A stretch of DNA of 40,001 nucleotides, from positions 1 through 40,001 of the forward strand of contig JAFZYE010000012.1 of the NCBI GenBank assembly GCA_017616445.1. Direction: 5' to 3'. Both the position numbers and the translations under genes were made by a program. Under the pieces are notes generated by a model. That model was not told where the DNA came from. It did not search any database and was given only the letters and a program-made list of their open reading frames with translations. Within the stretch, counting starts at the first letter, position 1. Each line of letters opens with the position of its first letter. This document shows positions 1 to 40,001 of this stretch, piece after piece. Origin of the DNA: Bacteroidaceae bacterium. GTDB taxonomy: Bacteria > Bacteroidota > Bacteroidia > Bacteroidales > Bacteroidaceae.

Positions 1-1
1 A

Positions 2-100
2 GCTCTCGAAGGACAGGTACAAGGCGTTCTTGGTGCACTCGAGTCTGGTGCAAGCACTATTTTTGGTGTTCTTGACACAATCGCTGAAAAAGGCGAATAA
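2..100 (+). CDS. rplJ: 50S ribosomal protein L10, C-terminal end (partial)
   Basis: The window opens inside a gene whose last 32 codons end in GEKGE-like sequence (..TIAEKGE stop at 98-100). The position 50 bp upstream of rplL and ahead of rpoBC is the universal rplJ position. L10 forms the base of the ribosomal stalk and carries the L7/L12 dimers; its C-terminal helix is the L12-binding part. Only this helix is visible, so identity rests mostly on gene order. Confidence 0.85.
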   Translation, partial: ALEGQVQGVLGALESGASTIFGVLDTIAEKGE

Positions 101-150
101 TTATTAAAACAAAAATTAAAGAAACATAAAACATTAAAATTTGTACAATT

Positions 151-528
151 ATGGCAGATTTGAAAGCTATTGCTGAAGAATTGGTAAATTTGACAGTGAA
201 AGAAGTAAGTGAATTAAAGACTATCCTTAAGGATGAATATGGTATTGAACCTGCAGCTGCTGCTGTTGCTGTTGCTGCTGCTCCTGGTGCAGGTGCAGAG
301 GCTGCTGCTGAGGAGAAGACAGCATTCGATGTTGTTCTCAAGAGCGCAGGTGCTGCTAAGCTTCAGGTAGTTAAGGCTGTTAAGGAATCTTGCGGTCTTG
401 GACTTAAGGAAGCTAAGGACCTCGTAGACGCTGCTCCATGCAACGTTAAGGAAGGTGTTGACAAGGCTACTGCTGAAGCATTGAAGGCAGCTCTTGAGGC
501 TGCTGGTGCAGAAGTTGAAGTTAAGTAA
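151..528 (+). CDS. rplL: 50S ribosomal protein L7/L12
   Basis: 125 residues, the usual L7/L12 length. It forms the flexible ribosomal stalk that recruits translational GTPases. The N-terminal dimerisation part (about 1-33) is followed by an Ala/Gly/Pro/Glu-rich hinge (about 34-53), then the globular C-terminal domain starting EKTAFDVVL with the conserved [20 protein letters not shown] helix region. The ATG at 151 lies 50 bp after rplJ, in AT-rich sequence with no clear Shine-Dalgarno, which is common in Bacteroidota. It is followed directly by a hairpin before rpoB. Confidence 0.97.
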
Positions 529-549
529 ACTGTAACCTACAATAATCAG

Positions 550-585
550 GTTAAGAATCCTCAGGTTGAGGGTTCTTAACTTTTT
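550..585 (+). terminator. Hairpin plus T-run between rplL and rpoB (attenuator-like)
   Basis: Arms 550-562 (GTTAAGAATCCTC) and 568-580 (GAGGGTTCTTAAC) pair over all 13 positions with one G-U pair and a 5-nt loop, then TTTTT (581-585). This is the form of an intrinsic terminator. Since rpoB follows without a Bacteroidota promoter that I can see, it probably acts as a partial terminator that sets the ratio of ribosomal protein to RNA polymerase mRNA, as the rplL-rpoB attenuator does in E. coli. Confidence 0.85.
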
Positions 586-664
586 GCGTATATATATTTT
601 AACCAAGAAACGGGTTGCAAATCAACACAGATTCCCCGTTCATAATAACCCCAAAATATCAGAG

Positions 665-3600
665 ATGTCTCAAATCGAAAAAAACAGAGTTAACTTTGCG
701 TCTGTAAAGAACCCTATGCCATATCCTGATTTCTTGGATGTTCAGCTGGAGTCTTTCAGAGACTTCTTGCAGCTGGATACCCCGCCTGAGAAGCGCAAGA
801 ATGACGGTCTGTATAAGGTGTTTGCAGAGAACTTCCCTATTGCAGATACTCGTAACAATTTCGTGTTGGAATTCTTGGACTATTACATTGATGCTCCAAG
901 ATATTCTGTCGAGGAATGTTTGGAAAGAGGTCTAACATTTAGTGTGCCGTTGAAGGCAAAACTGAAACTTTATTGTTCTGATCCAGAGCATGAAGACTTC
1001 GATACGGTAATTCAGGATGTTTACCTTGGCCCTATCCCTTATATGACTGATAACGGAACGTTCGTCATCAATGGCGCCGAACGTGTCGTTGTCTCTCAGT
1101 TACACCGTTCTCCAGGCGTGTTCTTCGGCTCAAGCATACATGCCAACGGTACTCCTTTGTTCTCTGCACGTATTATTCCGTTCAAAGGCTCATGGATTGA
1201 GTTCGCTACTGACATCAATAATGTCATGTATGCATACATCGACCGTAAGAAGAAGTTGCCTGTAACAACACTGCTTCGTGCCATCGGTTATGAGACAGAT
1301 AAGGATATTCTTCGTATTTTCGACCTTGCAGAAGAAGTAAAAGCCAACAAGACCAACCTGAAGAAGATGAAAGGCCGCAGGCTGGCTGCTCGTGTGCTGA
1401 AGTCTTGGTCAGAGGACTTCGTCGATGAAGAAACGGGTGAAGTAGTATCTATCGAGCGTAACGAAACAGTTATCGAGCGTGAGACTGTCATTGAAGACGA
1501 GCAGATCGACATCATTCTTGAAACGGGCGTAGAGTCAATTCTCGTACACCACGAAGAAACAGGTGCATCTGATTATTCTATCATCTTCAATACCCTGCAG
1601 AAAGACCCAAGTAACTCTGAGAAAGAGGCAGTGGTATTCATCTACCGTCAGTTGCGTAATGCTGACCCTGCTGATGACGCCAGTGCACGAGAGGTTATCA
1701 ACAACTTGTTCTTCTCTGACAAGCGCTATGACTTGGGCGATGTAGGTCGTTTCAGAATCAATAAGAAGTTAGGTCTTGACACAGACCCAACTATCCGCGT
1801 CCTGACCAAGGAGGATATCATCGAAATCATCAAGTACTTGGTTGAGTTGGCAAACTCAAAGGCAGTCGTAGACGACATTGACCACTTGAGCAACCGTCGT
1901 GTACGTACCGTTGGTGAGCAGCTCTCTAACCAGTTCGCTGTTGGTTTGGCACGTATGAGCCGTACCATCCGTGAACGTATGAATGTACGTGATAACGAAG
2001 TGTTCTCTCCAACCGACCTGATTAATGCAAAGACCATTTCGTCAGTTATCAACTCGTTCTTCGGAACAAACGCATTGTCACAGTTCATGGACCAGACGAA
2101 CCCATTGGCAGAAATCACACACAAACGTCGTTTGTCTGCCCTTGGTCCTGGTGGTTTGACTCGTGAACGTGCCGGATTCGAGGTTCGTGACGTGCATTAC
2201 ACTCACTATGGTCGTCTCTGCCCAATCGAGTCTCCTGAAGGTCCTAATATCGGTCTGATCTCATCTCTTTGTGTTTATGCAAAGATTAATAGCCTTGGAT
2301 TCATTGAGACTCCATATCGTAAGGTAGAGAATGGTGTATGTAATGTCAATAACGATGACGTGATTTATCTTTCTGCAGAGGAGGAAGAATCAAAGATTAT
2401 CGGACAAGGAAACGCACCTCTCAAAGAAGACGGAAACTTCATCCGTAAAGTTGTCAAGTGTCGTAAGGATGCCGACTATCCAGTTGTTCCACCTGCACAG
2501 GTTGATTTGATGGATGTAGCACCGCAGCAGATTGCTTCTATCGCAGCTGCGTTGATTCCATTCTTGGAGCACGACGATGCTCACCGTGCATTGATGGGAT
2601 CTAACATGATGCGTCAGGCAGTTCCATTGATTACAACTGAGACTCCTATCGTAGGTACAGGTATTGAGAAACAGGTATGCGAGGATTCTCGTACGATGAT
2701 CACCGCAGAAGGTGATGGTGTTGTTGAGTATGTTGATGCTACCACCATCCGTATTCTCTACGACCGTACAGAGGATGAGGAGTTCGTAAGCTTTGAACCA
2801 GCAGTAAAGGAATACAAACTTCCTAAGTTCCGCCGTACCAACCAGAATATGACCATTGACCTCCGTCCTATGTGTGATAAGGGTCAAAGAGTTCATAAGG
2901 GCGATATCCTTACAGAGGGATATGCTACGGCAGAGGGTGAGTTGGCACTTGGACGTAACCTCTTGGTTGCATACATGCCTTGGAAGGGTTATAACTATGA
3001 GGATGCCATCGTGTTGAACGAACGTGTGGTACGTGATGATATCCTTACCTCTGTTCACGTTGACGAATTCTCTTTGGAAGTACGTGAGACCAAGCGCGGT
3101 GTTGAAGAGTTGACATCTGATATCCCAAATGTCAGCGAAGAAGCAACAAAAGACTTGGACGAGAACGGTATTATTCGTGTTGGTGCTCATGTTGAGCCAG
3201 GCGACATTCTGATTGGTAAGATTACTCCTAAGGGTGAGTCTGACCCATCTCCAGAGGAAAAATTGTTGCGTGCAATCTTTGGTGATAAAGCCGGCGATGT
3301 CAAGGATGCTTCTCTCAAGGCCAATCCATCACTCAGTGGTGTGGTAATTGACAAGAAGCTCTTCTCTAAAGCAATGAAGACTCGCGCAGACAAGAATCGC
3401 GACAAACTGGAGTTGCCAAAACTCGATAAAGAGTTCCAGGATAAGGTTGACGACTTCAAGGCAATTCTCATTGACAAGTTGCTCACGCTTACGAATAAAA
3501 AGGTTTCTATGGGTGTGAAGGACTATATGGGAGTAGAGATTATTCCAGAAGGTGCTAAGTTCAAAGCATCAGACTTTGAACATCTGGACTACACATCTAT

Positions 3601-4474
3601 TCAGCTCTCTGGTTGGACTAACGATGAACATACCAATACGCTCATTCGCGAGTTGGTCATCAATTACCTTAAGAAATATAAGGTGCTTGATGCAGAGTTG
3701 AAACGTAAGAAACTGGCACTTACTATCGGTGATGAACTTCCTGCTGGTATTATTCAGATGGCGAAAGTTTACATTGCTAAGAAGCGTAAGATTGGTGTAG
3801 GTGATAAGATGGCAGGTCGCCACGGTAACAAGGGTATCGTATCAAAGATTGTACGTCAGGAAGACATGCCGTTCCTTGAGGATGGTACTCCTGTTGACAT
3901 CGTGCTTAACCCACTTGGTGTGCCATCACGAATGAACCTCGGACAGATCTTCGAGGCAGTGCTTGGTGCCGCAGGAAAGAAGCTCGGTGTGCGTTTTGCT
4001 ACTCCAATCTTCGACGGAGCTCACCTTGAAGACCTCAACGAGTGGACAGACAAGGCTGGACTGCCACGTTGCTGCTCTACGCAGTTGTATGATGGTGAGA
4101 CAGGTCTTCCATTCGACCAGAAGGCAACCGTAGGTGTTACTTACATGTTGAAACTCGGTCACATGGTAGAAGATAAGATGCATGCACGTTCAATTGGTCC
4201 GTACTCTCTCATCACTCAGCAGCCACTTGGTGGTAAGGCACAATTTGGTGGTCAGCGTTTCGGAGAGATGGAGGTTTGGGCACTTGAGGCATTTGGTGCT
4301 TCACATGTTCTTCAGGAAATCCTCACAATCAAGTCTGACGACGTTGTTGGTCGTTCTAAGGCTTACGAGGCAATCGTTAAGGGCGATCCTATGCCAACTC
4401 CAGGCATCCCAGAGTCACTCAACGTATTGCTCCACGAGCTCCGCGGACTTGGTTTGAGCGTAACTCTCGAATAA
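665..4474 (+). CDS. rpoB: DNA-directed RNA polymerase subunit beta
   Basis: 1269 residues from ATG 665, close to the usual Bacteroidota length of about 1270. The reading frame is open further upstream to 566, but that start lies inside the terminator hairpin, and [15 protein letters not shown] is the expected N-terminus. The rifampicin pocket (about 471-497) reads [20 protein letters not shown], with the wild-type Asp, His and Ser positions, so no resistance change is visible. The C-terminal part contains [12 protein letters not shown] and [20 protein letters not shown], both hallmarks. With RpoC it forms the catalytic core of RNA polymerase. A 45-nt gap separates it from rpoC. Confidence 0.98.
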
Positions 4475-4519
4475 AAGTGTTAATTCAGTTTATCTTACAA
4501 ACAGATTATATATACAAAG

Positions 4520-7500
4520 ATGGCTTTTAAGAAAGAATCTAAAATAAAGACTAACTTCACGAAGATTTCAATTGGTCTTGCTTCTCCTGAAGAGATCTTG
4601 GAAAATTCACATGGTGAGGTGTTGAAACCAGAAACCATCAACTACCGTACCTATAAGCCAGAGCGCGACGGTCTGTTCTGCGAGCGTATATTCGGTCCTA
4701 CAAAGGATTATGAATGTCATTGTGGAAAGTACAAGCGTATCCGTTACAAAGGTATTGTCTGCGACCGTTGTGGTGTAGAGGTTACGGAGAAGAAAGTTCG
4801 TCGTGAACGTACGGGACATATTGCTCTCGTTGTGCCAGTTGCTCATATCTGGTACTTCCGTTCGCTGCCAAATAAAATTGGCTATCTGCTTGGTTTGCCA
4901 ACCAAGAAGCTCGATTCAATCATTTATTACGAGCGTTATATCATCATTCAGGCAGGTGCTGCTGAGAATGTTGAGAAGAATATTGTCTCTGGCGAACTGC
5001 TTGCTGAAGAAGACTATTGGGATATTGTTGACCGTCTTCCAGAAGGAAATCAGCAACTTCCTGATGACGATCCAGACAAGTTCATCGCCATGATGGGTGC
5101 TGAGGCTATCGAATACATGCTCCAGCATGTCGACCTCGACTCATTGTCATACGAATTACGTGACCGTGCCAATACAGACGGAAGCCAGCAGCGTAAGCAA
5201 GATGCATTGAAGCGTCTGCAGGTTGTTGAGTCGTTCCGTGCATCACGTCAGAAGAACAAACCTGAATGGATGATTATGCACAACATCCCTGTTACACCTC
5301 CAGACCTCCGTCCGTTGGTGCCACTCGATGGTGGACGTTTTGCAACATCTGACCTCAACGACCTTTATCGTCGTGTCATCATACGTAACAACCGTCTGAA
5401 ACGACTCATCGAGATCAAGGCTCCGGAAGTGATTCTGCGTAATGAGAAGCGTATGCTTCAGGAGGCTGTCGATAGCTTGTTCGACAACTCACGTAAGGCA
5501 AGTGCAGTGAAGTCTGAAAGTAACAGACCGCTCAAGTCACTCTCTGATTCATTGAAGGGTAAGCAAGGACGTTTCCGTCAGAACCTGCTCGGTAAGCGTG
5601 TCGACTATTCTGCACGTTCTGTTATCGTAGTTGGTCCTGAGCTCAAGATGGGTGAGTGCGGTATTCCTAAGCTCATGGCAGCTGAGTTGTACAAACCATT
5701 TATCATTCGTAAGCTGATTGAGCGTGGTTTGGTGAAGACAGTGAAGTCTGCCAAGAAAATGGTTGACCGTAAGGACGACCAGATTTGGGATATCCTTGAG
5801 AATGTGATGAAGGGTCATCCGGTTCTTCTTAACCGTGCTCCTACACTTCACCGTCTCGGTATTCAGGCGTTCCAGCCAAAGATGATTGAAGGTAAGGCTA
5901 TTCAGTTGCACCCACTTGCATGTACGGCATTCAACGCCGACTTCGATGGTGACCAGATGGCTGTTCACCTCCCACTCTCTAACGAGGCGATTCTCGAAGC
6001 TCAGTTGTTGATGCTCCAGTCTCACAATATCCTTTCTCCTGCCAGTGGTGATCCTATCACCGTTCCTTCTCAGGACATGGTGCTTGGTCTGTACTATATC
6101 TCAAAGGTACGTCCTGGTTCAAAGGGTGAGGGACTTACATTCTATGGCCCAGAAGAGGCATTGATTGCTTATAACGAAGGTCGTTGTGAAGTTCATGCGC
6201 CAATTAAGTGTGTTGTAAACGACATTGATGAGAATGGAAATTACTGCAAGCGTCTCGTTGAAACGACAGTAGGTCGTATCATCATCAATGAAATTGTACC
6301 ACCAGAGGTAGGTTTCGTCAATGAGGTTATCGGTAAGAAAGCGTTGAAGAAAGTCATCACGAAGGTAATCAAATCTGTCGGAATGGCTCGTGCTTGTCAG
6401 TTCCTCGACGGTGTGAAGAACCTCGGTTATCGCAAGGCATACGAAGGTGGTCTTTCATTCAACCTTGATGATATCATCGAGCCAGCTGACCGTCAGCACC
6501 TGATTGATGAAGGCAACAAGATGATTGACGAAATTTCACAGCAATATGCATTCGGTCTCATCACAGAGAAAGAACGTTATAATAAGGTAATCGCAACATG
6601 GTCTGAAGTCAACGACAAGGTGAAAGCATCTTTGTTGAAGACTATGACAGAGGACAACCAAGGATTTAACGCTGTGTTCATGATGCTCGACTCAGGAGCC
6701 CGTGGATCTAAGGACCAGATTGCTCAGCTCGCTGGTATGCGTGGTCTGATGGCAAAACCACAGCGTGCAGGTTCTGACGACAACAACACGATTGAGAACC
6801 CAATCCTTTCTAACTTCAAGCAAGGTATGTCAGTGCTTGAGTACTTCATCTCTACTCACGGTGCTCGTAAGGGTCTTGCCGATACTGCGTTGAAGACTGC
6901 CGATGCAGGTTATCTGACACGTCGTTTGGTTGATGTCTCTCACGATGTCATCATTACAGAGGAAGATTGTGGTACACTTCGTGGACTCATCTGTACAGCA
7001 CTCAAGGATGGTGACCGTGTCGTTGCATCTCTTGCAGAGCGTATTCTCGGACGTGTCAGCGTTCATGATATCCAGCATCCTGCAACAGGCGAACTTATCG
7101 TTGCTTCAGGTGAGGAAATCACAGAGCGTATTGCGAAGGAGATTGAAGAATCTGGTATTGAGAGCGTAGAAATCCGTTCTGTACTTACTTGCGAAAGCAA
7201 GCATGGTGTCTGCATGAAGTGTTATGGACGTAACCTCGCTACCCAGCAGATGGTACAGAAAGGTGAGGCTGTCGGTGTCATTGCTGCACAAGCAATCGGT
7301 GAGCCGGGTACTCAGCTTACACTCCGTACGTTCCACGCCGGAGGTCTTGCAGGTTCTGCTGCAACCAACGCTCAGATTGTTGCAAAGAACCACTGCCGTC
7401 TTGAATTCGAGGAGTTGCGTACCATTAATCGTCCTACCGACACGAATCCAGATGCGATGATTGTCGTTGGCCGTCTTGCTGAACTGCGTTTCGTGGATAT

Positions 7501-8818
7501 CAACACAGGCATTGCATTGTCAACTGTTAGTGTACCTTATGGTTCAACACTCTTCCATCAGGATGGCGACATCGTTGAATCTGGCGAACTCATCGCAACA
7601 TGGGACCCATTCAATGCTGTTATCGTGACTGAGTTCGAAGGAACAGCGCAGTTCGAGGGTGTTGTTGAAGGTGTCACCTATCGTGTTGATGCTGATGCAA
7701 CGACGGGTCTGCGTGACCTCATTGTTCAGGAATCTCGTGACAAGGCAATGGTGCCAGTATGTCACATCGTTGACAAGAGCGGTACTGTACTCCGTACCTA
7801 CAACTTCCCAATCAATGGTCACATCTCAATAGAGGACGGTCAGAAGGTGAAGGCAGGTGACGTGCTCATCAAGATACCACGTAGCGTAGGTACATCGGGC
7901 GATATCACGGGTGGTCTGCCACGTGTTACCGAGCTGTTCGAGGCACGTAATCCATCTAATCCTGCTATCGTAGCTGAAATTGATGGAGAGATCACCATGG
8001 GTAAGATCAAACGTGGAAATCGTGAAGTCATCCTCACCTCACGTGTAGGTGATGAACGTAGATACCTCATTCCATTGTCAAAGCAGATTCTTGTACAGGA
8101 GAACGATTATGTACGTGCAGGTACACCACTCTCTGATGGTGCTGTAACTCCTGCCGACATCCTTGCTATCAAGGGTCCTACCGCTGTTCAGGAGCATATC
8201 GTGAACCAGGTACAGGATGTCTATCGTATGCAAGGTGTGTCTATCAACGACAAGCACTTCGAAATCATCGTACGTCAGATGATGCGCAAGGTAGCCATTA
8301 AGGATCCAGGCGATACCCGCTTCCTCGAAGGTGGTATTGTTGACAAACTCGAGTTCCATGAGGAGAACGACCGTATTTGGGGCAAGAAGATTGTCACCGA
8401 TGCAGGCGACAGCGAGACCATGCAGAAGGGTATGATTGTCACTGTACGTAAGTTACGTGACGAGAACTCAAGCCTCAAGCGCCGTGACCTTCGACTGGTT
8501 CAGGCACGCGATGCTCTTCCAGCTACTTCCACACAGATTCTCCAAGGTATCACACGTGCAGCACTCGGAGCTACCAGCTTCATGTCTGCCGCTTCATTCC
8601 AGGAGACTACAAAGGTGCTCAACGAAGCTGCAATCAGCGGAAAGAGCGACCCGTTGGAGGGTATGAAGGAGAATGTTATCTGTGGACACTTGATTCCTGC
8701 AGGTACAGGTCTTCGCGAATTTGAGAAGATTGTAGTTGGTTCAAAGGAGGAGATGTTGAACATTCGTCGTTCGTATTCTTCCGGTTTTTCTTTCAACCAT
8801 TTTGACGATATTCGATAA
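4520..8818 (+). CDS. rpoC: DNA-directed RNA polymerase subunit beta'
   Basis: 1432 residues, a normal Bacteroidota length. The N-terminal zinc ribbon (CHCGKY...CDRCG, about 66-84), the bridge to the active site, and the absolutely conserved catalytic loop [12 protein letters not shown] (about 470-481, three Mg-binding Asp) are intact. The second zinc site appears as CGTLRG and [13 protein letters not shown]. It carries the catalytic magnesium and, with RpoB, forms the main channel. Co-transcribed with rpoB; a strong hairpin terminator follows 24 nt after the stop. Confidence 0.98.
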
Positions 8819-8842
8819 TAGATATCTCACTTCTCTTTGAGT

Positions 8843-8889
8843 AAAAGCAGATTGCAGATGCCGTGATGGCAGTTTCGCAATCTGCTTTT
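8843..8889 (+). terminator. Intrinsic terminator of the rpoBC operon
   Basis: Arms 8843-8855 (AAAAGCAGATTGC) and 8877-8889 (GCAATCTGCTTTT) are perfectly complementary over 13 bp. The loop holds a small inner stem (TGCC 8859-8862 with GGCA 8868-8871). The 3' arm ends in TTTT and T-rich sequence follows. It sits just after the rpoC stop. Confidence 0.9.
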
Positions 8890-9031
8890 GCTATTTTATT
8901 ATATAAGATGTGAGATTTACTCGTTTTCGCACACAGCTGCATATTTGCTGTCATTTTTCTTTAAAAAGTGCGAAAAGCCTTACTTTTTCACTTTTTTTTT
9001 TGGGTTTTGGTAATTTTTTGATATTTTGCTA

Positions 9032-9061
9032 TTGTCGTTTCGAAGAATATGCTTACCTTTG
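9032..9061 (+). promoter_or_regulatory. Bacteroidota promoter for gdhA
   Basis: TTG at 9032-9034, 19 bp, then TACCTTTG at 9054-9061, matching the Bacteroidota -7 consensus TAnnTTTG. It leaves a leader of about 130 nt before gdhA. The 378-bp gap from 8819 to 9196 holds only the rpoC terminator, this promoter and AT-rich sequence; I see no other element there. Confidence 0.8.
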
Positions 9062-9196
9062 CAGCCGAAATCGGAAATACAACACAGACACAAGATAAAA
9101 TACCAGTCATCTCATAGGTGATAATCTGTGCGAAAAGAAGTGTAATATAAAAGAAATTAAGTATAAACCAACAATATTAAACTAACAAGAAAGATT

Positions 9197-10534
9197 ATGG
9201 ATTCTAAGAAAGTTTTGGAAAATCTCAAGATGCGTTTTCCTAATGAACCTGAGTATCATCAGGCAGTAGAAGAAGTGCTTAGCACAATTGAAGATGAATA
9301 CAATAAGCACCCTGAATTCGACAAGGTGAACCTTATCGAGCGCCTTTGTATTCCAGATCGCGTTTATCAGTTCCGTGTTACCTGGATGGACGACAAAGGT
9401 CAGATCCAGACCAACATGGGTTATCGTATCCAGCACAACAATGCGATTGGCCCTTACAAGGGAGGTATCCGTTTCCACAGCAGTGTTAACCTTGGCATCT
9501 TGAAGTTCCTTGCTTTCGAGCAGACATTTAAGAACTCATTGACTACTCTGCCTATGGGTGGTGGTAAGGGAGGTTCTGACTTCTCTCCACGTGGTAAGAG
9601 CAACGCAGAAGTAATGCGTTTCTGCCAGGCATTCATGCTTGAGTTGGGTCGTCACATTGGTCCAGACATCGATGTTCCAGCAGGTGACATAGGTGTAGGT
9701 GGCCGTGAGGTTGGTTACATGTTCGGTATGTACAAGAAGCTTACTCGCGAGTACAGCGGTGTGCTGACTGGTAAGGGTATCGAATTCGGCGGCTCACTCA
9801 TCCGTCCTGAGGCAACAGGTTACGGTACAGTTTACTTCCTTCGTGCTATGCTGAAGACTAAAGGTCAGACAATTGAGGGTAAGAAGGTGCTCATCTCTGG
9901 TGCAGGAAACGTAGCACAGTATGCTGCTGAGAAGGTTCTGCAGTTGGGTGGTATCCCAATGACCATGTCTGACTCTGACGGTTACATCTACGATCCAGAT
10001 GGTATCGATCGCGCTAAGCTCGACTACATCATGGAACTGAAGCAAGTTTACCGTGGACGTATCAAGGAATATGCAGACAAGTATCCTACAGCTAAGTACG
10101 TAGCAGGTGCTAAGCCTTGGTTCGAGAAGGCTGACATCGCTTTGCCTTGTGCAACACAGAATGAGTTGAACGAAGAGGCAGCAAAGGCATTGGTTGCAAA
10201 TGGTGTAATCGCTGTTGCAGAAGGTGCTAACATGCCTACCACTCCAGAGGCTATCCGTGTATTCCAAGCTGCTAAGATTCTGTATTCTCCAGGTAAGGCA
10301 AGCAACGCCGGTGGTGTATCTGTATCAGGTCTTGAGATGTCACAGAATTCAGAGCGTCTGTCTTGGACAGCTGAGGAGGTTGACGCTAAGTTGCTCTGGA
10401 TCATGGAGAACATCCACGAGAACTGCGTGAAGTACGGAACAGAGGCTGATGGCTATGTCAACTATGTAAAGGGTGCTAACGTTGCTGGCTTTATGAAGGT
10501 TGCCAAAGCAATGATGGCTCAGGGCGTTATGTAA
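9197..10534 (+). CDS. gdhA: Glutamate dehydrogenase, NADP-specific type
   Basis: 445 residues, typical of the hexameric small GDH. It interconverts 2-oxoglutarate plus ammonia and glutamate, the main ammonia assimilation step in gut Bacteroidales. Visible: YKGGIRFH substrate region, LPMGGGKGGSDF around 118-129 with the catalytic Lys, FSPRGKSNAEVMRFCQAF, PAGDIGVGGREVGYM, and the nucleotide-binding turn GAGNVAQYAAEK. The NADP preference is inferred from the family, not shown by sequence alone. It is monocistronic: own promoter upstream and terminator 48 nt downstream. Confidence 0.95.
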   Translation: MDSKKVLENLKMRFPNEPEYHQAVEEVLSTIEDEYNKHPEFDKVNLIERLCIPDRVYQFRVTWMDDKGQIQTNMGYRIQHNNAIGPYKGGIRFHSSVNLGILKFLAFEQTFKNSLTTLPMGGGKGGSDFSPRGKSNAEVMRFCQAFMLELGRHIGPDIDVPAGDIGVGGREVGYMFGMYKKLTREYSGVLTGKGIEFGGSLIRPEATGYGTVYFLRAMLKTKGQTIEGKKVLISGAGNVAQYAAEKVLQLGGIPMTMSDSDGYIYDPDGIDRAKLDYIMELKQVYRGRIKEYADKYPTAKYVAGAKPWFEKADIALPCATQNELNEEAAKALVANGVIAVAEGANMPTTPEAIRVFQAAKILYSPGKASNAGGVSVSGLEMSQNSERLSWTAEEVDAKLLWIMENIHENCVKYGTEADGYVNYVKGANVAGFMKVAKAMMAQGVM

Positions 10535-10581
10535 GATCATAGCAAAATCATATATAAGTTTTAAAACACGACAATTCACGG

Positions 10582-10613
10582 GTGTGTCGAACTAGTTTCG
10601 GCACACTTTTTTT
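10582..10613 (+). terminator. Intrinsic terminator of gdhA
   Basis: Arms GTGTGTCGAA (10582-10591) and TTCGGCACAC (10597-10606) form a 10-bp stem with one G-U pair and a 5-nt loop, followed by seven T (10607-10613). Confidence 0.88.
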
Positions 10614-10631
10614 ATCTCTTCTCGTTTTTTC

Positions 10632-10662
10632 TTGGTTGTTTCATTTTTTTTTTGTTACTTTG
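10632..10662 (+). promoter_or_regulatory. Probable promoter for the DUF4251 gene
   Basis: TTGG at 10632-10635 and TTACTTTG at 10655-10662, about 20 bp apart. The -7 box has one mismatch to TAnnTTTG. It lies 34 bp before the chosen ATG at 10697, which supports that start over the upstream in-frame one at 10652, which falls inside the promoter. Confidence 0.6.
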
Positions 10663-10696
10663 CAAGCAAAGAACAAAAGATTTAACTGATAACGAT

Positions 10697-11170
10697 ATGA
10701 AACGTAGATCAATTGCAGTCATCATGGGGCTGATGCTTGCCGTTTGTGGATGGGCGCAGCAACAGGAAACCTTTACACCAGAGGCTTTCCATATCAATGT
10801 GACAGAAATACATCCCGTGTCGTATGCTGCTCAGTATGGGCTGAATGACTTCTCACTCACGGTTCGTAATGATTCTGCATTCGTACTGATGCCTTACTTC
10901 GGCGAGGCATACGTCCCTTCGTTTGACTACCCAGGTCTGCATTTCGATCAGAAATACAGAGGACTCAAGGTGGCTACGACCAAGAAAAAGGATGGCATCA
11001 TTGTCACTTTCTCTGTGAAACATGGAATTGTCGACCACCAGTTCACTGTGACAGCCTATCCGAACCACAAGGCTTACATCACGGTGATACCAAGCAATGC
11101 CCAGACTTGCTCGTTTGCGGGTGAGTGGTCGTCTGTCGGACGTAAGGGCAGTTCGCTTTCATTACGTTAG
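10697..11170 (+). CDS. DUF4251 family exported protein
   Basis: 157 residues from ATG 10697. The N-terminus (MKRRSIAVIMGLMLAVCGWAQQ) is a clear signal peptide with cleavage near Ala20, so the product is exported. The body matches the DUF4251 pattern seen in Bacteroidales: MPYFGEAYVP, then LHFDQKYRGL, a run of beta strands, and a final segment near SNAQTCSFAGEW. No enzymatic residues are evident and the function of this family is unknown to me. It stands just upstream of recG (39-nt gap) but shares no obvious role with it. Confidence 0.75.
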   Translation: MKRRSIAVIMGLMLAVCGWAQQQETFTPEAFHINVTEIHPVSYAAQYGLNDFSLTVRNDSAFVLMPYFGEAYVPSFDYPGLHFDQKYRGLKVATTKKKDGIIVTFSVKHGIVDHQFTVTAYPNHKAYITVIPSNAQTCSFAGEWSSVGRKGSSLSLR

Positions 11171-11209
11171 TGCAGTATCTGCCATCAGAATCGTATCGTA
11201 TGTAAATCG

Positions 11210-13315
11210 ATGATTCAGAAATCACAGGACATAAAGTATCTACAAGGAGTAGGGCCTGCACGTGCGAGCCTGCTCGACAAGGAGCTCGGTATCACGACTG
11301 TTGGCGACTTGCTGACCTACTACCCCTATAAGTATGTCGACAAGACCCGTATCTATCGCATCAACGAGATCGATGCCTCGATGCCTTATGTCCAGATTAT
11401 GGGTAAGATTCTTTCTTGTGATACTGTTGGCGAAGGACGTGGCCGCCGTCTCGTGGCTCGCTTTTCCGATGGCACGGGTGTTATCGACTTGGTGTGGTTT
11501 CAAGGCATCAAGTACGCACTCAAGAACTACGATTTCACCATTCCCTACATTGTGTTCGGCAAACCAGCCATCTATGGCGGCCGACTAAACATTGCACATC
11601 CAGAAATTGAGAAGGTTGACCCTTCCCAGCCGTTCGACGGTGAGGGGCGAAGTCGTTTTGTGCCGAGCTACAACACAACTGAGAAGATGAAGCGGGCTGG
11701 GTTGAACTCCAGCGCGATGACGAAACTCACCAGTCGTCTCTTCGAACTTGTTGATACTACTTTCCCTGAGACGTTGACTCCCTATCTCATCGAGCACTAC
11801 CATCTGATTTCCTACGATGAGGCCATTCGCAACATTCACTTCCCACAGTCGGCTGAGTTGTTGCGCAGGGCGCAGGTCCGACTCAAGTTCGAGGAACTGT
11901 TCTATGTGCAGCTTAACATCCTTCGTTACACCCGCGACCGTATGCGCCATTACCGCGGTATCGTCTTTCCGCGTATCGGTGATGCGTTCAATGGGTTCTA
12001 CCACAATCACCTGCCGTTCGAACTGACTGGGGCACAGAAGCGTGTGCTGAAAGAAATCCGTAAGGACATGGGGTCGGGTCGTCAGATGAACCGTCTGCTT
12101 CAAGGTGATGTTGGGTCTGGCAAGACCCTTGTGGCGCTGATGAGTGCACTCATGGCCATCGACAATGGCTGTCAGGCATGTATCATGGCACCTACAGAAA
12201 TCCTTGCCGAGCAACATCTTCAGACCCTTCGCGCCTTTCTGGGCGATATGCCCATACGGGTGGAACTGTTGACAGGTAGTGTGAAGGGAAAGAAGCGCGA
12301 CACCATCCTCGAAGACCTCAAGACTGCAGCCATCCATATCCTCGTGGGCACCCATGCCGTGATTGAGGACAATGTGGTGTTTGCACGCCTGGGCTTGGCT
12401 GTCATCGATGAGCAACACCGGTTTGGTGTGGCACAAAGAGCAAAGATGTGGCAAAAGAACGCTGTGCCGCCCCACGTCCTCGTCATGACTGCAACCCCCA
12501 TCCCTCGCACCCTTGCAATGACCCTCTACGGCGACCTTGACGTGAGCGTCATCGACGAACTGCCGCCTGGTCGTAAACCCATCTACACCGTCCACATGTT
12601 CGACAACTATCGTGAGCGGATTTACCAGAAGGTACAGATGGAGATGGATCAGGGGCGGCAGATCTATATCGTCTATCCGTTGATTCAGGAGAGCGAGAAG
12701 ATGGATCTCAAGAACCTCGAAGATGGCTACGAGCAGGTCTGTCGTCGATTCCCGAACTGCAAGGTAGGTAAGGTGCATGGCAAGATGAAGCCTGCTGACA
12801 AAGATGCTGAGATGCAACGGTTTGCCAGTGGTGAGACCCGCATCCTTGTCGCTACTACTGTCATCGAGGTCGGTGTGAATGTCCCCAATGCCAGTGTGAT
12901 GGTTATTGAGAACGCTGAGCGGTTCGGTCTCAGCCAACTCCATCAGTTGCGTGGCCGTGTGGGCCGTGGAGCCGATCAGTCCTATTGCATCCTTGTGACC
13001 GACTACGAGATAGGGGTAGAGACCCGTAAGCGCATCCAGATTATGGTTGATTCGAACGATGGATTCGAGATTGCCGAAGCCGATCTCCGACTCCGAGGAC
13101 CAGGCGACCTTGAAGGTACGCAGCAGAGTGGAATGGCTTTCGACCTGAAGATAGCCAACTTGGCATCTGATGGTCAGATACTCACCCTTGCCCGAGAAGC
13201 CGCTACCGTCATTCTTGACAATGATCCCGATGAGCGACGTCCGGAGAACGACATCCTATGGCACCGTCTGCAGGAGCTACGTCGTACCAATATCAACTGG
13301 GGAGCGATTAGTTAA
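11210..13315 (+). CDS. recG: ATP-dependent DNA helicase RecG
   Basis: 701 residues, usual RecG length. RecG remodels stalled replication forks and Holliday junctions. The N-terminal wedge (OB fold, about 55-145) precedes two helicase lobes: Walker A GDVGSGKT (about 299-306), the RecG-type Walker B DEQH (400-403) followed by RFGV, motif III MTATPIPRT, motif VI QLRGRVGRG, and the C-terminal RecG signature with EADLRLRGPGDLEGTQQSG. All motifs intact. It begins a short run with the DJ-1 protein and ispD. Confidence 0.97.
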   Translation: MIQKSQDIKYLQGVGPARASLLDKELGITTVGDLLTYYPYKYVDKTRIYRINEIDASMPYVQIMGKILSCDTVGEGRGRRLVARFSDGTGVIDLVWFQGIKYALKNYDFTIPYIVFGKPAIYGGRLNIAHPEIEKVDPSQPFDGEGRSRFVPSYNTTEKMKRAGLNSSAMTKLTSRLFELVDTTFPETLTPYLIEHYHLISYDEAIRNIHFPQSAELLRRAQVRLKFEELFYVQLNILRYTRDRMRHYRGIVFPRIGDAFNGFYHNHLPFELTGAQKRVLKEIRKDMGSGRQMNRLLQGDVGSGKTLVALMSALMAIDNGCQACIMAPTEILAEQHLQTLRAFLGDMPIRVELLTGSVKGKKRDTILEDLKTAAIHILVGTHAVIEDNVVFARLGLAVIDEQHRFGVAQRAKMWQKNAVPPHVLVMTATPIPRTLAMTLYGDLDVSVIDELPPGRKPIYTVHMFDNYRERIYQKVQMEMDQGRQIYIVYPLIQESEKMDLKNLEDGYEQVCRRFPNCKVGKVHGKMKPADKDAEMQRFASGETRILVATTVIEVGVNVPNASVMVIENAERFGLSQLHQLRGRVGRGADQSYCILVTDYEIGVETRKRIQIMVDSNDGFEIAEADLRLRGPGDLEGTQQSGMAFDLKIANLASDGQILTLAREAATVILDNDPDERRPENDILWHRLQELRRTNINWGAIS

Positions 13316-13367
13316 TGAATAATTTATAATTTACAATTTATAATTTATAATAGATAATAGCTAATAT
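13316..13367 (+). repeat. AT-rich simple repeat between recG and the DJ-1 gene
   Basis: The gap is almost pure A/T, built from repeats of AATTTATAAT with one AATTTACAAT variant. Such sequence is common between genes in Bacteroidales. No promoter box is seen. Confidence 0.55.
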
Positions 13368-13922
13368 ATGGTGAAGAAAATCTATCTGTTCCTTGCGACC
13401 GGTTTCCAGGAAACCGAAGCAATAGCACCCGTCACCGTATGCCGTAAGGCTGGGTTGGACATCACAACAGTATCCATCACGGGCAATCTGTGGGTGGAGA
13501 GCGCTTTGGGTGTAACCGTTCAAGCTGATATGCTGTTTGAAGATGGTAACTTCGACGATGCTACGATGCTCGTCATGCCGGGTGGAATGCCTGGCAGTAC
13601 GAACCTATACGACTTCGCTCCACTACGTGAACTCATCCTGCAGCATTACAATGCCGGTAAGGCGCTGGCAGCTATCTGTGCTGCTCCGCTCATCTACGGA
13701 CGCATGGGACTTTTGAAAGGGGTGAACGCAACGTGCTACCCTGGTTGCGAGGACGACCAGTGGGGAGCCATCATCTCAGACAAGGCGGCTGTGACCGACG
13801 GCCAGTTCGTCACAGGTCATGGACCAGGTGCCGCACTCGATTTCGGTTATGCCATCGTTGACTATCTGGCAGGTCCAGAGGCAGTGAAGAAAGTGAAAGC
13901 AGGAATGGTATGGCCGTATTGA
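13368..13922 (+). CDS. DJ-1/PfpI family protein (YajL-like)
   Basis: 184 residues covering one DJ-1/PfpI fold. The nucleophile-elbow cysteine is Cys104 in [11 protein letters not shown], and the partner glutamate is Glu15 in ATGFQETEA, both as in DJ-1/YajL. Members are described as deglycase-like or redox chaperone proteins; the exact activity is debated. It overlaps the start of ispD by 13 nt, so the two are translated from one mRNA. Confidence 0.88.
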
Positions 13923-14560
13923 ACTCCGTCATTATCGTAGCTGGTGGCAAAGGTCTGCGTATGGGGGGCGATATCCCCAAGCAGTTCTTAGTGGTCAATG
14001 GAAAGCCCATTCTCATGCATACCATCCAGCGGTTCTATGACTTCGACCCCGAGATGCAGATTATCGTCGTGTTGCCGAAAGACCAGCAGACCTATTGGGA
14101 CAATCTTTGTCAGCAATATCACTTCAATCTGCCGTTCACTGTGGCCGACGGTGGGGCAGAGCGCTTCCATTCCGTGAAGAACGGGTTGGCCAAGGTCAAG
14201 GCAGAGGCTGCGCTGGTGGGTGTGCACGATGGAGTGCGCCCTTACGTGGCTATCGATGTCATCCGTCGCTGCTATGAGGCGGCAGCTACAAAAGGAGCGG
14301 CTATTCCTGTGACCGATGTGTTCGAAACTCTCCGCCACCTCACTCCCGATGGTGGTAGCCAGACCGTTCCTCGTGGTGAATACCGTCTGGTGCAGACCCC
14401 GCAGGTGTTCCAGACCGACCTGTTGCGTAAGGCCTATGAGCAGGAGTTCACCTCGTCCTTCACTGACGATGCTTCTGTGGTGGAGGCTCTGGGATATACC
14501 ATCACATTGGTGGAAGGAAATCGCGAAAATATCAAGATAACAACCAAAGCAGACTTATGA
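13910..14560 (+). CDS. ispD: 2-C-methyl-D-erythritol 4-phosphate cytidylyltransferase
   Basis: 216 residues. Third enzyme of the MEP isoprenoid pathway, joining MEP to CTP. The nucleotide-binding N-terminus ([20 protein letters not shown], residues 7-26) and the VHDGVRPYV metal/substrate motif around Asp107 are intact, as is the [11 protein letters not shown] end. It starts inside the DJ-1 gene (13-nt overlap) and ends with an ATGA overlap with the next gene. Confidence 0.95.
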
Positions 14561-16098
14561 AAACCCGTTTCACACTTCGACTGACAGCCCTTGTGCTCAT
14601 CTCACTGCTGCTGGTGGGGTGTGATCGTGTGTTCGGACCTACAGAAGCCGACCTGTCGGATTTTGGCGATTATGTCTATCGACTCGACACCCTGCAACTG
14701 CATGAACAGTTTGCTCATGTGTTGAAGGCCGACACAACCCACGATGAGGTGTTGACGGCCATACGTCAATGTTATGGTCAGTTGGAGAAAGACCGACTGT
14801 CGCTTTGGTTCACTCGTATGGGTGTGACTGATGAGGCTGACGATCTCTTGTCTTGGCTCCGTAGTGAAGTCCCTGCAGCAGGTCTCGACTCCACGGCGTT
14901 CAAGTTATCGGAGATAGCACAGGATCTCAGTGTGGTACGTCTGCGTGCTTTCGATTCGCTTGGCATTGACATCAACACCCTGCTGCCACGGCTCGACTAT
15001 AACCTCACACATGCTTTTGTGCGCTATGCCGTGGGGCAACGATACGGGTTTGTTAACCCAGAACCGTTGCTCAATCAGCTCGACAATAAGGCCGAAGGAA
15101 AGGGCTATACGCGGCTGTTCGACTACGAAGTGAAGAAGGCTGACTATGCTGAGACTCTACGCCAGCTGCTATCTGACAATCGAATGAACTATCTGCATCA
15201 GTCTACACCTGATGACCCCATCTACACGGTCTTACAGAAACGTCTGTCGACCACGACCAATGCCACAGAACGGCACACGCTGGCCGTTAATATGGAACGT
15301 TGTCGCTGGCAAATCAAGAAACCTAAGGCTGATGAGCGCATGGTGCTAGTCAACCTGCCATCGCAGCAGTTATGGGCTGTCTGTCCAGACTCAGTGGTCA
15401 ACATGCGCATCTGTTTTGGAAAGACCCGCACCAAGACTCCCCTGCTGCAAAGCGAGATTACACGTGTGGAGGTCAATCCAGATTGGATTATCACACCCAA
15501 CATCATCAAAAACGAGGTATCGGTTCATGCAGGTGACTCCGCTTATTTTGCCCGTAACCGTTATTACATTGTGGACATGAGTTCTGGCGACACGCTCAAT
15601 CCTGCCCATGTGGGTGTCAGTCAGTTGAAGTCGGGACGACTGCGAGTAGGGCAGCGAGGCGGTGCAGGCAATTCGTTGGGACGCATCGTGTTCCGATTCC
15701 CCAATAACTTCTCTGTCTATCTGCATGACACCAGCAATCGAGGTGCATTCGACTTGGCACAACGTACCCTCTCACATGGTTGTGTACGTGTTCAGAAACC
15801 CTTCGACCTCGCTCTCTTTGCTATGCCTGAGATGGACGAATGGGAGGTGGAGCAACTGCGTCTGTCGATGGACATCAAACCTGAGACAGAACGGGGGCGT
15901 AAGTATCTGGAGGAGCATCGAGAAGACCCAAGACCGTTGCGGCTTATCCGCCATCGTCAGGTAAAACCCTCGCTGCCGCTCTACATTATTTATTACACAG
16001 CTTATCCGAACCCAGAGAGCGGCAAGGTCGAGCTATGGTCTGACATCTACGGATACGACGCTGTCATCACTTCCGCATGCCGTCGTTGGTTGCTTTAA
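14557..16098 (+). CDS. L,D-transpeptidase lipoprotein (YkuD domain)
   Basis: 513 residues. The N-terminus is a lipoprotein signal (LISLLLVGC, lipid-modified Cys22), placing the enzyme at the periplasmic membrane face. The YkuD catalytic domain lies in the second half: HDTSNRGAF, then SHGCVRVQ with catalytic Cys409. The long N-terminal part suits the YcbB/LdtD-like class that makes 3-3 peptidoglycan crosslinks. The start overlaps the ispD stop by 4 nt (ATGA). The natural role, crosslinking or lipoprotein attachment, cannot be read from sequence. Confidence 0.88.
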
Positions 16099-16116
16099 TT
16101 ATAGAAAAACCGAAAA

Positions 16117-17202
16117 ATGAAATATATGAGAAAAATCAGTTGTTTGATAGCAATGCTACTGGTAGTAGGAGCATCTGCACAGGAGAAAAAGACATTTACG
16201 ACCGTGAAGGAGAACCCCATTACCAGCATCAAAAACCAATATCGTAGTGGTACCTGTTGGGACTTTGGTACTTTGGGATTCTTCGAGAGCGAGATTCTAC
16301 GCAAGACAGGGAAGACCTACAACTTGTGCGAGATGTTCGTAGTCAGCAAAGACTATATGGATAATGCAACCCACTTCGTTCGCATGCATGGCGATAGCCA
16401 GATCACGGAAGGTGGTTCGTGTGACGATGTGTTGGAAGTGTTGAAGCTGCATGGTATCTGTCCCGAAGAAGCGATGCCTGCACCTGGTAAGCTGCAAGGC
16501 GACACGCTGGCCAACTTCACGGTGTTCGCCCCTGAGCTCGAACGTACCATCCGTGCCATCATACAGAAAGATGCCAAGGAACCTAAACCCCATTGGCGCG
16601 ACAGCGTGCAGGAGGTCATCGAACGTTATGTGGGACGCTGTCCTGATACCTTCGTTTACGAGGGTAAGACCTATACTCCTAAGTCGTTTGCTGCGAGCCT
16701 CCCACTCAACCTCGACGATTATGTAAGCCTGACCAGCTACACCCATCATCCCTTTGACCATTGGTACATCATTGAGGCTCCCTACAAATGGCGATTGAAA
16801 CCCAGCTACAACATCCCCATTGAGCAATTGATGGAGGTACTCGACCGTGCCCTCGATGCTGGTTACACGGTTGCCTGGGGCGGTGATGTGTCGGGCGACT
16901 TCAAGACAAATGGGTTGGCTGAATTGCCTGATGGTATTGTACCTACTCAGCAAGTACGTCAGGAGCGGTGGGACGATTGGCGATTCACCTACGATCACGT
17001 GATGCTCATCTACGGCAAGGCTGTCGATGCACAGGGAAAGCCTTATTATATGGTGAAGAACACATGGGGTGAGTATGGCGACTACAAGGGCATCTGGTAC
17101 ATGTCGCGCGACTACATGAAGCTCTACACAACCTACCTGTTCCTCAACCGCAATGCTCTGCCCAAATCCCTACGCAAAGCCATCACGCAGCATAAGTTTT
17201 AG
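16117..17202 (+). CDS. Exported C1-family cysteine peptidase (PepC/bleomycin hydrolase-like)
   Basis: 361 residues with a signal peptide (MKYMRKISCLIAMLLVVGAS). The papain-type triad is Cys47 (in YRSGTCWDFGTLGFFESE), His294 (YDHVMLIYG) and Asn315 (VKNTWGEYG), in the order and spacing of the aminopeptidase C/bleomycin hydrolase group. The residues around Cys are unusual: Asp follows Trp where Ala or Ser is common, and Tyr replaces the usual Gly before Arg-Ser-Gly. The triad is complete, so activity is likely. A periplasmic or outer-membrane-facing peptidase role is inferred from the signal peptide. Confidence 0.85.
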   Translation: MKYMRKISCLIAMLLVVGASAQEKKTFTTVKENPITSIKNQYRSGTCWDFGTLGFFESEILRKTGKTYNLCEMFVVSKDYMDNATHFVRMHGDSQITEGGSCDDVLEVLKLHGICPEEAMPAPGKLQGDTLANFTVFAPELERTIRAIIQKDAKEPKPHWRDSVQEVIERYVGRCPDTFVYEGKTYTPKSFAASLPLNLDDYVSLTSYTHHPFDHWYIIEAPYKWRLKPSYNIPIEQLMEVLDRALDAGYTVAWGGDVSGDFKTNGLAELPDGIVPTQQVRQERWDDWRFTYDHVMLIYGKAVDAQGKPYYMVKNTWGEYGDYKGIWYMSRDYMKLYTTYLFLNRNALPKSLRKAITQHKF

Positions 17203-17248
17203 AGGTTCAAAGGAAAGAATTAGTAAATAACGCATAAGAATTGTTACA

Positions 17249-17575
17249 ATGAATGTTATCAAAAAGATCCTGATAGCAGCTGTTATATTGGCGGTGGTTA
17301 CGCTGATAGGCTGTTTCATCTCGCTCAAGGTGTGTCACATCAACCCATCGATTGAGTACGAATGGTATTCCGGTATTTGGCAAGGGCTCTTTATCGTTCC
17401 GAATTGGGTCATGTCGCAGGTGTATGACAAGGGCATCCTGTACATTGCACCGCATCATACATCTGGCTATACTTTCTACTGGTGGCTCATGTTGGTGTTC
17501 CACACGTTCATCGCCTTCTGTGCCTACGGACCAGGTACCAGCACGAAGAAGAAAAGGAAGAAAGATTCAATATGA
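17249..17575 (+). CDS. Small membrane protein, unknown function
   Basis: 108 residues with two hydrophobic segments, about 5-27 and 79-94, and a basic C-terminal tail (KKKRKKDS). A Trp/Tyr-rich stretch between them (WYSGIWQGLFIVPNWVMS, HHTSGYTFYWWL) looks membrane-associated. I do not recognise the family. Its stop overlaps the start of the flavoprotein gene (ATGA), so the two are translationally coupled and possibly act together. Confidence 0.7.
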   Translation: MNVIKKILIAAVILAVVTLIGCFISLKVCHINPSIEYEWYSGIWQGLFIVPNWVMSQVYDKGILYIAPHHTSGYTFYWWLMLVFHTFIAFCAYGPGTSTKKKRKKDSI

Positions 17576-18135
17576 AGGTATTACTTATCAACGGAAGTCC
17601 ACACGATAACGGCTGCACGTTCACGGCACTGAACGAAGTAGCCAAGACGCTGAATGGCGAGGGGGTGGACACAGAAATCATCTCGATTGGCAAGGCTGCC
17701 ATTCAGGGATGTATAGCATGCGATATGTGTGGACGGAATGGTGGACGTTGTACGTTCCACGATGACCTCTACTACCGAGTGATGCGATGCATCAAGGACG
17801 GAATCGATGGGTTGGTGATAGGCTCACCTGTCTACTACGGTGGTCCTAATGGGTCGCTGTGTGCCCTGCTCGACCGTGTGTTCTACTCGCTGGGTCGTGA
17901 GTTGCGTTTCAAACCCGCAGCCAGTGTGGTGGTGTGCAATCGAGGGGGAGCGACTGCTACCTTTGACCGCCTGAACAAGTATTTCACCATCATGGAAATG
18001 CCTGTCGTCAGTTCCCAGTATTGGAATATGGCTTATGGCCAGACTCCAGAACAGGTTACCAAAGACGAAGAAGGCATGCAAACCATGCATACCCTCGGTC
18101 GTAATATGGCTTGGATGATTCGTAAGCTCAACTAA
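17572..18135 (+). CDS. NADPH-dependent FMN reductase-like flavoprotein with Cys cluster motif
   Basis: 187 residues from ATG 17572, which overlaps the previous stop by 4 nt; a longer open frame to 17482 lies wholly within the upstream gene and is rejected. The flavodoxin-like fold is indicated by LLINGSPHDNGCTFTAL (phosphate loop for FMN) and GSPVYYGGPNG. Cysteines 47, 50, 53 and 60 form CX2CX2CX6C, the pattern of iron-sulfur flavoproteins that hold a 4Fe-4S cluster, so electron transfer or quinone/iron-redox chemistry is possible. Substrate unknown. Confidence 0.85.
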   Translation: MKVLLINGSPHDNGCTFTALNEVAKTLNGEGVDTEIISIGKAAIQGCIACDMCGRNGGRCTFHDDLYYRVMRCIKDGIDGLVIGSPVYYGGPNGSLCALLDRVFYSLGRELRFKPAASVVVCNRGGATATFDRLNKYFTIMEMPVVSSQYWNMAYGQTPEQVTKDEEGMQTMHTLGRNMAWMIRKLN

Positions 18136-18226
18136 TCGAACTCGTTGAACGTGTCATACGGAACGGGTTAGTCGGCTGCTAATCCGAGAAGTCCACTTTG
18201 ACTACCGTTTCCCATCGAAGACCATA

Positions 18227-18257
18227 AACAAAGAGCAAGTTAAGCTTGCTCTTTGTT
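18227..18257. terminator. Convergent hairpin at the end of leuB
   Basis: Perfect 13-bp stem: AACAAAGAGCAAG (18227-18239) and CTTGCTCTTTGTT (18245-18257), loop 5 nt. It lies between the converging flavoprotein and leu operons, so it may stop both. The leuB stop codon (18240-18242) falls in the loop and one arm is leuB coding sequence. T-tracts on both sides are weak. Confidence 0.7.
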
Positions 18258-19310
18258 GTTGATGTAATTAACGATCCACTCACCAACTTCTTTGGTGCCG
18301 TATTTGGCTCCGCCTTCGACCTGAATCTCTGGTGTGCGTACGTTGGCATCGAGGCTGGCGTTCACTGCTTCGCGGATGAGTGCGCCTTCTTCCTTGAGAT
18401 TGAAATACTCGAAGAGCATCGCTACAGAGAGTATCTGTGCCAATGGGTTGGCGATGTTCAGACCTTTTGCCTGTGGCCATGAACCGTGAATTGGTTCAAA
18501 CACTGGGGTGTGCTCACCTGTGCTAGCAGATGGCAGAAGTCCCATAGAACCGGTGATGCATGAACCTTCGTCAGTAAGGATGTCGCCAAAGGTGTTCTCT
18601 GTTACCATTACATCGAAGAACTTAGGCTCCTGAATCATGCGCATTGCTGCATTGTCGACATACATGTAGTCGGTTGTCACCTCTGGATACTTAGGTGCAA
18701 TCTCTTGTGCGACAGCACGCCACAAGCGGCTTGATGCCAACACATTTGCCTTGTCGACCACTGTGAGGTGCTTACGGCGCTGCATCGCATACTGATAGGC
18801 TACGTGGAGGATACGCTCAACCTCCTTGCGGGTGTAGTAGTTTGTGTCGTATGCCACGTCAGTTCCTTCTTTCTTTTCGCCGAAGTACATACCACCTGTC
18901 AGCTCACGGATGCAGATGAAGTCTGCACCACGAACAAGCTCGTCCTTCAATGGTGACTTGTGGATGAGGCAGTCAAAAGTCTCAACAGGACGGATGTTGG
19001 CGAAGAGTCCGAGTTTCTTGCGCATGGCCAGCAAACCCTGCTCAGGACGTACCTTGGCATTGGGATTGTTGTCGAACTTAGGGTCGCCTACAGAAGCAAA
19101 GAGCACTGCATCAGCGTCCATACATGTCTGGAATGTCTCCTCTGGGAAAGGATCACCTACTTCATCGATAGCATGTGCACCACAAAGTGCCTCTTTGTAG
19201 CTGACCTCATGTCCGAATTTCTTACATACGGCGCTCATCACGTTCACGCCTTGTTCCATAATTTCTGGGCCGATTCCATCACCAGCCAGAACTGCAATTT
19301 TAAGTTTCAT
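18240..19310 (-). CDS. leuB: 3-isopropylmalate dehydrogenase
   Basis: 356 residues. NAD-dependent oxidative decarboxylation in leucine synthesis, and of methylmalate if the citramalate route operates. It begins [18 protein letters not shown], has the [10 protein letters not shown] metal/cofactor loop and HGSWPQAKG near the C-terminus, all as in LeuB. Last gene of the minus-strand leu operon, after a short tandem-repeat gap. Its end is folded into a terminator hairpin. Confidence 0.96.
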
Positions 19311-19334
19311 CTTATCAATATTTAGAGTTTTTTT

Positions 19335-19403
19335 ATAGGGCTAATTGGGCCTATGGACCTTATTGGACTAATGGGGCTTATGGGGTCTTATGGGGGTTAT
19401 GGG
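19335..19403. repeat. Degenerate tandem repeat between the citramalate-synthase gene and leuB
   Basis: On the + strand about eight units of CTTATGGGG type (9-11 bp), becoming more regular toward 19403; on the coding strand the unit reads CCCATAAG. The stop codon of the upstream gene is the TAA of the first unit. No promoter or RBS-like function is evident. Confidence 0.75.
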
Positions 19404-20965
19404 TTAGGCTCTATCAGATTCAGCATTTTGATAGTTGCCTTGATGGCCGCTTCTGTCTGGTCGGCATCAAGTCCGCGAGTGCGATAAGCCTTTTCTTCGT
19501 AAGTCCATGAGATGGATGTCTGAACGAGGGCATCGGTACGTCCTCCAGGTGGAATGGTCACTACGTAGTTGGTGAGCCAAGGGAACGGACGATGTAGTTT
19601 GTCGCGATAGATGTGGCGCACACAATGCACAAAGGCATCGTACATACCGTCACCCATGGCCGATTCCTCGTACACCTCTCCATTCACTTCGAGTTTCACA
19701 CTTGCCATAGGTTTCAGACCATAGGCCGTGCTGACCATATAGCTGAGCAACTTGACTTTCTCATCAGGGGTGGTGTGTTTGAGCACATCGCTCACGATAT
19801 AAGGCAAGTCCTCTTGCGTCACTATCTGTTTCTTGTCGCCCAACTCGATGATACGGTCTGTCACACGGCGTGTCTGCTCAGGCGTGAGCTCAAGACCCAG
19901 TTCTTCAAGGTTCTTCAGGATGTTGGCCTTGCCTGAGTTCTTCCCCAGTGCATATTCGCGCTTTCTCCCAAACCTCTCTGGAAGCAGGTCGTTGCAATAC
20001 AGGTTGTTCTTGTTGTCGCCATCGGCATGTACGCCTGCCACCTGTGTGAAGACATTCTCGCCGATGATAGGTTTGTTCGATGGGATTGCGATGCCTGAGT
20101 AGCTCTCGATGAGGTGACTGACTTCGTTGAGTTTTACCTCGTTGATGTTGGTATGTACGCCCAACTGATCTTTCAGAATGGCTTGTACACTGCTGAGTGG
20201 TGCATTGCCTGCTCGCTCTCCCAATCCGTTGACAGAGGTGTGTACACCCTTACAACCCTCTACGACAGCAGCCATCACGTTGGCAGTTGCCAGGTCGTAG
20301 TCGTTGTGTGCGTGGAAGTCGAAATGCAATTGAGGGAATCGCTCCACCATCTGACGGACATAATCCTTGGTCTGCATGGGGTTGAGCACTCCGAGTGTGT
20401 CGGGAAGCATGAAACGTATCACCCCGGCATCCTTGAGTGCATCAACGAAACGGAACACATAATCGGCATTGTCTTTCATGCCGTTGCTCCAGTCCTCAAG
20501 GTAGATGTTGACAGAAATACCTTTCTGATGGGCATAGTCGATGGAATGGCGGATGTCGTTGAGATGCTCGTCGAGTGTCTTCTTCAACTGATATACGCAA
20601 TGGCGCTCACTGCCCTTGCACAGGAGGTTGACCACCTTGCATTCGCAGTCGTTGATCCAGTCAATTGATGTGGTGCCGTCAACAAATCCCAACACCTCCA
20701 CTCTGTCCAACTTGTCTGCCATACGAGCCCATTTGCAGATGCTGCGCACAGCTTCTTTCTCCCCGTCGGACACACGAGCTGATGCAACCTCGATACGGTC
20801 AACGTTGAGGTCTTGCAGTAACATGCGAGCCACGATGAGCTTCTCGTGTGGAACGAACGACACTCCGTTGGTCTGTTCACCATCTCGGAGGGTCGTGTCC
20901 ATGATTTCGACAGACCCACTAACCCCCTTTAGGGGGAATTTTTGACTATTATTGTTCACTGACAT
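19397..20965 (-). CDS. cimA: (R)-citramalate synthase-like (2-isopropylmalate synthase family) enzyme
   Basis: 522 residues from ATG 20965; the frame stays open to a TTG at 20992, not needed. It contains the family signature [10 protein letters not shown], the metal-binding HAHNDYDLA, GLGERAGN, and a C-terminal LeuA-type regulatory domain ending in PPGGRTDALV. Stretches such as LGFVDG, VNLLCKGS and NIYLEDWSNG resemble those of Leptospira citramalate synthase, from memory, rather than LeuA. That would condense acetyl-CoA with pyruvate to start isoleucine synthesis, with LeuCD and LeuB as shared later enzymes. A second isopropylmalate synthase remains possible. The N-terminus (residues 10-18, PLKGVSGS) is encoded by a palindromic repeat. 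Confidence 0.8.
   Translation of the reverse strand: MSVNNNSQKFPLKGVSGSVEIMDTTLRDGEQTNGVSFVPHEKLIVARMLLQDLNVDRIEVASARVSDGEKEAVRSICKWARMADKLDRVEVLGFVDGTTSIDWINDCECKVVNLLCKGSERHCVYQLKKTLDEHLNDIRHSIDYAHQKGISVNIYLEDWSNGMKDNADYVFRFVDALKDAGVIRFMLPDTLGVLNPMQTKDYVRQMVERFPQLHFDFHAHNDYDLATANVMAAVVEGCKGVHTSVNGLGERAGNAPLSSVQAILKDQLGVHTNINEVKLNEVSHLIESYSGIAIPSNKPIIGENVFTQVAGVHADGDNKNNLYCNDLLPERFGRKREYALGKNSGKANILKNLEELGLELTPEQTRRVTDRIIELGDKKQIVTQEDLPYIVSDVLKHTTPDEKVKLLSYMVSTAYGLKPMASVKLEVNGEVYEESAMGDGMYDAFVHCVRHIYRDKLHRPFPWLTNYVVTIPPGGRTDALVQTSISWTYEEKAYRTRGLDADQTEAAIKATIKMLNLIEPNP
20913..20937 (-). repeat. Palindromic leu-operon element, copy B (inside the cimA-like gene)
   Basis: Palindrome core at 20923-20936 (CCCCCTTTAGGGGG on +). 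Read on the minus strand it continues GTTAGTGGGTC, the asymmetric tail shared by the family. It lies within codons 9-18 of the downstream enzyme and is translated as FPLKGVSGS. It forms an inverted pair with copy C. Confidence 0.88.
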
Positions 20966-20996
20966 ATTATCATTGAGTTTTTTCTTCCCCAATAAT

Positions 20997-21019
20997 GTTC
21001 TCCCTAAAGGGGGAGGGTC
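20997..21019 (+). repeat. Palindromic leu-operon element, copy C (end of leuD)
   Basis: GTTCTCCCTAAAGGGGG (20997-21013) then AGGGTC, a slightly shortened copy in the orientation opposite to copy B. On the minus strand it supplies the last residues and stop codon of LeuD (TLPL then TAG at 21004-21006). B and C can pair around the cimA-like start codon at 20963-20965. Confidence 0.82.
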
Positions 21020-21627
21020 TTCTCTTCATAAGTCTCTATCTTATCTTTATTGCTCAACAGGAAGTCGATGTCATCGTAAGCATTCATAAGACAATACTTC
21101 TTGTATGAGTTGATGTCGAAGTGCTCTGAGTGACCCGTTGCAAGATTCGTGACGGTTTGGTTGGGCACATCGACCTTGACCTGTGTCTGAGGGTCTGCAG
21201 CGATGCTGGCAAACATCTCCTGTTGGAACTCAGGAGATACGATGACAGGCAACACGAAGCAGTTGAGCAGGTTGTTGCGATGGATATCAGCAAAGCTGCT
21301 GGAGATAACTACACGTACTCCATAACCGGCAATAGCCCATGCTGCGTGTTCGCGGCTGGAACCAGACCCCCAGTTCTGACCACCTACGATGATTTCGTGA
21401 ACACCCTGGCGAGGTGCTTCACTGTAAGCAGGTTGGTTCATCACGAAGTCGGCTACTGGTTTGCCGTCTGCATCGTAGCGAAGGTCGTGCATGAAGGCAT
21501 CGCCAAAAAACTTTGGGTCACGAGTGGTGCTGGCAAGGTATCTTGCCGGAATAATCAAGTCGGTGTTGCAATTATCTATCTGAATAGGAATACAGGTAGA
21601 TTGTATGATGTTGAATTTTTCTTTCAT
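21004..21627 (-). CDS. leuD: 3-isopropylmalate dehydratase small subunit
   Basis: 207 residues from ATG 21627 (MKEKFNIIQSTCIP). The frame runs up to a TTG at 21699, but that stretch is repeat DNA and the normal LeuD N-terminus begins at the chosen ATG. LeuD forms the swivelling domain of the aconitase-like isomerase with LeuC. Visible: IPARYL near the N-terminus and GQNWGSGSSREHAAWAI, the substrate-binding loop. The final four residues (TLPL) and the stop lie in a palindromic element. Confidence 0.93.
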   Translation of the reverse strand: MKEKFNIIQSTCIPIQIDNCNTDLIIPARYLASTTRDPKFFGDAFMHDLRYDADGKPVADFVMNQPAYSEAPRQGVHEIIVGGQNWGSGSSREHAAWAIAGYGVRVVISSSFADIHRNNLLNCFVLPVIVSPEFQQEMFASIAADPQTQVKVDVPNQTVTNLATGHSEHFDINSYKKYCLMNAYDDIDFLLSNKDKIETYEEKTLPL

Positions 21628-21670
21628 AATAAATTGTCTTGAACTTTGTTCTTCTCTGTCCTCCCTTAGA

Positions 21671-21697
21671 GTTCCCTCTAAAGGGGGTTGGGGGGTC
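21671..21697 (+). repeat. Palindromic leu-operon element, copy D (leuC-leuD junction)
   Basis: GTTCCCTCTAAAGGGGG (21671-21687) followed by TTGGGGGGTC. It begins exactly at the leuC stop codon (TGA, 21698-21696 on the minus strand). A second, weaker hairpin is possible with the adjacent CTCCCTTAGAG (21661-21671). It lies in the leuC-leuD spacer and is not translated if leuD starts at 21627. Confidence 0.85.
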
Positions 21698-23159
21698 AAT
21701 TTCTTGGGTCAGTTACTACTCCAGTAATAGCACTTGCTGCAACAGTAAGCGGTGATGCAAGGATGGTGCGGGCACCTGGTCCCTGACGGCCTACGAAGTT
21801 ACGGTTCGAGGTTGAAATGGCCAATTTGCCTGCTGGTACCTTATCTGGGTTCATGGCCAGACAAGCTGAACATGAAGGCAGACGGAGTTCGAAACCTGCA
21901 TCAGCAAGAATCTTATCGATACCCTCATCAATGATTTGCTGACGAACGAGCCATGAGCCAGGTACGAGCCAAGCAACTACGTTATCGGCTTTCTTCTTTC
22001 CTTTCACCACAGAGGCAAAGGCGCGGAAGTCCTCGATGCGTCCATTGGTACATGCTCCGAGGAACACATAATCGACAGGTGTGCCTTCGAGTTTCTGTCC
22101 TGGCTGGAACTGCATATAATCGAGCATGCTGAGGAACTGACTGCGGTCGGCTTCTGGAATCTGCTCAAGGGTTGGGATGCATTCATCGACAGCGATACCA
22201 GCTCCAGGATTGGTTCCGTAAGTGATGCGAGGTGCAATGTCTTCTGCGCGATAAGTCACTTCTTTATCGAACACAGCGTCATCGTCGCTCTTCAGCTTGC
22301 GCCATTCTTCGACAGCCTTGTCCCACTCAGCACCCTTTGGTGCATATTCGCGTCCTTTGAGGTAGGCGAAAGTTGTCTCGTCTGGAGCAATCAATCCTGC
22401 ACGGCTACCCATCTCGATGCTGAGGTTACTAAGTGTCAGACGGCCTTCCATCGACATATTGCGGATGGTGCTGCCTGCATATTCTACGGCATAACCTGTA
22501 GCACCGCTGGTGGTCATCTGAGCCATGATATAGAGTGCCACATCCTTGGCTGTCACTCCTGACTTGAGTTCGCCTTCGATATTGATACGCATGGTCTTTG
22601 GCTTCGACTGCAGAATACATTGTGAAGCAAGCACCTGAGCTACCTCACTTGTACCGATACCCATTGCGATAGCACCAACAGCACCATGAGTGGAGGTGTG
22701 GGAGTCGCCGCAAACGATGGTCATGCCAGGCAACGAGAGTGCCTTTTCTGGTCCCACAACGTGGATGATACCATTGTCTTTTGTACCCATCGTGAAGTGT
22801 TTGATACCAAACTCCTCACAATTTGCTTTCAGCGTCTCTACCTGCTTACGACCAATCGGATCGTCGATACGTTCTTGTTGATCACTTGGTGTGTTATGGT
22901 CGGGCATCGCAACCACATGGTCTGGGCGGAACACCTTGATGCCCTTGTCTCTTAATGTGTCGAATGCCTGAGGACTGGTCACCTCATGTGCATACAAACG
23001 GTCGATGTACAACTGTGTAGGTCCATCTTCTACCTGCTGTACAATATGGGCATTCCAGATTTTGTCGAATAAGGACCCCCCGACCCCCTTTAGGGGGAGG
23101 GTTCCTGCACCTTTATCTCCCTTTTCGGGGAATTTGTTAATACTTTTTAATTCTGACAT
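21696..23159 (-). CDS. leuC: 3-isopropylmalate dehydratase large subunit
   Basis: 487 residues, about 20 longer than the usual 464-468. It is the 4Fe-4S aconitase-family subunit; cluster cysteines appear in FLGACTNGR and in [10 protein letters not shown]. The core normally starts near the N-terminus with LFDKIW; here LFDKIW is preceded by 29 residues ([10 protein letters not shown]..., ..PLKGVGGS) that come largely from a palindromic repeat. No in-frame ATG or GTG lies between that repeat and the core, so the extension must be translated. The ATG lies 1 nt after the DUF559 stop. Confidence 0.95.
23074..23105 (-). repeat. Palindromic leu-operon element, copy E (inside leuC)
   Basis: Core CCCCCTTTAGGGGG at 23084-23097. 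On the minus strand it reads CCCCCTAAAGGGGG then GTCGGGGGGTC and is translated as LPLKGVGGS, residues 21-29 of LeuC. A second small palindrome, CTCCCTTTTCGGGG (23118-23131), lies upstream in the same N-terminal extension. With copy F it brackets the DUF559 gene in inverted orientation. Confidence 0.88.
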
Positions 23160-23160
23160 T

Positions 23161-23544
23161 TTACTGCAAATATTTTTTTATTTCTTTAAGTACATTATCG
23201 ATATCACAGATGACTTGTTCGTTGGAAAAACGTATAACTTTGTAGCCCATCCTTTCAAGCCATTGAGTCCTTTGCTCATCGTCAATTTCTTGTATCGGTT
23301 CCGAGTGATATCCCCCATCCACTTCGACGATTAATTTACAATCAGGGCATAGGAAATCCACAATGAACTGACCAATTATGTATTGATACAGAAATTTATG
23401 TCCTAAGTTATTAGCCCGAACACAGCTCCTCAGTATTGCTTCTGCCTCTGTAGGATTGGCTCTCATCTCTTTTGCCCAATCTTTAAGTAGGGAATAATAA
23501 GCAGGATCTGCATTCTGATAAGCAAAGTGGTTATATGTGTCCAT
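23161..23544 (-). CDS. DUF559 (Vsr/PDDEXK-like) endonuclease-domain protein
   Basis: 127 residues from ATG 23544, preceded by AAAGGA at suitable distance; a GTG at 23568 would add eight residues. The DUF559 pattern is clear: [31 protein letters not shown], with Asp63, Glu74, Asp76 and His80 as likely metal-site residues, then [16 protein letters not shown]. The fold is that of very-short-patch-repair type nucleases; activity and target are unknown. It interrupts the leu operon between leuA and leuC, is bracketed by inverted copies F and E, and its stop lies 1 nt before the leuC ATG. It is a candidate mobility or maintenance factor for the palindromic element. Confidence 0.88.
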
Positions 23545-23578
23545 ACAGAGTTCATCCTTTGAGTCCACCCTCTTAAAA

Positions 23579-23606
23579 GTTCCCCCTAAAGGGGGTTAGG
23601 GGGTCC
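23579..23606 (+). repeat. Palindromic leu-operon element, copy F (leuA-DUF559 junction)
   Basis: GTTCCCCCTAAAGGGGG (23579-23595) then TTAGGGGGTCC, the copy closest to consensus. It lies between the leuA stop (23621) and the DUF559 start and is oriented opposite to copy E on the other side of the DUF559 gene. A further GGGTGGGTC tail-like motif follows. Confidence 0.88.
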
Positions 23607-23620
23607 GGGTGGGTCTTCTT

Positions 23621-25117
23621 CTACTTAAACTTATTGATACAATCAATATAAGCTTCCACTGAAGCTGTTACGATGTCGGTATTGGCACCGAATCCATAGT
23701 AGACGTGATTGTTGTATTCCACCTGCATGTGTACCTTTCCAAGGTCATCAGAACCCTTAGAGATAGCTTGAATGGTGAATTCCTTGAGGGTCATGTCGCG
23801 TTTGATGATGCGTTTCAGGCCCTTGATGGCTGCATCGACAGGACCATTTCCTGTAGCAGCTGCTTCGAAGTGCTCGTTGGCAATCTGGAGTCCGATAGAA
23901 GCCACACTGCGTACACCCTTGCCTGTTGTAACCTGTAGGTAGTCGAGTTTCACACTGTGTGCTTCAGAGCGTTCAGCACCAGCTAATACGAGGATGTCAT
24001 CATCTGTCACCTCTTTCTTCTTGTCTGCCAATTCAAGGAACTTCTGATATACCTTGTCCAACTTCTCGTCATCCACGTCAACGCCGTTGATATGCAGACG
24101 GTGTTTCAAGGCAGCACGTCCTGAACGGGCAGTCAGCACGATAGATGCTTCGTCGATACCTACATCCTTTGGATCCATGATTTCGTAGGTCGATGCGTTC
24201 TTCAGCACGCCATCCTGATGGATTCCGCTGGAGTGAGCAAATGCATTCTTGCCCACGATGGCCTTGTTGGGCTGTACAGGCATGTTCATCAGACTTGATA
24301 CCATGCGGCTTGAAGGATAGATCTTCGTTGTGTTGATATTTGTCTCGATGCCGAGGTCGGGGTGAGTCTTGAAGATCATCGCAATCTCCTCGAGCGAAGT
24401 GTTACCAGCACGTTCGCCGATTCCGTTGATGGTCACCTCCACCTGGCGTGCACCAGCCAGCACACCTGCTACGGTGTTGGCAGTTGCCATACCTAAGTCG
24501 TTGTGACAGTGGGTTGACAGAATAGACTTACCTGCAGCGAATGCATCGACATGCTCATACAGATATTTTATCTTCTCATGGTACTCGTTCGGAATTCTGA
24601 AACCAGTTGTGTCAGGGATGTTACAAACGGTAGCACCAGCCTTGGTGACAGCATCGATGACACGTGCCAGATATTCGTTGTCTGTACGTCCTGCGTCTTC
24701 TGCATAGAACTCTACATCGTCTACAAAGCGACGTGCATACTTTACTGCAGCAACAGCACGTTCGATGATTTCCTCACGGTTGCTGTTGAATTTGTACTTG
24801 ATGTGCGAGTCGCTCGTGCCGATACCCGTATGAATACGTTTGTGCTTGGCATACTGCAATGCCTCGACTGCTACATCGATGTCTTTCTCGACGGCACGTG
24901 TCAGCGCACAGATTGTTGGCCAAGTCACAGCCTTCGATATCTCAATAACTGAGTTGTAGTCGCCTGGGCTGGAGATAGGGAATCCAGCCTCAATGACATC
25001 CACTCCGAGCAGCTCAAGCTGCTTTGCAACTTGAATTTTCTCTACCGTGTTGAGCTGGCACCCTGGCACCTGCTCACCATCACGCAATGTCGTGTCAAAA
25101 ATAAATAATCTGTCCAT
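23621..25117 (-). CDS. leuA: 2-isopropylmalate synthase
   Basis: 498 residues. First committed step of leucine synthesis, acetyl-CoA plus 2-oxoisovalerate. The N-terminal TIM barrel starts [17 protein letters not shown] and includes [14 protein letters not shown] and [13 protein letters not shown]; the C-terminal LeuA dimer domain for leucine feedback is present from about residue 370. First structural gene of the operon, placed 44 nt after the attenuator terminator, so its expression should follow the leader peptide. Confidence 0.96.
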
Positions 25118-25156
25118 TTATCTTAATTTTGAATGATCAGTTATAAAATATAGATT

Positions 25157-25192
25157 AAACAAAGCCCCTCTCGCTCGGAGCAAGAAAGGCTT
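25157..25192 (-). terminator. Leader terminator (attenuator) of the leu operon
   Basis: On the minus strand AAGCCTTTCTTGC (25192-25180) pairs with GCGAGAGGGGCTT (25174-25162): 13 bp with G-U pairs, loop TCCGA, then TTTGTTT (about 25163-25157). It lies between the leader peptide and leuA. Its left arm can instead pair with the leader-peptide segment 25243-25262. Confidence 0.88.
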
Positions 25193-25262
25193 ATATCTGT
25201 TTTCTATTTCGCATTGTACATTATCAATTATGCATTACATACAGGCCTCTCTCACTCCGAGC
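25173..25262 (-). promoter_or_regulatory. Antiterminator pairing of the leu leader
   Basis: The minus-strand segment 25262-25243, at the end of the leader-peptide frame, is complementary to 25192-25173 at 19 of 20 positions (including G-U). The latter segment contains the left arm of the terminator, so the two structures exclude each other. A ribosome stalled early in the leader leaves 25262-25243 free to pair and block termination; a ribosome reaching the stop codon covers it. This is the classical attenuation layout. Confidence 0.82.
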
Positions 25263-25312
25263 TTACTAAGTCGAAGTGATAGGATAATGCCGATGATGCT
25301 AATAGAATTCAT
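25235..25312 (-). CDS. Leu operon leader peptide, Ile/Leu-rich
   Basis: 25-codon ORF, ATG at 25312-25310 and TAA at 25237-25235, about 16 nt after the predicted transcription start. It begins MNSISIIGIILSLRL and contains five Ile, four Leu and one Val codons, clustered in the first 20 positions. AAGG lies one base before the ATG. Its last codons overlap the antiterminator segment. It is expected to sense charged tRNA-Ile and tRNA-Leu for the downstream operon. Confidence 0.85.
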   Translation of the reverse strand: MNSISIIGIILSLRLSKLGVREACM

Positions 25313-25334
25313 ACCTTATTCTTAAAATCGACTG

Positions 25335-25365
25335 CAAAATTACACTATTTTGTGCATTCTACAAA
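25335..25365 (-). promoter_or_regulatory. Bacteroidota promoter of the leu operon
   Basis: On the minus strand TTTG (25365-25362), 19 bp, then TAATTTTG (25342-25335), an exact match to TAnnTTTG at consensus spacing. Transcription should start near 25328, just before the leader peptide. Confidence 0.88.
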
Positions 25366-25445
25366 ATAAAAGACAAAGAAAATGCACTTTTTTCTGTCAA
25401 TTTGCCACTTATGGCCCGTTTGTGTCTTTCTTGCAGCACATTTTT

Positions 25446-25485
25446 GCAGCCCCTAAGGGTTGCAATTGTTTCCCTTAGGGGCTGC
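25446..25485. repeat. 14-bp perfect inverted repeat upstream of the leu promoter
   Basis: GCAGCCCCTAAGGG (25446-25459) and CCCTTAGGGGCTGC (25472-25485) are exact inverted repeats around a 12-nt centre. It lies just after the end of the HD-domain gene and may help stop its transcript, though there is no T-run on that strand. The motif resembles the 22-bp array at 33965-34033. The 418-bp gap 25118-25535 otherwise holds the leu leader and promoter. Confidence 0.75.
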
Positions 25486-25535
25486 ACGTTTTTCCTCCTC
25501 GAGTCAGCAAATGTTTACCTTATTATATATAAGCT

Positions 25536-26165
25536 TTACTGCGGGTGCGACGTGATTTGAGTGAACTTGTCTTCGACTATCTGGCGGATGGCTGCTTCAT
25601 TGTCAATCAAGTCCCACAGCTGATGGAGTTTGCGTTCGTTTTTGGACCCTGGAATCCATAGTTTCAGGTAGCCATTTCGGCTGTATTTCTCGTTCAGGTG
25701 TTGCAGGGCACGATTGATATGTCCTTCGGAGTCGAGTTCAGGATAATGTGCCAGCCCATACTGCAAGGTGCGGGTGATGATGACATCGATGTCGATGTTT
25801 CTGTCTGCTTCGGCTACAATCCGTCCATAGACGGAACGAGGAGCATGGTCGGCTGATGCACGATGGTCTTCAACAGCTTGTGCCATCACTTCAATCTGTT
25901 CAGGTGTGAACCAACGTAACAGTCTCTTGTCGCTTCGCATGATGCGGCCTGAAGCCAGATGATGGCCCTCGCGTCCTTCGCAGAGTCCGAGGTCGTGATA
26001 AGCGGCAATCGTATAGACCATGTCCACATCGACATCATAGTTGACGGCCAACACCAGACTCTCGTCCATCACTTTCCTTGCATGGTCTTGTTGGTGAGCA
26101 GCATCGAACCCGTCATATTGCGGGAGGATTTCCGCTGTGATGAATTGTTGGAGTTCTTTGTTCAT
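25536..26165 (-). CDS. HD-domain phosphohydrolase
   Basis: 209 residues. HD-superfamily metal-site residues are visible: His28 in DAAHQQDHARKV, His57-Asp58 in IAAYHDLGL, and Asp100 in QAVEDHRAS. Such proteins hydrolyse phosphate esters or nucleotides; the substrate is not evident. No fusion to another domain. Transcribed alone on the minus strand with its own -7 box. Confidence 0.85.
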   Translation of the reverse strand: MNKELQQFITAEILPQYDGFDAAHQQDHARKVMDESLVLAVNYDVDVDMVYTIAAYHDLGLCEGREGHHLASGRIMRSDKRLLRWFTPEQIEVMAQAVEDHRASADHAPRSVYGRIVAEADRNIDIDVIITRTLQYGLAHYPELDSEGHINRALQHLNEKYSRNGYLKLWIPGSKNERKLHQLWDLIDNEAAIRQIVEDKFTQITSHPQ

Positions 26166-26184
26166 CTCTTTCTTTTTTGCGATG

Positions 26185-26192
26185 CAAAGATA
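26185..26192 (-). promoter_or_regulatory. -7 box for the HD-domain gene
   Basis: TATCTTTG on the minus strand, 20 nt before the ATG. No convincing TTTG at -33: upstream is a simple TTAAGA-type repeat. Confidence 0.55.
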
Positions 26193-26253
26193 GAAAGAAA
26201 TTAAGATTTAAGAGTTAAGAGTTATGAAAATAACAAAATAATGTGTGATGCAT

Positions 26254-26284
26254 TTTGCTTTTTGGATTATTTTTACTACTTTTG
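26254..26284 (+). promoter_or_regulatory. Bacteroidota promoter for the amidase gene
   Basis: TTTG at 26254-26257, 19 bp, TACTTTTG at 26277-26284: both boxes match. It shows that translation starts at ATG 26306, not at the in-frame upstream ATG (26255) that lies inside the promoter. Confidence 0.85.
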
Positions 26285-26305
26285 CAGGGAATTATCATAG
26301 ACGAG

Positions 26306-27565
26306 ATGAAACGAACGCTATATATCATCACACTTTTTTCATTTCTGATGGTTGGCATAACCACGATGTTAAGTGCTCAGAACAAGCCTTTTCTGGTGGT
26401 GCTTGATGCTGGCCACGGAGGACATGATGCAGGTGCTGTGGGACGTCCCACCACCAACCGAGAGAAAGATATCAATCTGGCGATAGCGCTGAAAGTGGGC
26501 AATCTGCTCAAGCAGAACTGCCCTGATGTGAATGTGCTTTATACACGCTCTACGGATGTGTTTGTCACACTCAGCGGACGTGCCGATATTGCCAACAAAG
26601 CGAAGGCGGATCTCTTTGTGAGCATCCATACCAATGCGATTGAACGTAGTCCCAGCCGCAGACCTATGGGTGTGCAGTCGTACACCTTGACCCTTCGAAC
26701 TGCGCAGACGAACTTGGAAGTGGAGAAGCGCGAGAACTCTGTGATTCAGTACGAGTCGGATGGTGCGCAGAAGTATAGTTTCATGAATCCTAACTCCCCA
26801 GAAAGCGAAATCATGTTCGAGCTGATGCAGGACAGAGATATGCAGGAGAGTGTGAACTTTGCGAAGCTGGCTCAGGAAGAGATGGTGAAGACTGGTGGAC
26901 GTAAAGATATGGGTGTGTTGCAGGCTAACCTCGCTGTGTTGCGCCTCACCTATATGCCTTCTGTATTGCTCGAAGTAGGTTTTATCTCCACACCTGAGGA
27001 GGAGTTGTTCCTGATGACGGACGAAGGCCGTTCCTTGCTGGCCAAGTGTATCTACAACGCCATTTCACGCTACAAGACCCTCCATACAGGTCGCATGTCG
27101 AAGTTGGAGAAGATTGACCCTAAGGCTGTCGATAAGCAGATTGTGGAGAACAACATGCAGTTGAAGGAGGCGATAGAGAACGCTGAGGTGGTTGAAGAAC
27201 CTACTGCCCAACCTGTGCAGGAGACTGCACAAGCAGCAACACCGGAGCCTGTAACTGTAGCACAAGGGACTGCTCCTGCGGAACAACCGTCGAACTCACA
27301 ACCTGTCTTCAAGGTACAGTTTTTCATATCGCCCAAGCATCTGGTGCCTGGCAGCACTCAGCTCAAGGGCGTGAAGGCAGATGCCTACAAAGAAGATAAT
27401 GTGTATAAGTACACTTACGGCTCGACGACAAACTACAACGAAGCCGTTAAGTTCAAAAACGAGATAACTGACCGTTTCCCTGATGCATTCATCGTGGCGT
27501 TTAAAGATGGTAAGAAAGTGAATGCCAGCGAAGCCATCAACGAATGGAAAAATAACAAGAAATAG
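26306..27565 (+). CDS. N-acetylmuramoyl-L-alanine amidase (Amidase_3) with C-terminal SPOR-like domain
   Basis: 419 residues with an N-terminal signal segment (about 1-25, ending TMLSAQ), so periplasmic. The amidase cleaves the bond between MurNAc and L-Ala in peptidoglycan. Zinc ligands: His37 in LDAGHGGHDAG, Glu53 in NREKDINLA, His108 in FVSIHTN, and the catalytic Glu in LLEVGFIST. A low-complexity Glu/Pro/Gln/Ala linker (about 290-330) leads to a SPOR-like C-terminal domain (FKVQFFIS...) likely binding septal glycan. Followed by an MCE protein, a common Bacteroidales pair. Confidence 0.93.
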   Translation: MKRTLYIITLFSFLMVGITTMLSAQNKPFLVVLDAGHGGHDAGAVGRPTTNREKDINLAIALKVGNLLKQNCPDVNVLYTRSTDVFVTLSGRADIANKAKADLFVSIHTNAIERSPSRRPMGVQSYTLTLRTAQTNLEVEKRENSVIQYESDGAQKYSFMNPNSPESEIMFELMQDRDMQESVNFAKLAQEEMVKTGGRKDMGVLQANLAVLRLTYMPSVLLEVGFISTPEEELFLMTDEGRSLLAKCIYNAISRYKTLHTGRMSKLEKIDPKAVDKQIVENNMQLKEAIENAEVVEEPTAQPVQETAQAATPEPVTVAQGTAPAEQPSNSQPVFKVQFFISPKHLVPGSTQLKGVKADAYKEDNVYKYTYGSTTNYNEAVKFKNEITDRFPDAFIVAFKDGKKVNASEAINEWKNNKK

Positions 27566-27652
27566 CCCTAGGGTAGTTTAGGGTTGATAGTTTATGGTTT
27601 AAAGTCAGTTGAATTAGTTTAAAGTAAATCGTTAAATAGTTCAATTGAAAGC

Positions 27653-27682
27653 AAATTGTCAAATAGTAAATTGTCAAATAGA
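27653..27682 (+). repeat. 15-bp direct repeat, two copies
   Basis: AAATTGTCAAATAGT (27653-27667) is followed at once by AAATTGTCAAATAGA (27668-27682), directly before the MCE gene. The whole gap 27566-27692 is AT-rich with related fragments. A typical Bacteroidales intergenic repeat; function unknown. Confidence 0.7.
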
Positions 27683-27692
27683 AAATAAGAAT

Positions 27693-28601
27693 ATGAAGTC
27701 AAAGGAGATAAAGATAGCCATCACTGCCATCATCGCAGTAGTCATCGTGTATTTGGGTATCATTTTCATGAAAGGCCTGAAACTGTTCAGTTCCGACAAT
27801 ATTTACTATGTGGAGATGTCGAATGTGGGCGGATTGTCCAAAGCTGGTGAGGTGATTGCAAACGGAATGAACGTTGGAGTGGTGAAGGACATCGTTTATG
27901 ACGGCAGCCGCCAGATAGCAACCGTATCAATCGAACTGAATGAAGGTTTTTCGCTTCCTCGAAACAGTCATGCGACGACGGTGAAGGATATGCTTGGCGC
28001 ACCAAAGATGAACATCATCCTTGGCGAGAATCCTCGTGACTTGTTGACCAAGGGCGATACGATTCCTGGCGAAGGTGGAGGCGACCTCATGTCCTCTATC
28101 AATGATATGGTTCCGCAGCTCAAAGCCTTGATGCCGAAACTCGATTCCATCCTTTCAGCGGTGAACACGCTGACCAATGATCCGGCTCTTTCAGCTTCGA
28201 TTCAAAACATGGAATATATTTCAACGAGTTTGAAGTCAACATCCGATGATGTGGGCCGCCTGATGCGCAACGATGTACCTCAGCTGATGACCCATGCAAA
28301 CACCATCTGTAGCAATCTCGAAGCAACGACAGAACAGCTCCGTCAGATTGACTTGGTAGGAATGGCCGGCGATGCCCATGCTACACTTCAAAATGCCTCT
28401 CAGGCTGTCTCTGAGCTACAATTGTTCACCAATCAGCTGACGAATCAGAATTCCTCGTTGGGTAAGTTGATGAACGATCCCAGCATGTATAACCACCTGG
28501 ATTCAACGATGAATAATGCCTCCAAATTACTCGAAGATTTGCGACTTCATCCAGCACGATATGTGCATTTTTCAGTGTTTGGAAAGAAAGAGAAAAAATA
28601 G
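27693..28601 (+). CDS. MCE/MlaD-family lipid transport protein
   Basis: 302 residues from ATG 27693; the upstream extension to 27645 is repeat DNA. One N-terminal membrane helix (about 5-28), then an MCE domain (about 35-115: YYVEMSNVGGLSKAGEVIANGMNVGVVKDI, and later GAPKMNIILG), then a long helical region. Such proteins form the periplasmic part of ABC lipid transporters. The ATPase and permease are not nearby in this window; the amidase precedes it. Confidence 0.88.
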   Translation: MKSKEIKIAITAIIAVVIVYLGIIFMKGLKLFSSDNIYYVEMSNVGGLSKAGEVIANGMNVGVVKDIVYDGSRQIATVSIELNEGFSLPRNSHATTVKDMLGAPKMNIILGENPRDLLTKGDTIPGEGGGDLMSSINDMVPQLKALMPKLDSILSAVNTLTNDPALSASIQNMEYISTSLKSTSDDVGRLMRNDVPQLMTHANTICSNLEATTEQLRQIDLVGMAGDAHATLQNASQAVSELQLFTNQLTNQNSSLGKLMNDPSMYNHLDSTMNNASKLLEDLRLHPARYVHFSVFGKKEKK

Positions 28602-28972
28602 CCTTATTTAAATTAGCTTAAAATAAGAGGTTTCCGGATTAGTCATTTTGGAAAAAACGTAAAGCACTGAAATATTGCGTTCCATTTGCTTTTTTAACAA
28701 TGGTCAAAATCGCTTTTCAAAAAGTAAAACCCGCTAAACCATTGTAATTCATTATTTGGGCAATCGATTGAAAGAAAAATCGGATATGTGGTTTACAAAT
28801 GTGTAAGTCTTTGAAATAAATGCCCTTACGAAAAACCCTGATTTTTCGCCATTTTTTTTTGTATTTTGCCAATCTAAAAAAAGGTTGTACCTTTGCAACA
28901 CCGAAAACGATCGGACCAAAAAAGAAAGTTGTGCTTAATAACGTAAAACAATAGCTTAATACTAAAACGAAG
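28602..28972 (+). other. Gap upstream of dnaA
   Basis: 371 bp of AT-rich sequence. It holds a short inverted repeat after the MCE stop (CTTATTT 28604-28610 with AAATAAG 28621-28627), no T-run, and the dnaA promoter. I looked for DnaA boxes (TTATCCACA) and found no good match. No gene is seen. Confidence 0.6.
28865..28895 (+). promoter_or_regulatory. Bacteroidota promoter for dnaA
   Basis: TTTG at 28865-28868, 19 bp, TACCTTTG at 28888-28895. It gives a leader of about 70 nt before the ATG at 28973. Confidence 0.85.
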
Positions 28973-30373
28973 ATGACGAAAGCGTTGAAAGAATTGTGGG
29001 ATGAGTGTGTTGAAATATTCAAAGACAATATAACTCCAAAACAGTTTGACACATGGTTTGCTTGCATTGAACCAAAGTCGTTCGACGGAAAGCTGCTGGT
29101 TTTAGCAGTTCCAAGCCGTTTTGTGTACGAACATCTTGAGGCGACCTATATTCATTTAATATATAAGGTAATCACCAGAGTTTTTGGAAAGGATGTCAAA
29201 CTCAGCTATGCGATACAAGAGATAGCGGGTAAGAAACCAGTCAACAGACCATCTGACGGCAATACCAACATACAGCAGCCCGTTAAGGCGAAAGCAGAAG
29301 CACCTGTTATCGATGTGATGACTCAGGTGACACCTGCCAGCGACCTTGACTCACGGCTGAATGCCAACTATACCTTTGCCAGTTTCATTGAGGGCGACAG
29401 CAACCGCTTGGCTCGCAGTGTGGGCGAAGCCATTGCCAAAGATCCCGCAAAGACCTTCAACCCTTTGTTTATCTATGGACCATCAGGATGTGGTAAGACC
29501 CACTTGGTGAATGCCATCGGTTGGGGCATCAAGCAGCAGCATCCGACACTGCGTGTGCTTTATCTGTCCGCACACCTGTTCCAGGTTCAGTATACAACAG
29601 CTGTTTGTCAGAACAAGCTCAACGATTTCATCGGATTCTATCAGTCCATCGATGTGCTGATTATCGATGACGTGCAGGAACTGTCGGGGCACTTGAAGAC
29701 TCAGAACACGTTCTTCCACATCTTCAACCACCTGCACCTTAATAATAAACAGATTATTCTGACGGCCGACCGCCCTCCAATCGATATTGTGGGTTTGGAA
29801 GAACGACTGCTCACACGTTTCAAGTGGGGACTTCAGGCAGAGATTGAGAAACCTACAAAGGCTTTGTGTCGCGCCATCCTTACTTATAAAGTGAAGAAAG
29901 ATGCTTTGCCAATACCTGCAAATGTCATCAACTACATCGCTGAGAAGGTGAATGGAAGCGTACGCGACCTGGAAGGTATCATCAACTCGCTGATGGCTCG
30001 CTCTACCATTTACAAGTGCGAGGTCAACATGAAGCTTGCCGATCAGATATTACCATGCTATATCAAGGTCGATACCCGTCCGCTGACCATCGACGACATC
30101 AAGAAGGGTGCATGCAAGTACTACCGCATCACAGAAACAGAACTCTGTTCACAGAGCCGTCGTCAGCCAGTCAACCAGATACGTCAGACCGTTGCCTATT
30201 TAGCCAGCACACTGACAGAACTGTCGAACATCCAGATTGGCGACAGCCTGGGAGGACGAACACATGCTACCATCCTGCATTCCATCCGACACATCAAGGG
30301 ACTTGCCGAGACCGATGCAGTGTTCCGTAAGGAACTGGAGGATCTGGAGGACGAAATCAAACGCAACAGATAA
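28973..30373 (+). CDS. dnaA: Chromosomal replication initiator protein DnaA
   Basis: 466 residues. Domain I (about 1-80) binds partners; the AAA+ domain has Walker A FIYGPSGCGKTHL (about 165-177) and Walker B LIIDDVQEL (about 228-236); domain IV ends with the DNA-binding signature LGGRTHATILHSIRHI. All normal. The next gene, nrdJ, follows after 31 nt, so replication start and dNTP supply may be co-expressed. Confidence 0.97.
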   Translation: MTKALKELWDECVEIFKDNITPKQFDTWFACIEPKSFDGKLLVLAVPSRFVYEHLEATYIHLIYKVITRVFGKDVKLSYAIQEIAGKKPVNRPSDGNTNIQQPVKAKAEAPVIDVMTQVTPASDLDSRLNANYTFASFIEGDSNRLARSVGEAIAKDPAKTFNPLFIYGPSGCGKTHLVNAIGWGIKQQHPTLRVLYLSAHLFQVQYTTAVCQNKLNDFIGFYQSIDVLIIDDVQELSGHLKTQNTFFHIFNHLHLNNKQIILTADRPPIDIVGLEERLLTRFKWGLQAEIEKPTKALCRAILTYKVKKDALPIPANVINYIAEKVNGSVRDLEGIINSLMARSTIYKCEVNMKLADQILPCYIKVDTRPLTIDDIKKGACKYYRITETELCSQSRRQPVNQIRQTVAYLASTLTELSNIQIGDSLGGRTHATILHSIRHIKGLAETDAVFRKELEDLEDEIKRNR

Positions 30374-30404
30374 TTTTTACATCATTCTCAATTACCAAAT
30401 AACA

Positions 30405-32957
30405 ATGGACACAAAAACCTATTCCTATGACGAGGCATTTGACGCTTCGTTACAATATTTCGATGGAGATGAATTGGCAGCTCGCGTATGGGTTAACAAG
30501 TATGCGATGAAAGACTCATTTGGCAATATCTACGAGCAGTCGCCTGCTGATATGCATTGGCGTATTGCAAACGAGATTGCGCGCATAGAAAACCAGTACA
30601 AGAATCCGATGTCGGCACAGGAGGTGTTCGACCTGCTCGACCATTTCCGTTACATTGTTCCGGCTGGCAGTCCAATGACAGGTATTGGGAACAACTACCA
30701 GGTGGCATCGCTCAGCAATTGTTTCGTGATTGGTCTTGACGGTTCTGCCGACAGCTATGGTGCTGTGATTAAGATTGACGAAGAGCAGGTTCAGCTGATG
30801 AAGCGTCGTGGTGGAGTAGGGCACGACCTCTCACACATCCGTCCTGCTGGAAGTCCTGTAAAGAATTCTGCCCTCACATCGACAGGTATCGTTCCGTTTA
30901 TGGAGCGTTACAGCAACTCAACACGTGAGGTGGCTCAGGAAGGCCGTCGTGGTGCATTGATGCTGTCTGTGTCCATTAAGCATCCAGATTCCGAAGCGTT
31001 TATCGACGCGAAGATGACCGAAGGTAAGGTGACGGGTGCCAATGTCAGTGTGCGCATCACGGACGAATTCATGAACGCAGCCGTCAACAACGAGATGTTC
31101 ATGCAGCAGTACCCCATCGATTCTGACAATCCTACCTTCCAGAAAGAGGTGGATGCCAGCCTGCTGTGGAAGAAGATTGTGCATAACGCATGGAAGAGTG
31201 CAGAGCCTGGCGTGCTGTTCTGGGACACCATCATCCGCGAGAGTGTGCCCGACTGCTATGCCGACCTTGGCTACAAGACCATCTCGACGAACCCTTGTGG
31301 CGAGATTCCGCTCTGTCCTTACGACAGCTGCCGCCTCTTGGCCATCAATCTCTATTCATACGTCGATAAGCCTTTCACGAAGGATGCTTCTTTCAATTTC
31401 GAGAAGTTCAAGGCTCATGTAGGGTACGCACAGCGTATCATGGACGACATCATCGACCTTGAGATTGAGAAGATACGACTCATTCAGGAGAAGATTGACA
31501 GCGATCCTGAAAGCGAGGAAATCAAGGCAAGCGAACGCAAGCTGTGGGATAAGATCTACAACAAGAGCAAGCAGGGACGTCGTACAGGTGTGGGCATCAC
31601 AGCTGAAGGCGATATGCTGGCAGCTCTTGGCCTGACCTACGGAACCCCCGAGGCCACTTATTTCTCTACCGAGGTACACAAGACCATAGCTGTTGAGGCC
31701 TATCGCAGCTCAGTAACGATGGCTAAGGAACGTGGTGCGTTTGAAATCTATGATGCCAAGCGCGAGGCAAACAACCCGTTTGTCAACCGCATCAAGAACG
31801 TCGATCCACAGCTTTATGACGATATGGTGAAGTACGGACGCCGTAACATCGCATGTCTCACCATAGCACCTACAGGTACCACCAGTCTGATGACACAGAC
31901 CACTTCTGGCATTGAGCCTGTCTTCATGCCAGTCTATAAGCGTCGCCGTAAGGTCAACCCCAACGATCCTAATGTACATGTCGATTTCGTCGATGAGACG
32001 GGTGATTCGTTCGAGGAGTATATCGTCTACCATCCTAAGTTCCTGACATGGATGAAAGTGAACGGAATCGATACTGAGAAGAAGTACACCCAAGAGGAGA
32101 TTGATGCACTCGTGCAGCGTTCACCTTATTATAAGGCAACGGCAAATGATGTGAACTGGATGGAGAAAGTCAAGATGCAGGGAGCCATACAGAAATGGGT
32201 CGATCACTCCATCTCTGTCACCATCAACCTACCAAACGATGTCAGCGAGGAACTTGTCGGACAACTCTACATCGAGGCATGGAAGAGTGGCTGTAAAGGC
32301 TGTACCGTCTATCGTGACGGAAGCCGTAGTGGGGTACTTATCTCCACCAAGAGCGATGGAGCCAACAAGAAGAAGGAGAACGAGGAAGTCAATTGTCCGC
32401 CACCAGTAGTGACAGAAGTACGCCCAAAGAGTCTCGAGTGCGATGTCGTTCGCTTCCAGAACAACAAAGAGAAGTGGGTCGCTTTCGTCGGACTGCTCGA
32501 CGGCTATCCTTACGAAATCTTTACAGGTGTGCTCGACGACGAAGACGGAATCGCACTGCCTAAGACCGTATCCAAGGGACATATCATCAAGAATTTCGAT
32601 GAGAACGGAGTCAAGCGCTACGACTTCCAGTTCGAGAACCGCCGTGGCTACAAGACCACCATCGAAGGACTCTCTGAGCGATTCAACAAGGAGTATTGGA
32701 ACTACGCCAAACTCATCAGCGGTGTGCTTCGCTACCGTATGCCGCTCACCAATGTCATCAAACTCGTTGGTTCACTGCAGCTCGAGAGCGAAAGCATCAA
32801 TACCTGGAAGAACGGTGTGGAGCGTGCCTTGAAGAAATACGTGCAGGACGGCACCAAGGCAGCCGGACAGGTATGTCCTAACTGCGGACAGGAAACCCTC
32901 GTCTATCAGGAGGGATGCCTCATCTGCACCAACTGTGGACACTCACGATGTGGATAG
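30405..32957 (+). CDS. nrdJ: Adenosylcobalamin-dependent (class II) ribonucleoside-diphosphate reductase
   Basis: 850 residues from ATG 30405; an in-frame upstream start at 30237 lies wholly inside dnaA and is rejected. It reduces ribonucleotides using a B12 radical. The barrel contains the class II pattern with SLSNCFVIG, RRGGVGHDLS, TNPCGEIPL (about residue 296) and ACLTIAPTGTTSL, a TSCPD-type region with CKGCTVYRDGSR, and a C-terminal zinc ribbon (CPNCGQ...CLICTNCGHSRCG). The upstream gap is too short for a B12 riboswitch. Confidence 0.94.
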   Translation: MDTKTYSYDEAFDASLQYFDGDELAARVWVNKYAMKDSFGNIYEQSPADMHWRIANEIARIENQYKNPMSAQEVFDLLDHFRYIVPAGSPMTGIGNNYQVASLSNCFVIGLDGSADSYGAVIKIDEEQVQLMKRRGGVGHDLSHIRPAGSPVKNSALTSTGIVPFMERYSNSTREVAQEGRRGALMLSVSIKHPDSEAFIDAKMTEGKVTGANVSVRITDEFMNAAVNNEMFMQQYPIDSDNPTFQKEVDASLLWKKIVHNAWKSAEPGVLFWDTIIRESVPDCYADLGYKTISTNPCGEIPLCPYDSCRLLAINLYSYVDKPFTKDASFNFEKFKAHVGYAQRIMDDIIDLEIEKIRLIQEKIDSDPESEEIKASERKLWDKIYNKSKQGRRTGVGITAEGDMLAALGLTYGTPEATYFSTEVHKTIAVEAYRSSVTMAKERGAFEIYDAKREANNPFVNRIKNVDPQLYDDMVKYGRRNIACLTIAPTGTTSLMTQTTSGIEPVFMPVYKRRRKVNPNDPNVHVDFVDETGDSFEEYIVYHPKFLTWMKVNGIDTEKKYTQEEIDALVQRSPYYKATANDVNWMEKVKMQGAIQKWVDHSISVTINLPNDVSEELVGQLYIEAWKSGCKGCTVYRDGSRSGVLISTKSDGANKKKENEEVNCPPPVVTEVRPKSLECDVVRFQNNKEKWVAFVGLLDGYPYEIFTGVLDDEDGIALPKTVSKGHIIKNFDENGVKRYDFQFENRRGYKTTIEGLSERFNKEYWNYAKLISGVLRYRMPLTNVIKLVGSLQLESESINTWKNGVERALKKYVQDGTKAAGQVCPNCGQETLVYQEGCLICTNCGHSRCG

Positions 32958-32961
32958 TCTC

Positions 32962-33324
32962 ATGAAAATAACTCTCAATTCCATACGCCTCTTTGCCTAT
33001 CACGGCGTGATGCCCCAAGAGCAAGTAGTAGGAGACTGGTACACCGTCAATCTCCAACTTGTTGTGCCCGATGAGTCAGCCACCCGCTCCGACCGACTCA
33101 CCGATACCGTTGACTATTCCAAGGTGTTCGACCTCGTGAAGCAGGAAATGCAGATTCCCTCGAAGCTTATGGAACATGTTTGTGGACGCATCTGTCGAGC
33201 CATCCTCCAGCAGTTCTCATGTGTGGACGAGGTCACCATCTCCATCATCAAACAAAACCCACCCATCGGAGCTGAGTGTGGAGGATGTGGTGTGGAACTG
33301 ACACAGAAAAGGCGAGATTCATAA
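32962..33324 (+). CDS. folB: Dihydroneopterin aldolase
   Basis: 120 residues from ATG 32962, 4 nt after the nrdJ stop; the longer frame from 32935 overlaps nrdJ. Folate pathway enzyme (dihydroneopterin to hydroxymethyl-dihydropterin). It shows the FolB pattern FAYHGVMPQEQ with the catalytic Glu, DTVDYSKVF, LMEHV, and the C-terminal strand TISIIKQNPPIG with the active-site Lys. The last six residues (QKRRDS) are encoded by the left copy of a 17-bp direct repeat, which marks the edge of an accessory island. Confidence 0.9.
   Translation: MKITLNSIRLFAYHGVMPQEQVVGDWYTVNLQLVVPDESATRSDRLTDTVDYSKVFDLVKQEMQIPSKLMEHVCGRICRAILQQFSCVDEVTISIIKQNPPIGAECGGCGVELTQKRRDS
33305..33321 (+). repeat. Left direct repeat of the 6-kb island (17 bp)
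   Basis: AGAAAAGGCGAGATTCA, identical to 39336-39352. It forms the end of folB; the stop codon TAA follows at 33322. Confidence 0.8.
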
Positions 33325-33335
33325 AAATTTTTTTC

Positions 33336-33612
33336 AAAAATTTCTTTTTGCCTACATGCCTACATTCATAAGGGCGAAAAAACTTAGTACAGGTAGCTGC
33401 AAGGGTGAATATAGCTTGGCCTGAGCCTACACAAAGCCTACATAAAGCCTACATTATACCTACATTTTTTCTGCATGATTATGATGCTTTTGGTATGTAG
33501 ACTTTATGTAGGCTTTGTGTAGGCTTTGTGTAGGCTGAAAACTTTGTAACTTTCAGTAACACAATTAGATATGGCGATTTTATGTAGGCATGTAGGCAAA
33601 TCCAAAATTTTC
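33336..33612. repeat. Nested inverted array of GCCTACAT octamers
   Basis: Outer arms GCCTACATGCCTACAT (33350-33365) and ATGTAGGCATGTAGGC (33582-33597) are exact inverted copies, with T-rich/A-rich flanks that also match. Inner arms 33424-33465 and 33492-33536 each hold three to four GCCTACA-type units and pair over more than 30 bp with few mismatches. The loop centre is AT-rich. Confidence 0.88.
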
Positions 33613-33653
33613 TAGGAACTTTTTTCATTTTTTCAAAGAAGTTTTTTCTTTTT

Positions 33654-33728
33654 TTCCTTGATTACAGCTGCTTTTTTCCTTGATTATCGTTGTCGTGTTC
33701 CTTGATTGCGGAAGCCGTGTTCCTTGAT
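33654..33728 (+). repeat. TTCCTTGAT repeated four times at exactly 22 bp
   Basis: Copies start at 33654, 33676, 33698 and 33720. The nine-base core is identical in all; the remaining 13 bases of each unit vary (a G-rich CGTG end is shared by two). The exact 22-bp spacing is two helical turns, so all copies face the same side of DNA. Confidence 0.9.
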
Positions 33729-33785
33729 CCATTCGTAATGCTAACGTACCGCATGGTGTTTTTGTTTTTTTTCTCCGTAGAGCAT

Positions 33786-33816
33786 TTAATATTTTTGTCT
33801 GCAGGCTTTTTTATTT
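33786..33816 (+). repeat. Imperfect repeat shared with 39266-39297
   Basis: TTAATATTTTTGTCT then GCAGGCTTTTTTATTT; the right-hand copy at 39266-39297 differs by a few bases in the middle. Similarity continues weakly downstream (TGTGACC-like). Confidence 0.65.
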
Positions 33817-33964
33817 CTGTGCAATCTGTGCTTATCTGTGTGACCTAATAGTATTCAGCCTGAATTCCCAACGTTTGGAGCCTGAATTTGAAGTGTATGC
33901 AGGCTTGATACACTTTGTATGTAGGCTTAATACTCCAGCCAGTTGCTTCCGAGAGGTGCTTTTT

Positions 33965-34033
33965 GTAAACCTTAGGGTTTGCACTTGTTAACCCTAGGCT
34001 TTGCAATTGCTAACCTTAGGGTTCGCAAATTCA
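33965..34033 (+). repeat. AACCYTAGGGTTTGCA repeated three times at exactly 22 bp
   Basis: Units start at 33968 (AACCTTAGGGTTTGCA), 33990 (AACCCTAGGCTTTGCA) and 34012 (AACCTTAGGGTTCGCA). A degenerate fourth (AGCCCCTTAG) follows about 22 bp later. The core resembles the arms of the inverted repeat at 25446-25485. Confidence 0.85.
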
Positions 34034-34162
34034 GCCCCTTAGTCTCGCTCGGATCTCGCGCATCACTTGCTCGAATCCAACGAATCTTTCATGCTATTCG
34101 TAAGATTTATATGATTCATGTTTGTCTTATCCGTAATTCCTGCCGCCATTAAGCAGAAGTGA

Positions 34163-34341
34163 TGTCGGCATGTAAAATGTAGGCTGTAGGTGTTTCTAAT
34201 AGATATTTCCTTAATAATGCCGACATGCCGACATTATTTTTATAAACTATATATATTTTATTTTTTTTATTATTACCTTTTTTAATTTTTTTTATATATA
34301 GTTTTGATTTTTAATGTCTGCATGTCGGCAATGTCGGCATT
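34163..34341. repeat. Inverted array of GCCGACAT octamers
   Basis: TGTCGGCA at 34163-34170; tandem GCCGACATGCCGACAT at 34219-34234; inverted ATGTCTGCATGTCGGC and ATGTCGGCAT at 34314-34340. Between the two arms lies about 80 bp of nearly pure A/T with a second inverted pair (ACTATATATA and TATATATAGT). The octamer differs from the 33.4-kb array at one base. Confidence 0.85.
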
Positions 34342-34380
34342 TGATAGAGTTGTATGTGTCTATTATGCTGAATTCAAATG

Positions 34381-34412
34381 CAAAGATACAAAATAAATCC
34401 CTCATTTCCAAA
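34381..34412 (-). promoter_or_regulatory. Leftward Bacteroidota promoter facing no gene
   Basis: On the minus strand TTTG (34412-34409), 20 bp, TATCTTTG (34388-34381). The next 1 kb in its direction has no ORF, only the repeat arrays. Confidence 0.65.
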
Positions 34413-34447
34413 TTATTTAGGACTTTTCTGCTTTTTCCCCAAAAAGT

Positions 34448-34478
34448 TTTGTCGTTTCAAATATATATCGTACTTTTG
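34448..34478 (+). promoter_or_regulatory. Rightward Bacteroidota promoter for dinD
   Basis: TTTG at 34448-34451, 19 bp, TACTTTTG at 34471-34478. It predicts a leader of about 250 nt before dinD, containing two tiny ORFs and the direct repeat at 34645. Confidence 0.82.
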
Positions 34479-34644
34479 TAAATGGAAAATACCAATAGCT
34501 AGATATGGTAAAGATAAAAGCACGCGAGAGCTAGAATGGTGAATACAAGAGTAAAAACTAGTTTAATGTGTGGGCTCTGATAAGACTGGTCATTGGGAAG
34601 TAATCAACTATGGTCAAACATGAATCATGACATCTGAACCCATC

Positions 34645-34680
34645 AGTAGGCTTATACCTTCGAAGATAGCTCGTAGATGG
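34645..34680 (+). repeat. Direct repeat upstream of dinD
   Basis: Starts AGTAGGCTTATACCTTCGAA and ends GATAGCTCGTAGATGG. A near-copy sits at 35565-35601, at the end of dinD, in the same orientation (about 31 of 37 positions alike). Confidence 0.82.
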
Positions 34681-34738
34681 TTCGTAGATGAAAAAAGGAA
34701 GAAAGATATAACAACCAGAAAAGAAATGATTCTAAGAT

Positions 34739-35569
34739 ATGAAGAAAGAAGAAATAATGGCTCTGTTTAAGAGTTACGAAGAGGCGGTTTGCAAGATAGA
34801 TGAGACAGAATGTTGGAGTGCACGTAGTTTGTGCTCATTGTTCGGGTACACCCAATGGCGCAATTTCAATAATGTAATCGATAAGGCGAAAGAGGCTTGC
34901 AACAATGCAGGACAGTCGCTTTCAGACCATTTTGCTGACGTCAGCAAAATGGTCAATCTGGGTTCTGGATCTGAACGCGAAATCGATGATGTGATGCTCA
35001 CTCGCTATGCTTGCTATCTCGTGGCACAGAACGGAGATCCACGTAAGCCGCAGATAGCCTTCGCTCAGACGTACTTTGCAGTGCAGACACGTAAAGCAGA
35101 ATTGATTGAGCAACGCCTGTTGGAGGTGGAGCGTGTAAAAGCACGTGCAAAACTGCAGGCAACAGAAAAGAAACTCTCAGGCATTCTTTATGAACGTGGC
35201 GTTAACGACCAGACCTTCGCCGTCATTCGTTCAAAGGGAGACCAGGCGCTGTTCCGTCTCAGCACCAATTTGATGAAACGCAAGATGGGTATGCCGCAAA
35301 GTCGTCCTTTGGCCGACTTCCTACCAACTATCAGCATCAAAGCAAAGGACTTTGCCGCTGAGATGACCAGCGTGAATGTGCAAGCCAAAGACCTTCATGG
35401 TGAAGTATCTATCACCAAAGAACATGTAGATAATAACGCTGCCGTCCGCAAGATGTTGACTGAGCGCGGCATTATTCCCGAAGACCTGCCAGCCGCTGAG
35501 GATGTAAAAAAGGTGGAGCGCAGATTGGCTAGTGAAGAGAAGAAGATGCTGGGAAAGAAGAAAAAGTAG
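34739..35569 (+). CDS. dinD: DinD-like DNA-damage-inducible protein
   Basis: 276 residues, similar to E. coli DinD (274). DinD acts on RecA filaments during the SOS response. Visible: the N-terminal BRO/KilA-like half with [18 protein letters not shown], the family motif [44 protein letters not shown], and the second half with [12 protein letters not shown]. The C-terminus is Lys-rich. A perfect 30-bp palindrome lies in the codons for [10 protein letters not shown]. Flanked on both sides by the same direct repeat. No SOS box could be recognised. Confidence 0.88.
34925..34954. repeat. Perfect 30-bp palindrome inside dinD
   Basis: GACCATTTTGCTGAC (34925-34939) is followed with no spacer by its exact reverse complement (34940-34954), centred on GACGTC. 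It encodes part of the conserved DinD motif. Confidence 0.95.
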
Positions 35570-35601
35570 GGCTTATACCCTCGGAGATAGCTCGAAGATG
35601 G
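35565..35601 (+). repeat. Direct repeat downstream of dinD, upstream of the helicase gene
   Basis: Starts AGTAGGGCTTATACCCTCGG and ends GATAGCTCGAAGATGG; matches 34645-34680. The dinD stop codon (TAG, 35567-35569) is inside it. Confidence 0.82.
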
Positions 35602-35648
35602 ATTAAGAGAGCTAGAATCAAGTTGAGCAATTATACTTATAACAAGAT

Positions 35649-37769
35649 ATGCCAAATAGATGTTTATACATAGCGACTATTAAGGAGTTTCTGGAAGAGG
35701 AATCTCTGGCTGTGCTTGGCTCGCTTCACAACAACTATCACGGAGATGCATTAACAACAACTGATGAGGCGTGGAAGGGAGAGATAGACATCTTACAGCA
35801 GGTATTGGCACCTTGGAAAGAAGAGAATGCACAAATCATTTTTGAGTATGAAATTCCCCGCATGGCTAAGCGCATTGATGTGGTGCTATTATTACGAGGA
35901 ATTATCTTCTGCCTTGAGTTCAAAGTGGGGCAAAAGGATGCTCTACAAGCTGATGTGGAACAGGTGATGGATTATGCTCTTGACCTGAAGAACTTCCACC
36001 GTTTTAGCCATGATAAAGTGATTGTTCCGATTCTGATTCCAACGAATCGTATTTCATCGACTACAGAGTTTCAGCCTTCTGTCTATGACGACCAGATATA
36101 CAACCCTCTGATATCTGGAGCAGAGAATCTTCAAGAGTTAATCATGAATGTCTTGAATCATGCTAAAACGACAAGTGCAGGGACAATAGACAATTGGATT
36201 ATCAGTCCATATACACCCACGCCGACCATTATCGAAGCAGCTCGTGCGCTATATGAGAACCACTCGGTTGAAGATATCACTCGCCACGAAGCTGACAAGG
36301 TTTCTACAGATCGTACCATCAATTATATTCTCCATATTATCGAGCAAAGCAAAGCACAAAAGAAGAAAAGCATCTGTTTTGTGACAGGTGTTCCTGGAGC
36401 GGGCAAAACACTTGTGGGTTTGGATGTGGCTATTAAGCAGACATATAAGGATGGTGATTTGAATAAGGAGAATGGTGCCGTTTATTTGTCTGGTAATGGA
36501 CCTCTTGTGGCTGTGCTGACAGAAGCGTTGGCACGTGATAATCAGAAGAAATGTGTAGCTAAAGGTGAACGAAAGAATCTCTCGGACTCAAGACGTGAAG
36601 TGAGCGAATTCATCCAGATTATTCACCGCTATCGAGACAATATGCTGGCCAAGATTAAAAATCCAGTCGAGAATGGTATCGTGGAGATAGACCCAGAGAA
36701 AGCTATCCATTTGGAGCATACAGGCTATGGCGAGGTGGAGCATGTTGCCATTTTCGACGAGGCTCAGCGCAGTTGGACGCATAAACGTATAGCCGACTAC
36801 TTGAAACGAGGTGGTACGTATGGTAATAAGCTGAAGGTGCCTAACTTCCCTATGTCGGAGGCAGAGTTCTTGATTTGGTCGCTCGACCAACGAGAAGATT
36901 GGGCTGTCATCGTTTGTCTTGTGGGAGGTGGTCAGGAAATCAATACAGGCGAAGCTGGTATTACGGAATGGATAAAGGCTTTGAATTCGATGTTCAAGCA
37001 TTGGGATGTTTATATTTCAGACAGGCTAACTGATGCGGAATATGCTGAAGGTCGCGTTAATGAATTGCTTAAAGATAATCCTAAAGTGACATTTGCAGAA
37101 GATTTGCATTTGGCAGTCAGTCTTCGCTCTTTTAGAGCAGAGACGCTTTCTGCATTTGTCCAGTCTATGCTCGCCTTCCGCTCAGATGCTGCAGAGCTAT
37201 ATAAAGATGTTACAGACAGGGGATATCCTATCGTACTGACTCGTGATATGGATACCGCTAGGGCTTGGTTGAGAAAACAGGCTCGTGGAACTCAGCAGAC
37301 AGGAATCCTTGTAACCAAGGTGGCTGCACGCTTTAAACCTTTAGCCGTACATATTCTAGCTCAGGACGAGGATAATGCCGTTCATTGGTTTCTTGAAGAC
37401 AAAACCGACATTCGTTCTTCAAACTATTTGGAAGATGCCGCTACAGAGATACAAGTGCAAGGATTGGAACTTGACTATGCCTGTGTGCTTTGGGATGCTG
37501 ATATGCGATATGATGATGGAACCTGGAGTTTCTATAAGTTCAACGGTAAGAACAAGTGGAACGCAGAAAACAATAAAGAGACTCAGAAGTATATGCTCAA
37601 CGCTTATCGTGTATTACTGACTCGTGCTCGTCAAGGAATTATCATTTGTATTCCTAAGGGCAATAGCCGTCTCACGCCTGAGGGTTTCCCTGAAGATCCT
37701 ACACGTTTGCCAGATTATTACGATGGCACTTATAAGTATTTGAAATCATTAGGTTTTGAGGAGATTTAA
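35649..37769 (+). CDS. PD-(D/E)XK nuclease fused to DUF2075 (Schlafen-3-like) DNA/RNA helicase
   Basis: 706 residues. The N-terminal part has a PD-(D/E)XK-like core: Asp77 in KRIDVVLL and Glu90-x-Lys92 in FCLEFKVG, followed by QVMDYALDL. The helicase part has Walker A TGVPGAGKT (GVPGAGKT at 247-254), Walker B AIFDEAQRSW (370-374), and a C-terminal superfamily-1 motif LLTRARQGIIICIP. DUF2075 proteins are found in phage-defence and DNA-repair settings. Next to dinD, in a repeat-bounded island, a defence or DNA-damage role is a fair inference. Substrate unknown. Confidence 0.85.
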   Translation: MPNRCLYIATIKEFLEEESLAVLGSLHNNYHGDALTTTDEAWKGEIDILQQVLAPWKEENAQIIFEYEIPRMAKRIDVVLLLRGIIFCLEFKVGQKDALQADVEQVMDYALDLKNFHRFSHDKVIVPILIPTNRISSTTEFQPSVYDDQIYNPLISGAENLQELIMNVLNHAKTTSAGTIDNWIISPYTPTPTIIEAARALYENHSVEDITRHEADKVSTDRTINYILHIIEQSKAQKKKSICFVTGVPGAGKTLVGLDVAIKQTYKDGDLNKENGAVYLSGNGPLVAVLTEALARDNQKKCVAKGERKNLSDSRREVSEFIQIIHRYRDNMLAKIKNPVENGIVEIDPEKAIHLEHTGYGEVEHVAIFDEAQRSWTHKRIADYLKRGGTYGNKLKVPNFPMSEAEFLIWSLDQREDWAVIVCLVGGGQEINTGEAGITEWIKALNSMFKHWDVYISDRLTDAEYAEGRVNELLKDNPKVTFAEDLHLAVSLRSFRAETLSAFVQSMLAFRSDAAELYKDVTDRGYPIVLTRDMDTARAWLRKQARGTQQTGILVTKVAARFKPLAVHILAQDEDNAVHWFLEDKTDIRSSNYLEDAATEIQVQGLELDYACVLWDADMRYDDGTWSFYKFNGKNKWNAENNKETQKYMLNAYRVLLTRARQGIIICIPKGNSRLTPEGFPEDPTRLPDYYDGTYKYLKSLGFEEI

Positions 37770-37782
37770 AGAAAACGGAAAA

Positions 37783-38526
37783 ATGTCTTATCAGATTATT
37801 AAATACACAGATTACTTTATTTATGGCATTATGCTTTTGATGTCTGTTTTATTAGTTAGTTGTACTACTGATGATCCTGCCGAACTGATAGAAACAGAGA
37901 TTAACAACAACACAAACTCAGAAGATAATTGCACCACTAATTATAATAATAATGATAATGATAATACTACCAACCTTGATAGTGTTGAAAAGAAAAACCT
38001 CCTTAGGAATGGGGGGCTTGAGGATTGGAACACAATTACTCGCTACGATATTCTTAACTACTGGCTCTGCCATAACAATTTTAATGTAACAAGAAATTAT
38101 AAAGTAGTATTTGAAGGGAAGTATTCTGCAAAGATGCAATCAACGCAGACAGGTTCTACTGCAACTGTTGATCAGTGTATTCCTGTAGAACCTAGCAGTA
38201 GGATAAGAATCCGTTTCCATTACTATGTGGAGCAATGGAAAGATAAGGGAGCCCGGACATATTGTTATTTTAGAACACAATCTGCTGAGGTTTCAACTAT
38301 TTCTGCCGATGAGTTGAAAGCTTTATACGATAAAAATACATATTACATTATTCGTGGTGGAGGTTACGGGCTGGCATATTTGCCTCACAATTTAAGTGTT
38401 TGGCAAGTGTTCGACGAAACAATACAGGTGCCACCAACTGCTACTTATTTTGTTTTTGGAGTTAATAGTTATTATGGAACAACAATGTATGTTGATGATT
38501 GTTGGGTTCTGGACGAGACAGAATAG
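37783..38526 (+). CDS. Lipoprotein with Asn-rich linker and beta-sandwich domain
   Basis: 247 residues from ATG 37783; the longer frame overlaps the helicase gene. A lipoprotein signal ends at LLVSC (Cys27). A low-complexity Asn/Asp/Thr linker (about 38-68) follows, then a domain starting NGGLEDWN with FEGKYSAKMQST and later TMYVDDCWVL, the layout of carbohydrate-binding-like jelly-roll domains seen at the end of Bacteroidales surface nucleases and glycanases. No catalytic part is present. Role unknown. Confidence 0.75.
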   Translation: MSYQIIKYTDYFIYGIMLLMSVLLVSCTTDDPAELIETEINNNTNSEDNCTTNYNNNDNDNTTNLDSVEKKNLLRNGGLEDWNTITRYDILNYWLCHNNFNVTRNYKVVFEGKYSAKMQSTQTGSTATVDQCIPVEPSSRIRIRFHYYVEQWKDKGARTYCYFRTQSAEVSTISADELKALYDKNTYYIIRGGGYGLAYLPHNLSVWQVFDETIQVPPTATYFVFGVNSYYGTTMYVDDCWVLDETE

Positions 38527-38586
38527 AATGCCACGGGACAGGTTGATTCCATCGAAAACGTCAAAATGTCTTTAGAAAGTATTTTT

Positions 38587-38973
38587 ATGAAACAGATAGA
38601 AGTCGTAGCAGCGATTATTCGCAAGGGTGATAAGATATTCGCCACGCAGCGGGGATATGGTGAGTGGAAGGACTGGTGGGAGTTTCCTGGCGGGAAGATG
38701 GAGGCTGGGGAAACGCCGGAGGAGGCACTGAAGCGGGAGATTCGTGAGGAGCTTTCGACGGAGATCAGCGTGGATGAGTTCCTCTGTACGGTGGAGTATG
38801 ATTATCCCAAGTTCCATCTAACCATGCATTGCTATCTCTGTTCGTTGCTGACGGAGGCATTGCATCTGAACGAGCATGAGGCAGCATGCTGGCTGACGAA
38901 GGATGAGTTGGATAGTGTGAAGTGGTTGCCTGCGGATTTGGAGGTGTTGGCGAAAATAAAGGAATTGATGTAA
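38587..38973 (+). CDS. MutT-like Nudix hydrolase (8-oxo-dGTP diphosphatase type)
   Basis: 128 residues from ATG 38587 (an ATG at 38566 would add seven). The Nudix box spans residues 36-58: GKMEAGETPEEALKREIREEL, with metal-binding Glu51, Glu54 and Glu55; the usual Gly near the end is Ser. Start pattern KQIEVVAAII and WEFPGGK match MutT proteins that clear 8-oxo-dGTP. Last gene of the island, fitting a DNA-damage theme. Confidence 0.88.
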   Translation: MKQIEVVAAIIRKGDKIFATQRGYGEWKDWWEFPGGKMEAGETPEEALKREIREELSTEISVDEFLCTVEYDYPKFHLTMHCYLCSLLTEALHLNEHEAACWLTKDELDSVKWLPADLEVLAKIKELM

Positions 38974-39033
38974 CAAAAAGGCATCTGCAAATTCCTATGT
39001 AGTTTTTAACAAATATAATAAAAATACTTCATC

Positions 39034-39144
39034 GTGGTTCAGATGCTCTTCGCATCTTTTAGACTAACCCTCATAGTCTGTGATTTCAAGCAAGCTTGAC
39101 TCACATCCTTTGATGCTTATTCAAAGCTTTCAGCTAAGAACCAC
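39034..39144 (+). ncRNA. Candidate multibranched RNA, five consecutive perfect stems
   Basis: Closing stem GTGGTTC/GAACCAC (39034-39040 with 39138-39144) encloses AGATGC/GCATCT (39041-39057), AGACT/AGTCT (39061-39079), TCAAG/CTTGA (39086-39099) and CTTTGA/TCAAAG (39108-39126). No tRNA signature bases. The 427-bp gap 38974-39400 also holds a heptamer repeat and a terminator; no gene seen. Confidence 0.35.
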
Positions 39145-39189
39145 TCGAAGAAAAAATATTAAAAAGCTGACGTATTCTAGAAAAGACTT

Positions 39190-39217
39190 TAGACGCTAGA
39201 CACTAGACTTTAGAAGA
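39190..39217 (+). repeat. Heptamer tandem repeat TAGACnn
   Basis: TAGACGC, TAGACAC, TAGACTT, TAGAAGA in direct succession (39190-39217). Such strings are seen between genes in this group; no function evident. Confidence 0.8.
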
Positions 39218-39265
39218 AAACACCTACTTTTTATTATTTTGGCTTCGCATCACAGGCAAGTATTA

Positions 39266-39297
39266 TTAATATTTTTGTCTCTAGAGCTTTTTTATTT
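39266..39297 (+). repeat. Imperfect repeat shared with 33786-33816
   Basis: TTAATATTTTTGTCT then CTAGAGCTTTTTTATTT. It lies 40 bp inside the right edge of the island; the left copy lies about 480 bp inside the left edge, same orientation. Confidence 0.65.
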
Positions 39298-39335
39298 ATT
39301 GAATACTTAACGCAGACTTTTACCTGTGACCCAAG

Positions 39336-39352
39336 AGAAAAGGCGAGATTCA
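39336..39352 (+). repeat. Right direct repeat of the 6-kb island (17 bp)
   Basis: AGAAAAGGCGAGATTCA, identical to 33305-33321. Here it forms the left arm of a terminator hairpin. Confidence 0.8.
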
Positions 39353-39366
39353 AGAATCCCGCCTTT
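39339..39366. terminator. Hairpin at the right island edge
   Basis: AAAGGCGAGATT (39339-39350) pairs with AATCCCGCCTTT (39355-39366) with one A-C mismatch and a 4-nt loop. It has A and T runs at its ends and so could act on either strand; it lies after the stop of the minus-strand gene at 39401. Confidence 0.7.
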
Positions 39367-39400
39367 AGTTTGCTGCATTGCACGGCTTAGTTCACTTAGC

Positions 39401-39616
39401 TTATTCGTTGCTGATCACCTTTGCTTCTTTGCTGAAGTATTTGTTGATGACTACGTGGGCAATGATGCCGCCGATGATGAGTATTAAACTGCCTGCGGTG
39501 TACCAGTTCTGGTCGCAAAGGTCGGCCATAGCAGGAACGAAGGTTGCAAGAATCATCAGGAGGGCACCAACTAAAGCCATGATTGCACCTACATAATTTT
39601 TAATGTCTTTTCCCAT
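39401..39616 (-). CDS. Small membrane protein with two transmembrane segments
   Basis: 71 residues with two hydrophobic helices, about 9-30 and 41-59, separated by a short loop (CDQNWYT). Family not recognised; function unknown. It has its own -7 box upstream and a hairpin downstream, so it is probably expressed alone. Confidence 0.65.
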   Translation of the reverse strand: MGKDIKNYVGAIMALVGALLMILATFVPAMADLCDQNWYTAGSLILIIGGIIAHVVINKYFSKEAKVISNE

Positions 39617-39662
39617 TGTATATCTGTTTTTGTTATTGATTGCTGATTTGCATTTTGTTCTG

Positions 39663-39670
39663 CAAAGTAA
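39663..39670 (-). promoter_or_regulatory. -7 box for the small membrane protein gene
   Basis: TTACTTTG on the minus strand, one mismatch to TAnnTTTG, about 47 nt before the ATG. The -33 region is unclear. Confidence 0.45.
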
Positions 39671-39775
39671 GTAAAAAAAAACGATACGGCAACCATTTCT
39701 TTCTAATTATTTTTAAGAATCGGTGCTTTTTTCAAGAAAAACACCTGTTTTTGTAAGAAAATAGTGGATAGTAAA

Positions 39776-39805
39776 TTGTTAAATGGTAAATTTTTACTAA
39801 CTTTG
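39776..39805 (+). promoter_or_regulatory. Bacteroidota promoter for rpsF
   Basis: TTG at 39776-39778, 19 bp, TAACTTTG at 39798-39805. It leaves a leader of about 55 nt. Confidence 0.82.
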
Positions 39806-39864
39806 CAGCCGCTTTGCGCTTTGGGGCGTAAGCATAAATAAAATTATTAAACAAATTCAAAATT

Positions 39865-40001
39865 ATGAATCAGTACGAAACCGTTTTCATTTTAACTCCC
39901 GTTTTATCTGATCAGCAGATAAAGGAAGCGGTAGAAAAGTATCAGGCTTATCTCACTGAGAAGGGTGCTGAGATCATCAATGTAGAGAATTGGGGTCTCA
40001 A
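39865..40001 (+). CDS. rpsF: 30S ribosomal protein S6, N-terminal part (partial)
   Basis: 45 codons before the window ends. [18 protein letters not shown] followed by [20 protein letters not shown] matches S6, which binds 16S rRNA with S18 in the small subunit. Usually followed by rpsR and rplI. Cut by the window edge, not truncated. Confidence 0.93.

Follow-up and report, generated by a model that had tools for sequence, protein, structure and literature searches.

We find that the leu operon of a Bacteroidaceae bacterium holds a gene for a DUF559 nuclease between two inverted copies of a short palindrome, and that this arrangement recurs at DUF559 loci of Bacteroidota. The unit is probably a selfish element, composed of a nuclease resembling Vsr and homing endonucleases between inverted copies of its own palindrome, in which the nuclease recognises the palindromes and nuclease-less copies spread. 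Our results suggest that the DUF559-palindrome unit is an undescribed kind of selfish genetic element, present even in frame in working genes. The DUF559 family is common in bacteria, and although a structure has been solved (3hrl) its role is unsettled; in the open-access literature (including PMC12907096, PMC1590033 and PMC1189080), judged mostly by titles and the opening of abstracts, no description joining DUF559 or YcjD with palindromes was found. The features concerned, within the window (the whole stretch of 40,001 nucleotides that was analysed), are:

20923..20936, minus strand: nuclease-less copy between leuD and X, in the reading frame of the downstream gene's N-terminus
21000..21013, plus strand: inverted partner of the copy at 20923, gap 63 bp
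21674..21699, plus strand: nuclease-less copy at the leuC-leuD junction, giving the leuC stop; its partner half has decayed
21696..23159, minus strand: leuC, its N-terminus extended by 28 residues that the unit encodes
23074..23097, minus strand: element E, core plus tail GTCGGGGGGTC, the right end of the unit in the leu sense, within the leuC frame
23161..23544, minus strand: DUF559 (PF04480) nuclease gene of PD-(D/E)XK type, 127 aa
23582..23605, plus strand: element F, core plus tail GTTAGGGGGTC, the left end of the unit in the leu sense
23607..23615, plus strand: second outer tail GGGTGGGTC, the outermost end of the unit, beside the leuA stop
23621..25117, minus strand: leuA, which lies upstream; 5 bp separate its stop codon from the unit

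The unit spans roughly 23074 to 23615, some 540 bp, and DUF559 is the only gene seen in it. The exact core CCCCCTAAAGGGGG stands at 23084-23097 on the minus strand and again at 23582-23595 on the plus strand, and the tails are G-rich and point outward. The initial annotation had described a 127-residue DUF559 gene between leuA and leuC flanked by inverted copies F (+) and E (-), and both the profile matches and the exact cores bear this out. Its segment, 23074 to 23606, starts correctly but ends slightly early, as the second tail reaches 23615, and the placement between leuA and leuC holds with the correction that E lies within the leuC frame and encodes part of a new N-terminus. An asymmetric tail is present as claimed, but the proposed GTTnGGGGGGTC is less apt: the tail reads GTTAGGGGGTC in F and GTCGGGGGGTC in E, and because the two differ, GTYRGGGGGTC fits it better. 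The three further nuclease-less copies reported at the next two junctions are there as well, at 20923 (minus, exact), 21000 (plus, one mismatch) and 21674 (plus, one mismatch). Those at 20923 and 21000 form an inverted pair, a two-ended derivative without the nuclease; the copy at 21674, between leuC and leuD, is missing at the same point in G006, the genome of a close relative. Allowing up to three mismatches, the core matches the window 11 times (five sites on both strands plus one poor match), where 1.09 matches are expected, and none of 100 shuffles reaches 11.

The neighbouring genes exceed the NCBIfam cut-offs as leuA, leuC and leuD. The leuC profile match begins at residue 29 of the window's LeuC, and LeuC of G006 starts MKTLFDKIW; in the window the native start has been replaced by the N-terminus that the unit encodes. 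A known Rfam element was rejected, as the sole match between 20500 and 25500 of the window is weak, below threshold and outside the elements. Plain DNA folding energy is unremarkable for two of the three elements. The leader before the first leu gene (window 25140-25330) contains repeated motifs of the CTCGCTCGGAGC/GCTCCGAGCGAG type, also seen upstream of leuC in G005, G008 and G010; this leader may be an attenuator.

The arrangement is common at DUF559 loci. At 172 distinct loci, all from Bacteroidota except one record titled Saccharibacteria, GC-rich hairpins lie on both sides of the gene in 133, on one side in 30 and on neither in 9. These loci are the 198 fetched minus 26 (2 without a hit, 3 short, 6 cut and 15 duplicates), and the gene was placed in them by tblastn because a motif had placed it in only 27 of 40 stretches. 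In 126 of the 133 units the hairpins correspond to each other as inverted copies. Of 145 elements, 113 have their tail pointing outward and 4 inward; the outer ends, 113 of the 145 being scored, read GGGGC (66), GGGTC (28), TGGGC (14) or rarer variants. Among 78 loci, which are the best 80 of at least 569 confirmed matches minus two with less than 200 bp of flank, hairpins within 200 bp occur on both sides in 66, upstream only in 2, downstream only in 8 and on neither side in 2. Hairpin density is 10.2 per kb within 75 bp of the gene and 0.38-0.76 past 300 bp. As a control, 782 other ORFs in the best 80 of at least 569 loci have a hairpin on one side in 104 cases and on both in 10, counting only hairpins with CCC and allowing a 30 bp overlap with the ORF, neither of which conditions applied to the count of 66 of 78. 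Chance or local clustering of palindromes is ruled out by the shuffles together with these control ORFs. The reading of the leu segment as an autonomous unit gains from this recurrence of a nuclease with terminal palindromes, at 66 of the 78 and 133 of the 172 loci. The unit, the orientation of its parts and the match of its ends are read from the DNA itself.

The stem varies from unit to unit, yet the two ends of one unit agree. The ends of a unit match each other with a score of 21.1; ends at the same site in another genome reach 14.5, and those at other sites 11.7 (0 of 5000 permutations). Palindrome similarity tracks nuclease similarity across the 66 loci with hairpins on both sides (Mantel r 0.59, and 0.52 when the paired loci lie at different sites; 0 of 2000 permutations). 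Palindromes lying 1-10 kb away resemble the local unit's own (18.1) more than those of others (13.9; 0 of 2000 permutations, 100 of 102 distal hairpins scored). Shared descent has a part in all of these figures. A near-identical palindrome is shared by none of 71 pairs of units in the same genome, against a matched between-genome rate of 23 in 1421; about one shared pair would be expected, so the zero is not significant, and the idea of orthogonal palindromes within a genome was dropped.

These data bear on whether the palindromes belong to the nuclease at all. They could be pre-existing repeats moved by something else, which a DUF559 homing nuclease uses only as landing sites; we consider this unlikely, although the predicted fold of DUF559 is homing-endonuclease-like, solitary palindromes outnumber nuclease units, and in Sphingomonas and Pseudanabaena a whole pair of palindromes stands on each side, as would result if the gene had inserted itself between two repeats. 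A mere landing site leaves unexplained that palindrome sequence follows nuclease sequence across sites, and that within the genus palindrome families are mostly accompanied by their nuclease or remnants of it, G006 being the exception. Y1 (RAYT/IS200-type) genes occur in 6 of 17 genus genomes; none was found in G006, G011 or G012, all of which carry palindromes, whereas G004 and G013 have both palindromes and a Y1 gene. The one Y1 gene found in the window's own genome adjoins a different hairpin, and of 10 Y1 matches, 9 show either no hairpin or a different one within 400 bp, the tenth (L339) having a C-rich hairpin 321 bp away. A Y1 transposase as partner was therefore rejected, on the strength of palindrome-bearing genomes without Y1 and by the differing hairpins at Y1 genes. 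Two Y1 transposases (L337 in G000, the window's own genome, and L338 in G004) are flanked by a hairpin GATAGGGC-loop-GCCCTATC, a separate and probably classical REP-type partner.

The own genome (2.38 Mb, 70% complete) contains 70 exact cores and one variant palindrome, and 44 cores with the tail. Of 42 exact cores in 40 stretches from it, 37 stand without another hairpin in the 450 bp inward, so the extra copies are mostly solitary. The nuclease-less copies that had been taken for non-autonomous derivatives are thus numerous as foreseen but mostly not two-ended, though some two-ended ones occur. Core plus tail is present in 4 of 17 genus genomes (44 copies in G000, 8 in G006, 2 in G011 and 1 in G012). 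The palindrome of the second DUF559 unit is found in G000 only, among the same 17, at 8 places, of which 3 lie at the unit itself, and that of a G004 unit in 5 of 17 (14 in G004, 5 in G011, 4 in G012, 3 in G013 and 3 in G000). DUF559 itself is matched in 10 of the 17. Copies spread evenly through genomes lacking DUF559, which the initial annotation held would speak against a link, are not what is seen: 6 of the 7 genomes without a match have no copy of core plus tail, and the seventh, G006, with 8 copies, is only 62% complete. G013, which has no DUF559 match, keeps a DUF559 remnant and carries the third, G004-type palindrome. Shared descent adds to these genus figures too.

The window protein, scanned from residue 2, scores 109.8 bits against Pfam DUF559 (cut-off 20.6). 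E34, D62, E73, D75 and H79, numbered from residue 2, are invariant in 62 alignment rows, and the acidic columns of PD-(D/E)XK type are likewise invariant in a second alignment of 29 rows; judged by the PD-(D/E)XK fold, these residues would be catalytic. The predicted fold is nearest to NGO0050 of N. gonorrhoeae (3hrl), the closest solved structure, titled merely "putative endonuclease-like protein", and next to the homing endonuclease I-Bth0305I and Vsr; a prediction made without an alignment was poor (pLDDT 57) and was set aside. The kinship of DUF559 with Vsr and PDDEXK nucleases, given as known in the initial annotation, agrees with this predicted fold and the invariant acidic columns. The nuclease is under purifying selection in 6 pairs, those with dS of 0.05-1.2 and at least 95 codons. 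A defence gene was ruled out, as PADLOC gives weak matches only (the best DpdF at 1.9e-7, a homing endonuclease at 1.7e-4). Nuclease units in the same genome are mostly divergent (mean identity 0.52 over 71 pairs, from 58 units in 31 genomes), so the nuclease does not multiply as an insertion sequence does. The closest such pair seen, L021 and L026 in the leu operon of G004, has 89% nuclease identity, and one of the two copies has an internal stop.

Purifying selection on the nuclease, and the excess of palindromes over nuclease copies, would also suit a nuclease that restrains palindromes, trimming or removing hairpins that harm replication and being kept beside its own substrate. We give this explanation very little credence: it does not account for inverted ends that exactly flank the gene, for moves from site to site or for in-frame insertion, and of the 7 genomes of the genus in which DUF559 was not matched, 6 lack the window palindrome.

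Thirteen leu regions were compared. Aligning the leu operons of relatives, as had been proposed, reveals an empty leuA-leuC junction as well as filled and partly deleted ones. The empty one is in G006, whose LeuA is 97% identical; G012 and G004 carry different DUF559 units there, G013 and G014 deleted units, G011 a short nuclease-less remnant, and G003 and G015 a left-end remnant. When this junction is aligned between G000 and G006, about ten native bases are missing, and no target duplication is seen at this, the sole junction aligned for it. At leuD-X, G006 keeps a short tail remnant, so that junction is not virgin there. Sites recur: among the named loci of the best 80 of at least 569 are leuC (4), argC (12), argG (7), a 2-oxoacid oxidoreductase junction (19) and others, where argC, argG, cysS, 2-oxoacid oxidoreductase and other labels are presumptive, assigned by motif. 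On a tree of 78 nucleases (from the best 80 of at least 569), 17 site labels require 26 changes, between the minimum of 16 and the shuffled mean of 53.4, which indicates that units are retained at a site and also change site.

At 72 of the 76 loci that have a downstream hairpin, the right end is an open stretch in the frame of the gene that follows, and in some genes the whole unit is in frame. In other Bacteroidota such units lie in metH (L110, L157, L163 and L166); others lie in recG (L159), ileS (L160) and leuS (L169 and L172), and one is in hutU (L121, the record titled Saccharibacteria). The frames of L110, L159, L160, L121, L166, L169 and L172 exceed NCBIfam cut-offs in two stretches around the insert, the gene names checked with NCBIfam being leuA, leuC, leuD, metH, recG, ileS, hutU and leuS; in L166 and L169 no strict hairpin remains. 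In a survey of metH, the linker measures 26-29 aa where the site is empty and 159-196 aa where it is filled. Empty and filled genomes pair within a genus (G390 with G193, and G177 with G388), and G240 keeps a 41-aa nuclease-less remnant where two genomes of the same genus are empty. Intein-like splicing was ruled out by inspection, since only short, palindrome-encoded linkers surround the nuclease, leaving no room for an intein domain. A nuclease gene can thus enter conserved, even essential, genes in frame, rewriting protein termini and linkers. The host gene of another in-frame DUF559 (L183) may encode a DNA methylase; a type I methylase is not claimed, as there is no NCBIfam match at 1e-40. 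On two cyanobacterial plasmids (L077 and L078) DUF559 adjoins a DUF1156 gene.

A further explanation, that DUF559 is a host Vsr-like enzyme of mismatch repair or DNA maintenance, with palindromes that serve as common regulatory or terminator hairpins, appears to us very improbable. The gene is patchy, being found in 49 of 151 family genomes (and 109 of 198 phylum genomes), and has many insertion sites, among them the interior of metH, ileS, recG, hutU and leuS; inverted, matched ends and the co-variation of nuclease and palindrome are equally foreign to such a role. Co-variation, purifying selection, site states and in-frame placement are all plain from sequence.

We infer that DUF559 recognises its cognate palindrome, cleaves and so moves the selfish unit. 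The form recognised would be a cruciform or, at the replication fork, a single-stranded hairpin, and the nuclease would nick or cut there. As in homing, host repair would then fill the break with a copy of the unit or of a solitary palindrome. The nuclease would stay rare and spread mainly between genomes, and palindromes would build up in trans. The unit would survive at gene starts, by giving the gene another start codon, and within the loops of conserved proteins, because its ends are free of stops in the frame used.

Several known systems share parts of this behavior. RAYTs are single-copy genes flanked by REPs. REPs and REPINs are many-copy short palindromes, each family tied to a nuclease gene, whose nuclease-less copies spread in trans (PMC3116915); here too short palindromes are present in many copies, and nuclease-less copies exist. 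However, the partner here is a PD-(D/E)XK nuclease and RAYT is a Y1 HUH transposase; REP palindromes have GTAG or CGTC end tags (PMC3733652), whereas the ends here are GGGTC or GGGC; copies in the own genome are mostly solitary, inverted doublets not being the main form; and many copies are in frame with genes. The analogy with RAYT/REP would extend to the working mode only, since membership fails on nuclease type, end tags and, in the own genome, doublet form. The label EDxHD has been applied to a DUF559 gene (PMC9403480), and the analogy with EDxHD homing endonucleases and free-standing homing endonuclease genes is drawn because the predicted DUF559 structure has the fold of the I-Bth0305I catalytic domain and because empty and filled alleles exist; the unit differs in having its own inverted palindromes and many nuclease-less copies, and in inserts that, by inspection, leave no room for an intein domain. 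Rickettsia palindromic elements are read in frame within protein-coding genes (PMC10969869), as are the units in metH, recG, ileS, hutU and leuS, but here an intact nuclease lies between the palindromes, and the likeness drawn is one of placement. Caulobacter VsrA also has a DUF559 domain (PMC12907096), and the fold predicted here is Vsr-like; Vsr and VsrA are described as mismatch repair enzymes, however, and the word "palindrome" is absent from the main text of the VsrA paper. MITEs and insertion sequences likewise have inverted ends and internal-deletion derivatives (compare leuA-leuC of G013 and metH of G240), but no gene other than DUF559 was seen in the unit, and leuA-leuC, the one junction aligned, showed no target duplication.

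If DUF559 drives the palindromes, repeats without a known mover would gain a partner, in a second, independent solution to the REP/RAYT problem, and the target of a nuclease could be read from its own flanks, giving many natural nuclease-palindrome pairs. Tentatively, and with somewhat less than even confidence, DUF559 may be the dedicated partner of GC-rich palindromes across bacteria, a second REP-like system with a homing-endonuclease-type PD-(D/E)XK enzyme instead of Y1. If true, this would explain many untagged repeats of Bacteroidota, Alphaproteobacteria, cyanobacteria and Deinococcus, perhaps those of enterobacteria (E. coli ycjD), and palindromes in frame inside proteins. Thirteen loci from outside Bacteroidota are a small, non-random sample chosen by hand from 49 plasmid-collection records with a DUF559 match; strict hairpins flank the gene on both sides at 6 of them and on one side at another 6, and the last has imperfect ones only. 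Both sides carry them in Picosynechococcus, Azospirillum lipoferum, Sphingomonas, Sinorhizobium meliloti, Deinococcus proteolyticus and Pseudanabaena; one side does in N. gonorrhoeae and Synechocystis (the other side imperfect in both), A. brasilense, Sinorhizobium K101, Methylobacterium and Photobacterium. E. coli ycjD has imperfect hairpins only, with an unrelated long hairpin upstream. None of four viral-contig DUF559 genes has such a hairpin pair, one having a single unrelated hairpin.

The ycjD gene of E. coli (L075 and L080), a DUF559 gene between sapF and fabI, has imperfect GC-rich palindromes of the ACCCTCTCCCTGAAAGGGCGAGGGGGC type downstream. Its region is covered in 3364 of 5426 E. 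coli genomes; in the four genomes without it that were opened, other genes occupy the place between sapF and fabI. With no clean empty site among them, E. coli was rejected as a source of strain-level empty sites (cf. PMC12817139). In N. gonorrhoeae (L076) a similar palindrome stands on both sides of the DUF559 gene, direct rather than inverted. In Sphingomonas (L199) and Pseudanabaena (L203) an inverted palindrome pair lies on each side, making two pairs around the gene. On the Deinococcus proteolyticus plasmid pDEIPR03 (L202), a DUF559 unit sits in an hpa gene cluster, and its inverted repeat runs well past the palindromes, with GGCCAGCGTTGCTG on both outer sides.
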